From: Leptolinea tardivitalis
GTDB taxonomy: Bacteria > Chloroflexota > Anaerolineae > Anaerolineales > Anaerolineaceae
DNA: 64,000 nucleotides
Reading direction: 5' to 3'
NCBI RefSeq assembly: GCF_001050275.1
Contig: NZ_BBYA01000001.1
Span: 1 to 64,000, forward strand
The first letter of the stretch is position 1, and the number at the start of each line of letters is the position of its first letter. Shown here piece by piece: positions 1 through 64,000 of this stretch. The notes beneath the pieces were generated by a model. That model was not told the DNA's origin. It was given only the letters and a program-made list of their open reading frames with translations, and searched no databases. The position numbers and the translations under genes were made by a program.

Positions 1-171
1 ACCGGTAACATCAAACTGCCGGAAGGTGTTGAAATGGTTATGCCGGGAGACAACGTGAACATGGAAGTGGAACTGATCATTCCGGTTGCGTTGGAACAGG
101 GTTCAAAATTCGCCATTCGCGAAGGCGGTCTGACCGTTGGCGCGGGTGTCATTACCAAGATTCTTGCGTAG
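1..171 (+). CDS. tuf: Elongation factor Tu, C-terminal end (partial)
   Basis: An open frame runs in from the window edge and stops with TAG at 169-171. The 56 visible residues match the last part of EF-Tu domain 3: the [14 protein letters not shown] stretch, then MEVELI and a REGG[11 protein letters not shown] ending. EF-Tu is the GTPase that delivers aminoacyl-tRNA to the ribosome. It is followed directly by rpsJ, the usual tuf-rpsJ arrangement at the end of a str operon. The start and the GTPase domain lie outside the window. Confidence 0.95.
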
Positions 172-181
172 GTGTCCCATG

Positions 182-490
182 ATGGCAAAACAAAAAATTC
201 GTATTCGATTGAAGGCGTATGACCACCGCGTTTTGGATCAGTCTGCCAAACGTATTGTGGAAACCGCCGAACGAAGTGGGGCACAGGTAGTTGGACCTGT
301 TCCGCTCCCCACTAAAATTGAACGGTTTACTGTCCGCCGCTCATCGTTTATCGATAAAGATTCCCACGAACATTTTGAGATCCGTACTCACAACCGCATG
401 ATTGATGTATTGGAACCTGATTCCAAAACCATTGATATGCTGATGCGGCTCAATCTGCCCGCGGGTGTGGATATCGAAATCAAAATCTAG
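182..490 (+). CDS. rpsJ: Ribosomal protein uS10
   Basis: This 102-residue protein has the S10 opening [16 protein letters not shown] and the conserved [15 protein letters not shown] stretch. S10 sits in the 30S head; in other bacteria it also acts in NusB-dependent antitermination. The frame is open from 137, but the extra residues do not resemble S10, and two ATGs (179 and 182) lie 8-11 bases after the tuf stop. I chose 182 because it gives the usual MAKQKIR start. The gene is probably co-transcribed with tuf. It is cut off from the rest of the S10 cluster by a 327-bp gap. Confidence 0.95.
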
Positions 491-503
491 GACCAGGTAA
501 CAC

Positions 504-592
504 CTTTCACCACTCATCCTGATCGAAGCGCAGCGTCTCGTTCCAATAAATGAGATTCTACGCTTCGCTCAGAATGATGGAGTGTGTGAAAG
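504..592. repeat. Imperfect palindromic repeat (REP/MITE-like)
   Basis: An 89-bp imperfect palindrome fills the start of the rpsJ-rplC gap. The outer arms are CTTTCAC (504-510) and GTGAAAG (586-592). The inner arms contain CGAAGCG (524-530) and CGCTTCG (561-567), flanked by CTGA/TCAG and TCTC/GAGA matches. The arms pair over most of 40 bp with a few mismatches and two small indels. No frame of coding quality crosses it. The core resembles the dispersed REP-type palindromes I recall from environmental bacterial genomes. That resemblance is from memory; the palindrome itself is seen directly. Confidence 0.7.
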
Positions 593-650
593 AGAACAAC
601 AGCAATAGCCTCGTTACCACTCGAGGACACTGGTATAAAAACCATAAAAG

Positions 651-659
651 TGGTATACT
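651..659 (+). promoter_or_regulatory. Extended -10 promoter for the rplC operon
   Basis: The sequence TGG-TATACT fits an extended -10 element (TGn plus TATAAT-like). No good -35 hexamer lies 16-18 bases upstream, as is common for extended -10 promoters. Transcription from here would give a leader of about 150 nt before rplC. That would make the S10-type operon independent of tuf-rpsJ. Confidence 0.5.
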
Positions 660-729
660 CGTCACGCTTAAAAAGTGCAGAGGCAAGGTAAGAGCAGGTT
701 TCACCGGTGGTAAAACAAGCCGCCGAAAA

Positions 730-786
730 CAGGCTGACTGTCTTGCGCACGGAGATGATGCAGCCTAGCCCAGGCTGACAGTCTCG
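730..786 (+). promoter_or_regulatory. Leader hairpin with alternative pairing upstream of rplC
   Basis: A 16-base segment (730-745) recurs at 771-786 with two changes. Between the copies lies CAGCCT (761-766). It can pair with AGGCTG of the first copy (731-736) or of the second copy (772-777), but not both. The second pairing makes a compact hairpin about 30 nt before the rplC ribosome-binding site. Ribosomal protein operons are often autoregulated through such leaders. No known leader class was recognised, so the regulatory role is inference. Confidence 0.4.
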
Positions 787-817
787 TCATGAAATACTAA
801 CGAAGGAGAAAATTGAG

Positions 818-1447
818 ATGTTGAAAGGGCTCATTGGGAAGAAAATCGGCATGACCCAGATTTTCGATGAGAACGGCGCGGCTGTTCCGGTAACAATCAT
901 CGAAGCTGGGCCATGTTTCGTTACCCAGGTGCGCACGCCCGGTAAAGAGGGTTACTCGGCCGTGCAATTGGGTTTTGACGAAGTCAAGCCGAAACGGTTG
1001 TCTGGCGGTGAGTTAGGCCACCTCAAAAAGAGCAACATCCCCCCGCTGCGTTTCCTGCGGGAATTCGCAGTCAAAGATCCACAGGTTTCCGTTGGAGATC
1101 AGGTTAAGGTAGACCTGTTCACGGCTGGTGATTCTGTGGACGTCATTGGTACAAGCAAAGGCAAGGGCTTCCAGGGTGGTGTCAAACGATATCATTTCCG
1201 CGGTGGTCCTGCCACTCATGGTCAATCTGACCGTGAACGTGCCCCTGGTTCACGCAGCTCTGGAACCACGCCAGGTCGTGTATATAAAGGTGCCCGCGGT
1301 GCCGGTCATATGGGCAATGACCGTGTAACAGCGCAAAACCTGAAAGTTGTCCTGGTCGACGTTGAACGAAATCTGATCGGCGTACGCGGAGCCGTTCCTG
1401 GTTCCCGCAACGGTCTGGTCATGGTCAGGGAGGCGCGGAAACAGTAG
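818..1447 (+). CDS. rplC: Ribosomal protein uL3
   Basis: This 209-residue protein begins [18 protein letters not shown], the standard L3 start. It carries the loop region with [11 protein letters not shown][10 protein letters not shown] and the [12 protein letters not shown] segment near the end. L3 binds 23S rRNA near the peptidyl-transferase centre and starts 50S assembly. GAAGGAG about 10 bases upstream of the ATG is a good ribosome-binding site. It is the first gene of the S10-type operon after the 327-bp gap. Confidence 0.97.
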
Positions 1448-1482
1448 GCGTAAATGCCCGCTGATCCCGCACGAGGAGTATA

Positions 1483-2118
1483 GTGACTATGCAAGTAGAT
1501 GTCTTGAACATGGAAGGTAAGAAAGTCCGCACGGTTGAATTACCGGCGTCGGTTTTTGAAGCCCCCATCAACCTTGATTTAATGCACCAGGCATTCCAGC
1601 GCCAGATGGCCAACGCACGTCTGGGTACTCATCAGACCAAAACCCGCAGCGAAGTTTCGGGCGGCGGTAAAAAACCGTGGCATCAAAAAGGTACCGGTCG
1701 CGCCCGTCAGGGTTCGTCTCGATCACCTGTATGGAAGGGCGGCGGCGGAGCTCATACACCCCATCCACATCTCTACACTCAGGCCATGCCTTTGAAAATG
1801 CGCCGCGCGGCTGTCCGTTCTGCATTAACTGTTAAAGCACAGGAAGCCAACATTGTTGTGGTTGATGAGCTGAAACTGAATGAACCCAAGACCCGTTTGA
1901 TGGCCTCTGCCCTCAATAACCTGGTCGGTCAGGCCAGCGCTCTGGTGCTGATCCCTGAAAAGAACGAATCCAGCGAATGGATTGTTCGATCCACAAATAA
2001 CCTGCCTGATGCAAAAGTCCTGATGGCTGGTTACCTCAATATCCGTGATCTGATGGTCTTTGACAAACTGGTACTGCCCCTGGCAGCCCTGGATGTCATT
2101 GCCACAAATCTGGGTTAA
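1483..2118 (+). CDS. rplD: Ribosomal protein uL4
   Basis: This is a 211-residue L4. The central extended loop TRSEVSGGGKKPWHQKGTGR followed by ARQGS-x-RSP-x-W is diagnostic; this loop lines the peptide exit tunnel. GAGGAG at 1473-1478 lies only 4 bases before the GTG at 1483 and 10 before the ATG at 1489, so either codon could start the protein. In enterobacteria L4 represses its own S10 operon. Whether it binds the leader upstream of rplC here is unknown. Confidence 0.96.
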   Translation: MTMQVDVLNMEGKKVRTVELPASVFEAPINLDLMHQAFQRQMANARLGTHQTKTRSEVSGGGKKPWHQKGTGRARQGSSRSPVWKGGGGAHTPHPHLYTQAMPLKMRRAAVRSALTVKAQEANIVVVDELKLNEPKTRLMASALNNLVGQASALVLIPEKNESSEWIVRSTNNLPDAKVLMAGYLNIRDLMVFDKLVLPLAALDVIATNLG

Positions 2119-2131
2119 GTTGGAGGCTGAC

Positions 2132-2434
2132 ATGACAACAATTTATGATGTACTTCGCCGGCCGATTGTTACTGAAAAATCCAACTACCAGGTTGGCAAA
2201 CTTCACCAGTATGTGTTTGAAGTGGCTCCCGATGCCACCAAAACCGCTGTGAAAGATGCGGTTGAAACCATCTTCAAAGTAACAGTCTTATCGGTGAATG
2301 TGGTCAACGCGCCTGCAAAACGCACTCGCCGCGCCCGCAGCCGACGGTTAACTGTTCGCAACAGCGGTTACAAAAAAGCCATCGTGACTTTGCCCGCTGA
2401 TGCCCGAATCCCTATGTTTGAAGGGGTGGAGTAA
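2132..2434 (+). CDS. rplW: Ribosomal protein uL23
   Basis: The 100-residue product starts [17 protein letters not shown], the classic L23 beginning. The frame stays open upstream to 2060 inside rplD, but TTGGAGG at 2120-2126 and the family N-terminus fix the ATG at 2132. L23 sits at the tunnel exit and docks trigger factor and SRP. Its TAA overlaps the ATG of rplB as TAATG, pointing to translational coupling. Confidence 0.96.
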
Positions 2435-3270
2435 TGGCTGTTAAAGTTTACAAACCAATCACACCCAGTCTGCGCAATATGACCGGGTATACCTTTGAAG
2501 AAATCACCAAGAGCAAACCGGAACGGTCTTTGATCGTTGCCCGTAAAGCCCGCGGCGGTCGCAACAGCTACGGCCGTGTGACAGTCCGGCATCAGGGCGG
2601 CGGCAACAAACAATACGTCCGCATTGTGGATTACAAACGCAACAAACTATCCATTCCCGGAACCGTTGCTGCTGTTGAATATGATCCAAACCGCACAGCA
2701 CGTCTGGCATTGATCGTTTATGCCGATGGTGAAAAACGCTATATTGTCGCTCCTCTCGGTTTGAAAGTCGGCGACACCATTCTGGCCGGACCTCAAGCTG
2801 AAATCCGTAATGGAAACAGCCTGCCCATTTCCAATATTCCGGTCGGTACATTGGTTCATAATATCGAGCTCAAACCTGGAAAAGGCGGTCAGCTTGTTCG
2901 TTCCGCCGGTTCTGCTGCCCAGTTGCTGGCAAAAGAGGGTGATTATGCCCAGATCCGTCTGCCCTCTGGTGAAGTCCGCCTGGTATTACAGGTGTGCTAT
3001 GCCACCATCGGTCAGGTGGGCAATGTAGACCACAGTAATGTGAAACTGGGTAAAGCTGGACGCAAACGCCACATGGGTATCCGCCCGACAGTTCGTGGAA
3101 CGGCCATGTCTCCGCGAGACCATCCGCATGGTGGTGGTGAAGGCCGCCAGCCAGCCGGTATGCCAAGCCCCAAGAGCCCCTGGGGTCGTCCTACCCGCGG
3201 TTATAAGACCCGCCGCAACAAGGTTACCGATCAATTTATCGTTCGCCGCCGCACAGCGGGCAACCGTTAA
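2434..3270 (+). CDS. rplB: Ribosomal protein uL2
   Basis: This 278-residue protein has family-typical length. It shows the N-terminal [19 protein letters not shown], the [16 protein letters not shown] core, and the C-terminal [14 protein letters not shown]-containing loop whose conserved histidine lies near the peptidyl-transferase centre. L2 is needed for subunit association. Its ATG overlaps the rplW stop codon. It is followed by rpsS after 32 bases. Confidence 0.97.
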
Positions 3271-3302
3271 GCCGAGATTAAGCGAGAAAGAGGGACGCAC
3301 TT

Positions 3303-3587
3303 ATGTCACGATCGCTGAAAAAAGGGCCATTCATTGAGCCCAAACTTCTGAAAAAAATCGAAATCATGAACACCAAGGGCGAGAAGAAAGTCATTCGCAC
3401 CTGGAGCCGGGCCAGCACCATCTTCCCCCAGATGGTCGGTCACACTATCGCCGTTCATGACGGCCGGCGCCATGTTCCGATTTATGTTACTGAAAACATG
3501 GTTGGTCATAAACTGGGCGAATTCGCCCCGACCCGCCACTTCCGCGGCCATCTCTCTGAGAAAGCTACGGGAAAGGTTGTTAAGTAA
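3303..3587 (+). CDS. rpsS: Ribosomal protein uS19
   Basis: The 94-residue product has the S19 signature [19 protein letters not shown] and the central [20 protein letters not shown] stretch. S19 binds 16S rRNA in the 30S head together with S13. It lies in canonical order between rplB and rplV, three bases before rplV. Confidence 0.97.
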
Positions 3588-3590
3588 GCC

Positions 3591-3935
3591 ATGGCAACAG
3601 ATATCAAAGCACGATTATCAAATTCATCCGTCTCTGCCCAGAAAGCTCGTCTGGTTATAGACCTGGTGAGAGGGAAACCGGCTGTTCAGGCATTAAATAC
3701 GCTGCGGTTTCTGACCAGCAGTGCCGCTGCACCGGTTTACAAAGTACTGGCATCTGCTGTTGCCAATGCCGAAGAAAACTTCGGTGTAAGCCGCGATGAT
3801 CTGGTTGTTTATCGCATCACGGCAGATGAAGCCCCCACTCGTAAGTGGCGGCGCTTCGGAGCCCGCGGCCGCTTCAAACCGGTACTGCGCCGTTCCTCTC
3901 ATATCACAGTTGTCCTGCGGGAGCGCGCCTCATAG
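3591..3935 (+). CDS. rplV: Ribosomal protein uL22
   Basis: The 114-residue protein starts MATDIKARLSNSSVSAQKAR and has VIDLVRGKPAVQALNTLRF, typical of L22. The C-terminal hairpin (RRFGARGRFKPVLRRSSHI) reaches into the exit tunnel and is where macrolide-resistance changes occur in other species. The length is normal and its position before rpsC is canonical. Confidence 0.97.
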   Translation: MATDIKARLSNSSVSAQKARLVIDLVRGKPAVQALNTLRFLTSSAAAPVYKVLASAVANAEENFGVSRDDLVVYRITADEAPTRKWRRFGARGRFKPVLRRSSHITVVLRERAS

Positions 3936-3986
3936 CGCCGCCGCTCGAGAACGAGAGCAGATTAAAGGATTAGACCAGGAGAGAAT

Positions 3987-4664
3987 ATGGGTCGTAAAGT
4001 TCATCCGATTGGATTTCGTCTAAATATCAATCAGCCCTGGGAAGGCCGCTGGTTCGCTGAAGGTGCCGAATACCGCACACAATTGCACCAGGATTTCGCC
4101 ATCCGGGAAATGATCCGAAAAGCTACTGAAAAAGCCGGTGTTTCACACGTAGAGGTGGAACGGTTCCCCGGTAAAGTGAAGGTTGTGGTTCACACAGCCA
4201 AACCTGGTATTTTGATCGGCCGCAAAGGCGACAGTGTGAAAAAGATCCGCCAGGACCTTGAAGCACTGACAGGCAAGAAAATCGATCTTGAGATCAAAGA
4301 GATCAAGAGTCCCGATATGGATGCCTATCTTGTCGCTATGAATATTGCCGGTCAGATCGAGCGTCGTGTTAGTTACCGCCGCGCCATGAAACGAGCCCTT
4401 CAACAGGCCATTCGCCAGGGCGCGCAGGGTATCAAGATCGAAGTGGCTGGCCGTCTGAGTGGTGCTGAAATGGCACGCAGCGTCTGGCTTCGCGAAGGTC
4501 GTGTTCCTCTGCAGACTTTACGCGCCAATATGGACTTCGCCCGCGGCGAAGCCCTCACCCAGTACGGACGCATCGGCGTCAAGGTATGGGTCTATAAAGG
4601 TGAAGTTCTTCCACAGGTGGAAGAAAAAGTCGAATCCACCGAAGGCGTTTACGTCAGCGAGTAA
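3987..4664 (+). CDS. rpsC: Ribosomal protein uS3
   Basis: This is a 225-residue S3. It begins MGRKVHPIGFRLNINQPWEG and contains a KH domain with the motif GILIGRKGDSVKKIR (about residues 75-90). The C-terminal domain includes GRLSGAEMARSVWLREGRVP. S3 lines the mRNA entry channel. AGGAGAG lies just upstream of the ATG. Confidence 0.97.
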   Translation: MGRKVHPIGFRLNINQPWEGRWFAEGAEYRTQLHQDFAIREMIRKATEKAGVSHVEVERFPGKVKVVVHTAKPGILIGRKGDSVKKIRQDLEALTGKKIDLEIKEIKSPDMDAYLVAMNIAGQIERRVSYRRAMKRALQQAIRQGAQGIKIEVAGRLSGAEMARSVWLREGRVPLQTLRANMDFARGEALTQYGRIGVKVWVYKGEVLPQVEEKVESTEGVYVSE

Positions 4665-4709
4665 ATTATTGCCGGGGTCACGAACCCGGATTGAAGAGAG
4701 GTGCCAACT

Positions 4710-5138
4710 ATGTTAATGCCAAAGCGTGTCAAATGGCGCAAGCAGATGCGCGGCCGCATGCGCGGGAAAGCGTTGCGAGGAGCAGAAATCCTTTCCGGCG
4801 AGTACGGTTTGCAGGCGCTGGAACCGGGTTGGGTAACCGCCCGCCAGATCGAAGCTGCCCGTCGTGCCATTGTCCACAACATGAAGCGCCGTGGTAAAGT
4901 CTGGATCCGGATCTTCCCGGATAAACCATACACCCACCGCCCACCCGAAACTCGTATGGGTAAGGGTAAAGGAAATGTTGAATACTGGGTGGCTGTTGTT
5001 CGCCCCGGTCGAATTATGTTCGAAGTCGGCGGACTTCCCAGCGATCAGGCTATTGAAGCCTTGACCCAGGCAACCTACAAATTTTCCATCAAGACCAAGG
5101 TTATTGGCCGTCAGGATGGAAAGGGAGATCAGGCATGA
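4710..5138 (+). CDS. rplP: Ribosomal protein uL16
   Basis: The 142-residue protein starts [19 protein letters not shown], the standard L16 N-terminus. A GTG at 4701 is in frame, but it overlaps the AGAGAGG ribosome-binding site, so the ATG at 4710 is preferred. The segment [19 protein letters not shown] is the conserved loop near the A-site tRNA. The final ATGA overlaps the start of rpmC. Confidence 0.96.
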
Positions 5139-5347
5139 AAAACTCAGAAATCCGCCTGCTATCTACTGAAGAATTGCGAACAAAATTACAGGATGCCCGC
5201 CAGGAAGTCATGAATCTGCGGTTCCAGGTTGTCACCGGTCAATTGACCGATACATCTCGAATCCCGATCACCCGCCGGATGATTGCCCGGTATGAAACAC
5301 TTCTGCGGGAGCGGGAATTGGCCCCTGCAAAGGAAGGTGACAAATGA
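5135..5347 (+). CDS. rpmC: Ribosomal protein uL29
   Basis: The 70-residue, mostly helical protein has the L29 pattern: [20 protein letters not shown], then a second helix with [16 protein letters not shown]29 sits beside the tunnel exit next to L23. It overlaps both neighbours by 4 bases (ATGA junctions), indicating coupled translation of rplP-rpmC-rpsQ. Confidence 0.95.
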
Positions 5348-5616
5348 ACGAGCGCCGTCGCTTGGCTGGTGTAGTAACCAGCAATAAGATGATGAAAACC
5401 GTTGTGGTTGAAATCACCCGTACCTACCGGCACCCGATTTACAAGAAAGTCGTTCATTCGAGCAAAAGTGTCAAAGCTCATGACGAACTAGGCTGCGAAA
5501 TTGGCGATCAGGTACAGATTGTGGAAACCCGACCGTTATCCAAAGAAAAACGCTGGGCTGTCGAAACAATTCTAAAGAAAGTTTCGGCTCCGGTGGAGAC
5601 GGCAAAGGGAGAGTAG
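5344..5616 (+). CDS. rpsQ: Ribosomal protein uS17
   Basis: The 90-residue OB-fold protein carries LAGVVTSNKMMKTVVVEI and the HPIYKKVVHSSKSVKAHDE motif of S17, then the ETRPLSKEKRW segment. S17 binds helices 7 and 11 of 16S rRNA and is a primary 30S assembly protein. It is the last gene of the S10-type segment and lies three bases before rplN. Confidence 0.96.
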   Translation: MNERRRLAGVVTSNKMMKTVVVEITRTYRHPIYKKVVHSSKSVKAHDELGCEIGDQVQIVETRPLSKEKRWAVETILKKVSAPVETAKGE

Positions 5617-5619
5617 ACC

Positions 5620-5991
5620 ATGATCCAACAAGAATCTCGTCTCAAAGTTGCCGATAACACGGGCGCCCGCGAATTGCTGGTTATCCATGTGGAAGGTGGT
5701 TCCCGCCGCAAATATGGTGCCGTGGGCGATATCGTCATCGCTACTGTGAAGACCGCCGCTCCACAGGGCTCTGTCAAGAAAAGCGACGTTGTCAAAGCTG
5801 TCATCGTTCGCTGCTCAAAAGAATGGCGCCGCGAAGATGGATCTTCTATCCGCTTTGATGATAATGCCGCCGTAATTTTGGACACCGATGGTCAGAATCC
5901 CAAAGGTACCCGTATCTTCGGACCTGTAGCCCGCGAGCTGCGTGAAAAAGGTTTTATGAAGATCATATCCCTGGCTCCGGAAGTAATTTAG
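5620..5991 (+). CDS. rplN: Ribosomal protein uL14
   Basis: The 123-residue protein begins [19 protein letters not shown] and ends with [20 protein letters not shown], the diagnostic ends of L14. L14 lies at the subunit interface and contacts 16S rRNA helix 14. It is the first gene of the spc-type segment but is not separated by a visible promoter from rpsQ. Confidence 0.97.
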
Positions 5992-6007
5992 GGATAGGAG
6001 CAGAAAC

Positions 6008-6343
6008 ATGAATGTAAAGATTCGAAAAGGTGATCTTGTAGAAATAATCACAGGGCGTGATGAAGACCGTAATAAACGCGGCGAAATCATCAAAGTATTC
6101 CCTGATGAACATCGTGTCATCGTTCAGGGTATCAACATGCGCACCAAGCACCAGAAACAGGTGCAAACCCAGGGCCGCACCATCAAACCGGGCAAGGTAC
6201 GCTTTGAAGCACCCATCGACATTTCAAACGTCATGCTGGTTTGCCCCAAGTGCAGCAAGACCACACGTGTTGGTCTCGTGCGCGAAGCAGAAAAAACCCA
6301 GCGGGTATGCAAGAAATGCGATGCCCTGATTGATGAGAAATAG
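6008..6343 (+). CDS. rplX: Ribosomal protein uL24, zinc-ribbon form
   Basis: The 111-residue protein has the N-terminal KOW motif ([20 protein letters not shown]) and [11 protein letters not shown]. Its C-terminal part contains two CxxC pairs (VCPKCSK about residue 78, VCKKCDA about residue 101), so it probably binds zinc. L24 starts 50S assembly at the 5' end of 23S rRNA. GGAG lies just upstream of the ATG. Confidence 0.96.
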
Positions 6344-6359
6344 ACAGGGAGAGCAATCG

Positions 6360-6902
6360 ATGAACCAACTTAAAGAACGCTATCAAAAAGAAATCGTGCC
6401 CTCCTTGATGAAGTCATTGGAGCTGGACAATATCATGCAGGTTCCCCGGCTGCAGAAAGTTGTTGTCAACATCGGTATGGGTGAAGCCAACGACAATCCG
6501 AAAGCTCTGGATTCAGCCGTGACAGACCTGAGCACCATTACCGGTCAGAAACCTGTCATCACTAAAGCCCGGAAATCCATCTCCAACTTTAAACTTCGTG
6601 AAGGACGGGCAATCGGTGTGAAAGTTACACTGCGTGGTGAACGCATGTGGTCTTTCGTTGACCGTTTGATGAATGTTGTCCTGCCCCGTGTTCGCGACTT
6701 TCGCGGTGTTTCCGCCGATGCTTTTGACGGCCGTGGAAATTACACACTGGGTCTGCGCGAACAGTTGATCTTCCCTGAAATTGAATACGACAAGATCGAC
6801 AAGGTTCGGGGTATGGAAATTACCATGGTTACTACGGCAGCCAATGACGAACAGGCGGCATCTTTGCTGCGCGAACTCGGCATGCCTTTCAGGAAGGGTT
6901 AA
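6360..6902 (+). CDS. rplE: Ribosomal protein uL5
   Basis: This 180-residue product starts [20 protein letters not shown]. The frame is open from 6330 within rplX, but the AGGGAGAG at 6346-6353 and the family N-terminus support 6360. Conserved stretches include [36 protein letters not shown] and [19 protein letters not shown]5 belongs to the 5S rRNA complex of the central protuberance. Confidence 0.96.
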
Positions 6903-6903
6903 T

Positions 6904-7086
6904 ATGGCAAAGACTTGCATGACTTACCGTGAACAACGGCGAAAATATGCCAACATGGTGCGCAATCGCTGCCAAAAGTGCGGTCGACCGCGTGGTTATA
7001 TCCGCCGCTTTGGATTGTGCCGTATTTGCTTCCGCGAATTAGCGCTGGAAGGAAAAATCCCCGGCGTGGTGAAGTCGTCCTGGTAG
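6904..7086 (+). CDS. rpsZ: Ribosomal protein uS14, type Z (zinc)
   Basis: This small S14 has 60 residues: [17 protein letters not shown], then [20 protein letters not shown]. The CxxC-x12-CxxC pattern marks the zinc-binding short form, unlike the roughly 100-residue zinc-free form. It assembles into the 30S head beside S3 and S10. It starts one base after the rplE stop. Confidence 0.95.
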
Positions 7087-7108
7087 GCGGCGTGGAAGGA
7101 GACCTATA

Positions 7109-7525
7109 ATGAGTGTTAATGATCCTATCTCCGATATGCTGACCCGCATCCGCAATGGCGTGATGATCGGCCAGGCAACCGTGGCCATGCCGCGAACCAG
7201 AATCAAAGCTGAAATCGCTCGTATTCTTAAAGAAGAAGGCTACATCGAAGGATACGAAGAAGTCGAATCAGAAGATAATGGCAAGCAGGCTGTACTGCGT
7301 GTGAAATTAAAATATGTGGGCGAACGCCGTTCACGCAAACCGGTTATCACCGGTCTGGAACGTGTCAGCCGCCCCGGCCGCCGGGTATATACCCAGAAAC
7401 AAGATATTCCCTGGGTACTCTCTGGCATGGGCATTTCGATCTTATCCACCCCGAAAGGGATCATGACCGGGCAGCGCGCCCGCCAGCTTGGTGTCGGCGG
7501 CGAAATCCTGTGCAAGGTCTGGTAG
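7109..7525 (+). CDS. rpsH: Ribosomal protein uS8
   Basis: The 138-residue protein begins MSVNDPISDMLTRIRNG and ends with GISILSTPKGIMTGQRARQL then GGEILCKVW, the classic S8 ends. S8 organises the central domain of 16S rRNA. In enterobacteria it represses the spc operon. AAGGAG precedes the ATG at normal spacing. Confidence 0.97.
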   Translation: MSVNDPISDMLTRIRNGVMIGQATVAMPRTRIKAEIARILKEEGYIEGYEEVESEDNGKQAVLRVKLKYVGERRSRKPVITGLERVSRPGRRVYTQKQDIPWVLSGMGISILSTPKGIMTGQRARQLGVGGEILCKVW

Positions 7526-7553
7526 TCATCAAGGGAATCAGGAGGTAAATACT

Positions 7554-8108
7554 GTGTCTCGAATTGGTTTGACGCCAGTCGCCGTCCCCGCCGGTGTGCA
7601 GGTTGATATCAAGGGCTCCAGCGTGAGCATCAAAGGACCCAAAGGTGAGATGTCTCGCACATTCTCACCGACCTTGAACATCAAACTGGACAATGGTCAG
7701 GTTATCGTGGAACGCACATCCGATGTGGCCAATGTGCGCGCCCTCCACGGGACGACACGGGCATTAATTCAAAATATGGTCACGGGTGTAAGCACCGGAT
7801 TTACCAAGATTTTGGAAATAGACGGCGTGGGTTATCGCGCTGAAATGAATGGAAAAAATCTTGTATTATTCCTGGGCTTCTCTCACCCAATCGAACTCAC
7901 CCCGCCGGAAGGTATCACATACGATGTTGATACCAAAGTCCGCCAGATCAAAGTGATGGGACAGGATCCCGAATTAATCGGTCAGATTTCTGCTGATATT
8001 CGGAAAATCCGCCCACCGGAGCCCTACAAAGGCAAAGGTATTCACTATCTGGGTGAAAAGATCCGCCGCAAGGCTGGAAAATCTGGCAAAGCCAAAGGCA
8101 AGAAGTAA
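7554..8108 (+). CDS. rplF: Ribosomal protein uL6
   Basis: This 184-residue L6 starts at a GTG ([14 protein letters not shown]) behind a strong AGGAGG at 7540-7545. The frame is open upstream into rpsH, but this start matches the family. It has the two repeated L6 domains; the C-terminal motif [20 protein letters not shown] is diagnostic. The end is lysine-rich. L6 lies near the sarcin-ricin loop and the factor-binding site. Confidence 0.95.
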
Positions 8109-8119
8109 AGGTACTGGAT

Positions 8120-8485
8120 ATGGCGAAAACATCACGTTCTGAAGCGCGAATCCGCCGACATGATCGGGTTCGCAAGAATATTACCGGAACTCCTGAGCGT
8201 CCGCGCCTGGCAATTTTCCGCAGCACAGCGGAAATTTATGCCCAGGTAATAGATGATGCAGCAGGAACCACCCTCGCCAGCGCTTCCAGCGTTGACCGTG
8301 AACTGCGTGCCGCTGCTGCCAAGATCACCAAAACCGAACAGGCGAAATTGATCGGCAAAGCTGTGGCTGAACGTGCCAAGAGCAAGGGCATTGATAAGGT
8401 CGTCTTTGACCGCGGTGGTTTCCGATACATGGGCCGTGTCAAAGCTTTGGCTGATGCTGCCCGCGAAGCCGGGCTGGAATTCTAG
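8120..8485 (+). CDS. rplR: Ribosomal protein uL18
   Basis: The 121-residue protein has the N-terminal [19 protein letters not shown] segment and the C-terminal [20 protein letters not shown] that typify L18. L18 binds 5S rRNA and helps attach it to the large subunit. It stands in canonical order between rplF and rpsE. Confidence 0.97.
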
Positions 8486-8514
8486 CCAGAGAAAGCGATG
8501 ATTGAGGGCTGATT

Positions 8515-9042
8515 ATGGAACAAGAGTATCAACCATTAGAACAACAATTTGACGAGCGCGTTATCGAGATTGCCCGTGTAGCCAAAGTTGTAAAAGGCGG
8601 CCGCCGGTTTTCCTTCCGTGTTACGGTTGTGGCCGGAGACAATAAGGGCAAAATCGGCCTGGGTGTTGGCAAGGCGAACGCTGTTCCCGATGCCATGCGC
8701 AAAGCCACAGAACATGCTCACAAGAGTATGCGCCAGATGAACCTTTCTGGCACCACTATTCCCCATGAAGTTCTCGGGCGAGTGGCTGGAGCCAGAGTTC
8801 TGCTAAAACCGGCTTCACCCGGTACAGGCGTTATCGCTGGCGGCGGCGTCCGCGCCGTACTTGAATCTGCAGGTATTCATGATATTTTGACCAAATCTCT
8901 GGGCAGTGCCAATGTGCTGAACGTCGTTCAGGCTACATTTGACGCCCTGGAACAGTTGAAATCACCGGCGGAAGAATCTGCCCATCGAGGAAAACCTGTG
9001 AAAGAGTTACAACCTTTCTGGGAGCGGAGGAAGAATGACTAA
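8515..9042 (+). CDS. rpsE: Ribosomal protein uS5
   Basis: The 175-residue protein has the double-stranded RNA-binding-like N-domain ([19 protein letters not shown] and [20 protein letters not shown]). The C-domain contains [21 protein letters not shown]5 shapes the mRNA entry tunnel and decoding accuracy. Its last 8 bases overlap rpmD. Confidence 0.97.
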
Positions 9043-9244
9043 GAAAGCCGCACCTGAAAAGAAAGTCCGTGTAACCCTGGTTCGCAGTGTCATCGGCTCT
9101 ACTGAACGCACCCGTGCGACAGTAAAAGCCCTGGGACTGCACCGGTTGCATCAGACTGTGGAACACATTGATACCCCCGTACTTCGCGGTATGATGGCAA
9201 AAGTGAGCCATCTTATCGAGGTGGAAGAGCAGGTAGAGAAATGA
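9035..9244 (+). CDS. rpmD: Ribosomal protein uL30
   Basis: The 69-residue protein has the L30 motif [23 protein letters not shown] and ends with an acidic [11 protein letters not shown]. It has the usual bacterial size. It overlaps rpsE upstream and rplO downstream (ATGA at 9241), suggesting tight coupling. Confidence 0.93.
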
Positions 9245-9693
9245 AACTGAACGATTTACGACCAAACGATGGTGCGAAACAGGATCGCAAGCGTGTTGGG
9301 CGCGGTATCTCCGCCGGTCAGGGTAAAACCTCCGGCCGTGGTACTAAGGGTCAGGGTGCACGCCGCGGTGAAGGTGGTAATCTTTACCGTCAGGGTGGTA
9401 ACCTGCCTTTCTACCGCCGCTTGCCGTTCATTCGTGGTGAAGGCTTCACTCCACCAAATCAAATCAACTACACCGAGATCAATCTGGATCAGCTCGCCCG
9501 CTTTGAAAAAGGCGCCGAGATCAATCCAGAGGTTCTGGCTCAGGCTAATCTCCTGCACAGTGCTGGAGAACCTGTAGTTATCCTCGGCCGTGGTGAGGTC
9601 AGCGTAGCTTTGAAAGTCCGTGTTCATCGGATTAGCAAAACCGCCCGTGAAAAAATCGAAAAAGCCGGTGGCAGTGTGGAATTGATTGCCTGA
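9241..9693 (+). CDS. rplO: Ribosomal protein uL15
   Basis: The 150-residue protein has the glycine- and arginine-rich N-terminal tail (RVGRGISAGQGKTSGRGTKG) that threads into 23S rRNA. The C-terminal domain includes KVRVHRISKTAREKIEKAGG. L15 is a late 50S assembly protein and directly precedes secY, as in most bacteria. Confidence 0.96.
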   Translation: MKLNDLRPNDGAKQDRKRVGRGISAGQGKTSGRGTKGQGARRGEGGNLYRQGGNLPFYRRLPFIRGEGFTPPNQINYTEINLDQLARFEKGAEINPEVLAQANLLHSAGEPVVILGRGEVSVALKVRVHRISKTAREKIEKAGGSVELIA

Positions 9694-9721
9694 TGGCAAT
9701 GGCCACCGAAGGAGAATCTGA

Positions 9722-11074
9722 ATGAAGCGGTCAGCCTGGCGTTACTTATGGATGTCTGAGGACATTCGCAAGAAGCTCCTTATCACAGTGGGGCTGTTGA
9801 TCTTATATCGTCTACTGTCAAATATACCCGTACCGGGTATTGACCGTGAGGTCATCCGCTCCCTGGCACAGCAAAAGGGAGCAGCCGGAAACCTGATCAA
9901 TCTGCTTGATCTGCTTTCTGGCGGTACCGTTTCGAATTTCTCCATTCTGGCGATGGGGGTCTATCCCTACATTACAGCTCAGATTATTCTGCAGCTTCTT
10001 GTCCCCATCATCCCTGCACTCGAGCGCCGGTTAAAAGACAACCCGCGTGAAGGTCAGGCCTGGATGGAAAAATGGACTGTCATTCTGACCATTCCGATGG
10101 CGGCACTTTCTGCCATCGGCCAGATCAATATTTTCAACTCGATGTTAGGCAGCGGTGTTTCTGTGCTGAAAAACTACGGTTTTACCGGTGCAGCTCTCAT
10201 CCCTACTCTGACAACCCTGTTGAGTATGATTGCCGGTACCATGATCGGTATCTGGCTTGGTCAGTTGATTTCTGAATATGGTATTCCAAACCAGGGTCTT
10301 TCCTTGATTATCTTTGCCGGTATTGTTTCACGTATGCCGACAAATCTGGGAAGAGTTCTGGCTGATAAAACCAACGGCTGGTGGATGCTCATTGTCATCA
10401 TCGCCATCCTTCTGCTGACTATCTTTGCTATCGTTTACGTTCAGCAAGGCCGTCGCAATGTTCCGGTACTTTTCCCGGGACGCCGCATTGGAAACCGCAT
10501 GTCAATGCCAGTAACCAGCAAGCTGCCTCTCATGGTCAACATGGCTGGCATGATCCCTTTGATCTTTGCCCAGTCCATTTTGACCTTCCCGGCGATTGTC
10601 TCTTCATATTTCATGAGTGAGAAAACCGTTGAATGGCTGCGTAATTTTGCCACCGGTGTTTATCACACCTTTGGCGGCGGCAATGCCTGGTATGCCGTTC
10701 TGTATTTCATCATGGTTGTTCTGTTCACCTTCTTCTACACCGATGTGCTGTTCACACAACAAAACTATGGTGAAAACTTGAAGAAACAGGGTGCCCAGAT
10801 TCCTGGTGTTGTTCGTGGAGCCCCCACGCAGAAATATCTTAACAAAGTTCAAAGGCGCATCACCTTGCCGGGTGCAGTTTTCCTTGGCCTCGTCGCTGTG
10901 CTGCCGTACATTGTTGGATCCATTCTGCCTTCTGGTGCCGCCTCATCATCTGGATTGCTGCTGGTGTCATCTGCGGGTTTGCTGATCGTTGTAGGTGTCG
11001 TTCGTGATACCTTCACCATCATCGAAACCGAACTCAAAGTACATGGCTACGATGAAAGCCTGATCAAGGGATAG
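9722..11074 (+). CDS. secY: Protein translocase subunit SecY
   Basis: A 450-residue polytopic protein with about ten predicted membrane helices. It shows the SecY plug and gate sequences near PYITAQIILQLLVPIIPALE and the cytoplasmic loop motif QQGRRNVPV-x-FPGR. It forms the channel of the Sec translocon with SecE and SecG. Its position between rplO and adk is canonical. A clean AAGGAG lies before the ATG. Confidence 0.96.
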   Translation: MKRSAWRYLWMSEDIRKKLLITVGLLILYRLLSNIPVPGIDREVIRSLAQQKGAAGNLINLLDLLSGGTVSNFSILAMGVYPYITAQIILQLLVPIIPALERRLKDNPREGQAWMEKWTVILTIPMAALSAIGQINIFNSMLGSGVSVLKNYGFTGAALIPTLTTLLSMIAGTMIGIWLGQLISEYGIPNQGLSLIIFAGIVSRMPTNLGRVLADKTNGWWMLIVIIAILLLTIFAIVYVQQGRRNVPVLFPGRRIGNRMSMPVTSKLPLMVNMAGMIPLIFAQSILTFPAIVSSYFMSEKTVEWLRNFATGVYHTFGGGNAWYAVLYFIMVVLFTFFYTDVLFTQQNYGENLKKQGAQIPGVVRGAPTQKYLNKVQRRITLPGAVFLGLVAVLPYIVGSILPSGAASSSGLLLVSSAGLLIVVGVVRDTFTIIETELKVHGYDESLIKG

Positions 11075-11082
11075 GTAAGAAG

Positions 11083-11736
11083 ATGCCATCATATGTCGTT
11101 TTGCTTGGCCCTCCCGGGGCTGGAAAAGGAACTCAGGCTGAGTTGATCTCTGAGAAACTCGGACTGGCTCATATCTCATCTGGTGATATATTTCGCGAGA
11201 ACCTTAAGAATCAGACAGAACTCGGCCAAAAAGCCCAGGTTTTTATGAACCGGGGCGAACTGGTGCCTGATGATCTGACTATTGAGATGATCAAAGATCG
11301 CCTGCAACGCGATGACTGCAAAGCCGGTGCGCTGTTGGATGGTTTCCCCCGCACCCCTGCACAAGCGGAAGCACTGGGAAAGATGCTTTCCACGTGGAAT
11401 GGAAAAGTGGAATGCGTTCCTTACATCTCTGTGCCCCCGGAAGAACTCATTGGACGCCTGAGTGGACGCTGGACCTGCAAAGCGCAGGGTCATGTGTACC
11501 ATGAGAAGTTCAACCCGCCGAAAGTTGCTGGAAAATGCGATGTGGATGGCTCAGAACTTTATCAGCGTGAAGATGACCAGGCTGCTACTGTAGAGCGGCG
11601 TATCCGTGTGTATCTTGAACAAACCACTCCACTGATTGATTACTATCGGAAACAAGGCGTTTTAGCGGAAGTCGATGGGACATTGCCTATTGACCAGGTT
11701 ACTACGTTATTGTTGAAAGCAATAAAAAAGGGTTAA
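11083..11736 (+). CDS. adk: Adenylate kinase with a degenerate zinc-type lid
   Basis: The 217-residue enzyme catalyses ATP + AMP to 2 ADP. It has the P-loop GPPGAGKGTQAELI (about residues 9-22), the DGFPRTPAQA motif, and a long-type LID domain. In zinc-type LIDs four ligands form CxxC...CxxD. Here Cys132, Cys152 and Asp155 are present but the second cysteine is Gln135. The lid may therefore bind zinc weakly or not at all. It lies 8 bases after secY and 7 before map. Confidence 0.95.
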   Translation: MPSYVVLLGPPGAGKGTQAELISEKLGLAHISSGDIFRENLKNQTELGQKAQVFMNRGELVPDDLTIEMIKDRLQRDDCKAGALLDGFPRTPAQAEALGKMLSTWNGKVECVPYISVPPEELIGRLSGRWTCKAQGHVYHEKFNPPKVAGKCDVDGSELYQREDDQAATVERRIRVYLEQTTPLIDYYRKQGVLAEVDGTLPIDQVTTLLLKAIKKG

Positions 11737-11743
11737 TAACATC

Positions 11744-12556
11744 ATGACTTGGGATCGGATCATCACAGTAAAAACCTCCGAAGAACTTGCCATTATGCGG
11801 CAAGCCGGACGGATTAATGCCGAAGCGCTTGCGGCTGCTCGCGCGGCCATCCGTCCCGGAGCAACGACAGCCGATCTCAATGCTGCCGCTGAAGATGTAT
11901 TAAAGAAATATGGCTGTTATTCTCCCTTTTTGAATTACCCTGGACCATACCCTTACCCGGCGAGCACCAATGTAAGCCTTAATGAAGAATTGGTGCACGG
12001 CATCCCTGGAAGTCGGAAATTGAAAGAAGGGGATATTGTTTCGGTTGATTGCGGCACTGTATTTGAAGGCTGGGTTGCCGATGCCGCATTCACCGCCGGT
12101 GTGGGTGAAATTTCTGCGCAGGCACAGAAGATTATCGACGTGACCCGTGAAGCCCTGCGGATTGGAATTTCAAAAATGGTAGCCGGAAATACCACCGGCG
12201 ACATTGGGTATGCGATTGAGAAATATGTTCGCAGCCAGGGAATGCATGTAACACACACCTATACCGGGCACGGAGTCGGACGGCGTATGCATGAAGGCCC
12301 GCAGGCTCCCAATTATGGGAGACCGCATCAGGGCATGCAGCTCCGCAACGGTATGACCATTGCTCTGGAGCCCATGGTGTTGATCGGTACGTCCGAAACC
12401 CGTGTAATGCCGGATGAATGGACTGTTGTTTCCGCCGACAGGTCGCTGACGGCACATTTTGAACACACCACAGCCATAACGCCAAATGGACCAGTGGTAC
12501 TCACTGTGCTTGAAAGTGATCCTGACTATGGACTCGATACGACAAAGCAGTTATAA
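11744..12556 (+). CDS. map: Methionine aminopeptidase type I
   Basis: This 270-residue metalloprotease removes the initiator methionine. The five metal ligands can be placed: the two Asp of SVDCGTVFEGWVADAAF, the His of YTGHGVGRRMHEGP, the Glu of IALEPMV and the Glu of AHFEHTTAI. There is no N-terminal zinc-finger extension, so it is type Ia. The stop codon lies inside a hairpin (12539-12571). The next gene would normally be infA, but rpmJ follows instead. Confidence 0.96.
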   Translation: MTWDRIITVKTSEELAIMRQAGRINAEALAAARAAIRPGATTADLNAAAEDVLKKYGCYSPFLNYPGPYPYPASTNVSLNEELVHGIPGSRKLKEGDIVSVDCGTVFEGWVADAAFTAGVGEISAQAQKIIDVTREALRIGISKMVAGNTTGDIGYAIEKYVRSQGMHVTHTYTGHGVGRRMHEGPQAPNYGRPHQGMQLRNGMTIALEPMVLIGTSETRVMPDEWTVVSADRSLTAHFEHTTAITPNGPVVLTVLESDPDYGLDTTKQL

Positions 12557-12571
12557 TCATCGCTTTGTCGT
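12539..12571 (+). other. Perfect intercistronic hairpin at the map stop
   Basis: Ten-base arms ACGACAAAGC (12539-12548) and GCTTTGTCGT (12562-12571) are perfect inverted repeats around a 13-base loop that contains the map stop codon. There is no following T-run, so it is not a classical terminator. It may be an RNA-processing or stability element between map and rpmJ, where infA would normally be. Confidence 0.5.
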
Positions 12572-12601
12572 CAACTTTGCAATTATTAGAAGGAGTTTTT
12601 G

Positions 12602-12715
12602 ATGAAAGTCACGACATCAATTGGCAAAAGATGCGCAAAATGCAAAATCGTTCGTCGAAAAGGCATTTTGTTTGTAATCTGCGAAAACCCAAAGCACAAG
12701 CAGCGTCAGGGGTAA
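12602..12715 (+). CDS. rpmJ: Ribosomal protein bL36, zinc form
   Basis: A 37-residue protein preceded by AAGGAG. The sequence has the zinc-ribbon ligands of L36: CAKC, then Cys in FVICENPKH and the following His (C-x2-C-x12-C-x4-H). L36 is the smallest 50S protein and binds near helix 89 and 97 regions. It lies in canonical position before rpsM. Confidence 0.95.
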
Positions 12716-12721
12716 GAGACC

Positions 12722-13111
12722 ATGGCAAGAATTGAAGGTGTTGATCTCCCACGTAACAAACGAATTGAAACCGGTTTGACCTACATTTATGGTATTGGCC
12801 CGACTCGTGCAAAAAAGATTCTGGCTGAAACCAAAGTCAATCCGGATATTCGCGTTAAAGATATTACTGAAGCTGATCTCGCATTACTGCGCGAATATAT
12901 CGCCAAGAACTATAAAGTTGAAGGCGATCTCCGCCGCGAAGTACAGATGAGCATCAAGCGGTTGATTGAAATTGGCTGCTACCGCGGCCTGCGTCACCGC
13001 CGCAATCTGCCTCTCCGTGGGCAGAGAACCCGCACAAATGCCCGCACACGCAAGGGTCCAAAGAAGACTGTTGCCGGTCGCGGTCGCCGTCGCGGAGCCA
13101 CCAAGAAGTAA
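12722..13111 (+). CDS. rpsM: Ribosomal protein uS13
   Basis: The 129-residue protein starts [20 protein letters not shown] and has [14 protein letters not shown], followed by [20 protein letters not shown] and a basic tail. S13 contacts the P-site tRNA and forms head-subunit bridges. It begins the alpha-type segment. It is followed by a 110-bp gap before rpsK that holds no recognisable gene. Confidence 0.97.
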
Positions 13112-13221
13112 TTCGCAGCGGATTGAGTTCGGGTTGGGGAGCCTTCCTCCCCGCGGCTGCTCGGACAAGACCAATGCGTTACTGAGAAAAGATTTTTTTG
13201 AGAAGAATGTAGCGAGGGATT

Positions 13222-13626
13222 ATGGCACAAAACGTACGCTCAACGCGTCGAACATCGACTTCGCGCAAAGCAAAGCGATCTCTGTCTTCCGGACAGGTTC
13301 ATGTCTTTGCTTCCTTCAATAACACGATCGTGACCGTAACAGACACACAGGGTAACACCGTCTGTTGGGGAAGCTCAGGGTCAGCCGGTTTCAAAGGCTC
13401 CCGCAAGAGCACTCCCTTTGCGGCACGTCTGGCTGCCGAGCAGGCTATCAAAGCCGCTCAGTCAATGGGCATCCAGGAAGTGGATTTGATTGTAAAGGGA
13501 CCTGGTCCCGGTCGCGAGTCTGCTATTCGGGCTGTACAGTCTATGGGACTAAAAGTTCGATCTATTGCAGATATTACTCCGGTACCACACAATGGTTGCC
13601 GGCCGCCGAAGAAACGCCGCGTGTAA
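13222..13626 (+). CDS. rpsK: Ribosomal protein uS11
   Basis: The 134-residue protein shows the S11 blocks [53 protein letters not shown] and [18 protein letters not shown]. It sits on the 30S platform near the Shine-Dalgarno helix. Order rpsM-rpsK-rpsD-rpoA is canonical. Confidence 0.97.
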
Positions 13627-13649
13627 TTTAAATAGAGGACGACAAAACA

Positions 13650-14294
13650 ATGGCTAAATATATTGGGCCGGTTTGTAAACTCTGCCGGCGTGAAGGTGAA
13701 AAAATGTTCTTAAAAGGGGCGCGCTGCTTTACCCCCAAGTGCGCCTTTGAAAAACGTGGGTTTGCGCCCGGTCAACACGGACGCACAGGCCAGGGCCGGA
13801 GCGGCAGCGAACGTGCATCTGACTATGCACGCCAGCTTCGCGCCAAACAAAAAGCCCGCCGCGTTTATGGTGTTTTCGAACGCCAGTTCCGCCGCTTTTA
13901 CGGCATGGCTTTGAAACATCGTGGTTTGACAGGTCTCAACCTGCTCCAGAATTTGGAAATGCGGTTCGATAATATTGTCTACCGCTTTGGTCTGGCCGAG
14001 AACCGTGCGCAGGCCCGTCAGTTGGTGACCCACGGTCACTTCTGCGTAAACGGCATTCGCACCGATATCCCCTCAATGCTTCTGCGCCCCGGTGATGTTA
14101 TTACCGTTCGCAAAGGCTCAGAGAAAACCACCTACTTCAAAGAAATGGTGGATGTGGCCGAAAAACGGAATTGCGCTGTTTGGCTTGATCGGGACCTTAA
14201 AAACCTGACCGGCAAAGTTGTCCGCGTTCCTGAACGTGCAGAAATCGACGGCAACTTGAACGAACAGCTCATCGTCGAGTACTATTCGCGCTAA
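13650..14294 (+). CDS. rpsD: Ribosomal protein uS4, zinc form
   Basis: The 214-residue protein begins MAKYIGPVCKLCRREGEKMF. Cysteines at about positions 9, 12, 26 and 31 give the zinc-binding form. The S4 RNA-binding domain is seen in LEMRFDNIVYRFGLAENRAQ and VTHGHFCVNGIRTDIPS. S4 is a primary 16S rRNA binder that also affects decoding accuracy, and in other bacteria represses the alpha operon. Confidence 0.97.
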   Translation: MAKYIGPVCKLCRREGEKMFLKGARCFTPKCAFEKRGFAPGQHGRTGQGRSGSERASDYARQLRAKQKARRVYGVFERQFRRFYGMALKHRGLTGLNLLQNLEMRFDNIVYRFGLAENRAQARQLVTHGHFCVNGIRTDIPSMLLRPGDVITVRKGSEKTTYFKEMVDVAEKRNCAVWLDRDLKNLTGKVVRVPERAEIDGNLNEQLIVEYYSR

Positions 14295-14344
14295 TACCGT
14301 TGATCGGTGTGCGGGACTAAAAGGTACACCGAGAAGAGGAAAAC

Positions 14345-15310
14345 GTGACTACACTCTTAAACATGGTTACACCCAAAGTCGAGCGAGAAGCAGATGCTCG
14401 AAACTATGGCAAATTCGTAATCAGTCCGCTGGAACATGGATATGGCGTAACCCTTGGCAATGCACTTCGCCGGGTAATGCTGTCTTCCCTTTCCGGAGCG
14501 GCGATCACATCCATCCGTATTGCGGATGTATTGCATGAGTTCAGTGATATCCCGGGTGTTCGTGAAGATGTCATTCAGGTGACCCTGCAGATCAAACAAA
14601 TCCGTCTGATCATGAATGACGTTGAAACCGCTCATCTTCGCCTGGATATTCGCGGTGAAGGACAGGTTACCGCAGCCGATATTATCGCACCGCCGGAAGT
14701 TGAAATTGTCAACCCTGATCTGTATCTTTTCACTGTGGATGACCCCAAGACGAAACTGGAAATAGACATGACTGTTGAACGCGGTCGTGGATATTCTCCA
14801 GCCAATGAACGCACCACACATTTGCCCATCGGTGAACTTCCGGTGGATGCCATTTTCTCGCCCGTGAAACGTGTCAATTGGACGGTTTCATCGGCCCGTG
14901 TGATGCAGAGCACCAACTACGATAAACTGAACCTTGAAATCTGGACTGATGGCACCATCAAACCGGAAGAGGCTCTGGGGACCGCGTCAAAAATTCTTAT
15001 CGAACATTTACGCCTGGTATCTGGTGTCTCTGAAGAAGTCAGTGTAATGGGTGTTGAAAAAGAAGTAAGCGGCAGCCGGTTAACCAGTGAAGCAGCCGAA
15101 ACCCCAATCGAAAACCTTGATCTTTCGGTGCGTGTATTCAATTCGTTGAAACGCACCGGAATTACCACGGTCGGCGATGTGCTGGATCTGCTGGAAAAAG
15201 GCGAAGAAGCGGTGATGTCCATCCGCAACTTCGGCGAAAAGAGCCTGGATGAGCTGCGCGAAAAGATGCAGGAAAAGAACTACCTGCCTCAAGATAAAGA
15301 TGTGGAGTGA
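14345..15310 (+). CDS. rpoA: RNA polymerase alpha subunit
   Basis: The 321-residue protein has the N-terminal dimerisation domain (FVISPLEHGYGVTLGNALRR and VMLSSLSGAAITSIRI) and a C-terminal domain with LSVRVFNSLKRTGITTVGDV and NFGEKSLDELREKM, which binds UP elements and activators. The start is GTG behind GAAGAGGA; an in-frame ATG at 14363 is less likely. It lies between rpsD and rplQ as usual. Confidence 0.97.
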   Translation: MTTLLNMVTPKVEREADARNYGKFVISPLEHGYGVTLGNALRRVMLSSLSGAAITSIRIADVLHEFSDIPGVREDVIQVTLQIKQIRLIMNDVETAHLRLDIRGEGQVTAADIIAPPEVEIVNPDLYLFTVDDPKTKLEIDMTVERGRGYSPANERTTHLPIGELPVDAIFSPVKRVNWTVSSARVMQSTNYDKLNLEIWTDGTIKPEEALGTASKILIEHLRLVSGVSEEVSVMGVEKEVSGSRLTSEAAETPIENLDLSVRVFNSLKRTGITTVGDVLDLLEKGEEAVMSIRNFGEKSLDELREKMQEKNYLPQDKDVE

Positions 15311-15316
15311 TCAAAT

Positions 15317-15694
15317 ATGCGACATCAGGTAGCAGGATTTCATTTAGGTCGTAATCGCGATTCTCGTGCGAGCCTTCGCCGCACGTTGATCAACCAGCTC
15401 TTTACTCACGAGCGTATCGAAACCACTCACACGAAAGCCCTCGCAATTCGTGGAGATGCAGAACGCTTGATTACCCTTGCCAAGAACAGCAGCGAAGCCA
15501 GCGACATTGACAAAGTCAACGCGCGTCGTCAGGCTGCTGCCCAACTGGGTAATGCGGAGATCGTAAAGAAGCTGTTTGATGATATCGCCCCGCGTTTCAA
15601 AACCCGTTCCGGCGGATATACGCGGATGGTAAAAACTGGACCACGCCTCGGTGATGCAGCAGAAATGGTGATCATCGAACTGGTCGAAGGTTAA
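15317..15694 (+). CDS. rplQ: Ribosomal protein bL17
   Basis: The 125-residue protein starts MRHQVAGFHLGRNRDSRASL and ends SGGYTRMVKTGPRLGDAAEM-VIIEL, both diagnostic for L17. It lies near the tunnel exit on the 50S. It closes the classic alpha operon, but transcription seems to continue into truA. Confidence 0.97.
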   Translation: MRHQVAGFHLGRNRDSRASLRRTLINQLFTHERIETTHTKALAIRGDAERLITLAKNSSEASDIDKVNARRQAAAQLGNAEIVKKLFDDIAPRFKTRSGGYTRMVKTGPRLGDAAEMVIIELVEG

Positions 15695-15718
15695 TCTTTC
15701 CGGGAATTCCGGAAAGGC

Positions 15719-16477
15719 ATGGAACGTTACCAACTGATTCTTGCCTACGATGGAACGCTCTTCTCTGGCTATCAACGTCAGGGAAAGCAGCGAACGGTTC
15801 AACTCGTACTGGAAGAAGCCTTACGGCAATTGAACTGGCAGGAGCACAGCACTATTTGTGCCGGTAGAACGGATACAGGAGTGCATGCCACAGGACAGGT
15901 GATTTCATTTGGTTTGAAATGGAATCACAGTCTGGAAGACTTACGGAATGCTCTAAATGCCAGATTGCCCGAAGACATATCTGTATTGGATGTGAAGGTG
16001 GCAGATGCGGAGTTTCATCCCCGCTTTGATGCACTGTCTCGAACATATCAATACCGGATTTACTTCTCCCAGGCGAGAAATCCGTTGAAAAATCGAACCG
16101 CCTGGCGGATTTGGCCTGAAGTAGAGATCAAGCGGTTACAGGAAGCAGCCCCGTGCTTCCTTGGAACTCATGATTTCTCTTCCTTCGGCGCTCCCATGAA
16201 ACCGGGTGCATCCACAATTCGAGACGTTCGAACAAGCGAATGGCAATTCGATCCAAACGGTGACTTGATATATCAGGTCACGGCGAATGCTTTTTTGTAT
16301 CATATGATACGAAGAATCGTCTGGCAGCAGGTATTGTATGCCACAGATCGAATAACCCTTCAGGAACTTCAGAATGGCATTGAGAAGGCTGCTCCTCTTC
16401 CACCTGGAATGGCGCCGGCCAATGGCTTAACTCTTGTGGAGGTGGAATACCCGAACAAGCAAGGCAAGGATCGTTAG
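15719..16477 (+). CDS. truA: tRNA pseudouridine(38-40) synthase
   Basis: A 252-residue TruA that isomerises uridines 38-40 of the tRNA anticodon stem. The catalytic aspartate is Asp52 in the motif [15 protein letters not shown]. Other family features are [12 protein letters not shown] at the start and [13 protein letters not shown] near the C-terminus. It lies 24 bases after rplQ and just before rplM, the order found in many bacteria. Confidence 0.95.
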
Positions 16478-16530
16478 CAATCATCAAAAATTTGGTTTTT
16501 GCAGCAATTCGATGGAATGGAGAGGATGCA

Positions 16531-16956
16531 GTGGATAAAACCTACGTCCCAAAAGGAAAACAAGAAGGTGAATGGTGGATTGTTGATGCCAACGAGCAGA
16601 TTCTCGGCCGCGTGGCAACACATATCGCTATGATCCTGATGGGTAAAACCAAGCCTACATACACCCCTGGCGTTGACACAGGCGATTATGTTATCGTTTT
16701 GAATGCCAGCAAAGTTGCCGTCACGGGAAAACGCATGACGGACAAAATTTACTACGGCCATTCCGGTTATCCGGGTGGTTTGAAGTCCATCAGCCTCAAA
16801 GAACAGTTGAAAGTTCACCCTGACCGTGTGATCGAATCGGCCGTATGGGGTATGCTTCCCCACAATAAATGGGGACGCAAGTTGATGAAGAAATTGAAAG
16901 TCTATGGCGGGAATGAGCATCCCCATGCTGCTCAGAACCCGAAATTAGTAGCCTAA
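16531..16956 (+). CDS. rplM: Ribosomal protein uL13
   Basis: The 141-residue protein has [18 protein letters not shown] at the start, the [19 protein letters not shown][10 protein letters not shown] core and a C-terminal [19 protein letters not shown]. The frame is open upstream from 16492, but GGAGAGGA at 16519-16526 and the L13 N-terminus point to the GTG at 16531. L13 is an early 50S assembly protein. Confidence 0.95.
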
Positions 16957-16971
16957 AGGAGCACGGGAATT

Positions 16972-17367
16972 ATGGCATCAACTTATTTTGAGGGTGTCGG
17001 ACGGCGAAAAGAAAGCTCAGCACGTGTGCGTGTTGCCAGCGGCGCCGGTGTTTTCACCGTAAATGAAAAACCCGCTGAAGCCTATTTCACCCGGTATGGT
17101 GATCTTCAGGAAATTCTGGGGCCTGTACAGGCAGCCAATATGAACCAGAGTACCCTTGATATTACCATTGTGGTAAATGGCGGCGGCGTCACCGGACAGA
17201 CCGATGCTGCCAAACTTGGATTGGCCCGCGCCTTGCAAAAAATGGATCCGGAAACCAATCCGGCTCTGCGCAAAGCCGGCTACCTGACGCGGGATGCCCG
17301 GATCAAGGAACGCAAAAAACCAGGCCTCAAACGCGCCCGCAAGGCACCTACCTACACAAAACGTTAG
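16972..17367 (+). CDS. rpsI: Ribosomal protein uS9
   Basis: The 131-residue protein has the S9 start (YFEGVGRRKESSARVRV), the GGGVTGQTDAAKLGLARAL core and the basic tail ERKKPGLKRARKAPTYTKR. The last residues KR reach the P-site tRNA. It is the last gene of the superoperon and is followed by two hairpins. Confidence 0.97.
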   Translation: MASTYFEGVGRRKESSARVRVASGAGVFTVNEKPAEAYFTRYGDLQEILGPVQAANMNQSTLDITIVVNGGGVTGQTDAAKLGLARALQKMDPETNPALRKAGYLTRDARIKERKKPGLKRARKAPTYTKR

Positions 17368-17376
17368 AATTGCTGT

Positions 17377-17392
17377 GCGGAATGTATTCCGC
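17377..17392 (+). other. Hairpin after rpsI
   Basis: GCGGAAT (17377-17383) and ATTCCGC (17386-17392) form a perfect 7-bp stem with a 2-base spacer, so the real loop must open one or two pairs. No T-run follows. It lies just ahead of the stronger terminator-like hairpin and may protect the 3' end. Confidence 0.4.
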
Positions 17393-17414
17393 CAGACGAT
17401 GTCTATTACAACGG

Positions 17415-17451
17415 GTTTTCCGGAGTATGGTTTACTCCGGAAAACTTTGTT
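17415..17451 (+). terminator. Terminator of the ribosomal superoperon
   Basis: Thirteen-base perfect arms (17415-17427 and 17433-17445) with a 5-base loop are followed by TTTGTT. The stem centre is CCGGAG/CTCCGG. The T-tract is short, so termination may be partial. The next gene is on the same strand, 27 bases after the stem. Confidence 0.7.
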
Positions 17452-17471
17452 GCATTAACAGGTGATTTAAT

Positions 17472-18593
17472 ATGAACGCTGAATCTCTTGCCTCATCCAT
17501 AACACATCTCTATTCAACACTCGGGTTGGAGAGCACCCAGCCAGTTTCGATCATACCGGGTGGCCTGCTTCTGGGAAAACACCATCCACTCCATAACCCG
17601 TCTCATCCATTGTTGATCACTGGCATTTCGGATACGAATCAATGCAGTGAGATTTATTCCATCCTTTCCTGTGTCTATCCCGATGATCAGACTGTGAAAA
17701 TCGTTTTTGAGCAGGCCGGTACCACTTCTTCTTGTACTGAGCTGCTTTTGGCTGACCTGAAAAAGGGGCTGGAGATCAAGGATGCATCTCTTGTAAACCT
17801 GTTGGTGATGCCATTATCGAAAGACAATGCCTTTGAGGAATTTCAAGAGATTATTGCCCATTTACGGGCACCCAATGGTTGTCCATGGGATCGTGAACAA
17901 ACACATTTAAGTCTTCGGAATAATCTACTGGAAGAAACCTATGAAACTCTGGAAACCATAGACCGCAATGATATTGCTGGAATGCAGGAAGAATTTGGTG
18001 ATTTGCTTTTGCAGATCGTCTTGCATGCTCAAATTGCTGCCGAAGCCGGTGAGTTCCGCATGGAAGATGTTGTGTCTGGAATATACCGCAAGATTGTACG
18101 GCGGCATCCACACGTTTTTAGCGGTACAGAAGTCACCGGGGTAGGAAATGTTTTACAGAATTGGGAAAAACTCAAACAACAGGAACGGGCGGATAAAGGG
18201 GTACCGGAAAAAGGTCTGTTGGATGGTGTGCCTGTAATATTGCCTTCACTTACACAAGCCCAGGAACTGCAAGACAGGGCAGCCCGGGTTGGTTTCGACT
18301 GGCCGTCCATTGAACCGGTCTGGGATAAGGTGATGGAAGAATTGGATGAAGTAAAGAAAGCCACATCACCGGAAGAAGTGGAAAAGGAATTAGGAGATCT
18401 ACTATTCGCCGTGGTTAATCTGATCCGCTGGTACAAAGTAGATTCTGAAAGTGCTTTGCGCGGAACCAACCAGAAGTTCCGTCGGCGGTTCAAACACATT
18501 GAAAAAAGCGCCAGAAAAATAGGACGGGATTTACCATCCATGTCATTGGATGAGATGGACGAGTATTGGAACGAAGCCAAGAGATTTGAATGA
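17472..18593 (+). CDS. mazG: MazG-family nucleoside triphosphate pyrophosphohydrolase
   Basis: A 373-residue protein with two MazG domains from about residue 115. The first has WDREQTHLSLRNNLLEETYE and EEFGDLLLQIVLHAQ; the second has EELDEVKKATSPEEVEKELG then DLLFAV. The EExxE/ExxD acidic residues bind magnesium. MazG hydrolyses NTPs to NMP and pyrophosphate and is thought to cleanse damaged nucleotides. The first 110 residues resemble the tail of a tetrapyrrole-methylase domain, which is whole in YabN-type fusions; here the SAM-binding start seems missing. It probably belongs to its own unit after the superoperon terminator. Confidence 0.88.
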   Translation: MNAESLASSITHLYSTLGLESTQPVSIIPGGLLLGKHHPLHNPSHPLLITGISDTNQCSEIYSILSCVYPDDQTVKIVFEQAGTTSSCTELLLADLKKGLEIKDASLVNLLVMPLSKDNAFEEFQEIIAHLRAPNGCPWDREQTHLSLRNNLLEETYETLETIDRNDIAGMQEEFGDLLLQIVLHAQIAAEAGEFRMEDVVSGIYRKIVRRHPHVFSGTEVTGVGNVLQNWEKLKQQERADKGVPEKGLLDGVPVILPSLTQAQELQDRAARVGFDWPSIEPVWDKVMEELDEVKKATSPEEVEKELGDLLFAVVNLIRWYKVDSESALRGTNQKFRRRFKHIEKSARKIGRDLPSMSLDEMDEYWNEAKRFE

Positions 18594-18614
18594 AATCTAT
18601 TGCGAATATTCTGC

Positions 18615-18768
18615 AGGGTAGAAGCAGATGGTGCGCTTCTATGAATGCGTAAAGGTCATTTCTCCATCTGCCTTTTCCGGTAGATGGAGTCTGGGATATG
18701 TCATCGGTAGAAGCAACCGGAGCAGGGTTGTGAATTTCGGATGATTGTATGCCGGTTGCTTCTACCCT
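18615..18768. repeat. Multi-stem palindromic intergenic element
   Basis: The 240-bp gap between the convergent mazG and HAD genes is packed with inverted repeats. AGGGTAGAAGC (18615-18625) is complementary to GCTTCTACCCT (18758-18768). GGTAGAAGCAACCGG (18706-18720) pairs perfectly with 18752-18766. CTCCATCT (18662-18669) pairs with AGATGGAG (18682-18689). The two TAGAAGC segments compete for the same partner. It has no coding frame. It could act as a bidirectional terminator or be a REP/MITE-type unit. Confidence 0.55.
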
Positions 18769-18833
18769 ACAAAATGTACAGGGAACCTATTTGTTGGAAT
18801 AAGAATACAGGCATGTAACATGGTATGACTTCG

Positions 18834-19466
18834 TCAGGCGAGGAATATACCGTGTTCGGCCAAATCAGATTTCAATTGCACCGCCGATTTGAAAAGAATG
18901 GTTTGAAACCCTAAATCCCTGGCGGCATCTATATTCGGTTTATGGTCATCAATAAAAATACAATCACCTGCAGCGCGGCTGGTGCGTTGAAGTAGAATGC
19001 CGAAAATTTCAGGCCCTGGCTTAATACACTTCACCAGACCTGAAATGACCATATCATCAAACAGGTCAAAGAAAGGATACTTTTTTCGGACCTGTGTAAA
19101 TTTCTCAAAGGACCAATTACTCAAACCAAAAAGCGGATAATTCTGTTCCTTAAGGGACGTTAAAATATCAACTACCGGCTGATTGCATCCGCGAACAGTT
19201 TCGAGATAACGTTCATCATAGGCATGGATCAAATCTGCATATTGAGGAAATCGGTCTGACAACATGGCAACACCCTCAACATACGGTCTGCCACGGTCAA
19301 ATTCCTCGTTCCATTCGAAAAAACCAACCTCGGAGAGAAATTTATCCACTGCCACCGGATCATTGTCCATTAATTTATCGAATAAATAATGTGGATTCCA
19401 ATCCATCAAAACACCGCCAAAATCAAAAACGATGGCGGGCGCTGCTTGTGTTATCACATGTGTCAT
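18834..19466 (-). CDS. HAD-superfamily hydrolase, YihX-like
   Basis: A 210-residue HAD phosphatase. Motif I is VFDFGGVLMDW with the nucleophile Asp, motif II is LFGLSNWS, motif III the Lys of KCIKPGPEIF, and motif IV FIDDHKPNIDAA. A helical cap follows motif I, so it is subclass I. The pattern resembles YihX-type sugar-phosphate phosphatases and epoxide-hydrolase N-domain-like HADs, but the substrate cannot be told. It is convergent with mazG and divergent from the next membrane gene. Confidence 0.85.
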   Translation of the reverse strand: MTHVITQAAPAIVFDFGGVLMDWNPHYLFDKLMDNDPVAVDKFLSEVGFFEWNEEFDRGRPYVEGVAMLSDRFPQYADLIHAYDERYLETVRGCNQPVVDILTSLKEQNYPLFGLSNWSFEKFTQVRKKYPFFDLFDDMVISGLVKCIKPGPEIFGILLQRTSRAAGDCIFIDDHKPNIDAARDLGFQTILFKSAVQLKSDLAEHGIFLA

Positions 19467-19574
19467 CGATTCAATTCCTGTCTGTAAAAAATGTCGAATC
19501 GAATTCTACCCCGGGAAACTGCCTGCGGCATGGCATTTTACCGACTGATACGCATGGATGGAACTGTTTATGGC

Positions 19575-19580
19575 TATAAT
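19575..19580 (+). promoter_or_regulatory. Consensus -10 hexamer before the GT-C-like gene
   Basis: A perfect TATAAT lies 30 bases before the ATG at 19611. No convincing -35 is present 16-18 bases upstream. The short predicted leader lacks a Shine-Dalgarno sequence. Confidence 0.35.
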
Positions 19581-19610
19581 GAACGGAAATCTTTTCTAAC
19601 TGGTTCCTGT

Positions 19611-21641
19611 ATGAACTTTCTTCGAAAAATCACCCGTCATCCCCTCGCATTTCCTGTTTTTCTGCTTGCCACCATGTTGATTGCCTATGGTTATCAAATC
19701 AATCGGATGGGTTTTTACTGGGATGATTGGCCGACTGTTTACCTTGCCAGTCTAAAAAATTCCCATAATTTCTGGAGATTTTTCGCGTATGACCGGCCTC
19801 TGTCGGCCTGGTTATATGTTCTTCTGACGCCGCTCATCGGGATTAATCCCACTGCCTGGCAGTTCTTTGCCATTATTGCCCGATGGGCCGGCTGTCTGGG
19901 ATTCTGGATTTTCTTCAAACAACTCTGGCCCGATCGAAAACTGGAGGCTGGCTTCGCTACACTTCTACTAGCCATCTATCCGGGGTTTTCACAGCAGCCA
20001 ATTTCATTGACTTATAGTTTGTTCTGGGTATTGTATGCCCTGTTCCTTTGGTCTCTCGTGGCCAGTCTGGCCGCCATAAAAAACCCCAAGCATCGGATTT
20101 GGTTGACGATTCTGGCGTTACTGGCTTCATTGATTGAAACCATGTCCATGGAGTATGTCATTGGATTGGAATTGTTACGTCCAGTATTCTTCTTGCTTTT
20201 GATGATTCAAATGGGTATTCATTGGAAGGAAGCTATAAAAAAAGCCCTGTTGAAATGGACTCCCTATGTTGGAGTTTTATGTGTCTTTGTTTATTACCGG
20301 TTTGTTTATTATCCTCAAATTCACACGGATCCCGAGGCCAACGCGCCTCTTCTCTTGCGCGAAATTCTGGTACATCCATTGCCGGGACTAACGCATCTTT
20401 TTCAGAATATGGCACAGGACTTATCTCAGGCGCTGGTATTTGCCTGGAGCAAGTCTATTGTGCCCGCAGAAATTGATTTCACGCATACCACCACCCTGTT
20501 TGCTTATGCCATCGGACTTGTGATGGCCATTCTGGCAGTTATGTTTATGAAACAGCATGCCGTCGCCGGGCGGGATGTTTCTGACACTGACCATTTTCCG
20601 TTGCAGTCTGTTCTACTGGGTTTCATAGCCGTCATTATGGGCGGGCTGCCTGTCTGGAGCACCAACCGGCAGATTATCCTGGGAATGTGGTCAGACAGAT
20701 TTTCTCTCGGTTTAATGTTTGGAATAGCGATTTTGCTGGCCGGACTGGCTGGCTGGTTTTCTCAAAATCCATTCAGACGGGCGGTATTCCTTTCTGTATT
20801 TCTCGCACTAGGCACCGCTTTTCAGGTTCAGAATACGGCAAAATACAAATTAAACTGGGATGCGCAAAAGGATTATTACAACCAGATAGTATGGCGGATA
20901 CCGGATGTTAAAGAAGGCACGGCTATTCTGGGAAACAAAGTACCCACAGGTCTATCGGCTGAATATTCGGCTGGATTCGGATTGAATGTCATCTATGCCA
21001 ACGGAGAAAATTCAGACCTTCCCATCTGGTTCTTCAGTGCCATATCTGACCGGGGAGGTTCCATCCCTGATTATGTGGAAGGTATTCCACTGAAATTCGA
21101 ATTGCGAGATATAAAATTCGATAGCACAACCTCAAAAGGCCTCGCTGTTTATTATAAATATGGCGAATCATGCCTGCGGGTGATGACATCACAGGATAAA
21201 ACGTATCCAAATCTCGATGACAGCGAAAGTGAATTGCTGTCCATTTCACATCCTGACCAGATAATAACAGAGGCTGCATCAAAATCACTTCCTTCTGAAT
21301 TGTTTGGAAGTGAAGCCTCACATGGTTGGTGTTATTATTTCCAAAAAGCTGATCTGGCTCGGCAATCCGGTCAATGGCAAAAGGTTCTTGATCTCCATCA
21401 TGCGGCTGTTAATTCTGGATTGGGACCGAAAAATGGAACAGAATATGCTCCAATAATCGAGGCACTGGGGCATTCCGGTTCGTGGGAGGAAGCCCGAAAA
21501 CTCACTAACAGGGCCGTTGAATTAACTGGAAACGCAAAACCCTATTTTTGTCAGATTTGGGATTCTCTGAAAACCCTTGATGGCAGCCAAACTGTGTATG
21601 AAACGGTAATACACGATTTAGATTGTGGAGAAATCAGGTAA
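19611..21641 (+). CDS. Polytopic GT-C-like membrane protein with soluble C-terminus
   Basis: This 676-residue protein (start 19611; the frame is open from 19491 but the added residues look non-native) has about ten hydrophobic segments. The first external loop carries MGFYWDDWPTVYLA, an acidic pair typical of GT-C lipid-linked sugar transferases such as PMT/ArnT relatives. After residue about 420 it is soluble and ends in a helical TPR-like part (ARQSGQWQKVLDLHHAAVNS and SWEEARKLTNRAVEL). The acceptor is unknown. Function rests on topology and one motif only. It stands alone between the HAD gene and the nuo operon. Confidence 0.7.
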   Translation: MNFLRKITRHPLAFPVFLLATMLIAYGYQINRMGFYWDDWPTVYLASLKNSHNFWRFFAYDRPLSAWLYVLLTPLIGINPTAWQFFAIIARWAGCLGFWIFFKQLWPDRKLEAGFATLLLAIYPGFSQQPISLTYSLFWVLYALFLWSLVASLAAIKNPKHRIWLTILALLASLIETMSMEYVIGLELLRPVFFLLLMIQMGIHWKEAIKKALLKWTPYVGVLCVFVYYRFVYYPQIHTDPEANAPLLLREILVHPLPGLTHLFQNMAQDLSQALVFAWSKSIVPAEIDFTHTTTLFAYAIGLVMAILAVMFMKQHAVAGRDVSDTDHFPLQSVLLGFIAVIMGGLPVWSTNRQIILGMWSDRFSLGLMFGIAILLAGLAGWFSQNPFRRAVFLSVFLALGTAFQVQNTAKYKLNWDAQKDYYNQIVWRIPDVKEGTAILGNKVPTGLSAEYSAGFGLNVIYANGENSDLPIWFFSAISDRGGSIPDYVEGIPLKFELRDIKFDSTTSKGLAVYYKYGESCLRVMTSQDKTYPNLDDSESELLSISHPDQIITEAASKSLPSELFGSEASHGWCYYFQKADLARQSGQWQKVLDLHHAAVNSGLGPKNGTEYAPIIEALGHSGSWEEARKLTNRAVELTGNAKPYFCQIWDSLKTLDGSQTVYETVIHDLDCGEIR

Positions 21642-21658
21642 AAATAAGCCATCTATTT

Positions 21659-21685
21659 TTTACAGACCGGCTTTTATGTTAGAAT
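21659..21685 (+). promoter_or_regulatory. Promoter of the nuo operon (candidate)
   Basis: TTTACA (21659-21664) and TAGAAT (21680-21685) are separated by 15 bases, slightly short for a sigma-70-type promoter. They lie 50 bases before nuoA with no other gene in between. Confidence 0.45.
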
Positions 21686-21736
21686 AACTTCAGTAACTGA
21701 TCATAATTTACCCTGGGAGAAGAGAAAAACATCAAC

Positions 21737-22093
21737 ATGGTCAATGATTGGGTATACATCGGCCTGTTTATTCTCATTTCGCTCTTTCTTCCGGCGGCGG
21801 CGATTCTTATTGCCGGGTGGCTTGCACCTAAAAAACCGAATAAAATCAAAAATTCCACGTATGAATGTGGGATAGAAACCGTGGGGGATACCTGGGTTCA
21901 ATTCAGAGTGCAGTATTACATTTACGCACTCGTTTTCCTTGTATTTGATGTTGAGACGGTATTCCTGTATCCATGGGCGGTTGCCTACCGCCAGTTGACA
22001 TTATTCGCCGTACTTGAAGCGGTGGTGTTCCTGCTTCTTCTCGCTGGTGGTCTCATCTATGCCTGGAAGAAGGGAGCCCTTCAATGGAATTGA
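21737..22093 (+). CDS. nuoA: NADH-quinone oxidoreductase subunit A
   Basis: The 118-residue protein has three membrane helices and the conserved loop YECGIETVGDTWVQFRVQYY followed by LVFDVETVFLYPWAV. The Cys-containing loop lies by the quinone cavity. NuoA joins the membrane arm to the peripheral arm of complex I. It is the first gene of an operon that continues directly with nuoH; nuoB, nuoC and nuoD, which usually come next, are missing. Confidence 0.95.
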   Translation: MVNDWVYIGLFILISLFLPAAAILIAGWLAPKKPNKIKNSTYECGIETVGDTWVQFRVQYYIYALVFLVFDVETVFLYPWAVAYRQLTLFAVLEAVVFLLLLAGGLIYAWKKGALQWN

Positions 22094-22124
22094 CAGGCTT
22101 CAATTATCCGGATAAGGGGGGGCT

Positions 22125-23336
22125 ATGACTTTTTGGACAGACCCCATCGGATTGCTGGATGCCTGGCTTTTCGCCGTGTTAACAGGTTGGGGATTGCCGG
22201 CAGATGTTTCCCGGATCATCCTGTACATCCTGGGTGGATTTGTGCTGGCAACAGGTGCGATGGTTTTTACTGTTTTCCTGATCTGGCTGGAACGGAAACT
22301 GATCGGCCGTTTTCAGGATCGGTTTGGACCCAACCGTGTGGGCCCGTTTGGTATTTTCCAGACGGTTGCAGATATGTTGAAGATTTTTACTAAGGAATTC
22401 ATAACCCCTGACGGTGCAGACCTCATTCCCTATAACCTGGCTCCCATTTTATCGGTGGCAGGGGTGTTGTTCGTATGGGCTGTTCTTCCATTTGCCATCA
22501 ATATGCTCGGTGTGAACCTGAATGTGGGTGTGCTCTATGTTGTGGCCGCCGGTGCGATTGGTGAACTTGGAATGATCCTGGCCGGGTGGGGCTCCAATAA
22601 CAAATTCGCCTTGATTGGAGCGTTCCGGGCTATCGGTCAGATGATTTCCTATGAAGTTCCCATGATCCTGACGTTGCTCGTTCCGGTAATGTTCACCGGT
22701 TCCATGGGTTTGAATGACATTGTAAAGGCTCAAAATCCCTGGTTTGTGGTGGTTGCACCTCTGGCCGCTTTTATTTTCTTTATTTCCCAGGTGGCTGAAA
22801 ATGCACGTGCTCCGTTTGACCTGACGGAAGCCGAATCGGAATTGGTGGCTGGTTTTAATATTGAATACTCTGGACTGAAATTCGGCATGTTCTATGTGGC
22901 TGAATTTCTTCATGCCTTTACCATCTCAGTTTTGTTTGCTGTGATCTTCCTGGGTGGCTGGCTCGGACCGGGAGCGGAAAAGTACCCCTGGCTGGGTCTG
23001 CTCTATACCATGATTAAAACCACCGTCGTATTCTTCACCATACTGTTAATGCGGGCGGGATTGCCTCGTTTCCGGATTGACCAGGTGATGGACTTGAATT
23101 GGAAATTATTTACTCCTCTTGCGATCGGTATCCTGATCGTGACGGCAGTGGTTGATAAATCTCTCGCGTTGTTTACACCAACAATCCGTGTACTGGGATT
23201 GCTGGCTGCCAATCTGGTAATGCTGCTGGTAACCCTGCGTTTCTTGAAAATTTTCGCACAGAAGAAACGCCGCCCGCTGGTTGTTCCCAGTGCATCCACT
23301 GAATTACCGGATGACATCAGCGAGGTGCTTTTATGA
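22125..23336 (+). CDS. nuoH: NADH-quinone oxidoreductase subunit H
   Basis: A 403-residue membrane protein with about eight helices. It has the family motifs ERKLIGRFQDRFGPNRVGPF, DLTEAESELVAGFNIEYSG and FRAIGQMISYEVPM, which form the quinone-binding channel at the arm junction. It is longer than usual through a hydrophilic C-terminal tail. The final ATGA overlaps nuoJ. Confidence 0.96.
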   Translation: MTFWTDPIGLLDAWLFAVLTGWGLPADVSRIILYILGGFVLATGAMVFTVFLIWLERKLIGRFQDRFGPNRVGPFGIFQTVADMLKIFTKEFITPDGADLIPYNLAPILSVAGVLFVWAVLPFAINMLGVNLNVGVLYVVAAGAIGELGMILAGWGSNNKFALIGAFRAIGQMISYEVPMILTLLVPVMFTGSMGLNDIVKAQNPWFVVVAPLAAFIFFISQVAENARAPFDLTEAESELVAGFNIEYSGLKFGMFYVAEFLHAFTISVLFAVIFLGGWLGPGAEKYPWLGLLYTMIKTTVVFFTILLMRAGLPRFRIDQVMDLNWKLFTPLAIGILIVTAVVDKSLALFTPTIRVLGLLAANLVMLLVTLRFLKIFAQKKRRPLVVPSASTELPDDISEVLL

Positions 23337-23848
23337 CCGCAGTACAAATTGTGTTCCTGGCTGTGGCAGCTCTAACCCTGGCTGCCGCGGTGATGGTTGT
23401 TTCGCTACGCCGTATGATGCAATCTGCCCTCGCCTTGATCCTGGCACTGGTGGGTGTGGCGGTCATTTTTGCATTGCTGGGAAGTGGATTTTTCGCTGTT
23501 TCCCAGGTGGTTGTTTATATCGGTGCCATTGCCATATTGATTATTTTTGCCGTGATGTTGACACAGAATTCCATGAGCCCTGAACACAGTCAGATGAATC
23601 CGGGTTTTCTCTATGCCGCCCTCGGATCTGCTCTGTTGTTTTCCAGCCTGGTTTTTATTCTGTCGATGTGGGTTGGTTTTTATGCCATTCCGGTGAATCT
23701 GGACCCGTCTGTTGATACCATCACTGTACTGGGACTGAGCCTTACCGATCCGCAGGGATTTGCCCTTCCATTTGAAATTGTCTCCGTATTATTGCTGGCC
23801 GCTTTAATCGGGGGTATTTATATTGCCCGCGATCATCACAGAGATTGA
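23333..23848 (+). CDS. nuoJ: NADH-quinone oxidoreductase subunit J
   Basis: The 171-residue protein has five predicted helices and the NuoJ signature AIAILIIFAVMLTQN, including the pi-bulge region VVYIGAIAIL in helix 3. NuoJ links quinone chemistry to the antiporter-like subunits. It overlaps nuoH by 4 bases and ends 5 bases before nuoK. Confidence 0.93.
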   Translation: MTAVQIVFLAVAALTLAAAVMVVSLRRMMQSALALILALVGVAVIFALLGSGFFAVSQVVVYIGAIAILIIFAVMLTQNSMSPEHSQMNPGFLYAALGSALLFSSLVFILSMWVGFYAIPVNLDPSVDTITVLGLSLTDPQGFALPFEIVSVLLLAALIGGIYIARDHHRD

Positions 23849-23853
23849 ATGCC

Positions 23854-24162
23854 ATGATACCGCTCTCGTGGATTCTTGCTTTTTCACTGGCTTTGTTTTT
23901 TATTGGCCTGTTTGGTGCCATAGCCCGGAAGAATGCCATCAGCATTTTAATGGGCATTGAACTTATGTTAAATGCTGTGAACATTAATCTTCTGGCATTC
24001 TGGCGTTATTTGTATTCAGCCCATATGAATGGTCTGGTTTTCATAGCGGTTGTTTTTGCTGTAGCGGCTGCTGAAACAGCTGTCGGATTGGCATTGATCA
24101 TTTCGGCTTATCGCAACCGGCGGACTATTACCGCTGGTGATTTTGATTCTTTGAAAGGTTGA
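23854..24162 (+). CDS. nuoK: NADH-quinone oxidoreductase subunit K
   Basis: The 102-residue protein has three helices with membrane glutamates in MGIELMLNAVNINLLAF and AAETAVGLALIIS, both conserved in NuoK. An in-frame TTG at 23845 overlaps the nuoJ stop, but the ATG at 23854 gives the usual length. NuoK is related to MrpC and carries part of the proton path. Confidence 0.94.
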   Translation: MIPLSWILAFSLALFFIGLFGAIARKNAISILMGIELMLNAVNINLLAFWRYLYSAHMNGLVFIAVVFAVAAAETAVGLALIISAYRNRRTITAGDFDSLKG

Positions 24163-24175
24163 GGCTTCCAGAACT

Positions 24176-26356
24176 GTGGCAATAGAAAAACTCCTCTGGT
24201 TGATCCCGCTGCCTCCGCTGATTGCCTTTGTGCTGATTTCACTTGGTGCAAACCGATCACGCGGACTCAGTCATTCACTGGCTGTGGCTGGCGCCGGACT
24301 TTCCTGGCTTGGGAGTATGTTTGTGTTCTGGAAAGCTTTACAGGTCAAAGACCTGACCGGGTTCCCGATAATTTCAACCATTAACTGGCTTCCGATGGGA
24401 GCAGAGTGGTTGAAGGTCGGGATACGCATAGACCCATTAAGTGCCGTTACCCTGTTCTTCGTCGCCTGGACAATTTTGTGTATTTTTATCTATAGCATTG
24501 GATATCACAATTACAATGCCCCGGCCGGTGTACACGATCAACCTGGCCTGCCGCCCCATGGTGCTTTACATACTTCGGATGAAGGCAAGATTATCCATGT
24601 TCCATCTGTGGAGCCCATGTATGCGCGGTTTTTTGGTCTGATAAGTTTGTTTGCCTTTGCCATGTACCTGCTGGTTATTAGCGACAATTTGCTGACGCTG
24701 TATATCGGCTGGGAAATCATGGGCCTGTGTTCTTATCTGCTCATCGGTTTCTGGTATGCTAAACCATCTGCCCGCGATGCTGCTGTCAAGGCTTTCTTGA
24801 CCACAAGGGTAGGGGATGTGTTTATGCTGCTCGGTCTGGCAGCCCTTTATACATCAACCGGTTCACTGAGCTATGATGTTGTTTTTCGGCCCGATGTGGT
24901 TGTTCAGCTGGCGGCCATACCGACAGGAGTATTCGGGCTTTCACTTGCCGGGCTTTCCGGGCTGCTCTTGTTCATCGGAACGGTTGGAAAATCTGCACAA
25001 TTCCCTTTGCATATCTGGCTGCCCGATGCCATGGAAGGCCCCACACCTGTCTCGGCCATGATCCATGCTGCCACGATGGTTTCTGCCGGTGTATATCTGG
25101 CTGTGCGGGCATTCCCCTTGATCAGTGCAGGTTGGACTCCCGGCAGCCCGCTGACTCCCCCCATGATGGTTTTGGCCGTGATTGGTACATTCACGGCGTT
25201 TTTCGCTGCCAGCATTGCCATAGCACAAAATGACATAAAACGCGTTCTGGCATATTCCACTATCTCTCAATTGGGTTTCATGGTGGCGGCATTGGGAGTT
25301 GGTTCCTATACAGCCGCCGTCTTCCACCTGTTTACTCATGCTTTTTTCAAAGCCCTTTTATTCCTGGGAGCCGGTTCGGTCATACACGGTATGGAACATG
25401 GCGCCCTGGCGGAAGATGATCCTGTAGACGTGCAGGATATGTTTCATATGGGTGGATTGCGAAAAACCATGCCATTGACTTTTTGGACGTTTTCGGCCGG
25501 CGGTCTTTCGCTGGCCGGCTTCCCGCTTCTCACAGCCGGATTCTGGTCAAAAGATGAAATTCTTTCCGGCGCTTTTTCGGGCCGGTTCTGGGTGGTATTT
25601 ATTGTATTGGCCATCACTGCCTTGATTACAGCGTTTTACACCGCCCGGCAGATTACCCTTACTTTCCTGGGAACGCCTAGAAGTCAGGCGGCGGGGCATG
25701 CACAGGAAAACAAACCGATCATGACCTACCCGCTGGTGGTTCTGGCTGTATTTGCCATTGGCGCCGGTTGGATTGGCATACCGGCAGGTTTTCCACTAAC
25801 AGGTGCACATCAGGCCGGATGGATCATAACGTTTCTCTCCCCGATGAATCCACTGGAGGGACATTCTCCGGAAGTATTCTCCTCCCTGCCTCTGGTAGTT
25901 TCTCTCGTTGTCTCTATCGGTGGTTTATATCTCGGGTGGCGCGTTTACCGAGGTTATCAGGCCGGGCAGGTAGATCCTGTGGAAAGAGCTCTCGGACCGG
26001 TATTCTCTTTATTAAAGCAGAAATATTATATTGATGAAGTGTATTCGGCTATATTTATCCGTCCAGCCAGATGGATGGCAGAAATATTTACGGCGTTATG
26101 GTTGGACAACCGAATTATTGACGGGATGGTTAACGGCCTGAGTGCCCTGATGCCTGCCTTAGGTTCTCTGCTGCGAAATGGTTTTGACAAACCGGTAATC
26201 AGCAACGGCGGTGATGCGTTGGGGAACAGGCTCATTCATTGGGGACAAATCCTGCGGAAAGTGCAGAGCGGACGGATTCAACAGTATATGTTGTATACCC
26301 TCTGGGTGATTGTCGTTTCAGGAATGGTTGTTTTTTACCTGATGGGAAGAGGATAA
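24176..26356 (+). CDS. nuoL: NADH-quinone oxidoreductase subunit L, extended form
   Basis: A 726-residue antiporter-like subunit with GTG start, about 100 residues longer than common NuoL. Key residues are kept: Glu in YIGWEIMGLCSYLL and Lys in VGKSAQFPLHIWLPDAMEGP. Two insertions explain the length. One is a hydrophilic loop at about residues 111-148. The other adds about 27 residues to the lateral helix, between VNG at 652 and QSG at 699, where about 21 residues are usual (comparison from memory). The second is the change described for complex I with an extra NuoM. NuoL is the distal proton pump whose lateral helix clamps the arm. Confidence 0.94.
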   Translation: MAIEKLLWLIPLPPLIAFVLISLGANRSRGLSHSLAVAGAGLSWLGSMFVFWKALQVKDLTGFPIISTINWLPMGAEWLKVGIRIDPLSAVTLFFVAWTILCIFIYSIGYHNYNAPAGVHDQPGLPPHGALHTSDEGKIIHVPSVEPMYARFFGLISLFAFAMYLLVISDNLLTLYIGWEIMGLCSYLLIGFWYAKPSARDAAVKAFLTTRVGDVFMLLGLAALYTSTGSLSYDVVFRPDVVVQLAAIPTGVFGLSLAGLSGLLLFIGTVGKSAQFPLHIWLPDAMEGPTPVSAMIHAATMVSAGVYLAVRAFPLISAGWTPGSPLTPPMMVLAVIGTFTAFFAASIAIAQNDIKRVLAYSTISQLGFMVAALGVGSYTAAVFHLFTHAFFKALLFLGAGSVIHGMEHGALAEDDPVDVQDMFHMGGLRKTMPLTFWTFSAGGLSLAGFPLLTAGFWSKDEILSGAFSGRFWVVFIVLAITALITAFYTARQITLTFLGTPRSQAAGHAQENKPIMTYPLVVLAVFAIGAGWIGIPAGFPLTGAHQAGWIITFLSPMNPLEGHSPEVFSSLPLVVSLVVSIGGLYLGWRVYRGYQAGQVDPVERALGPVFSLLKQKYYIDEVYSAIFIRPARWMAEIFTALWLDNRIIDGMVNGLSALMPALGSLLRNGFDKPVISNGGDALGNRLIHWGQILRKVQSGRIQQYMLYTLWVIVVSGMVVFYLMGRG

Positions 26357-26360
26357 ACGC

Positions 26361-27866
26361 ATGTTGATCGGACACCTTCTCTCCCTGATTTTATTCCTGC
26401 CAACCATCGCGGCACTATTCATGATATTCCTGCCGGCAGACCGTCCGCGTATGCTGCGATTGTTTGCCTTCTTTACCTCTCTATTGCCCTTTGTGCTGAC
26501 CTTGATCTTGTGGGGGCGGTTTGACAGTCAGATTCAGGGATACCAGTTTGTGGAGAACACCCCCTGGTATCCGGCTATCGGATCCAGCTATCACCTTGGG
26601 GTAGACGGTCTGTCGCTTCCGATGGTCTTATTGACCACTTTGCTTGTGCCGTTGTCTATTCTGGCATCCACCACCATTAAAACCCATCAAAAAAGCTTCC
26701 TCATGTTGTTCCTGTTCCTGGAAACAGGTCTTCTGGGTGTATTCCTGTCTTTAGACCTGTTATTGTTCTTTGTTTTCTGGGAAATTGGGCTGATCCCCAT
26801 GTATTTCATCATCAACCAGTGGGGCGGTGAGAACCGTAACTATGCTTCACTGAAATTTATCTTGTATACCATGGCCGGTTCACTCGGCCTTTTGCTGGCC
26901 ATCCAGATGATGGGGGCGGCTTCAGGCACATTTGATCTGATCAAGTTGACCTCTACCTGGCCGGATACATCACCGCTGCCTTTATTTGGTCTCTCACCGG
27001 CAACCGTCAAGGCTGTGGCCTTCTGGGCATTTGTGCTGGCTTTTGCCATTAAGGTGCCGGTGTGGCCGTTCCATACCTGGCTGCCCGATGCCCACACCGA
27101 AGCACCCACACCCGGATCAATGATTCTGGCCGGTGTGCTCCTTAAACTTGGAGCGTACGGATTCTTGCGACTGGTATTGCCGCTTTTCCCGACGGAATCT
27201 CATCAATTTGCCGGATGGCTGGCCGTTCTGGCAGCCATTTCCATTGTTTTCGGTGCGCTTGGTGCATACGGACAGAACGATTTCAAACGTCTTGTGGCTT
27301 ATTCATCCGTCAACCATATGGGCTTTGTGGTGCTTGGAGTGGCGGCAGCCGCCATGGCGGCAGGAACTCAACATGCCATTATTGCCGTAAATGGGGCAGT
27401 CATGCAGATGTTCAACCACGGCCTTTCCGCTGCTGGGATGTTCTTCCTGGTTGGTGTTTTATATGAACGGGCACATACCCGCGACCTGACTCGTTTTGGC
27501 GGTTTGTGGTCAATCCTTCCTGTATATGGCGGCGTATTGATGTTCACCGCCATGGCGTCTCTTGGATTGCCCGGTCTGGGTGGGTTTGTATCCGAATTCC
27601 TGGTTGTCCGGGGAGCCTGGGCGGTATACCCGCTGGCAACAGCTCTCAGTATGATTGGTTTGTTCTTCACCGGCGTTTATATACTGAAAGCATTAAAAAT
27701 GGTTTTGCAGGGTCCATTGAACGAGGAATGGAACAGTAAGCTGACCGAGATCCGCCTGGATGAACTTGTAATCATGGTTCCGTTGATGGTATTAATGCTG
27801 GTCAATGGCATCTGGCCGGCCTGGCTACTGGAAATGATCAACAAAGCGGCCATGGCCGTATTCTAA
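26361..27866 (+). CDS. nuoM: NADH-quinone oxidoreductase subunit M, first copy
   Basis: The 501-residue antiporter-like subunit has about 14 helices. Proton-path residues are intact: Glu141 (FFVFWEIGLIPMY), Lys231 (FAIKVPVWPFHTWLPDAHTE), the Lys of GVLLKLGAYGFLRL and the Glu of FVSEFLVVRG. It lies 4 bases after nuoL. It is the canonical NuoM of the pair. Confidence 0.95.
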   Translation: MLIGHLLSLILFLPTIAALFMIFLPADRPRMLRLFAFFTSLLPFVLTLILWGRFDSQIQGYQFVENTPWYPAIGSSYHLGVDGLSLPMVLLTTLLVPLSILASTTIKTHQKSFLMLFLFLETGLLGVFLSLDLLLFFVFWEIGLIPMYFIINQWGGENRNYASLKFILYTMAGSLGLLLAIQMMGAASGTFDLIKLTSTWPDTSPLPLFGLSPATVKAVAFWAFVLAFAIKVPVWPFHTWLPDAHTEAPTPGSMILAGVLLKLGAYGFLRLVLPLFPTESHQFAGWLAVLAAISIVFGALGAYGQNDFKRLVAYSSVNHMGFVVLGVAAAAMAAGTQHAIIAVNGAVMQMFNHGLSAAGMFFLVGVLYERAHTRDLTRFGGLWSILPVYGGVLMFTAMASLGLPGLGGFVSEFLVVRGAWAVYPLATALSMIGLFFTGVYILKALKMVLQGPLNEEWNSKLTEIRLDELVIMVPLMVLMLVNGIWPAWLLEMINKAAMAVF

Positions 27867-27875
27867 CGAGGGACG

Positions 27876-29348
27876 ATGCATCTATCTGTGCTGACATTTA
27901 TCATTGCACTACCGCTTCTGACCGGCATCGTCATTCTTTTACTGCCGATGTCAGAAAAGAAGGCTCCGCGTCTGCTGGCTTTGATTAGCAGTCTGATCGC
28001 CCTGGCGTTGTCGGTATGGGCATATGCCCGTTACGATATTCCTGCGGGTGGTTATCAGTTCATTCAGAAGGTGGACTGGCTTCCTGCGCTCGGCATTTCC
28101 TATCACGTGGGAGTTGACGGTATCAGCCTGCCATTGGTTTTACTGGCTGGAATTGTCACCGCAAGCGGTGTGGCTGTCTCTTGGAATATTGAGGAACGGC
28201 CCAGAGAATTCTTCAGTTTCTTGATGTTCCTGGCTGCCAGCGTTTTCGGTGTTTTTTGCTCGCTTGACCTTTTCATGCTTTTCTTTTTCTTTGAAATGGC
28301 TGTCTTCCCCAAATATCTGATGATCTTAATCTGGGGCAGCCCGAAAACCCGCGAATATGGTGCGATGAAGCTGACTCTCTACCTGTTCCTGGGTTCGGTG
28401 GTCGCGTTGGTGGGTGTACTGGCAATGGTATTCCTTTCAGGCGCCAACACATTTGACATGCTCGCTCTGGAAAAAGCCGGTTTCGCGGCAGATTTCCAAC
28501 GGCTGTGGTTTCCTTTCGTATTTTTTGGTTTTGCTGTTCTGGGCGGTCTGTTTCCATTCCATAGTTGGGCGCCTGATGGACATGTGGCTGCTCCAACGGC
28601 TGTCTCCATGCTGTTGGCCGGTGTGGAGATGAAAGTAGGCGCTTTTGCTGCCTTGCGAGCCGGGATAATGCTGCTTCCGGAGGGTGCCAGATACTGGGCG
28701 TATGTCATTCTGGCACTGGCAACAGTTAATGTTGTTTATGGTGCGCTGATCGCCCTGGTTCAGACAGATTTCAAGTATGTGATCGGTTTTTCATCCGTTT
28801 CGCACATGGGATTGGTGATGATCGGTTTTGCCACTCTTAACCGTGAAGGGTTGATGGGTGCCGGGTTGCAGATGTTTTCTCACGGTGTAATGACGGCTCT
28901 CTTCTTTGCCATTGTCGGAATGGTCTATGACCGTACCCACACCCGTGAAATCAACCGGCTGGGGGGATTGATAAAAGTAATGCCAATGGCGGCCGTCGGA
29001 TTTATTATCAGCGGACTGGTATCGATGGGTATGCCGGGTTTCTCCGGTTTTACAGCAGAGTTCCCTGTATTTATGGGCGCCTGGAGGTCGGCGCCGATAG
29101 TGGCCGTGGTGGCCGTGCTGGGGATCATTGTAACGGCAGGATACATCCTGCTTGTTGTAAGACGTGTCTTCTTTGGGGAACTGCCTGAAAATATGACCGG
29201 AATTATCGAGAACGTAAGTGGGCTGGATAAATTTACTATCGGATTTCTCAGCCTGATCATGATTGCCCTTGGGCTTTTCCCATCACTTATGGTTCCTCTG
29301 GTGAACAGCGGTGTTGACCGGATTCTGTTGATTCTGGGAGGCCGGTGA
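27876..29348 (+). CDS. nuoM: NADH-quinone oxidoreductase subunit M, second copy
   Basis: A 490-residue NuoM paralogue next to the first copy, similar along its length (YHVGVDGISLPLVLL against YHLGVDGLSLPMVLL). Glu140, Lys253 (GVEMKVGAFAAL) and the Glu of FTAEFPVFMG are kept. The helix-7 lysine is replaced by Leu222 (FAVLGGLFPFHSWAPDGH), and a lysine appears at 146 in the helix-5 segment FPKYLMI. A second NuoM would add a fourth pump-like unit to the arm. Whether it pumps with this substitution is open. Confidence 0.93.
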   Translation: MHLSVLTFIIALPLLTGIVILLLPMSEKKAPRLLALISSLIALALSVWAYARYDIPAGGYQFIQKVDWLPALGISYHVGVDGISLPLVLLAGIVTASGVAVSWNIEERPREFFSFLMFLAASVFGVFCSLDLFMLFFFFEMAVFPKYLMILIWGSPKTREYGAMKLTLYLFLGSVVALVGVLAMVFLSGANTFDMLALEKAGFAADFQRLWFPFVFFGFAVLGGLFPFHSWAPDGHVAAPTAVSMLLAGVEMKVGAFAALRAGIMLLPEGARYWAYVILALATVNVVYGALIALVQTDFKYVIGFSSVSHMGLVMIGFATLNREGLMGAGLQMFSHGVMTALFFAIVGMVYDRTHTREINRLGGLIKVMPMAAVGFIISGLVSMGMPGFSGFTAEFPVFMGAWRSAPIVAVVAVLGIIVTAGYILLVVRRVFFGELPENMTGIIENVSGLDKFTIGFLSLIMIALGLFPSLMVPLVNSGVDRILLILGGR

Positions 29349-29349
29349 T

Positions 29350-30807
29350 ATGGGCATCTCATCTGGCAATATCACCCCGATTCTGTCAATTTTGCCGGAG
29401 ATTCTCCTGCTCATTCTGGCTTTAGTGGTACTGGGACTTGATCTCGGATTGAAAAAATTCTCTCCTGCCTTGATCGGATGGGTGACAGTGGTCGGATTAA
29501 TATTCTCAGCCATTGGCGGTGTGATGATTTCCGGTCACCAATCTGGCGGGCTGTATATCTGGGGCGGGATGCTCCGGCAGGATGCAGCGGCGAGTGTATT
29601 TCAAGTCATATTTATAACTGGCGCTGCTTTGACCGCATTTTTTGCTCTGGAAGATTCAAAGTGCGTTTCAGCAGAGTTCTATTTCCTTCTGTTGATATCC
29701 ACCCTTGGAATGTGCCTGCTGGCGGCTTCTTCTGACCTGATCATGATCTATCTATCATTGGAATTGGCTTCCATCCCATTGTATATTCTGGCTGGATTTC
29801 ATTATCGTGAAACATCATCTGTTGAGGCGGGTTTGAAGTACATGCTTTACGGGGCAGTGGCTTCCACCATTATGGTCTTCGGTTTCACTTTTTTATATGG
29901 ATTCAGTGGAACCACCCAATTGTATGCCATCAATGCCGCCATACAAACCGGTCAGATTCCACCCATGGTGACCACGATGGCGGTCATGCTGATTTTAGCC
30001 GGAGTGGGCTATAAAATCAGTGCCGTTCCGTTCCATTTCTGGGCGCCAGATGTATACGAAGGCGCCCCAACGGTGGTTGCCGGTTTTATCTCAACCGCAT
30101 CCAAAGCAGCCGGATTTGCCGTTCTCCTGCGCCTGGCACTCACCATATTACCGGTGCTTTCCCCATATTCGCCGTATCTTCTCGCTGCTATGGCAGTGGC
30201 AAGTATGCTTGTGGGAAATTTACTTGCAATAAATCAAAAGAACTTCAAACGGCTGCTGGCATATTCCTCCATTGCGCAGGCGGGGTACATTCTGGTGGGT
30301 GTGGCTGCGTCCAATAATCTGGGGGCTGCCGGAGTGACGTATTATCTGATGGCGTACCTGGTGACCAACCTGACGGCGTTTGCCCTGGCGCAAGTCATCG
30401 GTCAGGCCAACAGCAATGATGATATTTCTTCATTGGCGGGGTTAACCCAGCGGTCACCCGTACTGGCATTCTCATTACTGGTCAGCCTTTTATCACTGGG
30501 GGGAATTCCTCCATTTGCCGGTTTTGTAGGCAAATTGCTGGTCTTCTCCGCTGGAGTCCAGGCAGGAATGGCCTGGTTGGTGATTGTGGCTGTGTTGAAT
30601 TCAGTTCTCAGTCTGTACTATTACTTGAAAGTGTTGAAGATCGCCTTCCTTGACCATCCCAGGGAAACACCCTTGATAAAAATTGAAACAAATTCCTGGC
30701 GGATTGCATTTATTGTATGTCTGGCTGGTATTCTGATTCTGGGAGTAATCATACTTCCGTGGTATGGATGGAGCATTACAGCAGCATCTTCACTCGCTCT
30801 TTATTGA
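29350..30807 (+). CDS. nuoN: NADH-quinone oxidoreductase subunit N
   Basis: The 485-residue third antiporter-type subunit has the Glu of IYLSLELASIPLYIL and Lys of GYKISAVPFHFWAPDVYEGA. It has about 14 helices and the usual length. It begins one base after the second nuoM stop. The -35 element of the following atp promoter overlaps its stop codon. Confidence 0.95.
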   Translation: MGISSGNITPILSILPEILLLILALVVLGLDLGLKKFSPALIGWVTVVGLIFSAIGGVMISGHQSGGLYIWGGMLRQDAAASVFQVIFITGAALTAFFALEDSKCVSAEFYFLLLISTLGMCLLAASSDLIMIYLSLELASIPLYILAGFHYRETSSVEAGLKYMLYGAVASTIMVFGFTFLYGFSGTTQLYAINAAIQTGQIPPMVTTMAVMLILAGVGYKISAVPFHFWAPDVYEGAPTVVAGFISTASKAAGFAVLLRLALTILPVLSPYSPYLLAAMAVASMLVGNLLAINQKNFKRLLAYSSIAQAGYILVGVAASNNLGAAGVTYYLMAYLVTNLTAFALAQVIGQANSNDDISSLAGLTQRSPVLAFSLLVSLLSLGGIPPFAGFVGKLLVFSAGVQAGMAWLVIVAVLNSVLSLYYYLKVLKIAFLDHPRETPLIKIETNSWRIAFIVCLAGILILGVIILPWYGWSITAASSLALY

Positions 30808-30833
30808 CGGTCATTTCTTGGTGATGATATAAT
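30804..30833 (+). promoter_or_regulatory. Strong promoter of the Fo operon
   Basis: TTGACG (30804-30809), an 18-base spacer and a perfect TATAAT (30828-30833), which is also an extended -10 (TGA before it). Expected initiation is near 30840, only a few bases before the ATG at 30843. The mRNA would be leaderless or nearly so. Confidence 0.75.
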
Positions 30834-30842
30834 CTTTTCCAC

Positions 30843-31139
30843 ATGATCAAGGAACCTACCGGCAAAACCGATCAAAAACAACGGAATTTCAATCTTGCCA
30901 TGGCTGCCCTTGTCAGTCAGGTTGGCTGTCTTACCTTGATCATTATTCTGGCTGCCCTTTTTGGCGGGCTTTATCTGGACAATCGCTTCGGCAGCCGTCC
31001 CTGGTTTACTCTCGGTTTATTAATTGGGAGTATTCCGGTTTCCCTGGGTGTCATGCTTTACGTTTCACGAGCCGCGATTCGCAAAATAAAGACGCAAGCG
31101 GCAGCGCAGGAGGAACAGGAAGTTGGAAGCCAAAAGTAA
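30843..31139 (+). CDS. atpI: AtpI/AtpZ-like ATP synthase-associated protein
   Basis: A 98-residue protein with two membrane helices (about residues 20-45 and 55-77), with SQVGCLTLIIILAALFGGLY and LDNRFGSRPWFTLGLLIGSI typical of the AtpZ/AtpI family. These small proteins help c-ring assembly or magnesium supply. The tail is charged. There is no ribosome-binding site. The last 17 bases overlap atpB. Confidence 0.85.
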   Translation: MIKEPTGKTDQKQRNFNLAMAALVSQVGCLTLIIILAALFGGLYLDNRFGSRPWFTLGLLIGSIPVSLGVMLYVSRAAIRKIKTQAAAQEEQEVGSQK

Positions 31140-32112
31140 ATGGCGCTGGGGCGTCAACCGTTGGATTTTATTGGCCTGTATTATTCTGGGAATTTTTGGG
31201 GCGAAGTATTTTCCCCCGATTCAACCCCACATTCAGGTGGCTCCTGAGAACTTGACTTCTCAGCCCTTATTCACCTTACCGGTAATTGGATCGTTTTATT
31301 TGACCAATACCATGCTGGCAGTTTTTATTGCCTATATTCTGGTGCTTCTTCTCGGTTTTAAGATCAAGAAGGACCTCGAAAAAGGCGATCTGATTCCCAA
31401 AGGCATTACGGGCGCCATCGAGATGCTGGTGGAAGCCCTTTATAACATGACGGAATCAACGGCAGGAAAATGGGCTGGAACGATATTCCCCTACTTTATG
31501 ACCATTTTCCTGGTCGTTTTAACAGCCAACTGGATGGAACTGATTCCGGGCGTTGACAGCATTGGCCGATTGGAAGAATCTGCTCATGGATATCCTCTTT
31601 TGCCGTTGATTCCCGGAGCTGTGGCTGCCATTGTCAAAGGTACTGGCGATGCTGTAAAAGAGGGCGGCTATATGGTGACGCCGTATCTCCGTGCAGCTGC
31701 CACTGACCTGAATTTTACGGCAGCATTGGCTTTGATCTCTGTAACTATGACCCAGGTGATCGGTCTACGCGCCCAGGGCATTGGGTATTTTAGCAAGTTT
31801 TTCAATACCAGAACTCTTTGGACGAAACCTTTCTTTGGAGCTATGGATCTTCTTGTCAGCTTATTGGAGCTGATTTCCGAATTCTCCAAAATCCTTTCGT
31901 TTGCCTTCCGGTTGTTCGGTAATGTATTTGCCGGTTCTGTCTTGTTGTTCCTGGTTGGTGCAATGGTTCCAGTTTTTGCCCAATCATTCATTGTATTGTT
32001 CGAGGTATTCATTGGTTTGATCCAGGCTGTTGTGTTCGGTATGCTCACCATGATCTTCATGGCCATGGCAACAAAAGGCCACGGTGAGCATGAAGAAGAA
32101 CATGCGGCTTAA
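31123..32112 (+). CDS. atpB: ATP synthase Fo subunit a
   Basis: A 329-residue subunit a with TTG start behind AGGAGG (31108-31113). The essential arginine is in SFAFRLFGNVFAGSVLL; FVLFEVFIGLIQAVVFGML follows. It is longer than average because of a segment between helices (about residues 150-190) and an N-terminal extension. The C-terminus is rich in His and Glu (KGHGEHEEEHAA). It forms the proton half-channels against the c-ring. Confidence 0.95.
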   Translation: MEAKSKWRWGVNRWILLACIILGIFGAKYFPPIQPHIQVAPENLTSQPLFTLPVIGSFYLTNTMLAVFIAYILVLLLGFKIKKDLEKGDLIPKGITGAIEMLVEALYNMTESTAGKWAGTIFPYFMTIFLVVLTANWMELIPGVDSIGRLEESAHGYPLLPLIPGAVAAIVKGTGDAVKEGGYMVTPYLRAAATDLNFTAALALISVTMTQVIGLRAQGIGYFSKFFNTRTLWTKPFFGAMDLLVSLLELISEFSKILSFAFRLFGNVFAGSVLLFLVGAMVPVFAQSFIVLFEVFIGLIQAVVFGMLTMIFMAMATKGHGEHEEEHAA

Positions 32113-32153
32113 TTTTTGAAATTCCATCTGCAGGTTGGAGATAAGGAGTCAAG

Positions 32154-32390
32154 ATGCAAGGTGATATCGTTCAAGCAGCAAAATTTATCGGTGCAGGTCT
32201 TTCAATGATCGGCGCACTTGGGGGTGGTATTGGTATTGGACTGAGTGTCCATGGAGCTCTCGGCGGTATGGCCCGTAATCCTGACACGTACGGCAACCTG
32301 CTGACCAACATGATTCTCGGTATTGCTTTCTCGGAAGCCATCGCCATTTATTGTCTGGTGATCGCCTTCCTGATGCTCTTCGTTCTCTAA
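32154..32390 (+). CDS. atpE: ATP synthase Fo subunit c
   Basis: A 78-residue hairpin with two membrane helices. Helix 1 has the glycine repeat GALGGGIGIGLSVHGAL and the polar loop ARNPDTYG. Helix 2 has the ion-binding Glu in GIAFSEAIAIY. The residues that mark sodium-binding rings (a Gln in helix 1, Ser or Thr after the Glu) are Ile and Ala here, so proton coupling is predicted. A His sits where Gly is common just before the loop. AAGGAG precedes the ATG. Confidence 0.95.
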   Translation: MQGDIVQAAKFIGAGLSMIGALGGGIGIGLSVHGALGGMARNPDTYGNLLTNMILGIAFSEAIAIYCLVIAFLMLFVL

Positions 32391-32417
32391 ACGCATTGCT
32401 GAGAAAGGAGCTAACCA

Positions 32418-33158
32418 TTGGAAGCTTTAGGAATTAATCTCGGTTATTTAATTGTTCAAATACTGATGTTCATCATCGTATTTGTGACCCTGAAAAAGTG
32501 GGCTTATGGTCCCATGCTGGGAATGTTGGAAAAACGACGCAAGACCATTGCTCAGGGTTTGGAAGATGCTCAGGTGGCTTCAGAAGCCCGCGCCAATGCC
32601 GAAAAAGATGCGGCAAAGATTGTGGCGGAAGCCCAGACACAGGCGGCAGAAATTCTTCGTACTGCCACAGAGCAGGCTGAATCTGCCGGACGCGATATTC
32701 GCGCCAATATCGAGGCGGAAGCTGCCAAAGCGCGAGAAGCAGCGGCTTTGGAACTGGAACAGGAACGCAACCGCATCCTCGGTGAGATACGAGGGCAGGT
32801 GGCTGCACTGGCAATCGCTTCGACACAAAAATTGATCGGTGAGACACTGGACGAGAAACGCCAACATGCACTGTTGGATGAATTCTTTAGCGGCGTGAAA
32901 TCAGGCAAGGTGATTGTTTTGGAAAAAGCTGGAACAATCAAAGGTGCCGGAGCAGAAGTCACCAGTGCTCTGCCATTGACAGCTGCCGAGCAGGAAACTG
33001 TCAAGAAGGATGTTTTGAGTGCATTGGGTGGCAGCGCGGCTGTCAGCTTTAAAGTGGATCCTTCCATCCTTGGCGGATTGGTTATAAAAGTCGGCGACCG
33101 GGTTTTAGATGGTTCAGTCTCCGGACAACTGCAAAATCTGCGCCAGAGTTTGAACTAA
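32418..33158 (+). CDS. atpF: ATP synthase b subunit fused to C-terminal delta
   Basis: A 246-residue protein with TTG start after AAGGAG. Residues 1-160 are a b subunit: one membrane helix (about 9-30), KKWAYGPMLGMLEKRRKTI, then a long charged coiled coil. Residues 163-246 resemble only the C-terminal domain of delta, with ALPLTAAEQETVKKDVL and VDPSILGGLVIKVGDRVLDG. The six-helix N-terminal delta domain, which caps the alpha subunits, is absent. The fusion would join the peripheral stalk and part of its F1 anchor in one chain. A terminator follows, so no F1 genes are in this operon. Confidence 0.9.
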   Translation: MEALGINLGYLIVQILMFIIVFVTLKKWAYGPMLGMLEKRRKTIAQGLEDAQVASEARANAEKDAAKIVAEAQTQAAEILRTATEQAESAGRDIRANIEAEAAKAREAAALELEQERNRILGEIRGQVAALAIASTQKLIGETLDEKRQHALLDEFFSGVKSGKVIVLEKAGTIKGAGAEVTSALPLTAAEQETVKKDVLSALGGSAAVSFKVDPSILGGLVIKVGDRVLDGSVSGQLQNLRQSLN

Positions 33159-33181
33159 TTTATCTCTCTTAACCTGTCATC

Positions 33182-33214
33182 AAAGAGCGGCATGACTGCC
33201 GCTCTTTTGGTTTT
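33182..33214 (+). terminator. Terminator of the Fo operon
   Basis: Eleven-base perfect arms (33182-33192 and 33197-33207), core GAGCGGCA, with a TGAC tetraloop, followed by a T-rich run. It lies 23 bases after atpF. It separates the Fo genes from murE. Confidence 0.8.
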
Positions 33215-33239
33215 AATTCCAGCCGTCTCATTGAGCGTC

Positions 33240-33269
33240 TTGGAATACGAATATGATTCAAGGTAGAAT
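33240..33269 (+). promoter_or_regulatory. Candidate promoter of murE
   Basis: TTGGAA (33240-33245), 18 bases, TAGAAT (33264-33269). Initiation would fall near 33276, so the ATG at 33283, not that at 33253, would be the start on a very short leader. Confidence 0.4.
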
Positions 33270-33282
33270 AGTGGCAAAGCCT

Positions 33283-34848
33283 ATGACCGGATTTTTGAAA
33301 CAATCTCTTCAGCAACTTCTTTCCGATGTGCCCTGCCAGTGGCGGTTGATGGGTGACTGGAATAATGCCCGAATCACCGGACTGGCGATGGATTCGCGTG
33401 CCGTTCAACCGGGCAATCTTTTCTTTGCCCTAACGGGAGAATATGCAGATGGTCACCAGTATATTCCGCAGGCTTTGGAACATGGCGCAGCCGGGATTGT
33501 AGGAGAAAAACCGGTTGAAGGATTGACCGTTCCCTATATACAAACAGCCAATTCCAGGGAGTTATTGGGATATATATCGGCGGCATTTTACGGATACCCG
33601 GCCCGCAACCTGATGGTCATCGGGGTGACCGGTACCGATGGGAAAACCACCACATCAAATTTAATTTTTCAAATCCTGCTGCAGGCAGGGTTGCATGCTG
33701 GAATTATCTCTACAGTAAATGCTGTGATTGGTGATGAAGTACTGGATACCGGTTTACACGTTACCACACCCGAAGCGCCGGACATTCAACGATATCTGGC
33801 ACGAATGACAGGTGCCGGGATTTCTCACGTGGTGCTTGAATCGACATCGCATGGACTGGCGCAGCATCGGGTGACCGGATCGGAATTTGATATCGGCGTG
33901 GTTACCAATATCACCCATGAGCACCTCGATTTTCATGGTTCATATGAAAACTACCGACATGCCAAAGGTTTACTGTTTCGGATGTTGGAAGATACCACTG
34001 TCAAGACTCGCGGAAATCCGCGGCTGGCTGTTTTGAATAGGGATGATCTTTCATATGAGTATTTACATGGCATTTCCGGACGTAACCAGTGCAGCTACAG
34101 TGTTGTGGGTGATGCCGACATCTGGGCGGAAGAAATTCATTACACACCAGCCGGTATGGAATTTGTAATTTCGTCGTGCGAATGGAAGCAGCCTATCCAA
34201 TGCAATCTGGTCGGTTCGTATAATGTATCCAATTGTCTGGCAGCATTTGCCGCGGCGGTTTTTGGTGTGGGTATTTCACCCCAAATTGCTGCTGATGGTA
34301 TTAATGCTCTGCGGACAATACCCGGCCGCATGGAGCGCATCAATATGGGGCAAGATTTTACGGCTATTGTGGATTTTGCACATACGCCCAACGCCCTCTT
34401 GCGCGCATTGGAAACTGCCCGTCAGATGACTTCAGGCAGGGTTATTACCGTATTTGGCTCCGCCGGTCTTCGCGACCGTGAAAAACGCCGCATGATGGCA
34501 GAGGTGGCGCATAAAAACGCAGATATTTCTATTTTGACAGCCGAAGATCCCCGAACAGAATCACTGTCTTCGATCTTAGGCGAAATGGCATCTGCTGCCA
34601 TTAACATGGGTGGCGTTGAAGGGAAATCCTTTTTCCGCATACCCGATAGACGTGAAGCCATCCGGCAGGCAGTGAATGAAGCTCGTCCGGGTGACCTGGT
34701 GATTTGCTGCGGAAAAGGCCATGAGCAATCCATGTGTTTTGGTACTGTAGAGTATCCATGGGATGATCGTACCGCACTGCGGGCGGCGCTGTCAGAAAGA
34801 TTGGGAGTTGAGGGCCCATCCATGCCCATTTTGCCGGCCGCCGAATGA
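33283..34848 (+). CDS. murE: MurE-type UDP-MurNAc-peptide ligase
   Basis: A 521-residue Mur ligase. It has the N-terminal MurE domain (GLAMDSRAVQPGNLFFAL), the ATP loop GVTGTDGKTTTSN, the carbamylated-lysine region and STSHGLAQHR, and a C-terminal domain with RTIPGRMERI and VDFAHTPNAL. MurE adds the third amino acid to the peptidoglycan stem peptide. Diaminopimelate enzymes carry DNPR at the specificity motif; here it reads EDPR, so the third residue cannot be assigned. An in-frame ATG at 33253 would add 10 residues. The stop overlaps the MBOAT start. Confidence 0.9.
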   Translation: MTGFLKQSLQQLLSDVPCQWRLMGDWNNARITGLAMDSRAVQPGNLFFALTGEYADGHQYIPQALEHGAAGIVGEKPVEGLTVPYIQTANSRELLGYISAAFYGYPARNLMVIGVTGTDGKTTTSNLIFQILLQAGLHAGIISTVNAVIGDEVLDTGLHVTTPEAPDIQRYLARMTGAGISHVVLESTSHGLAQHRVTGSEFDIGVVTNITHEHLDFHGSYENYRHAKGLLFRMLEDTTVKTRGNPRLAVLNRDDLSYEYLHGISGRNQCSYSVVGDADIWAEEIHYTPAGMEFVISSCEWKQPIQCNLVGSYNVSNCLAAFAAAVFGVGISPQIAADGINALRTIPGRMERINMGQDFTAIVDFAHTPNALLRALETARQMTSGRVITVFGSAGLRDREKRRMMAEVAHKNADISILTAEDPRTESLSSILGEMASAAINMGGVEGKSFFRIPDRREAIRQAVNEARPGDLVICCGKGHEQSMCFGTVEYPWDDRTALRAALSERLGVEGPSMPILPAAE

Positions 34849-36302
34849 ATTTCACATCTCCACTGTTTCTTTTTGCTTTTCTTCCTGTCACACTGACTGT
34901 CTATGGGATCGTCGGGGAGAAATGGCGTCCGTGGGTTTTCACACTGTCCAGTCTGGCATTCTGTCTGTGGGCCGGGCCTCTCTTATTCCCTGTATTTCTG
35001 CTATCAACCCTCGTTAATTATTTCCTCGGAAAACGTCTGCAAAAGGATCGTGAAAAGAATAATCCAACCCGGCAGCGATTAGTTGGCGGTATCATTTTCA
35101 ACCTGGCGCTCATGCTGGGTTTCAAGCTTCTCGTTGCCTACGGTCCAGACTGGGTGAGTGCACTGAAAAATGCATGGCCGGGTTCTGGATTTGCCCGCCT
35201 TGAACCATATTTATTAAAGAGCATTGCACTTCCTGTTGGTATCTCTTTTTACTCTTTTCAGGCGGTGGCTTATCTGTTGGATATTGCCGCTGGCCGTTCT
35301 CCAGCCGCCGATAGTCTTCTGTATTTTACAGAATACATGTCGGCGTTTCCGAAAATTGTTGCAGGACCGATTACCCGCTACCGTCAGGTATTTGGTCAAC
35401 TGGGTGGAAGAAAGTTTGATCTCAACCGGGCGGGAGAGGGTGCCAGACGGTTCATTTTGGGGCTTGCCAAAAAGGCCATCATTGCTGACCGCCTCAGTCT
35501 GATGGTGGATCACGGCGTTTTTGATCAGGCAATGCCGAATCTATCGGCTCCGAATGCCTGGTTGGTATTGCTTTGCTACACTCTGCAAATCTATTTCGAT
35601 TTTTCCGGATATTCCGATATGGCCATTGGCCTGGGACAAATCTTTGGATTGCAGCTGCCGGAAAACTTCAACTACCCATACCAGGCAAAAAGCATATCTG
35701 AATTCTGGCGCCGCTGGCATATGACACTTTCTGGCTGGTTTCGTGAAGTGGTATTCTATCCACTGGAGCGTAAACGGGCGGGAGGAAATCGCTGGCTCAA
35801 CCAGTATACAAATGTGCTTATCGTATTCTTCCTAACCGGTTTATGGCACGGTGTGACCATCAACTTCCTCATCTGGGGTGTATTGCATGGTATGGCTATT
35901 TGTATTGAAAACTCCCCGGCGGGTAAAGTGCTGCGCAAACTCCCTGGAGTTATTCAACATGCCTGGGCATTGATCATTGTCATGATTGGCTGGGTATTCT
36001 TCCGGTCAAACAGTCCGGCTTTTGCCATTGGATTTCTGCAAAACTTGATTGGATTGAACCCTCCGGCCGGGACTACTCCATATTCCATCCTGTATCCTCC
36101 AACGGCCAGTCTCTGGGCTATCCTCATCCTGGGTGTGGTGTTCTCGTTCCCGGCTGCCAATTTGATCTCAGAAATTGTGCAACAGGCGACTGGAATTCGG
36201 AAAAACTGGCTGCAAACCCTTTTCAGTCTCATTCTGCTGGCCGTCAGTTTGATTTTGGTGGCCGGATCCACATTTCAGCCGTATATTTATGGAAATTTTT
36301 AA
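34845..36302 (+). CDS. MBOAT O-acyltransferase, AlgI-like
   Basis: A 485-residue membrane protein with about eleven helices and the MBOAT hallmarks: ALPVGISFYSFQAVAYLLD, FPKIVAGPITRYRQV, IYFDFSGYSDMAIGLGQIFG, SEFWRRWHMTLSGWFR and the catalytic His in FFLTGLWHGVTINF. Such proteins pass acyl groups across the membrane for O-acetylation of exported polysaccharide. It is followed at once by a periplasmic AlgX/AlgJ-like partner. It overlaps the murE stop by 4 bases, so peptidoglycan or a wall polymer could be the acceptor; this is inference. Confidence 0.9.
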   Translation: MNFTSPLFLFAFLPVTLTVYGIVGEKWRPWVFTLSSLAFCLWAGPLLFPVFLLSTLVNYFLGKRLQKDREKNNPTRQRLVGGIIFNLALMLGFKLLVAYGPDWVSALKNAWPGSGFARLEPYLLKSIALPVGISFYSFQAVAYLLDIAAGRSPAADSLLYFTEYMSAFPKIVAGPITRYRQVFGQLGGRKFDLNRAGEGARRFILGLAKKAIIADRLSLMVDHGVFDQAMPNLSAPNAWLVLLCYTLQIYFDFSGYSDMAIGLGQIFGLQLPENFNYPYQAKSISEFWRRWHMTLSGWFREVVFYPLERKRAGGNRWLNQYTNVLIVFFLTGLWHGVTINFLIWGVLHGMAICIENSPAGKVLRKLPGVIQHAWALIIVMIGWVFFRSNSPAFAIGFLQNLIGLNPPAGTTPYSILYPPTASLWAILILGVVFSFPAANLISEIVQQATGIRKNWLQTLFSLILLAVSLILVAGSTFQPYIYGNF

Positions 36303-36303
36303 G

Positions 36304-37401
36304 ATGACGGAGAATACCGAACCGGTAAGCCGGAAGTTATCCTGGATTACGATCATCCCCCTGGCCGCTTTAATTATGCTGGGCGTTTTTGGGTTGTTCA
36401 GCCGATGGGCAACACCGATTGACCTGCTTTCACCGAATGGTGTCGGAACCAGTTTTGCCAGTCTGGTGGATTTCCCTGTGAATTACGGCCGCAGCTTCAA
36501 TACGAATTTTATCTTCCGTGATTCTCTGATCCGCATGGATTACTGGATGCGCTATTTCGTACTGCATGAAACCGTTTTTCCGCAGGTACTCATGGGGCGG
36601 GATGGGTGGATGTATTACACCCATGAAGGAAATCTGGATTACTACCAGCGTGTTCATCCATTGACGGAAGCACAACAGCAAAGCATTCGTGATAATATGC
36701 TTTCCATTCAAAGCAAACTGGAAAAAGATGGTATTCGTTTTCTCTTTGTGATAGCTCCCAACAAGGAAACCATTTATCCAGAATACTTGCCGGATGGTAT
36801 AGTTCGGGCGGAAAATCCCACATGGGCTGATCAGGTTCTCGTCAGCCTCGATGGAACCGGAATCCCCATTCTCGATTTGAGAAACACAATGCTTGCGGAA
36901 AAGGAAAAAGCGCCGGTTTACTTCAAGACCGATACGCATTGGAATCCAATCGGTGCAAGGGCGGCTTATGAAGCCATTCTTCTGGCTCTTCAGCCAGATT
37001 TCCCCATCCTTAAACCGCATCCACTGTCTGATTTTGATCAGGTGACAGAATCAACATCCGGGGATCTGGCCGGGTTAATTCACCTGAAAGGTGATATCAC
37101 CGAACCGTTTACTGCTTTGCATGCCCGGTTTGAAAAACCATCCCGCGGATTGAAAAATCCGCCTGCCGGGCAGATGATCACGGTGATGCCCGATCAGGCT
37201 TTGCCAAAAGCGGTCATCTTCCGAGATTCGTTTTTTAACGGTCTTCAACCGTTCACTTCCGAACATTTCAGCCGGGTAGTGTATGTCTCTGACTTTTCCG
37301 TCGATTTGGGATTGGTGGCTGAGGAAAAACCGGATGTGGTTATTCTCGAATTGGCTGAAAGATATCTGGACCACCTGATTGAACCCGATGGACGACCGTG
37401 A
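36304..37401 (+). CDS. AlgX/AlgJ-like SGNH acetyltransferase partner
   Basis: The 365-residue protein has one N-terminal membrane helix (about residues 15-35) and an exported domain with the ALGX/SGNH-like motifs GRDGWMYYTHEGN, FVIAPNKETIYPEYLP, the Asp-His pair in FKTDTHWNPIGARAAYE and the serine of VIFRDSFFNGLQPF. This Ser-Asp-His set matches AlgJ/AlgX. A start at 36289 that overlaps the MBOAT end is also possible. With the MBOAT it likely acetylates an extracellular glycan. Confidence 0.85.
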   Translation: MTENTEPVSRKLSWITIIPLAALIMLGVFGLFSRWATPIDLLSPNGVGTSFASLVDFPVNYGRSFNTNFIFRDSLIRMDYWMRYFVLHETVFPQVLMGRDGWMYYTHEGNLDYYQRVHPLTEAQQQSIRDNMLSIQSKLEKDGIRFLFVIAPNKETIYPEYLPDGIVRAENPTWADQVLVSLDGTGIPILDLRNTMLAEKEKAPVYFKTDTHWNPIGARAAYEAILLALQPDFPILKPHPLSDFDQVTESTSGDLAGLIHLKGDITEPFTALHARFEKPSRGLKNPPAGQMITVMPDQALPKAVIFRDSFFNGLQPFTSEHFSRVVYVSDFSVDLGLVAEEKPDVVILELAERYLDHLIEPDGRP

Positions 37402-37423
37402 AGCCGTAATGGCGATATCCGGA

Positions 37424-37448
37424 TTGACAATTATAGAACGGGTATAAT
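37424..37448 (+). promoter_or_regulatory. Candidate promoter of the nucleotide-hydrolase gene
   Basis: TATAAT (37443-37448) lies 29 bases before the ATG at 37478. A perfect TTGACA (37424-37429) is only 13 bases upstream, too close for normal sigma-70 spacing. The -10 may act with another, weaker -35. Confidence 0.35.
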
Positions 37449-37477
37449 TAGCCAATTCGGAGACAGTTGGAGGATGG

Positions 37478-37813
37478 ATGCAGCTGAGTGAACTCTCTCA
37501 GGCGATGGATGATTTTGTCCGATCAAAGGGCTGGTATGAACCTGACAGTCCCCGCCGGCAAACTCCACGAAATATTGCCATTTCCCTGTCGCTAGAAGCG
37601 GCGGAAATTTTAGAACATTTTCAATGGAATGAGCAAACTAAAAGCCGCGAAGAACTTTCTGGAGAATTGGCCGATGTAACTCTTTATCTTCTTCAATTGG
37701 CCCGATTGAATGATATTAATCTTGAAGATGCTGTTTTGCAGAAATTGAAAATCAATTACAACCGCACATGGGATACCCCTCAACCTGAGACGGAGAGATC
37801 TAAAAGGCGATGA
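37478..37813 (+). CDS. MazG-like nucleotide pyrophosphohydrolase
   Basis: A 111-residue all-helical protein with the MazG/RS21-C6 magnesium sites SLSLEAAEILEHFQW and EELSGELADVTLYLLQLARL. Such enzymes hydrolyse dCTP or modified dNTPs to the monophosphate. GGAGG lies upstream. Its end overlaps the LOG-family gene by 4 bases, pairing two nucleotide-processing enzymes. Confidence 0.88.
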   Translation: MQLSELSQAMDDFVRSKGWYEPDSPRRQTPRNIAISLSLEAAEILEHFQWNEQTKSREELSGELADVTLYLLQLARLNDINLEDAVLQKLKINYNRTWDTPQPETERSKRR

Positions 37814-38352
37814 AAGTAGCTGTTTTTGGCGGTGCTGGTGCCCGCCCCGAAGATGAGGATTATCAACAGGCAGTCAGACTTGGAGCTTACCTGGCAAATG
37901 CCGGACATATTGTGATGACTGGCGGCTATATCGGCATGATGGAGGCGGCGTCAAAAGGTGCGGCCGAAGCAGGCGGGCATGTTATCGGTGTGACCTGTGA
38001 CGAAATTGAAGCCTTCAGGCCAACAAAACCGAACCGTTGGGTTAAAGAAGAGTGGCGGTTTGTCACCCTTACCGACCGGATGATGAACCTGGTCAGCCGG
38101 TGTGATGCTGCCATTGCCCTTCCAGGCGGTGTGGGAACATTGACGGAAATATCCGTTTTATGGAATCAGGTGCTTGTTCATGCCATCCCGGTAAAACCGG
38201 TAATTCTGATTGGACAGGGATGGAAGCAAATTTTTGATAGTATTTTTAGAGCACAGGATGAATACATCACGGCTCATGACCGCACGCTCATCAGCTTTGC
38301 TGCCGATATTGAATCGGCTGTCAGACTGTTGAGCGATGCCAATCTCTCTTGA
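37810..38352 (+). CDS. LOG-family protein (TIGR00725/00730-like)
   Basis: The 180-residue Rossmann protein has MKVAVFGGAGARPED at the start, TGGYIGMMEAASKGA, and the motif LPGGVGTLTEISVLW with the conserved PGGxGTxxE. LOG proteins cleave the N-glycosidic bond of nucleoside monophosphates, including cytokinin nucleotides. The substrate here is unknown. It is coupled to the MazG-like gene and lies 14 bases before proS. Confidence 0.88.
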   Translation: MKVAVFGGAGARPEDEDYQQAVRLGAYLANAGHIVMTGGYIGMMEAASKGAAEAGGHVIGVTCDEIEAFRPTKPNRWVKEEWRFVTLTDRMMNLVSRCDAAIALPGGVGTLTEISVLWNQVLVHAIPVKPVILIGQGWKQIFDSIFRAQDEYITAHDRTLISFAADIESAVRLLSDANLS

Positions 38353-38366
38353 TCGAATGGTAAACA

Positions 38367-39800
38367 ATGGCTGAAGAAAAACTCCCTACTCGCAGTGAAA
38401 ATTATTCTGAATGGTATAACCAGTTAATCCAACGGGCCGAAATGGCCGATTATGCCCCTGTGCGTGGGTGCATGGTTGTACGTCCATACGGATGGGCGCT
38501 TTGGGAAAACATGCAGCAAAACCTGGACAAACGGTTCAAAGAAACCGGTCATGTGAATGCCGCATTCCCGTTGTTAATCCCCAAATCTTTCCTGGAAAAG
38601 GAAAAGGAACATGTAGAAGGATTTGCCCCCGAACTGGCTATTGTAACCATTGGCGGCGGGCAGGAACTGGAAGAACCTCTGGTAATTCGGCCGACATCCG
38701 AAACTGTTATCGGATATATGTATTCCAAATGGATCAAATCGTACCGTGACCTGCCTGTACTGATCAACCAGTGGGCGAATGTCGTCCGCTGGGAGATGCG
38801 CACACGGCTTTTCCTGCGTACCCTGGAATTCTACTGGCAGGAAGGGCATACTGCCCATGCCACCCAGAAGGAAGCCGAAGAAGAAACACTGAGGATGCTG
38901 GATGTGTATGCCGATTTTGCAGAAAAAGAGGCCGCCGTCCCGGTCATTCGCGGACGGAAAAGCGCCACAGAGCGGTTTGCCGGAGCCAAAGAGACGTACA
39001 GCATAGAAGCCATGATGGGAGATACCCGTGCTTTGCAGGCGGGTACGTCCCACTTTCTCGGCCAGAATTTCGCCAAAGCTTTTGATATCCAGTATCTTGA
39101 TCTGAACAATCAACTCCAACATGTCTGGACAACTTCATGGGGACTTTCTACCCGTTTCGTAGGCGCCATCATCATGGCTCATGGTGATGATCAGGGATTG
39201 GTATTACCACCGCGGCTTGCTCCGTATCAGGTGGTGCTCATTCCGATTTATAAAAACGATGAAGAACGTTCAAAGGTTATGCCGGTGGTAGAAAAGTTGA
39301 AAGCTGAATTATCCGGTTTCCGTTTGAAGGTAGATGACCGATCAGAGGTCACCCCGGGCTTCAAATTCAACGATTGGGAACTCCGTGGAGTTCCGCTGCG
39401 CATCGAAGTCGGCCCGAAAGATGTGGAAAAAGGCACTTTTGCCATGGCACGCCGCGACATTCCCGGCCGGGATGGAAAATCTTTTGTTCCACAGGTCAAT
39501 GCAGCCAGAACAGTGGGCGATATGTTAGACCAGATCCAGACCGGTATCTTCCAAAAAGCCGTGGACTTCCGCAAAGCTCATGTCTTTGATCCAAAATCCT
39601 ATGATGAATTGAAAGAAGTTTTACAGGGAGGGTGGGCTTATTCCTGGTGGTGTGGAGACGCCGCCTGTGAAGCGAAAGTCAAGGAAGATACCAAAGCCAC
39701 CACCCGCAATATCCCATTGGATCAAGAAGGTGGGAGCGGCAAGTGCATTGTTTGTGGAAAACCGGCGAGCGAAAAGGTATATTTCGCACGCGCGTATTGA
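38367..39800 (+). CDS. proS: Prolyl-tRNA synthetase, eukaryotic/archaeal type
   Basis: The 477-residue enzyme lacks the editing insertion of the longer bacterial form. It has class II motif 2 (QWANVVRWEMRTRLFLRTLE) and motif 3 region (WTTSWGLSTRFVGAIIMAHG), the RPTSET proline-binding motif and a C-terminal zinc-type domain with WWCGDAACE and GKCIVCGKPA ending in FARAY. It charges tRNA-Pro. The C-terminal tyrosine is typical of this ProS type. Confidence 0.95.
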   Translation: MAEEKLPTRSENYSEWYNQLIQRAEMADYAPVRGCMVVRPYGWALWENMQQNLDKRFKETGHVNAAFPLLIPKSFLEKEKEHVEGFAPELAIVTIGGGQELEEPLVIRPTSETVIGYMYSKWIKSYRDLPVLINQWANVVRWEMRTRLFLRTLEFYWQEGHTAHATQKEAEEETLRMLDVYADFAEKEAAVPVIRGRKSATERFAGAKETYSIEAMMGDTRALQAGTSHFLGQNFAKAFDIQYLDLNNQLQHVWTTSWGLSTRFVGAIIMAHGDDQGLVLPPRLAPYQVVLIPIYKNDEERSKVMPVVEKLKAELSGFRLKVDDRSEVTPGFKFNDWELRGVPLRIEVGPKDVEKGTFAMARRDIPGRDGKSFVPQVNAARTVGDMLDQIQTGIFQKAVDFRKAHVFDPKSYDELKEVLQGGWAYSWWCGDAACEAKVKEDTKATTRNIPLDQEGGSGKCIVCGKPASEKVYFARAY

Positions 39801-39803
39801 ACC

Positions 39804-40613
39804 ATGCCGGCTGTTGAATTATCTCGATTGAAAAAACAGGCTGATGAACTGGCAGGCTGCCTTCAGCAGCCTGTTGAGTTTAAACGCCGCTTGACGGATC
39901 ATCTGGAATTTTATGCCGACAGAGTCACCCGGCCGGGAAACATGGTTCGGCCGGCACCGTTGATTCCAAGGTATGGAGTCCCGCCGCTTTTTTTGCAGGC
40001 GGTGGAACAAGCTCTGCAAAAACCCGTGGAGGAAGATCCTCTATCCGGGTTGAAACTGGCAGAGGAGTTATGGAAAGACTCATATCTGGAGCCAAAGCTG
40101 GTGGCGGCTTCATTGATCGGTCTGGCTGCGCGAAAAGAGCCGCAAGCAGCCGCAAAACTACTGGTTCAATATTGCCTGCCGCAGGAAAATCCTCTGGTGC
40201 AGGAAGCTCTGTTGCAGCGAAGTGGAATGCAACTCCGGTTATCAAACCTGCAGGTCTGGTTTGACCTGGTGGAACGCTGGGTGAACTCGGAATTCCTGGC
40301 ACAACAATTGATAGGTTTTCGGGCTTTACAAGGTGTGATCGAAGATCGTGATTTTGAAAATTTGCCGGTCATTTATCGTTTGTTGACCAACCCGGTGGAG
40401 CTGACCAGTAGAACAACCATGCATGAACTGGAGCCTCTGATCAACTCACTGGCGAGACGCTCACCAATCGAAACTGTCTATTTCCTCAGACAGTGCTACA
40501 ACCGGACGGGGAATCCCATTCTGGGAAGATTGATCCGAAAATGCCTGCCCGCCTTTCCGGTGGAAAGTCAGGTGAGCCTGCGCAAGGTTATACAGGATCA
40601 GATTGACAGGTAA
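39804..40613 (+). CDS. Helical-repeat protein (HEAT/AlkD-like), function unknown
   Basis: A 269-residue protein that is nearly all helical. Repeats with LKLAEELWKDSYLEPKLVAA, VWFDLVERWVNSEFLAQQLI and ARRSPIETVYFLRQC resemble the HEAT-like repeats of AlkD-type DNA alkylation repair proteins. I see no catalytic site to confirm that. The start at 39804 is 3 bases after proS, implying co-transcription. It could be a scaffold protein. Confidence 0.65.
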   Translation: MPAVELSRLKKQADELAGCLQQPVEFKRRLTDHLEFYADRVTRPGNMVRPAPLIPRYGVPPLFLQAVEQALQKPVEEDPLSGLKLAEELWKDSYLEPKLVAASLIGLAARKEPQAAAKLLVQYCLPQENPLVQEALLQRSGMQLRLSNLQVWFDLVERWVNSEFLAQQLIGFRALQGVIEDRDFENLPVIYRLLTNPVELTSRTTMHELEPLINSLARRSPIETVYFLRQCYNRTGNPILGRLIRKCLPAFPVESQVSLRKVIQDQIDR

Positions 40614-40632
40614 AAACGTGATTTCGGATATC

Positions 40633-40641
40633 TGGTATAAT
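40633..40641 (+). promoter_or_regulatory. Extended -10 promoter of rpsO
   Basis: TGG-TATAAT (40633-40641) is an ideal extended -10. The nearest TTGACA lies 27 bases upstream, too far to act with it. The leader to rpsO would be about 80 nt. Confidence 0.5.
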
Positions 40642-40727
40642 CTTTATCTTGACTGGTCCGGTTTGCGGTTCACACCGACTGCGAATCTGGAGACCTGCGA
40701 AAAATTCAAAAGGAGTGCAGAAGTCAA

Positions 40728-40997
40728 ATGATTACAAAAGAAGCAAAGACCCAACTTATCGAACAGTTTCACCAACACGAAGGTGATACTGGTTCGGCTG
40801 AAGTGCAGATCGCCATTCTCTCCAAACGGATCGCACAATTGACCGAACACCTGCGCAGCAACAAGCAGGATCATTCCTCACGACGTGGTTTGCTCAAGAT
40901 GGTTGGACATCGCCGCCGCCTGCTGGCCTACTTGCGCCGCAAAGACTACAGCCGCTATGTTGCCATCACCGAAAAACTGAGCATCCGCCAGAAGTAA
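40728..40997 (+). CDS. rpsO: Ribosomal protein uS15
   Basis: The 89-residue helical protein has the S15 pattern: [20 protein letters not shown], then [20 protein letters not shown] and [17 protein letters not shown]15 binds the 16S rRNA central domain and, in E. coli, its own mRNA. It is followed by pnp, the common rpsO-pnp pair. AAAGGAG precedes the ATG. Confidence 0.97.
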
Positions 40998-41006
40998 TGT
41001 GAATGT

Positions 41007-41058
41007 GAGAGCAGGCAAGTGGAGAAAACGCCAACTACCTGCTCTCTTAGCAAATTTT
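41007..41058 (+). terminator. Attenuator-like hairpin between rpsO and pnp
   Basis: GAGAGCAGG (41007-41015) and CCTGCTCTC (41038-41046) form a 9-bp stem with a 22-base loop. A TTTTTT run begins 7 bases after the stem, so termination is probably partial. E. coli has a weak terminator at the same place. Confidence 0.5.
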
Positions 41059-41090
41059 TTAGGTCCGCCGGTTGGGAATTGAAATTCGTT

Positions 41091-41105
41091 GAGGACGTTG
41101 TCCTC
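41091..41105 (+). other. Hairpin in the pnp leader
   Basis: GAGGAC (41091-41096) and GTCCTC (41100-41105) form a perfect stem with a GTT loop about 40 bases before the pnp ATG. In E. coli a leader stem cut by RNase III allows PNPase to control its own mRNA. A similar role here is a guess. Confidence 0.4.
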
Positions 41106-41146
41106 CCCGGCTTTCAGTCCCTGACAGGCGGGAAAAGGAAAGAAAG

Positions 41147-43393
41147 ATGACACCAAATGTCAAACAGTTCACCGCCAATGTAGGCGGCAAATCGGTCGTC
41201 TTTGAGACCGGTAAACTGGCCGCACAGGCCGGCGGAGCCGTCACTGTACGATTGGACGACTCTGTTATTTTTGCTGCTGCCACTATGGGAGCGGAACCAC
41301 GCGAGGGGCAGGATTTCTTCCCTCTGACCGTGGAATATGAAGAACGCATGTATGCCGGTGGGAGAATTCCCGGTTCCTTCTTCCGACGCGAAGGACGACC
41401 GAGCACTGAATCTATCCTGATCTCACGTCTCACAGACCGCCCGCTGCGCCCGCTATTTGATCAATCCATGCGTAATGAGGTTCAGGTTATCCTTTTCACC
41501 ATATCATCAGATACGGAGAATCCCCTGGATATCCTGGCCATAAATGCAGCATCAGCAGCATTAATGATTTCTGATATCCCGTGGGCCGGGCCTGTTGGTG
41601 CCGTTCGTATTGGCCGTATAGACGGGAAACTGGTTGTAAATCCGACATATCCCGAGATCGAGAAATCCGATCTTGATTTGCGCATAGCCGGTACACGTGA
41701 TGCCATCTTGATGGTGGAATGTGGTTCTGATGAGGTTTCTGAGGAAGATATGGTCGAAGCTCTGGCTTTCGGTCATAAATCCCTCCAACCACTTGTGGAT
41801 GCCCAGCTTCAAATGGCAGCCGAAGTTGGAAAAGCCAAACGTGAAGTCCCTGTATTTCCTATTGATTCCGCCGTGGTGGATGAGGTTTTCGGAAAAGCAG
41901 CCGGTTTATTAAACAACGCATTGGATGCCCCTCATACCAAAGCCGAGCTCAATGAAGCGGTGGAAAAAATCAAAACCGATCTGTTGGCGGAAGCTGGTGA
42001 AGACGCTGAAAAGGCTAAAAAGGTCGGCGAGGCGTTTGAAGAAGTCTACAAACGAGTTGTTCGCGAGCGCATTCTGAAACAGGGCAAACGACCGGATGGA
42101 CGTGCCTTGACGGAAATTCGCCCGATCTGGTGTGAAGTTGGTATCAGCCCGCGCGCGCACGGTTCCGGTCTGTTTACACGTGGAGAAACTCAGGTTTTGA
42201 CCATGGCGACTCTGGGCACTCCCAAAGAAGCCCAGGAGCTTGATAATCTCTCCCCGGTGGATACCAAACGCTATATGCATCACTACAATTTCCCACCGTA
42301 TTCCACTGGTGAGGTGAAAATGCTGCGAGGACAGTCTCGCCGCGAAATCGGTCATGGTGCCCTCGCTGAACGGGCTCTTGTTCCTGTTATCCCGGCGGAA
42401 GAATCCTTCCCCTATACCCTGCGTCTGGTTTCTGAGGTCATGTCATCCAACGGATCCTCATCGATGGCATCGGTTTGCGGTTCAACCCTGGCTCTGATGG
42501 ATACCGGTGTACCGATTAAAGCCCCGGTAGCCGGTGTGGCCATGGGTCTAATCAAAGAAGGTGCTGATTACACCATCCTGACCGATATCCAGGGATTGGA
42601 AGATCACCTTGGCGATATGGACTTCAAAGTGGCTGGAACAGAAGCAGGCATTACGGCTTTGCAGATGGACATAAAAATCGCCGGAATTACTCCCGAGATC
42701 ATGGCAAATGCCCTTGCTCAAGCCCGAACGGCTCGCCTGTTCATCATCAAAAAGATTACTGAAGTAATCCCTGAACCTCGCAAAGAATTGAAACCGCATG
42801 CTCCGCGTATTACGGTTTTGAAGGTTCCTGTGGATAAAATCGGCGCCATCATCGGCCCTGGCGGTAAAAACATCCGCAGCCTGCAGGAAGAAACCGGAAC
42901 AAAGATCGATATTGACGATGATGGTACGGTTTACATTGCTGCTACAAATGGCGCCGGTGAATCGGTTGCCCGTGAACGTATTGAAGGATTGACCGAAACT
43001 CCTGAAATTGGCCGCATCTATACCGGGAAAGTTGTTCGTATCGCTGACTTTGGCGCTTTTGTACAGATCCTGCCGGGTGTTGATGGTATGGTGCATATCA
43101 GCCAGCTAGACTCAGAACGTGTCAACAAGGTGGAAGATATCGTCCAGATGGGCGACGATCTGACTGTTATGGTCACAGGAATTGATCCACAGGGCAAGAT
43201 CCGCCTTTCGCGTCAGGCTGTTCTGGAAGGTTGGACTGTGGAAGAAGCCGCAGAACATGACCGCAAGGGCCGCCCAAATGGAGATCGCAACGGTGGTGAC
43301 CGCGGCGGCCGCTCCGGTGGACGTTCATCCTTTGGCGGACGATCCGGTGGTGACCGTGACCGCGGTGGCGATCGGGGACATTCCCATCGGTAG
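41147..43393 (+). CDS. pnp: Polyribonucleotide nucleotidyltransferase
   Basis: The 748-residue PNPase degrades RNA 3' to 5' using phosphate. It has two RNase PH domains ([40 protein letters not shown]), a central helical domain, a KH domain ([20 protein letters not shown]) and an S1 domain ([20 protein letters not shown]). After S1 the tail is rich in Arg, Gly and Asp, with several RGG-like and GGR motifs (about residues 700-748). This tail probably binds RNA and is disordered. It is the last gene before a terminator. Confidence 0.96.
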
Positions 43394-43414
43394 TATCTGA
43401 AATTTGTAGTTCAT

Positions 43415-43454
43415 AAAGCGGGCAGCGTTATCAAATGAACTGCCCGCTTTTTTT
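43415..43454 (+). terminator. Terminator of rpsO-pnp
   Basis: Eleven-base perfect arms (43415-43425 and 43440-43450) with core GCGGGCAG are followed by a run of seven Ts. The run reaches the stop codon of the convergent gene on the other strand. Confidence 0.85.
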
Positions 43455-44664
43455 ATTCCAGATCTATGAAAAGCAAGAATTTTGGATGGACAAAAAAGCC
43501 GAAAACCAGCCAGATGATAAAAAGAAAGAACAAACCATAATATGTGGCGCCAATCCAGATTTGGGAAAGGCTCAAATAGACAAACAGCCAGGAAACCGCA
43601 ATGAATATAAACCAGACCAGGTTGGCCCAAAATGGCTGTTTCTGCCCCATCAACCAAACCCAGAACATGACAGGCAAAAGAAAGATAACCTGATCATATG
43701 ATAATCCAGTCGGGTGAAATACATAGGCAGCAAAACCTCCCCAGGCCAACAGACCGAGTGATGGAAATTGCCCTCTCCACCACCGTATCATCAGCCAGAT
43801 GGATAATCCCGCAAAGAGCAGTCCTAATAGAGAGTATGTCATAATCTCACCACCGGGGGATAGGGCGTGAACCAGTGGGGTTATGGGAATGCGCCCTCCG
43901 ATGTATCCGGGGTAACGGCGCAGCAACCCCAGCCATTGCGGTATCCAATCGGGAACCAGTAAGAAGCTGAATAACAGAAAGAAGAGGCAACCGACAAAAA
44001 AACTTATCAGGACGGTTTTCTGTTTCTTTTTTAACGCGAGAAGAAAAAAGAAAATAAGATAAAACCAGGAAAACTGAGGTTTAATCGTTGCCCAGGCCAT
44101 AAAGAAACCCAACAACCAGGCTTCAAACTGGTTTTTTGAATCCAGATGGGGCAGGCGGCCGGCTAGAACAATCAGACTGCAAATGACCGGCATGTTTAGA
44201 TTGCCGAGTAGAAGTCCAAATGAGAGGGGATACAGGAATAACATGGATACAGGCAGCCAGGGAGGGGCTTTCTCAAAGCCGTATATCACTGCAGTGACCA
44301 GGCATAAGAGGGTAAATGCCATCCAGGCAGCCTGTGCAAGTGGGAAAGGCAGCCCCGCGAGTGGCAGAATCGGGATCAGCCCGTATGGCGGATAAACATA
44401 CCGGAGTTGATCTTCGTTTTTATTGGCCAGGTGTTTCAAGATAGCCATCTGACTTTCCTCGCCAACTGATTCATCGTAGGGTGAGAGGCCGTCTGTAATG
44501 ATGTGACGCCCGGCTACATAATAGATGAAAAAATCAGTCCCCAGGGTATTTTCGCTGGAGACTGAGGCAATAGCAGAAGTGAGCGCCAAAAGGAGGATCA
44601 CCCAGACCAATACCAGAGAGATCCCTTTTGCCATGCGGTTCTTCGTAATCGAATCAACGGGCAT
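43453..44664 (-). CDS. GT87-family (DUF2029) membrane glycosyltransferase
   Basis: A 403-residue polytopic protein with about ten helices. It carries the GT87 pattern near the N-terminus: GTDFFIYYVAGRHIITDGLS with PYD, then YVYPPYGLIPILPL. These GT-C enzymes use polyprenyl-phosphate sugars such as in mannan synthesis; substrate not visible. Upstream in-frame starts (to 44712) exist, but Met at 44664 gives an 11-base overlap with the preceding small gene and is preferred. It shares an operon with that gene. Confidence 0.78.
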   Translation of the reverse strand: MPVDSITKNRMAKGISLVLVWVILLLALTSAIASVSSENTLGTDFFIYYVAGRHIITDGLSPYDESVGEESQMAILKHLANKNEDQLRYVYPPYGLIPILPLAGLPFPLAQAAWMAFTLLCLVTAVIYGFEKAPPWLPVSMLFLYPLSFGLLLGNLNMPVICSLIVLAGRLPHLDSKNQFEAWLLGFFMAWATIKPQFSWFYLIFFFLLALKKKQKTVLISFFVGCLFFLLFSFLLVPDWIPQWLGLLRRYPGYIGGRIPITPLVHALSPGGEIMTYSLLGLLFAGLSIWLMIRWWRGQFPSLGLLAWGGFAAYVFHPTGLSYDQVIFLLPVMFWVWLMGQKQPFWANLVWFIFIAVSWLFVYLSLSQIWIGATYYGLFFLFIIWLVFGFFVHPKFLLFIDLE

Positions 44665-44878
44665 GTTTGATTGAATCTTTCGTTTCAAGAGCAGCCAGTG
44701 CGGCTCTTGCACTGATCACCTGCGATTCCTGCCAACCGTCTTCTGAAACCATCCGGCGCAGATGATCCATCACCTCTTTCTGACTGGCTTCATCCAATAA
44801 GGCATACATCCGCCGAATCCGGGCTGGCCGGCGTGATAATATTTCTCCCCAGGTTTTTTCAAGGAATTCTGCATCCAT
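44654..44878 (-). CDS. Small helical protein of unknown function
   Basis: A 74-residue protein with charged helices (EKTWGEILSRRPARIRRMYA, then ASQKEVMDHLRRMVSEDGW and SARAALAALETKD). I recognise no domain. It overlaps the GT87 gene by 11 bases and lies 36 bases after the HD-GYP gene, so it is likely part of the same transcript. Its composition looks like a real protein. Confidence 0.65.
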   Translation of the reverse strand: MDAEFLEKTWGEILSRRPARIRRMYALLDEASQKEVMDHLRRMVSEDGWQESQVISARAALAALETKDSIKHAR

Positions 44879-44914
44879 ATTGATATTAAATCCGATAATT
44901 CTATTTTAATAGAT

Positions 44915-47599
44915 TTATTCTTCCTTATCTTGAAAATTCTCAGAGAGAAATCTATCCACTACTTGCGGATCAAACAGGATGCCGCGATTTTCTTCCAGAT
45001 ATTGCCGGGCTTTATCTTTTGGCCATGCTTTCCGATACGGACGATCACTGGTAAGAGCATCCCAAACATCCACTACCGCAAAAATCCGGGCAGAAAGGGG
45101 AATATCTTCTCCGGTCAATCCATGTGGATACCCTGACCCATTCCACCGTTCGTGGTGATAATAAGGAATTTCATATGCGTTTTTAAGAAATGGAATCCCG
45201 GTAAGGAGTTGATAGGCAAATACCGGGTGTTTTCGCATGATCTTCCACTCATCACTGGTAAGGGGTCCGGGTTTAAGTAAAATACTATCAGGCACGCCCA
45301 TCTTGCCAATATCATGTAAAAAGGCACCACTCTGGAAGTTTTCCAGATCTTCACCCTGAAATCCGAAAGCTTTTGCTATTTGAAGGGACATAGCCACCAC
45401 CCGATCGCAATGCCCTTTGGTTTCTTCATCACGTAATTCAAGCGCTTTTGCCCATCCGGTTATGGCAGATGTGTAAGCTTCCTGTAACTCCCTGTTACGG
45501 GTTTGCAGTTTTTCAAACAGTTCTGTTTTTTCGATTCCCACGGCAGTTTGGGTCAACAGTGCGTTGAAGTAGCTCATCCATTCATCATCAATATCTCTTA
45601 ATGTACAGTAGGCTATTTCAACGATACCCTTTAATTCATCACCTGCCAGAATGGGAGATATAAATAATGTTTTAATTCCCTTCGATTGAAGCTCTTTCCA
45701 GATGATTTGATCTTCAATCCCCGAAGTAAAAAGAGCACTTTCTTTTTTCTGGCTGTGCATGCGAATACGATCATGGTTGATGTTGTCTTTGGCGCATTGA
45801 CTTGTTTTCCCGAGGAGTAAAGCCCGAGATAATCTGGATTTTGTCGAATGTGGGTGGAAGAAATGAATGGAAGCTGCATCTGCACCAAGCTCCATGTGTA
45901 TTTGATCAAGAATTGTCTGGGCGACAGACTTAAATGAGGTCGAAGTCAGAATGGCTGTATCAACTTTTCGAAGACTTGCCAGTTCATTAATCTTCTTTCG
46001 CTGTGTTCGTTCCACCTGTTTGTTTGTTGAAATATCTGTGATCACTGCCAGACTGCCGGTGAATTCGTCATTTTCACCGACCAGCCTCTGCGGAGATACC
46101 AGTACCGGTATGACAGAACCATTTTTAGACATCAATTCTGATTCATACGAATTCTGTAAACCCATCAACCGGGCAGTCCACTGGAAGGCAATATTCTCTT
46201 TTTCTGTCGGTGCAAAAAATTTAAAGATATCCATCCCACGTAATTCAGATTGAGAATAGCCGGTCATTTCTGCCAATCTGGGATTACCATACATAATCAG
46301 GCTGTTTTCATTAACCATGACAAGCCCTTCATTCATGGTTTCAACCAGATGCCTGTAGTTTTGTTCACTTTTCTGAATGGTTTTTTCACGTTCCTGTATG
46401 GCTTCTTTCATACGGGAAAAACTATCCAAAAGGCTCTTGATTTCCGGATCACTTGAAGAGGAAAGTGTTCCAGAAAATGTATGTGTGTAATCTCCTGCAG
46501 CGATCTGGCGGACCTCATCCGTAAGGACCCTTATTCCTTCCAGAATGTTTTGAGACAGCAGGCTTCCGGTAAATCCCAGGAGTATGATCAGTAAGGCTGC
46601 AATGACCAGATTTTCTTGCATGGATGATAAAACCATGCGTTTCACCTCATCTCGTTCAACCTGAACAAGCAGCCATCCGATAGATTGATTCTCGTTTGAT
46701 ATTTCATTGATGGCGGCAACATAAATCATGCCATTCAGACCAGAAAACTCCTTTATCCAACGATCTTTATTGCTCTCCAGAGAAAGTAAAAAATCATTGG
46801 AAGCAGGTTCGATATGAAGTGCATTCCCCTCTCTGGTATAAACCTTCCCATCTGAGCTGATAAAAACAGCTTTCCCGCTTTCACCAAACTGGATATTAAA
46901 AACAGAATCTAACAGGCGGGTAATATCCACAGTGCCACGAGCGATTCCTATCAGAGTGTTTGGTGAAGCTGAATCATAAATTGGTACGGCCAGATCTATC
47001 GCCCACTTTTGGGTACTTTGATCGAGTATCGGCGGACTGACATACATCTTCCCTGTTGAGGCGAATTGCCACCATTTTTCGTCAGCCTGAAAATAATCTG
47101 AAGTTTTATTGGTCATGGCTATGTTATAGCCATGACGATCGGTCACAAAGATCTCAATTTCCTTTTCATCAATCGATTGGATTTCCTGCAGAAAATGGCT
47201 CATGGGAGAATTGAGGATTTCGGTAATGAGCCTGTTTGTTTCTTTCGATGAGGTATCCGTCCAGTCGTTTTCACGATCATGGTACATCTCAAGTTGTTTT
47301 TCTACAGATAATGATTCATATTCCTGGTTCGCTGACTTAACTCCTGAAATGATATAAGGAGAAAAAGAAATCGTCTTCAGAATCTTTATCTCGTAATCAA
47401 TTTCATCCACTACCAGTTGACTGGTTCTTTCTGATATTACAGAAATTTTCTCTCCTGTGGATCGTGTCAATGAATTTGAAAGATAGATGTAATTGATAAC
47501 GGTTGTAATTCCGATGGAAAGACAAACGGCAGAGATAATGATAATGATGATTTTGCTTCTAATGCCAGGTGCTGCAATTCGCATATGTAGTCGAGTCAT
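44915..47599 (-). CDS. Cache-HAMP-PAS-GAF-HD-GYP signalling protein
   Basis: An 894-residue membrane sensor. Order: membrane helix (about 15-38), a large extracytoplasmic Cache-like domain (about 40-325), second helix (about 330-352), HAMP (about 353-405), PAS (about 415-530, MNEGLVMVNENSLIMYGNPR), GAF-like (about 550-700) and HD-GYP (712-885). HD-GYP has HDIGK at 762 and HHERWNGSGYP near 815. HD-GYP proteins hydrolyse cyclic di-GMP; no GGDEF domain is present. It senses an external ligand and lowers cyclic di-GMP by inference. It is followed by the small gene 36 bases on. Confidence 0.9.
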   Translation of the reverse strand: MTRLHMRIAAPGIRSKIIIIIISAVCLSIGITTVINYIYLSNSLTRSTGEKISVISERTSQLVVDEIDYEIKILKTISFSPYIISGVKSANQEYESLSVEKQLEMYHDRENDWTDTSSKETNRLITEILNSPMSHFLQEIQSIDEKEIEIFVTDRHGYNIAMTNKTSDYFQADEKWWQFASTGKMYVSPPILDQSTQKWAIDLAVPIYDSASPNTLIGIARGTVDITRLLDSVFNIQFGESGKAVFISSDGKVYTREGNALHIEPASNDFLLSLESNKDRWIKEFSGLNGMIYVAAINEISNENQSIGWLLVQVERDEVKRMVLSSMQENLVIAALLIILLGFTGSLLSQNILEGIRVLTDEVRQIAAGDYTHTFSGTLSSSSDPEIKSLLDSFSRMKEAIQEREKTIQKSEQNYRHLVETMNEGLVMVNENSLIMYGNPRLAEMTGYSQSELRGMDIFKFFAPTEKENIAFQWTARLMGLQNSYESELMSKNGSVIPVLVSPQRLVGENDEFTGSLAVITDISTNKQVERTQRKKINELASLRKVDTAILTSTSFKSVAQTILDQIHMELGADAASIHFFHPHSTKSRLSRALLLGKTSQCAKDNINHDRIRMHSQKKESALFTSGIEDQIIWKELQSKGIKTLFISPILAGDELKGIVEIAYCTLRDIDDEWMSYFNALLTQTAVGIEKTELFEKLQTRNRELQEAYTSAITGWAKALELRDEETKGHCDRVVAMSLQIAKAFGFQGEDLENFQSGAFLHDIGKMGVPDSILLKPGPLTSDEWKIMRKHPVFAYQLLTGIPFLKNAYEIPYYHHERWNGSGYPHGLTGEDIPLSARIFAVVDVWDALTSDRPYRKAWPKDKARQYLEENRGILFDPQVVDRFLSENFQDKEE

Positions 47600-47720
47600 T
47601 TTCTTTTAAGTAAAAGCTTACTTGATGGAAAAAAGTTAACCTGATTCTACAATTGAATAACTGCAACCAGATTTATTGTACTGAAAAGCGGAATAATGAA
47701 AGTATAAAAACCCTAAAAAA

Positions 47721-47754
47721 AGAAAAAGCCTCTCTCATTTTTCGCGAGAGAGGC
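47721..47754 (-). terminator. Terminator of the EF-G paralogue
   Basis: On the minus strand GCCTCTCTC (47754-47746) and GAGAGAGGC (47736-47728) form a perfect 9-bp stem followed by a run of Ts. The stem lies about 20 bases after the gene's stop. Confidence 0.85.
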
Positions 47755-47772
47755 CTTTGGATTGGTGTGAAA

Positions 47773-49845
47773 TTACTCTTCTTTCTTGGCCGCCAGCTCT
47801 TTCTGGCGGGCGGTAACGATTTCAGCCGTAATGTGGGCTGGAACAACCTCATAGTGGTCAAGTTCCATGTCAAACACCCCACGACCGCCGGTCATGGACC
47901 GGAGCTGGGTGGTGTAGCGCAGCATTTCCACCAACGGCACATGGGCTGTGACGGTTGAATGTCCGGCTTCGGTTTCCATACCCTGAACGCGTGCGCGGCG
48001 AGTGTTCAAGTCACCAAGCACATCACCCATATTCCCTTCAGGAACAGTGATTTTGACATTCATGATAGGTTCTTGAAGAACAGGATTGGCATCTTTGAAG
48101 GCTTGTTTGAAGGCTTCACGGCCGGCGATTTCAAAAGCGATTGGTTTGGAATCAACCGGATGTTCTTTGCCATCAAAGACGGACACGCGAACACCGGAGA
48201 TCGGGTATCCGGCCAGAACGCCTTCTTTCATAACACTCAAAATACCTTTTTGAATGGATGAGCTGTAGCTTTGGGAGACAGCGCCACCGAACACATCCCA
48301 GGTGAAATCAAAATCTTTGTCGGGGCAGGGTTCAATGCGCAGAGCTACTTCACCAAATTGACCGGAACCGCCGGTCTGTTTCTTATGGCGGTAGGTAGCT
48401 TCTGCTTTCTTATTGCAGGCTTCTTTATACGGAACCTTGGGTTCTGAAATGATCAGGTTGACCTGGAATTTTTGCGCCGCCCGGCGGATGGCCACATCGA
48501 TATGCTGGTCGCCCATGCCGGTCAAGATGGTTTGTAATGTGGTGGCATCATTATGCCATGAAAGTGTGAGGTCTTCTTCACACAGGCGGGTTAATGTGGG
48601 GCTGATCTTTGTTGAGTCTGCCTGTGTTTTGGGGAATACGGCGACCTGGTAGAGGGCTTTCGGGTACACCGGCAGAGGTAAGGTGAGCGGATGGGCTTTG
48701 TCGCTCAGGGTATTACCGGTGGAGGTTTCAGAGAGCTTGGGAACGACACCGATATCTCCACAGTGGAATAATTTCACCGGGATGGTTTCTTTACCGCGGG
48801 CAATACTCACCGTACCAAAACGTTCTTCCACACCTTTGTTCTGATTCCAGACATGGCTGTCTGATGCGATGGTTCCTGAATACAGGCGGAAGAATGTCTG
48901 TTTACCGACAAACGGATCGGCAGTAGTTTTCCAGACGTATGCTGCCAGAGGTCCGGTGTCTGAGGCTTTCAATTCTTCCTCTTTGTCCTTGTTCTGGGCA
49001 ATAACTGCTGGTATATCGGCCGGTGACGGCATGTAGGAGACGATGGCATCCAGCAGAGGAGCCATTCCTGTTTCAATACCTAATGAACCGGTGAAGGCAG
49101 GAATGAAGCCGCAGGAGCGGACCATGCTGCATAAACCGCGTTGTACTTCTTCGGTTGTCAATTCGCCGCTTTCAAGGTATTTTTCAAGCAGGGCATCTTC
49201 ACCTTCAGCCGCTGCTTCTACCAGAACGGTGCGGGCTTCTTCTGCTTCTGCCTTCAGATCTGCCGGAATATCAACCACAGTCTTTCCATCACCCTTATAG
49301 GCCTTCATGGTGATCAAGTCAATCACACCCTGGAATTCTGCTTTTTCTCCCCAGGGAAGTTGGACCGGAATGACACGTGTTGATGAAAACTCCTGGATGC
49401 TGGAAAGTGCTTTACGGAAGTTAGCATTATCGCGTTCCATCTTGTTGATCACTACGAAACGAGGCAGTTTCATGGTGTCACAATGATGCCAGGCAATTTC
49501 CGTTCCGACTTCAAGACCGGCAACCGAATCGATCAGGACCACCGCGCCATCCGCAACGCGCAGCGCCGAGATTACTTCGCCGATGAAATCGGTGTATCCC
49601 GGTGTATCCAGTAGGTTGATTTTGTGGTCTTTGTATTCCACCGGAATGACTGAGGTGGAAAGGGAAATTTTGCGCCGAATTTCTTCATCTTCAAAATCGG
49701 AAACAGTGGTGCCATCATCGATTTTACCGATACGAGTGGTCGCTCCGGTAAAATGGAGGCAGGCTTCGGCAAACATGGTCTTGCCGGCACCGCTATGTGA
49801 AACCAGCGCAATGTTGCGGATCGATTCAGTCGTATATTCTTTCAT
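47773..49845 (-). CDS. EF-G paralogue (EF-G2-like translational GTPase)
   Basis: The 690-residue protein has all EF-G domains but an unusual G domain. The P-loop is SHSGAGKT, not the AHIDAGKTT of true EF-G. Motif G3 is DTPGYTDF, with Tyr84 replacing the catalytic His. G4 is NKMERD. Domain IV has the KKQTGGSGQFGEVALR loop. This matches the second EF-G found in Thermus and mycobacteria, which has weak or no ribosome-stimulated GTPase in some species. The role is therefore not standard translocation with certainty. It has its own promoter and terminator. Confidence 0.88.
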   Translation of the reverse strand: MKEYTTESIRNIALVSHSGAGKTMFAEACLHFTGATTRIGKIDDGTTVSDFEDEEIRRKISLSTSVIPVEYKDHKINLLDTPGYTDFIGEVISALRVADGAVVLIDSVAGLEVGTEIAWHHCDTMKLPRFVVINKMERDNANFRKALSSIQEFSSTRVIPVQLPWGEKAEFQGVIDLITMKAYKGDGKTVVDIPADLKAEAEEARTVLVEAAAEGEDALLEKYLESGELTTEEVQRGLCSMVRSCGFIPAFTGSLGIETGMAPLLDAIVSYMPSPADIPAVIAQNKDKEEELKASDTGPLAAYVWKTTADPFVGKQTFFRLYSGTIASDSHVWNQNKGVEERFGTVSIARGKETIPVKLFHCGDIGVVPKLSETSTGNTLSDKAHPLTLPLPVYPKALYQVAVFPKTQADSTKISPTLTRLCEEDLTLSWHNDATTLQTILTGMGDQHIDVAIRRAAQKFQVNLIISEPKVPYKEACNKKAEATYRHKKQTGGSGQFGEVALRIEPCPDKDFDFTWDVFGGAVSQSYSSSIQKGILSVMKEGVLAGYPISGVRVSVFDGKEHPVDSKPIAFEIAGREAFKQAFKDANPVLQEPIMNVKITVPEGNMGDVLGDLNTRRARVQGMETEAGHSTVTAHVPLVEMLRYTTQLRSMTGGRGVFDMELDHYEVVPAHITAEIVTARQKELAAKKEE

Positions 49846-49888
49846 GAACGAACCCTTCCGAAGAAAAATGAGCTAATAACGCCGGATA

Positions 49889-49917
49889 ATTTTATATGGA
49901 TAGACGGTTTCTGTAAA
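49889..49917 (-). promoter_or_regulatory. Promoter of the EF-G paralogue
   Basis: On the minus strand TTTACA (49917-49912), 17 bases, TAAAAT (49894-49889). It predicts a leader of about 37 nt before the ATG at 49845, with a GGAAGGG ribosome-binding site. Confidence 0.5.
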
Positions 49918-50091
49918 GCAGACAAATGTCAGCATATTTCGCATACAAAAGCATACGATCTTCAGGAAGAAAGAGCCAAATTTGTCATTTTTCCGGGAAA
50001 TCCAGGAAATCTGTGTTGTTGATATGATTAACACACCAATTGTTGAAAGCTTTTTTTATTGAGGTGAACCATTAAATCGATAAAGAGGTGG

Positions 50092-50658
50092 GTGGTCAGG
50101 TTGAACACAAACCTGCGGTATTTCCAGCGACCTCCCTGGGATACCCGTCAATCTCCGGTTGAATTGCTGGAATTCATAAAATCGCATCCGGCTGGCTGTG
50201 CGTTAGATATTGGCTGCGGGACTGGCACAAATTGCCTGACCCTGGCCCAGGCTGGCTGGCAGGTTTGTGGAGTAGATTATGCCTGGCGGGCAATTGATCA
50301 GGCCAGGGCGCGCCTGACTGCATCGAACCTGGTCGTTAATTTTATGGCGATAGATATTACGGCGGCAAAATTCTTTGATGGCTCTTTTGATCTTGTTCTG
50401 GATATTGGCTGTTACCACAGTTTTGATGAACCATTAAGAAAATCCTATCGTAGACTGGTCAGCCGTTGGTTAAAACCCGGAGGATATCTCCTCCTGTATG
50501 GGCACTGCCGGTCGGAAAACGGTTTGTCAACCACACAATTAACTGAAACGGATATCGTCTGGTTTCAGGAAACCCTTACCCTGGTGCATCGTAAGGATTG
50601 TGAAGATAAATGGGGGCGAAAAACGCTGTGGTTGTGTTTTATAAAACCTGCGCAATGA
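50092..50658 (+). CDS. Class I SAM-dependent methyltransferase
   Basis: The 188-residue protein has SAM motif I CALDIGCGTGTNCLTLAQAG, motif II VCGVDYAWRAIDQAR and motif IV/post-IV FDLVLDIGCYHSF. It resembles small thiopurine- or tellurite-type methyltransferases, but the substrate is unknown. The start is uncertain: GTG at 50092 is close to AGAGG, and TTG at 50101 has better spacing. Its 3' end overlaps the GNAT gene on the other strand by 20 bases. Confidence 0.8.
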   Translation: MVRLNTNLRYFQRPPWDTRQSPVELLEFIKSHPAGCALDIGCGTGTNCLTLAQAGWQVCGVDYAWRAIDQARARLTASNLVVNFMAIDITAAKFFDGSFDLVLDIGCYHSFDEPLRKSYRRLVSRWLKPGGYLLLYGHCRSENGLSTTQLTETDIVWFQETLTLVHRKDCEDKWGRKTLWLCFIKPAQ

Positions 50659-51178
50659 ATTTTTCCATGCGCCAGGCCGGCTCTTCTACATTCCGGAGGA
50701 TCCCCTTTTCATCGTGGTACGACCAGCGCCCCGCTTCATGTGCAACCACACGATAACCTAACCGGCTGTAAAGCCGGCGGGCGGCATAGTTGGTTTTACC
50801 CACATTCAAAGTGACCCATTTGAATCCCCGACGGATCAAATCTTCTTCCATCACATGCATCATACGGGTGCCCAATCCCGCTCCACGATATGGCGGACGG
50901 ATGCGGAATGCATACATGTAAGCCCGCGAAAAACCATCAGCCAGTTCCTGACGTTCAGCATTCAGTTGGACGAATAGTTGCCCGATGATACCGTTTACCG
51001 GTTTATCTGCCACCCATAGAATGGATGAACCGATCTGAGACCGCTCAAATTCCATCAGGTAGACTTCACGGTAGCGGGTATATTCACCGTCCCATTCGAG
51101 GGCGGGTAAGTCGGTCTTCTGCAATTTGCGGATGGAAACATTTTCCACCCATTGTTTTTCTTCTACGCTGGTTTCCAT
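50639..51178 (-). CDS. GNAT-family N-acetyltransferase
   Basis: A 179-residue GNAT. The acetyl-CoA motif A is FRIRPPYRGAGLGTRMMHVM; the following NVGKTNYAARRLYSRLGYR is motif B. The N-terminal part has RYREVYLMEFERSQIGSS. The substrate is unknown. It lies 23 bases after the DHH-CCA gene on the same strand and may be in its operon. Confidence 0.85.
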   Translation of the reverse strand: METSVEEKQWVENVSIRKLQKTDLPALEWDGEYTRYREVYLMEFERSQIGSSILWVADKPVNGIIGQLFVQLNAERQELADGFSRAYMYAFRIRPPYRGAGLGTRMMHVMEEDLIRRGFKWVTLNVGKTNYAARRLYSRLGYRVVAHEAGRWSYHDEKGILRNVEEPAWRMEKFIAQVL

Positions 51179-51201
51179 AGATGGTTAAGGTTGTACGTGC
51201 A

Positions 51202-53844
51202 TTATTCGTACCGTTGGATCAATGTGGATAAAAGCATGTTTTCCTCCACTTTATTTTTGATTTCGCCATTTAACCAGGCTGCCCGCAAAGTGTCCAGTAT
51301 GGTGCGGTAATACGGCCCGCGTGGTATCCCCAGCTTTTCAAGATTCCGACCGTTGATGGTGGGATGGATATGTCTCCATGTGGTCAGATATTTCATGATG
51401 ATTTCACCGCCCGGGTTATCTGGATTGAAGGCTGCCCCGGCTACGAGGGCGGTTTCAGGCTGGTTATCCAGGTAATTAACGATTTCTACAATCGATAGCG
51501 ACTCCAACTCAGGCAAACGCGATTGAACGTTGGCGGACGATTCCAAAATACGGCAAAAGCTGGAGGGCAACTTCAGCCGCTGACATATGCTGGCCATCTG
51601 GGAAGAATTAAATGAATGGAAGAGTACCAGCCAGCAGAATTCTGCCGGAATGGTCTTTTCTTTTCGGTGTGTCAGTTTAAGGTGATTGATCAGATTATCC
51701 CAGTCTTTTGTTTGATCTTTCCCCCAATGTAGACCGGGGAAGATCGATTCCAATAAATTTAACTCCTCCAACCGCCGAAAAACCGCAGGCGGATCATCTT
51801 CCTGAAAGATCAGATTGAACTCATGACGAATCCGATCGCCAGAGACCTGACGCAGAAGATCGCTGGCCTGCTTGATCAATTCAAGCGTCCGGGATTCAAT
51901 TCGAAAATGGAAGCGCTGCTCAAAACGGGCCGCCCGCAGCATACGGGTCGGATCATCTACAAATGACAGGGAATGCAGCACTCTGATCCGTTTTTGACGT
52001 AGGTCAGCCAGGCCACCCCAGAAGTCATACAGTTCGCCATGATGCCGTCCGTTAAGCCGCAGAGCCATGGTGTTGATGGTGAAATCCCGGCGGTGAAGGT
52101 CAAGCTTGATACTGCTGCGTTCAACAGTTGGGAGGGCGGTGGGATATTCGTAAAATTCTGTCCGGGCACTGATGAAGTCCAGCGCATCTGGAAATTCGGC
52201 CGTATTTAAAATCGATGATTCGGCCAATTGTTTCGAGAGTGTTTCAGCAATTTCTTTGATCTGCCACTTGGCTGTACCAAACCGACTGTGGGTTACTACA
52301 CGGCCGCCGTATTCCTGACTCAGGAAATTTGCCAGTCGGATGGCATCGCCTTCGACCACAATATCAAAGTCAATACCGGAACGATCGAGCAGGAGATCTC
52401 GAACATAGCCACCTACGATATAAATTGGCAGGTGATGGTCTTCTGCTGCCTGTTTTATAATTTGCAACAAAGCCCTCCGGGCAGGCGGCAGAGATTGTTC
52501 AAGTTTATGAGCCAGGTTAATATGACCGGGCAGGCTGATCTGACCGTGATGCAGTGTTTTCAACAGGTCTGTGCGGGTAACAATGCCGATGACCTGTTTC
52601 TTGGAGGGGTCCACTACTGGAATCTGCCCCCAGCCTGTGGAGGTCATTACATCCTGTAAGGTTTCAATGGGATCATCGGGAGAAACAGTCACTTCTCCGG
52701 CTTCCATCAGACTGGATGTGGGCAGGTTGAGTTTATGTGAAATCGCCCGGTCAACTGCCCGCCGGGTAAGCAGACCAACAACCCGGCCGTCATTCACCAC
52801 CGGATAACCCTCATAGCCATATTTTTGCATCAATGCCTGGGCTTCCTGAGTGGATGTTCCCGGTGAGATCAACAATGGCTTTCGGGACATGATTTTTCGA
52901 ACACGTATAGATGGCTGCACACAGGTAGGCAATAAGGCATCCAGTTGTTTTTTCGTGGAATCCAGTAGATCCTGCAATGTGGCTGGCGTGATTTCGCCTG
53001 CCGGGTGAAGAAGGGCTGCACTGGCACGTTCATGCCCGCCGCCGCCGAATTCCCGGGCTATGCGGGCAACATCAATGCTGTCACTGGTAGAACGCGCAAT
53101 GATACGAACCCCATCACGAGTGGTCACCAGCACAAAAAGTGCATCCGGATCCAGAAGGTCGCGCAATTTATGGGCGATGGATGAGATTTCTTCGTTCATG
53201 TCTTCTGCATGTCCGGTAACGGTGATCACCGTGTGGCCATGGATATGCCTGGGTTCTGCAGACGCCAGCAAGCGGTCATATAGTTGACGTTGGGCGGCTG
53301 ATAGAGGAGGATTCAAGAAATCTGCCGCAATCTTCAAACTGGCACCCTGATCCATCAGGTAAGCGGCTGCCCGTATATCGCGCGAAGTTGTTGAGGCATA
53401 CGTCAGTGAGCCGCTGTCTTCATAAATGCCCAACAGCAGCAACGTAGCCTGGATCGGGTTAAGGGATCCGTTATGAGCATGGATGTGTTCTACAAACAGG
53501 GTGGTGCAGGCGCCAGTTTTATCCAGCGAGATTTGCCAACCGGGTGATATGTCTCCCCGTTGATGATGATGGTCGATCACCCGGACGTGCGTCGAACGAC
53601 GCATACCTTTTACTGTAACCAGTGATTGGGTATCCACCAGAATGATGGATTCGATGACTTCCCCGCTGAGGTCCTGTTGTTCAACAAAGGGAAGTTCAGC
53701 TCCATAGAGATTCAAGAAGGCCCGAACATTACGGTTTAAACGAGGCGGCAATACGGGAATCGTACCTTCATGCACGAGAGCTGCACCCAGAAGGGATCCA
53801 ACAGCGTCAAAATCAGCCTGATCGTGAGTGAGGATCAATTGCAT
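51202..53844 (-). CDS. DHH-CBS-tRNA nucleotidyltransferase fusion
   Basis: An 880-residue fusion. Residues 1-300 are a DHH/DHHA1 phosphoesterase (THDQADFDAVGS; DHHHQ at 91-95; FGGGGHERASAA about 267-278). Residues 315-435 hold two CBS domains. From about 470 a poly(A) polymerase/CCA transferase head has IVGGYVRDLLLDRSGIDFDI and LHRRDFTINTMAL, followed by the RNA-binding region (DDPTRMLRAARFEQR). CBS domains bind adenine nucleotides. It may add A or CCA to tRNA and turn over nanoRNA or cyclic dinucleotides. Similar fusions are known in other bacteria. Confidence 0.92.
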   Translation of the reverse strand: MQLILTHDQADFDAVGSLLGAALVHEGTIPVLPPRLNRNVRAFLNLYGAELPFVEQQDLSGEVIESIILVDTQSLVTVKGMRRSTHVRVIDHHHQRGDISPGWQISLDKTGACTTLFVEHIHAHNGSLNPIQATLLLLGIYEDSGSLTYASTTSRDIRAAAYLMDQGASLKIAADFLNPPLSAAQRQLYDRLLASAEPRHIHGHTVITVTGHAEDMNEEISSIAHKLRDLLDPDALFVLVTTRDGVRIIARSTSDSIDVARIAREFGGGGHERASAALLHPAGEITPATLQDLLDSTKKQLDALLPTCVQPSIRVRKIMSRKPLLISPGTSTQEAQALMQKYGYEGYPVVNDGRVVGLLTRRAVDRAISHKLNLPTSSLMEAGEVTVSPDDPIETLQDVMTSTGWGQIPVVDPSKKQVIGIVTRTDLLKTLHHGQISLPGHINLAHKLEQSLPPARRALLQIIKQAAEDHHLPIYIVGGYVRDLLLDRSGIDFDIVVEGDAIRLANFLSQEYGGRVVTHSRFGTAKWQIKEIAETLSKQLAESSILNTAEFPDALDFISARTEFYEYPTALPTVERSSIKLDLHRRDFTINTMALRLNGRHHGELYDFWGGLADLRQKRIRVLHSLSFVDDPTRMLRAARFEQRFHFRIESRTLELIKQASDLLRQVSGDRIRHEFNLIFQEDDPPAVFRRLEELNLLESIFPGLHWGKDQTKDWDNLINHLKLTHRKEKTIPAEFCWLVLFHSFNSSQMASICQRLKLPSSFCRILESSANVQSRLPELESLSIVEIVNYLDNQPETALVAGAAFNPDNPGGEIIMKYLTTWRHIHPTINGRNLEKLGIPRGPYYRTILDTLRAAWLNGEIKNKVEENMLLSTLIQRYE

Positions 53845-53911
53845 AACTGTATTTTATGCTAAAAAAGGGCCTGACATGAGATTCGGTTTGATCGTACTTT
53901 ATGCGTTTTAT

Positions 53912-53939
53912 TTGGTTACATAATAAAAGCTACTACAAT
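53912..53939 (+). promoter_or_regulatory. Candidate promoter of the PIG-L gene
   Basis: TTGGTT (53912-53917), 16 bases, TACAAT (53934-53939), followed by a leader of about 65 nt that contains a small hairpin (53969-53976 with 53984-53991). Confidence 0.4.
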
Positions 53940-54011
53940 TACCTGAGGATGATATTGAGGTTTACCCCCCTTTTTCACAGTTAGAAAAAGGCAGGGAAAC
54001 GCGAGGAATGC

Positions 54012-54863
54012 ATGACTGAAAAGAAAACATTACTGGCTGTTCTGGCTCACCCAGATGATGAGTCATTTGGAACGGGAGGTACACTGGCTTTATATGCCAG
54101 ACAGGGTGTAGATGTATATCTGGTCTGCGCCACGCGGGGTGAAGTTGGCGAGATGCCGGAAGAAATGATGGCTGGATTTAAAACCATAGGTGAAAAACGC
54201 GAATCGGAATTACGCTGTGCCGGTGAGACTCTTGGTCTTAAATCCATCTTTTTCCTGGGTTACCGTGATTCGGGTATGCCGGGAACAGCAGATAATCATC
54301 ATCCGCAGGCATTGGCTGCTCAACCCACCGAAGCTGTGGCCTGTGAGGTGGCGCAATTTATCCGCCGACTGAAGCCACAGGTGGTGATTACATTTGACCC
54401 GATAGGCGGATACTATCATCCCGATCATATTGCCATTCACAAAGCCACAGTTCGAGCATTTAACCTGGCTGGCGATCCATCATTTGATTGTGGAAACCTG
54501 AAACCTTATACCCCGCAGAAACTCTATTTCCAGACCATTTCGAGGCGTTTTCTTCGGTTCGCGGTTGGATTGTGGCGCCTTTTGGGGCGCGATCCACACA
54601 AATTTGGTACAAATCAGGATATTGACATGGCTGCGATTGCCGAGGTGGAATTCCCCATCACGGCACGCATTCACTGTCGGGATGTAGCGGATATCCGGGC
54701 CGCTGCGTCAGCCTGCCATGCCAGCCAGGGTGGAGCAGGCATGAGCGGTGGAATTGTCGGGTGGTTTCGCCGCCAATTTGATTCCACCGAAGATTACATG
54801 CGTGCCGTTCCGCCGGTAAAAAAAGGTGAAAAAGAAACCGATTTATTTGCCGGAGTGGTGTAA
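54012..54863 (+). CDS. PIG-L family deacetylase
   Basis: A 283-residue zinc hydrolase with the PIG-L motif LAVLAHPDDESFGTGGTLAL (metal ligands His, Asp, Asp) and the third ligand in GYYHPDHIAIHKA. Members include MshB and Mca, which deacetylate GlcNAc-inositol or mycothiol-type conjugates, and BshB of bacillithiol synthesis. Which thiol, if any, is used here is unknown. The end GEKETDLFAGV is like other family members. It is flanked by minus-strand genes. Confidence 0.88.
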   Translation: MTEKKTLLAVLAHPDDESFGTGGTLALYARQGVDVYLVCATRGEVGEMPEEMMAGFKTIGEKRESELRCAGETLGLKSIFFLGYRDSGMPGTADNHHPQALAAQPTEAVACEVAQFIRRLKPQVVITFDPIGGYYHPDHIAIHKATVRAFNLAGDPSFDCGNLKPYTPQKLYFQTISRRFLRFAVGLWRLLGRDPHKFGTNQDIDMAAIAEVEFPITARIHCRDVADIRAAASACHASQGGAGMSGGIVGWFRRQFDSTEDYMRAVPPVKKGEKETDLFAGVV

Positions 54864-54900
54864 TCGGCTGTCATCTTAACCGGCTAACTGTCTTTAATAC

Positions 54901-55767
54901 TCACAGGTCAAATGCCGCATCTATTCCGTATCCCGGACGGGCAATATCCCGTTTGAATTCTGGATCGTTTGGATCACCTGTGAGGAATTGAATCTCGATA
55001 TGAACCAATTTGATAGGCTCACCAGGATTTGCAAGGTGATGTAGATATACCTCGCGGGATGGCGATTGGATGGCCAGCTTATGTTTGTTTAGATAATCGA
55101 TGATCCTTTTATATCCCATCCATTTTCTATCAGTTGGACCTTGATAGGTAACTGTCACAGCTTTTGCTCCGGGCAAGTCACGAAAGACAATCCCGGGAAT
55201 GTCTTTTTTCTCTCGTACTGGCAGGCAGCAATCTATATCCATTTCTTCATCATATTGATGGTCATCATGAAACAGGACAAACGGTTCCCCGGCAGATATG
55301 CCGCCACAGGCAAGCATCAGTTTTTGAAGGTTGGGATGGATTTCTTCCTGTTTCCCATGGAAAGAAATGCTGGCTATGGGAATCATGGGCAAGGTTTTTT
55401 GCTTCAATTCCCCCACGAAAGTTTCATTGTCAACTGTTTCTTCGAGCATTGACTGCAGCTGATCCAATGTCAAACCCGCGTTTTCTCCTATTTTGCCTTC
55501 CTCGGCAATCCTGGTTTGCCAGTGTTTGATCAAATTCCGGGTATCCCGGTGTTTGGTCAACACATCTTTGATAATCTCCAGAGGAATTCCCAACCTGTGG
55601 AAACGGTGGATAATTTCAATTCTATGAAAGCATTTTTCATCGAAATAACGGCGTGATGTAAATTTATCAATTCGGGTGGGCAGAACCAGGCCTTCCTGAT
55701 GGTATTGATGTAAAGTCTTACCGCTAACCCGTGATATCTTCGATACGTCTCCAATTGAATATTCCAT
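54901..55767 (-). CDS. MerR-family regulator with GyrI-like domain (1)
   Basis: A 288-residue protein: N-terminal MerR winged helix (MEYSIGDVSKISRVSGKTLH), a coiled-coil linker, and a GyrI-like ligand domain (about residues 125-285). It is a close paralogue of the next gene (both start MEYSIGD and share LPTRIDKFTS). The normally conserved TLRYYHE of the DNA-binding part is altered to TLHQYHQ, so binding may be changed. The GyrI-like domain usually binds hydrophobic or cationic small molecules. Confidence 0.87.
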   Translation of the reverse strand: MEYSIGDVSKISRVSGKTLHQYHQEGLVLPTRIDKFTSRRYFDEKCFHRIEIIHRFHRLGIPLEIIKDVLTKHRDTRNLIKHWQTRIAEEGKIGENAGLTLDQLQSMLEETVDNETFVGELKQKTLPMIPIASISFHGKQEEIHPNLQKLMLACGGISAGEPFVLFHDDHQYDEEMDIDCCLPVREKKDIPGIVFRDLPGAKAVTVTYQGPTDRKWMGYKRIIDYLNKHKLAIQSPSREVYLHHLANPGEPIKLVHIEIQFLTGDPNDPEFKRDIARPGYGIDAAFDL

Positions 55768-55878
55768 TAATGCACTCCATTGAGAGTTTCAATCATATAG
55801 TCAATTAATTCTGAAGCCTGTTGAGCCTGCAATCCGTCATGTTTGTGCCATGTTATCATGTGTTTTCCCATGGAAACA

Positions 55879-56736
55879 TCAGGCATGGATGTTTAATGTG
55901 ATTTTCGTGCGTATAGACTTGGTTATCGGGTCTTCATCATCGATGACAGGAAACTGTATTTCGGTTAAATAATTCTCCGGATTGCCGGGTAGGATTTTCC
56001 CTTTCCCCCTGAGATAAATCTCTCTGGATGGTGGAACAATAGGGAAATCTTTCTTATTCAAATAGTCAACGATCTTCTGGTATGCCTTCCAGATTGTGCT
56101 GTAATCACCTTTGTGCATGATGGTGGCCATACGTTTTCCGGGCAGCGTCGAAAACTTAAATCCGGCGGCGGGTATTTTTCTTGATATCGGCAGGCAACAC
56201 TCAATGTTCATGTTTTCATCGGCATGGTGGTCATCATGGTACAGGCAGAAGGCTGGACCGTTGATCACCGATTCAAAGACGGAGAAAAGGTGGGTCAAAT
56301 GGCCATTTATTTCTGAATATTGCCCTTTAAAACGGATGGATGCCATGAATATGCCGGGAACATCTTTAATCACCACATCGCCAAGCGGTTCGGGCACCAG
56401 CTTTTCTTGCTGAATGAACGATTCAATCTTCTCCCGAATTAAGGAATACTCTGTAATTTGCCGGTCAACCTCTTTCAGCCTTTCCTCCATATATTCGATG
56501 ATGCTACTATCATCTTTGCAGGTATCCAGTATTTCCTTGATTTTTTCAAGCGGGAATTCCAACTCTTTCAAACGGTTTATGGTTTCAACCCGGGTGAGAG
56601 ATTCTTCGTTATAGTATCGATAGGATGTAAATTTATCAATACGGGTGGGAAGCAGGAGACCGATCTCATGGTAATACCGAAGGGTTTTTACCCCTAACCG
56701 GCAGATTTTTGAAAAGTCTCCGATCGAGTACTCCAC
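55879..56736 (-). CDS. MerR-family regulator with GyrI-like domain (2)
   Basis: The 285-residue regulator has an intact MerR motif (VKTLRYYHEIGLLLPTRID; YRYYNEESLTRVETINRLKE), a dimerisation helix and a GyrI-like domain, as in BmrR or TipA relatives. MerR proteins activate promoters with an over-long 19-20 bp spacer by twisting DNA; such a promoter precedes the BtrH-like gene just upstream. It is the better candidate of the pair to control it. It lies 111 bases before the second regulator. Confidence 0.9.
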   Translation of the reverse strand: MEYSIGDFSKICRLGVKTLRYYHEIGLLLPTRIDKFTSYRYYNEESLTRVETINRLKELEFPLEKIKEILDTCKDDSSIIEYMEERLKEVDRQITEYSLIREKIESFIQQEKLVPEPLGDVVIKDVPGIFMASIRFKGQYSEINGHLTHLFSVFESVINGPAFCLYHDDHHADENMNIECCLPISRKIPAAGFKFSTLPGKRMATIMHKGDYSTIWKAYQKIVDYLNKKDFPIVPPSREIYLRGKGKILPGNPENYLTEIQFPVIDDEDPITKSIRTKITLNIHA

Positions 56737-56808
56737 AATCCACTCCTGTTCTCTCTATCTATTTTCGCTTAAATTGAAAGGAAATCAATATTTTTGTCCA
56801 AGGGTTAT

Positions 56809-56848
56809 TTAAAAACCATACCCGGCAAGTTTTCACCGGGTATGGTTT
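56809..56848 (-). terminator. Terminator of the BtrH-like gene
   Basis: Thirteen-base perfect arms (56813-56825 and 56836-56848) around a 10-base loop. Reading the minus strand, TTTTT follows the stem. It lies 25 bases after the gene's stop and separates it from the regulators. Confidence 0.8.
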
Positions 56849-56873
56849 ATGGTCAGCCAAAAATTGGTAGAGG

Positions 56874-57923
56874 TTATCGCAGGTATTGGAAGGCTTTTTC
56901 TTCGTGTTTGGCAATTTCAGAAATCAAGTCTGACATTTTTTCCATGCAGGATGTTCCTGCCAGAATCTGATCCACAGCGGCATCGGTCAATTGACCGATC
57001 AACTCTCCACTCAGGGCAAATTCACACGACGCCTGTTCCCATTCTGGATGTTGGAATTCTTTTGCCAATTCTGATAACTCTTTGGAGAAACGGTCGCGGA
57101 TAGCCTGATGGGTATCCGGATGATTGATCGGGTAGGATAGCAGGCGCTGGGGCGGCATGGGCACTGTACTGCACGTGAAAGTTACCAGAAAGGTCAGGCT
57201 TTCCTTGATCTGTTGTGGAAAGAGTTCGGCAGGCCAGTTCATAATATCTTTGGCCAAATGTCGCAAGCCTTTTATTCCCATAAATCCGACAGGTGGATTC
57301 AAGAACAGGCTGGCTTTCTTTTTTAATCCCTTTTCTGCAATTTCCTTCAGGGGCGCAATCTGATCTCCAAATTCCACAATGCAAAAGGTATTCTTTTTAA
57401 CCTGACCGGGCATCTCGATATTCAATGACTCGCGCAGATCGTCAATGGTGATGGTCTTTACATTCAGGTGACCGTTGTCTTTTACATAGGCTTCCCCTCT
57501 TTCATTATCATAGCCCACCAACAACACATAGTGTTGCGGAATATGCATCTTGTGGTAGAAGCGGGGATAGTACGGCAGGTAGAACATATCCAGCATGCCC
57601 AGGATTACAGGAATCCCTCGGTCAACACTGGCACATATCTCCTTCCAGGCTGTTTTGAAACTCTTTCCTTCAGAAAACGTCCATTGATAACCCAAGATAT
57701 CTGATAACAGTTCATGTTGAACGCGGCCAGTCCCATTCCCCCAACAGACCATCCGTTGAACGGGCGCTTTCTTATTTTTCAGATACATGAAACCGATCAT
57801 ACTTAAATCCATCAGGAAGTAACCGGGCAGTTGGTTCCCTGTTTTCCATTCATACATATCTTCAAGCCCATTAATCGGGCAGGCGAAATCGGCCACTTTG
57901 TGCGGTAACTCAATAATTGACAT
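56874..57923 (-). CDS. BtrH_N/DUF4872-type papain-fold protein
   Basis: The 349-residue protein resembles the BtrH N-terminal family with a DUF4872-like C-terminus. Residues 10-20 have ADFACPINGL with Cys15 as likely nucleophile. His131 is in IPQHYVLLVGYD, and Asp149 or Asn150 could complete a papain-like set. BtrH transfers an acyl group from a carrier protein in butirosin synthesis; relatives are mostly uncharacterised. No carrier protein is nearby. The gene has a MerR-type promoter and GGAGGG 4 bases before the ATG. Acyltransfer or peptide cleavage are both possible. Confidence 0.75.
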   Translation of the reverse strand: MSIIELPHKVADFACPINGLEDMYEWKTGNQLPGYFLMDLSMIGFMYLKNKKAPVQRMVCWGNGTGRVQHELLSDILGYQWTFSEGKSFKTAWKEICASVDRGIPVILGMLDMFYLPYYPRFYHKMHIPQHYVLLVGYDNERGEAYVKDNGHLNVKTITIDDLRESLNIEMPGQVKKNTFCIVEFGDQIAPLKEIAEKGLKKKASLFLNPPVGFMGIKGLRHLAKDIMNWPAELFPQQIKESLTFLVTFTCSTVPMPPQRLLSYPINHPDTHQAIRDRFSKELSELAKEFQHPEWEQASCEFALSGELIGQLTDAAVDQILAGTSCMEKMSDLISEIAKHEEKAFQYLR

Positions 57924-57962
57924 TCAACCCTCCGTTTGATTGAAGTGCTGATCAGCCTGTAA

Positions 57963-57993
57963 AGCTTAATCCCTCCAGTTACGGGAGAGTCAA
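57963..57993 (-). promoter_or_regulatory. MerR-type promoter and operator of the BtrH-like gene
   Basis: On the minus strand TTGACT (57993-57988) and TAAGCT (57968-57963) are separated by 19 bases. Within the spacer is a 15-base dyad (57973-57987), CTCC-a-GT-T-AC-g-GGAG, with one mismatched pair around a central base. The long spacer plus central dyad is the known architecture of MerR-family targets. The two adjacent MerR genes are the natural candidates. Confidence 0.75.
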
Positions 57994-58438
57994 GGGGTGA
58001 AGAATAATTCAGCAACCGCTGCCAGATGGGTTGAAAGCCTGCAGGATGTTGATTTATTCTGCCAATAACTCAACCCACAATGTTAAATAACCTGGACCCA
58101 TCAAAGTCAAGCCTGTATGATTAAATTCCAAAAAACATTAAAACAACCTGGTAAACAAGAAAATATCCAAAGAAACTAAAAGGGAATCGTGTCTTTTTCC
58201 CGTCTGGTCGTGCCGGGTTATGCACCTTCTGATTATCATCGGTGTTTACTGCAGCCATGTGACTTTATCTTTGCAGGCTTCTTCTGTTTTTTTTCAGGAC
58301 GGATGACATCGCCTTCTAAACGCCGCACCAGGATGCCCTGAATTTGACGATCGTCGGTTGTGTGGAATGACGGGATGAAAAAAAATCTCCTGTTTGTTCG
58401 CTGCCCCCTTTTTTATTGAATGATGACATGGGAAGAAT
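57994..58438. other. Intergenic stretch without a recognisable gene
   Basis: About 445 bases without a coding frame of convincing quality. It is AT-rich in part, with several A- and T-runs and one 10-base palindrome, GACGATCGTC (58346-58355). No RNA gene, insertion sequence or repeat array was recognised. Confidence 0.5.
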
Positions 58439-58463
58439 CAGGGGCGGAAAACATCCGCCCCTG
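58439..58463 (-). terminator. Hairpin after the DUF2892 gene
   Basis: Ten-base perfect arms (58439-58448 and 58454-58463), core GGGGCGGA, with a 5-base loop, 16 bases after the stop. The downstream T-tract on the minus strand is weak, so termination strength is uncertain. Confidence 0.55.
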
Positions 58464-58479
58464 TAATGAATCTTTTCGT

Positions 58480-58677
58480 TTATCTGTTCGTTTTGAATTT
58501 CAAAAGTGAGTAAAGCGGGCAAAAGCCGATTAACCCGGTGAGAAGGGCAATCGCGCCAATAATGACCAGCACAATACCCGGCGTTCCGGTTACCATGTTG
58601 CTAACGAAAGCCGCTATTAATACCAATCCCAACACCACCCGGATAATCCGATCGACACTTGATTCGTTCATTTTCAT
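58480..58677 (-). CDS. DUF2892 (YgaP-like) membrane protein
   Basis: A 65-residue protein with two membrane helices (RIIRVVLGLVLIAAF; GIVLVIIGAIALLTGLIG) followed by FCPLYSLLKF, the pattern of DUF2892/YgaP-like proteins, often rhodanese-linked. The frame is open from 58689, but that TTG overlaps the GGAGGA ribosome-binding site, so the ATG at 58677 is preferred. It follows the anti-sigma gene by about 80 bases. Confidence 0.82.
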   Translation of the reverse strand: MKMNESSVDRIIRVVLGLVLIAAFVSNMVTGTPGIVLVIIGAIALLTGLIGFCPLYSLLKFKTNR

Positions 58678-58758
58678 TTCTTCCTCCAATTAACTATTTG
58701 CTACCAATATGATGATTTATATCCGCAATGGTTACAAAAATACCCGTGAATGAAGGAT

Positions 58759-58998
58759 TTATGTGCAATGATGACTGGCTGATGCTTGTATGGCAGACAG
58801 TAAAGCAGCCCGGTGTTCCGGGGTGATGCACGTCTTACACGATTTCTTATACAGATTTATCGTCTCCCGAAGGGTTTTCACGGTGGCCGTGCAATTCGGG
58901 CAGGTTGCCAGGTGTTTTTCAGCTTCTTCCAGTATTTCTACTGGAAGATCCCCATCAATGTAATCAGAAATATAGCGGACGATATCTTCACATTTCAT
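58759..58998 (-). CDS. Zinc-binding anti-sigma factor (zf-HC2)
   Basis: A 79-residue protein, MKCEDIVRYISDYIDGDLP then EEAEKHLATCPNCTATVKTL, with the ZAS/zf-HC2 motif H-x3-C-x2-C and an N-terminal Cys. Such proteins bind an ECF sigma factor and release it on redox or other stress. It directly follows the ECF sigma gene. The C-terminus has further Cys residues (KSCKTCITPEHR). No membrane helix is present, so it is a soluble anti-sigma. A TTG at 59016 in frame is less likely than the ATG at 58998. Confidence 0.85.
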   Translation of the reverse strand: MKCEDIVRYISDYIDGDLPVEILEEAEKHLATCPNCTATVKTLRETINLYKKSCKTCITPEHRAALLSAIQASASHHCT

Positions 58999-59012
58999 TC
59001 TGGTTTTTCCTG

Positions 59013-59612
59013 TCAATTTCCTATCAACCGTTCTGAGAAATAGTCAGATAATTTTTCCCTGAGCGCCAGCCGTGCGCGGTGAAGCCTGACCTTAACAGCT
59101 GTTTCAGTGAGACCTAGCACTTCAGCCGTTTGTTCGGTGCTCTGGTCTTCCATATCGCGCAGGAAAAAAACCACCCGGTATTTCATGGGTAACGCCTGAA
59201 TAGCGTTTTTGAGATAATCTGCGGCTTCTCCATCTGTCAGCAGTTGTTCCGGCGATACATCCCAATCCACCAGATTGTGCGGAAGCGGAGCCGGGGTTTC
59301 GTCATCTGGTTCATCTTCGGGGAGTGGATCTTCTGGCCTGTTTCGCAGTCTGGCCATGGCGGCATTATAGGCAATACGATACAACCATGAACTGATTTTT
59401 GACCGTCCTTCAAAGCTCTCCCGGTGGGTTATAGCGGAAATAAAGGTTTCCTGCACTACATCTTCCGCCATAGTGGAATCGCCAAGCAGCTGAACGGCGA
59501 GTCGATAAATGGGGTCAGCATAGGTTTCGAAAAGTTCTGAAATAGCCGAAGAAGGATCGGCAGATTGGAACCGGGCGGTTAGTTCCTGTTCTCTGGTTAT
59601 TTCGTTATTCAT
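59013..59612 (-). CDS. ECF-family sigma factor
   Basis: A 199-residue sigma-70 family protein with sigma2 (YADPIYRLAVQLLGDSTMAE, then DVVQETFI and SWLYRIAYNAAMARLR) and sigma4 (ALPMKYRVVFFLRDMEDQST, then VLGLTETAVKVRLHRARLAL). The linker is acidic and proline-rich. Sigma3 is absent, so it is of the ECF group. An upstream TTG at 59651 would overlap the clpB stop; the ATG at 59612 is preferred. It probably recognises stress promoters, perhaps including the one for clpB, but no matching promoter was identified. Confidence 0.92.
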   Translation of the reverse strand: MNNEITREQELTARFQSADPSSAISELFETYADPIYRLAVQLLGDSTMAEDVVQETFISAITHRESFEGRSKISSWLYRIAYNAAMARLRNRPEDPLPEDEPDDETPAPLPHNLVDWDVSPEQLLTDGEAADYLKNAIQALPMKYRVVFFLRDMEDQSTEQTAEVLGLTETAVKVRLHRARLALREKLSDYFSERLIGN

Positions 59613-59647
59613 TAGATGTTCGATCCTGTCTTCGGTTACAGATTGTT

Positions 59648-62236
<2,589 letters not shown>

Positions 62237-62251
62237 AAGGGAATCTCCCTT
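62237..62251 (-). promoter_or_regulatory. Hairpin hiding the clpB ribosome-binding site
   Basis: On the minus strand AAGGGA (62251-62246), a 3-base loop, and TCCCTT (62242-62237) form a perfect 6-bp stem that ends directly at the ATG (62236). The first arm is the Shine-Dalgarno sequence. It would block translation until melted, as RNA thermometers do for heat-shock genes. The role is inference. Confidence 0.5.
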
Positions 62252-62383
62252 CCTGTATTTATTTCACAGAGAGGTTAATCTTTGAGTATTGGATTAATGT
62301 CAGAGTTTTATTAGTTTTATATCAAATCCGGTTTTCACGCTCTTATCTTTTGAGAGAGAAGTATCATTTGACAGTGGCGAATG

Positions 62384-62413
62384 TTTACAGGTTTCGCCGG
62401 AATTTGCTACAAT
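62384..62413 (+). promoter_or_regulatory. Promoter of the glycerophosphodiesterase gene
   Basis: TTTACA (62384-62389), 18 bases, TACAAT (62408-62413) with TGC before it as extended -10. The ATG at 62445 follows after about 30 bases, with GAGG at 62436-62439 as ribosome-binding site. Confidence 0.6.
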
Positions 62414-62444
62414 ATTAAAAAATACATTAAAAGATGAGGTTGGC

Positions 62445-63275
62445 ATGTCTACACGGCCTAGAATCCTGAATATTGCACATCGCGGGGCCCGATCACTGGC
62501 ACCGGAAAATACCCTGGCGGCAGCACGAAAAGCATTCCACATAGGTGCAGATCTATGGGAATGTGATGTTACTCTGACATCAGACGGCGTTCCGGTAATA
62601 CTGCACGATGATAATCTGAAACGAACATCGAACGCCGCATCGGTCTATCCGAATCGGAAACCCTGGAAGGTGCAGTCATTTTCGTTGGAAGAGCTGAAAC
62701 GATTGGATTTCGGCTCGTGGTTTATCACCACCGATCCTTTTAAACAAATCAAGCTGGGTAATATCCAACCGGACGAATTGCAGAAATTTGTTGGTGAACC
62801 GATACTCACGCTGGAAGAAGCGCTGAGTTTTACCAGAGAAAATGACTGGCAGATCAATGTAGAGATCAAAGATCTGCAGGGGACACCGGGGGATGCCACT
62901 GTTGTAGAGAAGGTTCTGGCTTGCGTTCAAAACCTTCAAATGGAGGAGCGGGTTTGGCTGTCTTCTTTCAACCACCTGTACATTTCGAAGATCAAGAAAC
63001 TGGTTCCAGCCATCCGTACCGGTGCCCTGGTGGAATGGTTGGATTTAAATCCTCTGGCACGGTTACACCAGACCGGTGCACAATCGTACAATCCTGGAAT
63101 TCGCCTGGCAAATCCGCGGGTGGTGCGCAGTATTCGTGAACAGGGTTTTGATGTGTTTGTCTGGACGGTCAATAAAGAGGCTTCTATGCGTAAATTGATC
63201 AAAGCCGGAGTCAGTGGGATTTTCACCGATTTTCCGCAGGTATTAAAATCTGTTCTTGATAGTTATTCCCATTGA
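62445..63275 (+). CDS. Glycerophosphodiester phosphodiesterase
   Basis: A 276-residue GDPD TIM-barrel protein. It has the start IAHRGARSLAPENTLAAARK and the metal residues of WECDVTLTSDGVPVILHDDN; later it has INVEIKDLQG and VFVWTVNKEASMRKLIKAGV then GIFTDFPQ. It cleaves glycerophosphodiesters to glycerol 3-phosphate and alcohol. No signal peptide is seen, so it is cytoplasmic. It is monocistronic with a terminator after it. Confidence 0.93.
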   Translation: MSTRPRILNIAHRGARSLAPENTLAAARKAFHIGADLWECDVTLTSDGVPVILHDDNLKRTSNAASVYPNRKPWKVQSFSLEELKRLDFGSWFITTDPFKQIKLGNIQPDELQKFVGEPILTLEEALSFTRENDWQINVEIKDLQGTPGDATVVEKVLACVQNLQMEERVWLSSFNHLYISKIKKLVPAIRTGALVEWLDLNPLARLHQTGAQSYNPGIRLANPRVVRSIREQGFDVFVWTVNKEASMRKLIKAGVSGIFTDFPQVLKSVLDSYSH

Positions 63276-63342
63276 ATCAGATTTCAATATCGTATTAAAT
63301 ATGCAATTTCTATGTGAGTATTCATATCATAATGTGTAAATC

Positions 63343-63377
63343 AAAAAAACAGGGAAAATAGAAATCCCTGTTTTTTT
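63343..63377. terminator. Bidirectional terminator
   Basis: CAGGGA (63350-63355) pairs with TCCCTG (63365-63370), and seven As (63343-63349) and seven Ts (63371-63377) flank the stem. Thus both strands have a stem followed by a T-run. It serves the convergent glycerophosphodiesterase and VOC genes. Confidence 0.85.
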
Positions 63378-63463
63378 CTATCTTATTATGAATCACTCCT
63401 GACTGATACCTTCAGATGAGGTATGCCGTGATGATGTACCTTATCCCCAGCTAATGTGCGTCT

Positions 63464-63973
63464 TTATTCTTCCGGAGGATAAACCTTCTCCGGTTTGACA
63501 CGACCTTTCGGACGCTCAATCAGTTCGAGAGTAATGCCCAGATATTTCTCGGTATCCAGATAGGCGTAATGACCGTCGCCATCTAGACCGAACCCGGAAC
63601 CATCCATAGTCATGGGTAGGCCGGCTTCCTCAGCCTGTTTCAGGGCAGCCTGCATATCATCAACGAGCAAGCCAAAATGATGCACACCATAACCATGCTC
63701 ACGGATGAAATCGGCATATACAGATTCGCCTTCCAGCGGCTCAATCAACTCGATGCGGGTGGGGCCAAAATACGAAAGGGCAATCCTTGAGGCATAGTTC
63801 GCCGGTTTTCCCATATAAGTCATATTTTTCACAAACGGTTTCTTATACGTATAGAACTGCCAAGGGCCGATACCGAACAACTTATAATACATTTCGACCA
63901 CCGGCTCCAGTTTAGGAACCAGAATGCAAACCTGGGAAACGCCATTCTGTAAAAACGGTAAAGGTGTATTCAT
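63464..63973 (-). CDS. VOC-fold (glyoxalase/epimerase-like) protein
   Basis: The 169-residue protein has two beta-alpha-beta-beta-beta units of the vicinal-oxygen-chelate fold. The pattern FGPTRIELIEPLEGESVYAD with HGYGVHHFGLLVDDM and YLGITLELIER resembles methylmalonyl-CoA epimerase. The first metal ligand is normally His near residue 12-15; here it is Gln (NGVSQVCILVP). It may therefore have altered chemistry or bind another metal. A GAGGAAGA ribosome-binding site lies before the ATG. Confidence 0.78.
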   Translation of the reverse strand: MNTPLPFLQNGVSQVCILVPKLEPVVEMYYKLFGIGPWQFYTYKKPFVKNMTYMGKPANYASRIALSYFGPTRIELIEPLEGESVYADFIREHGYGVHHFGLLVDDMQAALKQAEEAGLPMTMDGSGFGLDGDGHYAYLDTEKYLGITLELIERPKGRVKPEKVYPPEE

Positions 63974-64000
63974 TCTTCCTCACAAGTAAATGATGCAAAA

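Follow-up and report, generated by a model that had tools for sequence, protein, structure and literature searches.

The last gene of the F0 operon of Leptolinea tardivitalis encodes a protein in which subunit b is fused to the C-terminal domain (CTD) of delta alone, while the delta N-terminal domain (NTD), or cap, is, as judged by profile searches, missing from both the protein and the genome. The reading that best explains our observations as a whole, and that we consider probable, is that this protein is a cap-less stator that would be attached to F1 through contact between its CTD and alpha, and that it originated from an ordinary b and delta pair within the Anaerolineae.

The window we analyzed is the first 64,000 nucleotides of contig NZ_BBYA01000001.1, and the F0 genes described within it lie on the forward (+) strand. 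The fusion gene (32418-33158) has a TTG start 7 nt downstream of a good ribosome binding site (AAAGGAG, 32404-32410) and a stop codon at 33156-33158, and murE comes next at 33253. Its 246-amino-acid product begins with a b domain (residues 1-158, 32418-32891) consisting of a transmembrane helix and a long coiled coil, which was recognized by Pfam (ATP-synt_B, PF00430, residues 11-140, E=2.4e-22), by the helix in the AF2 model and by matches to b subunits in the PDB; the protein also passes the ordinary-b test (TIGR01144, 99.8 bits against a cut-off of 65.5). A linker whose length varies among aligned relatives (residues 159-175, 32892-32942) leads to the delta/OSCP CTD (residues 176-246, 32943-33155). 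Here, Pfam OSCP (PF00213) spans residues 178-245 (E=3e-19; 70 bits against a cut-off of 22.3) and is covered only at positions 104-172 of its 172, and the CTD fragment searched alone gave E=2.5e-20. A first-pass annotation had proposed b fused to only the C-terminal half of delta, and these profiles, which do match delta, agree with it; the border it drew at residue 163, however, belongs near 176, after the linker. It had also set the protein apart from the mycobacterial b-delta fusion (PRK13428/NF009961), which likewise joins b and delta in one chain but keeps full delta (~445 aa) and is accompanied by a second b. The Leptolinea protein, with no NTD and a single b gene, indeed fails the mycobacterial test, scoring 81.6 bits against the NF009961 cut-off of 328.

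In the AF2 single-chain model, helices at residues 8-140 and 146-158 are followed by the linker and then by a compact alpha/beta domain, with modest confidence for the CTD (pLDDT 51-68 in the single chain and 61 for the CTD piece alone). Residues 176-246 superposed on the delta CTD of P. aeruginosa (VIA-align Z 9.9, rmsd 1.9, 71 residues) and on the delta/OSCP CTDs of E. coli, mitochondria and Chloroflexus, a result that was repeated with the CTD piece alone. The predicted fold of this region is that of a delta CTD.

The fusion gene is preceded in the F0 operon by an AtpI-like gene (30843-31139; PF09527 ATPase_gene1, E=9.5e-8) and by the genes for subunit a (31123-32112; 329 aa, PF00119, E=7.6e-41) and subunit c (32154-32390; 78 aa, PF00137, E=7.9e-18). 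This atpI-a-c-b order, common to nearly all relatives, lies 3' of nuoM/nuoN-like genes and 5' of murE. Subunit a is of a long form, and its nearest solved chain is 9itj_T of Chloroflexus (E=1.7e-45 over residues 14-327). We considered this length as a sign of multiple stalks and dropped the idea, since the long form is shared by Chloroflexus and by relatives with full delta or with CTD-only mini-deltas. In families f23, f49, f51 and f59, the subunit a open reading frames reach ~430-540 aa (L279, L280, L285, L287, L288 and L290), the extra length being a long N-terminal part beyond the homology to a.

The F1 genes are on the same contig, 240 kb from the F0 operon, in the order alpha (273504-275165), gamma (275195), beta (276133) and epsilon (277541), and the operon is preceded by an alpha/beta hydrolase gene. 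Profile searches of the genome (3.69 Mb, 15 contigs, 99.3% complete) found one gamma, one alpha/beta pair and one strong b, with no second b gene among the PF00430 matches above the cut-off; the two other ATP-synt_ab (PF00006) matches, candidates for a second F1, are FliI, which lies beside FliH, and Rho, as judged by sequence reading and context. The genome thus encodes a single F1Fo. The first-pass annotation had named a full delta gene beside the F1 genes as one finding that would overturn it, and the alpha-gamma-beta-epsilon operon contains no delta gene; nor is there a second PF00213 place anywhere in the genome at E values as loose as 10, the fusion gene being the sole match. We also built a cap profile from delta NTDs of the same class and tested it on 38 genomes. 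It recovered all 11 genomes with full delta (E<=1.6e-19), had no match in the L. tardivitalis genome at E<=0.1, and gave four weak, scattered matches in the other 26 genomes with fused or mini-delta forms, none below E=0.002. Pfam, the genome-wide PF00213 search and the cap profile therefore all agree with the earlier claim that the delta NTD is missing.

We fetched 80 homologous fusion loci, 51-88% identical and nearly all aligned over residues 1-245/246. They come from Leptolinea, Longilinea, Anaerolinea, Brevefilum and many Anaerolineales metagenome-assembled genomes, and atpI-a-c-b stands alone as the F0 operon in nearly all of them. Among the matches listed for 396 Anaerolineae genomes, at least 141 genomes, about a third, have the fused form (a single match that starts in b and extends into the CTD, truncated by the end of a contig in three cases) and at least 145 have full delta (a match beginning in the NTD), both counts being lower bounds; no genome among these matches has both. 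The recurrence of the fusion in ~141 genomes rules out an assembly error or frameshift as its source. Among 301 Chloroflexota genomes, the full-length fusion occurs only inside the Anaerolineae, and outside the class only the b part aligns. The fused b and alpha lie kilobases apart where both are on one contig, and b, delta and alpha are consecutive in full-delta genomes. One genome, G073, carries two full-length b-deltaCTD genes, each on its own contig (C14:8436-9152 and C13:5868-6581). In G116 and G048, a membrane pyrophosphatase-like gene, recognized by reading, follows directly 3' of the stator gene (L242:1793-3222 and L251:1993-3237), which is a mini-delta or a b-CTD fusion.

How might such a protein hold F1? 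In the mechanism we propose, the cell has one ATP synthase and the fusion protein would be its sole peripheral-stalk protein. It would dimerize via its b coiled coil, presumably as a b-delta homodimer, and would reach the F1 crown to bind the N-terminal helix of alpha with its own CTD; the cap, whose normal place is on the three-fold axis, would have been lost without replacement. The earlier suggestion that the stator must attach to F1 differently appears right, given the missing cap, while its two specific proposals found no counterpart: our class-specific cap profile detected no separate NTD protein that could attach the stator, and the alpha N-terminus is not unusual. Positions 8, 12, 16 and 19 of the alpha N-terminal helix are hydrophobic in 100% of the alphas from 56 fused genomes and 23 full-delta genomes. 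In the PS3 enzyme, one copy of this helix meets the delta CTD and the other two meet the delta NTD (PMC12229609). The L. tardivitalis alpha (554 aa, L003:9505-11166) also carries an insert of ~50 aa (residues 303-362, between LLERAA and GSLTALPIIET). We considered whether it compensates for the lost cap and dropped it as a strict partner of the fusion; it is common to many fused families, but is absent from many others and occurs in the full-delta family f20.

The closest solved subunits a and b and delta CTD, by sequence, are those of the Chloroflexus aurantiacus F1Fo (PDB 9ITJ set), from the same phylum. Per enzyme, the PDB entries contain chains for 3 alpha, 1 gamma, 10 c, 2 a, 4 b and 2 delta, and from these counts we read two stalks. 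In Chloroflexus, delta is not a CTD fused to b but the 157-aa product of its own gene, with a shortened NTD. The model of one delta chain in 9itk comprises residues 85-154 only, the CTD, which suggests that the delta CTD is by itself enough to hold a stalk. Because the alpha helix is kept, and because both this two-stalk enzyme with its CTD-only delta and an engineered PS3 enzyme offer parallels, direct attachment of the CTD to the alpha N-terminal helix seems most likely to us. If b forms a homodimer, each stalk would carry two CTDs; we know of no solved F-type stalk that shows this, and it counts against the proposal. So does the design of the PS3 enzyme, in which the CTD was fused to alpha since the authors feared unstable binding of the CTD alone (PMC12229609).

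The same engineering study bears on the number of stalks. PS3 FoF1 without the delta NTD and with the CTD joined to alpha assembled with as many as 3 stalks and an a-subunit for each, had an H+/ATP ratio of 5.8 versus 3.0 and made ATP at low pmf, and the authors concluded in 2025 that the delta NTD restricts the stalk number to one (PMC12229609). By Pfam and the cap profile, the Leptolinea enzyme lacks the NTD that, under this rule, blocks the axis (PMC12229609). If the cap limits stalks to one, then it is realistic to predict that a Leptolinea enzyme has two or three stalks, and as many a-subunits; by this analogy, at a little under an even chance, a free axis would leave room for additional stalks and a-subunits, with a higher H+/ATP and ATP synthesis at low pmf. 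Extended to a large part of the Anaerolineae, the idea is of native multi-stalk synthases with two or three b-deltaCTD dimers per F1, each bringing its own a-subunit, with H+/ATP of ~6 or more and ATP made at low pmf; this too we hold tentatively, as nearly an even proposition. Such a state would have been reached by cap loss, a CTD-only mini-delta and fusion to b, and we conjecture that having F0 and F1 in separate operons would let a and b be made in excess of F1.

It is also quite possible, if doubtful, that one b-deltaCTD dimer forms a minimal single stalk that grips F1 with one of its CTDs or with both, the cap being dispensable. A single b2 stalk is enough in nearly all other bacteria, the two CTDs of a dimer could compensate by gripping two alphas, and nothing in the sequence fixes the stoichiometry. 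Set against this, in the engineered enzyme the cap is what keeps the count at one stalk (PMC12229609), and the phylum includes the two-stalk Chloroflexus enzyme.

A different mode of attachment seems unlikely, namely that the dimer resembles FliH2 or the E-G stalk of A/V-ATPases and seats its head on the alpha/beta beta-barrel crown rather than on the alpha N-terminal helix. FliH/YscL and A/V-ATPase subunit E belong to other systems, yet like the fusion protein they place a delta-CTD-like head after a coiled coil, and FliH is a homodimer with one head per chain. A 106-residue piece comprising the end of b and the CTD aligns as a whole with V-ATPase E at Z 6.4-6.7 and, at Z 6.7, with the FliH chain of 5b0o, a FliH-FliI complex, and the fusion protein matches PF06188 (HrpE/YscL/FliH/E) in Pfam (E=2.4e-5) and V-type subunit E in the PDB (E=1.3e-4). 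This likeness is at the level of fold and of weak sequence similarity only, and Z values under 8 may mean no more than a common arrangement. Delta CTDs are the better match, with Z up to 10 and 35% identity, and the partner of the delta CTD, the N-terminal helix of alpha, is fully kept. Reportedly, Pallen and colleagues view FliH and V-ATPase E stalks as relatives of b plus delta CTD, and the fold and weak sequence links fit that view.

Could a diverged or separately encoded cap lie elsewhere and have escaped detection? Profiles do miss very diverged domains, but we consider this very improbable, because the class profile finds every full delta tested and nothing convincing in the 27 genomes without one. 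Membership in the N-ATPases (alternate F1F0), whose long b is related to subunit E and which have no delta (PMC5706428), is hardly credible: the 246-aa TIGR03321 model aligns over its full length (E=4e-22), but the score is 79.2 bits against a curated cut-off of 224.7 (not decisive alone, as N-type b of Anaerolineae also fall below it at 91-131 bits), the ordinary-b model is passed, and the I-a-c-b and alpha-gamma-beta-epsilon orders differ from the N-ATPase order beta-epsilon-(Q-R)-a-c-b-alpha-gamma.

The N-ATPase b (~250 aa) does share with the fusion protein a b part, an OSCP-CTD-like end and the lack of a delta gene, but N-ATPases are encoded in one operon and accompany a main synthase, whereas the Leptolinea enzyme is the cell's sole ATP synthase, encoded at two loci. 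Since N-type b of Anaerolineae have the same b plus OSCP-CTD layout, the layout itself has precedent. Other NTD-less solutions place the CTD on alpha, by engineering in the deltaDeltaN-alpha PS3 FoF1 and naturally in the delta-alpha fusion of Acidaminococcus fermentans (PMC12229609), whereas in Leptolinea it joins b. The b-deltaCTD fusion is another natural NTD-less solution, in a main ATP synthase and with the CTD on b; our literature search found no paper naming it.

A 78-row tree of b plus CTD unites the fused proteins in a single clade (96/86, recovered in 98% of bootstraps), and N-ATPase-type b form a separate clade (100/99) with the fusion outside it. With tree, operon and scores all against an N-ATPase origin, we dropped it and place the origin of the fusion outside the N-ATPases on phylogenetic grounds. 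An alpha tree, made with a quick method, shows two groups of fused families, with f16/f47 nearer to the mini-delta family f9 at unstarred support. A second fusion event is thus possible from the alpha tree, whereas the b plus CTD tree gives one clade. Some genomes of the same family contain N-ATPase-like or very diverged b-CTD proteins (L271; G243, G263, G320 and G334). Two OSCP-CTD places occur in G253, and two weak ones in genus g3, where the alpha match reaches only E ~1e-104.

Intermediate forms are also found. Free CTD-only mini-deltas of 81-84 aa accompany a separate b in G100, G173, G005 and G116, and mini-deltas of 118-123 aa, again with b separate, occur in G047, G029, G091, G037, G069, G115 and G068. 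The first 29-53 residues of the latter are unlike the cap, and in the two mini-deltas checked, Pfam covers only positions 98/100-172. In several families, mini-delta genes sit between b and alpha or after b (L244:1477-1731, L242:1492-1737 and others). Since free CTD-only mini-deltas exist with a separate b, cap loss would have been possible before fusion, and the two appear to be separable steps in which the cap can go first; on the b plus CTD tree, mini-deltas require several changes. We thus envisage an origin in Anaerolineae in which an ordinary b and delta pair lost the cap, the rest of delta was fused to b, and the F0 and F1 operons became separated.

The delta NTD is usually taken to anchor the stator on F1 and, since the 2025 engineering study, to fix the stalk number at one, yet many free-living bacteria have lost it from the one ATP synthase they possess. 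The graded series of full delta, free CTD-only mini-delta and b-CTD fusion makes for an unusually clear evolutionary series, and two questions now become testable, namely whether coupling depends on the cap and whether enzymes that have lost it become multi-stalk, with a raised H+/ATP. If true, a raised H+/ATP would concern organisms living on small energy yields, and Leptolinea is anaerobic.
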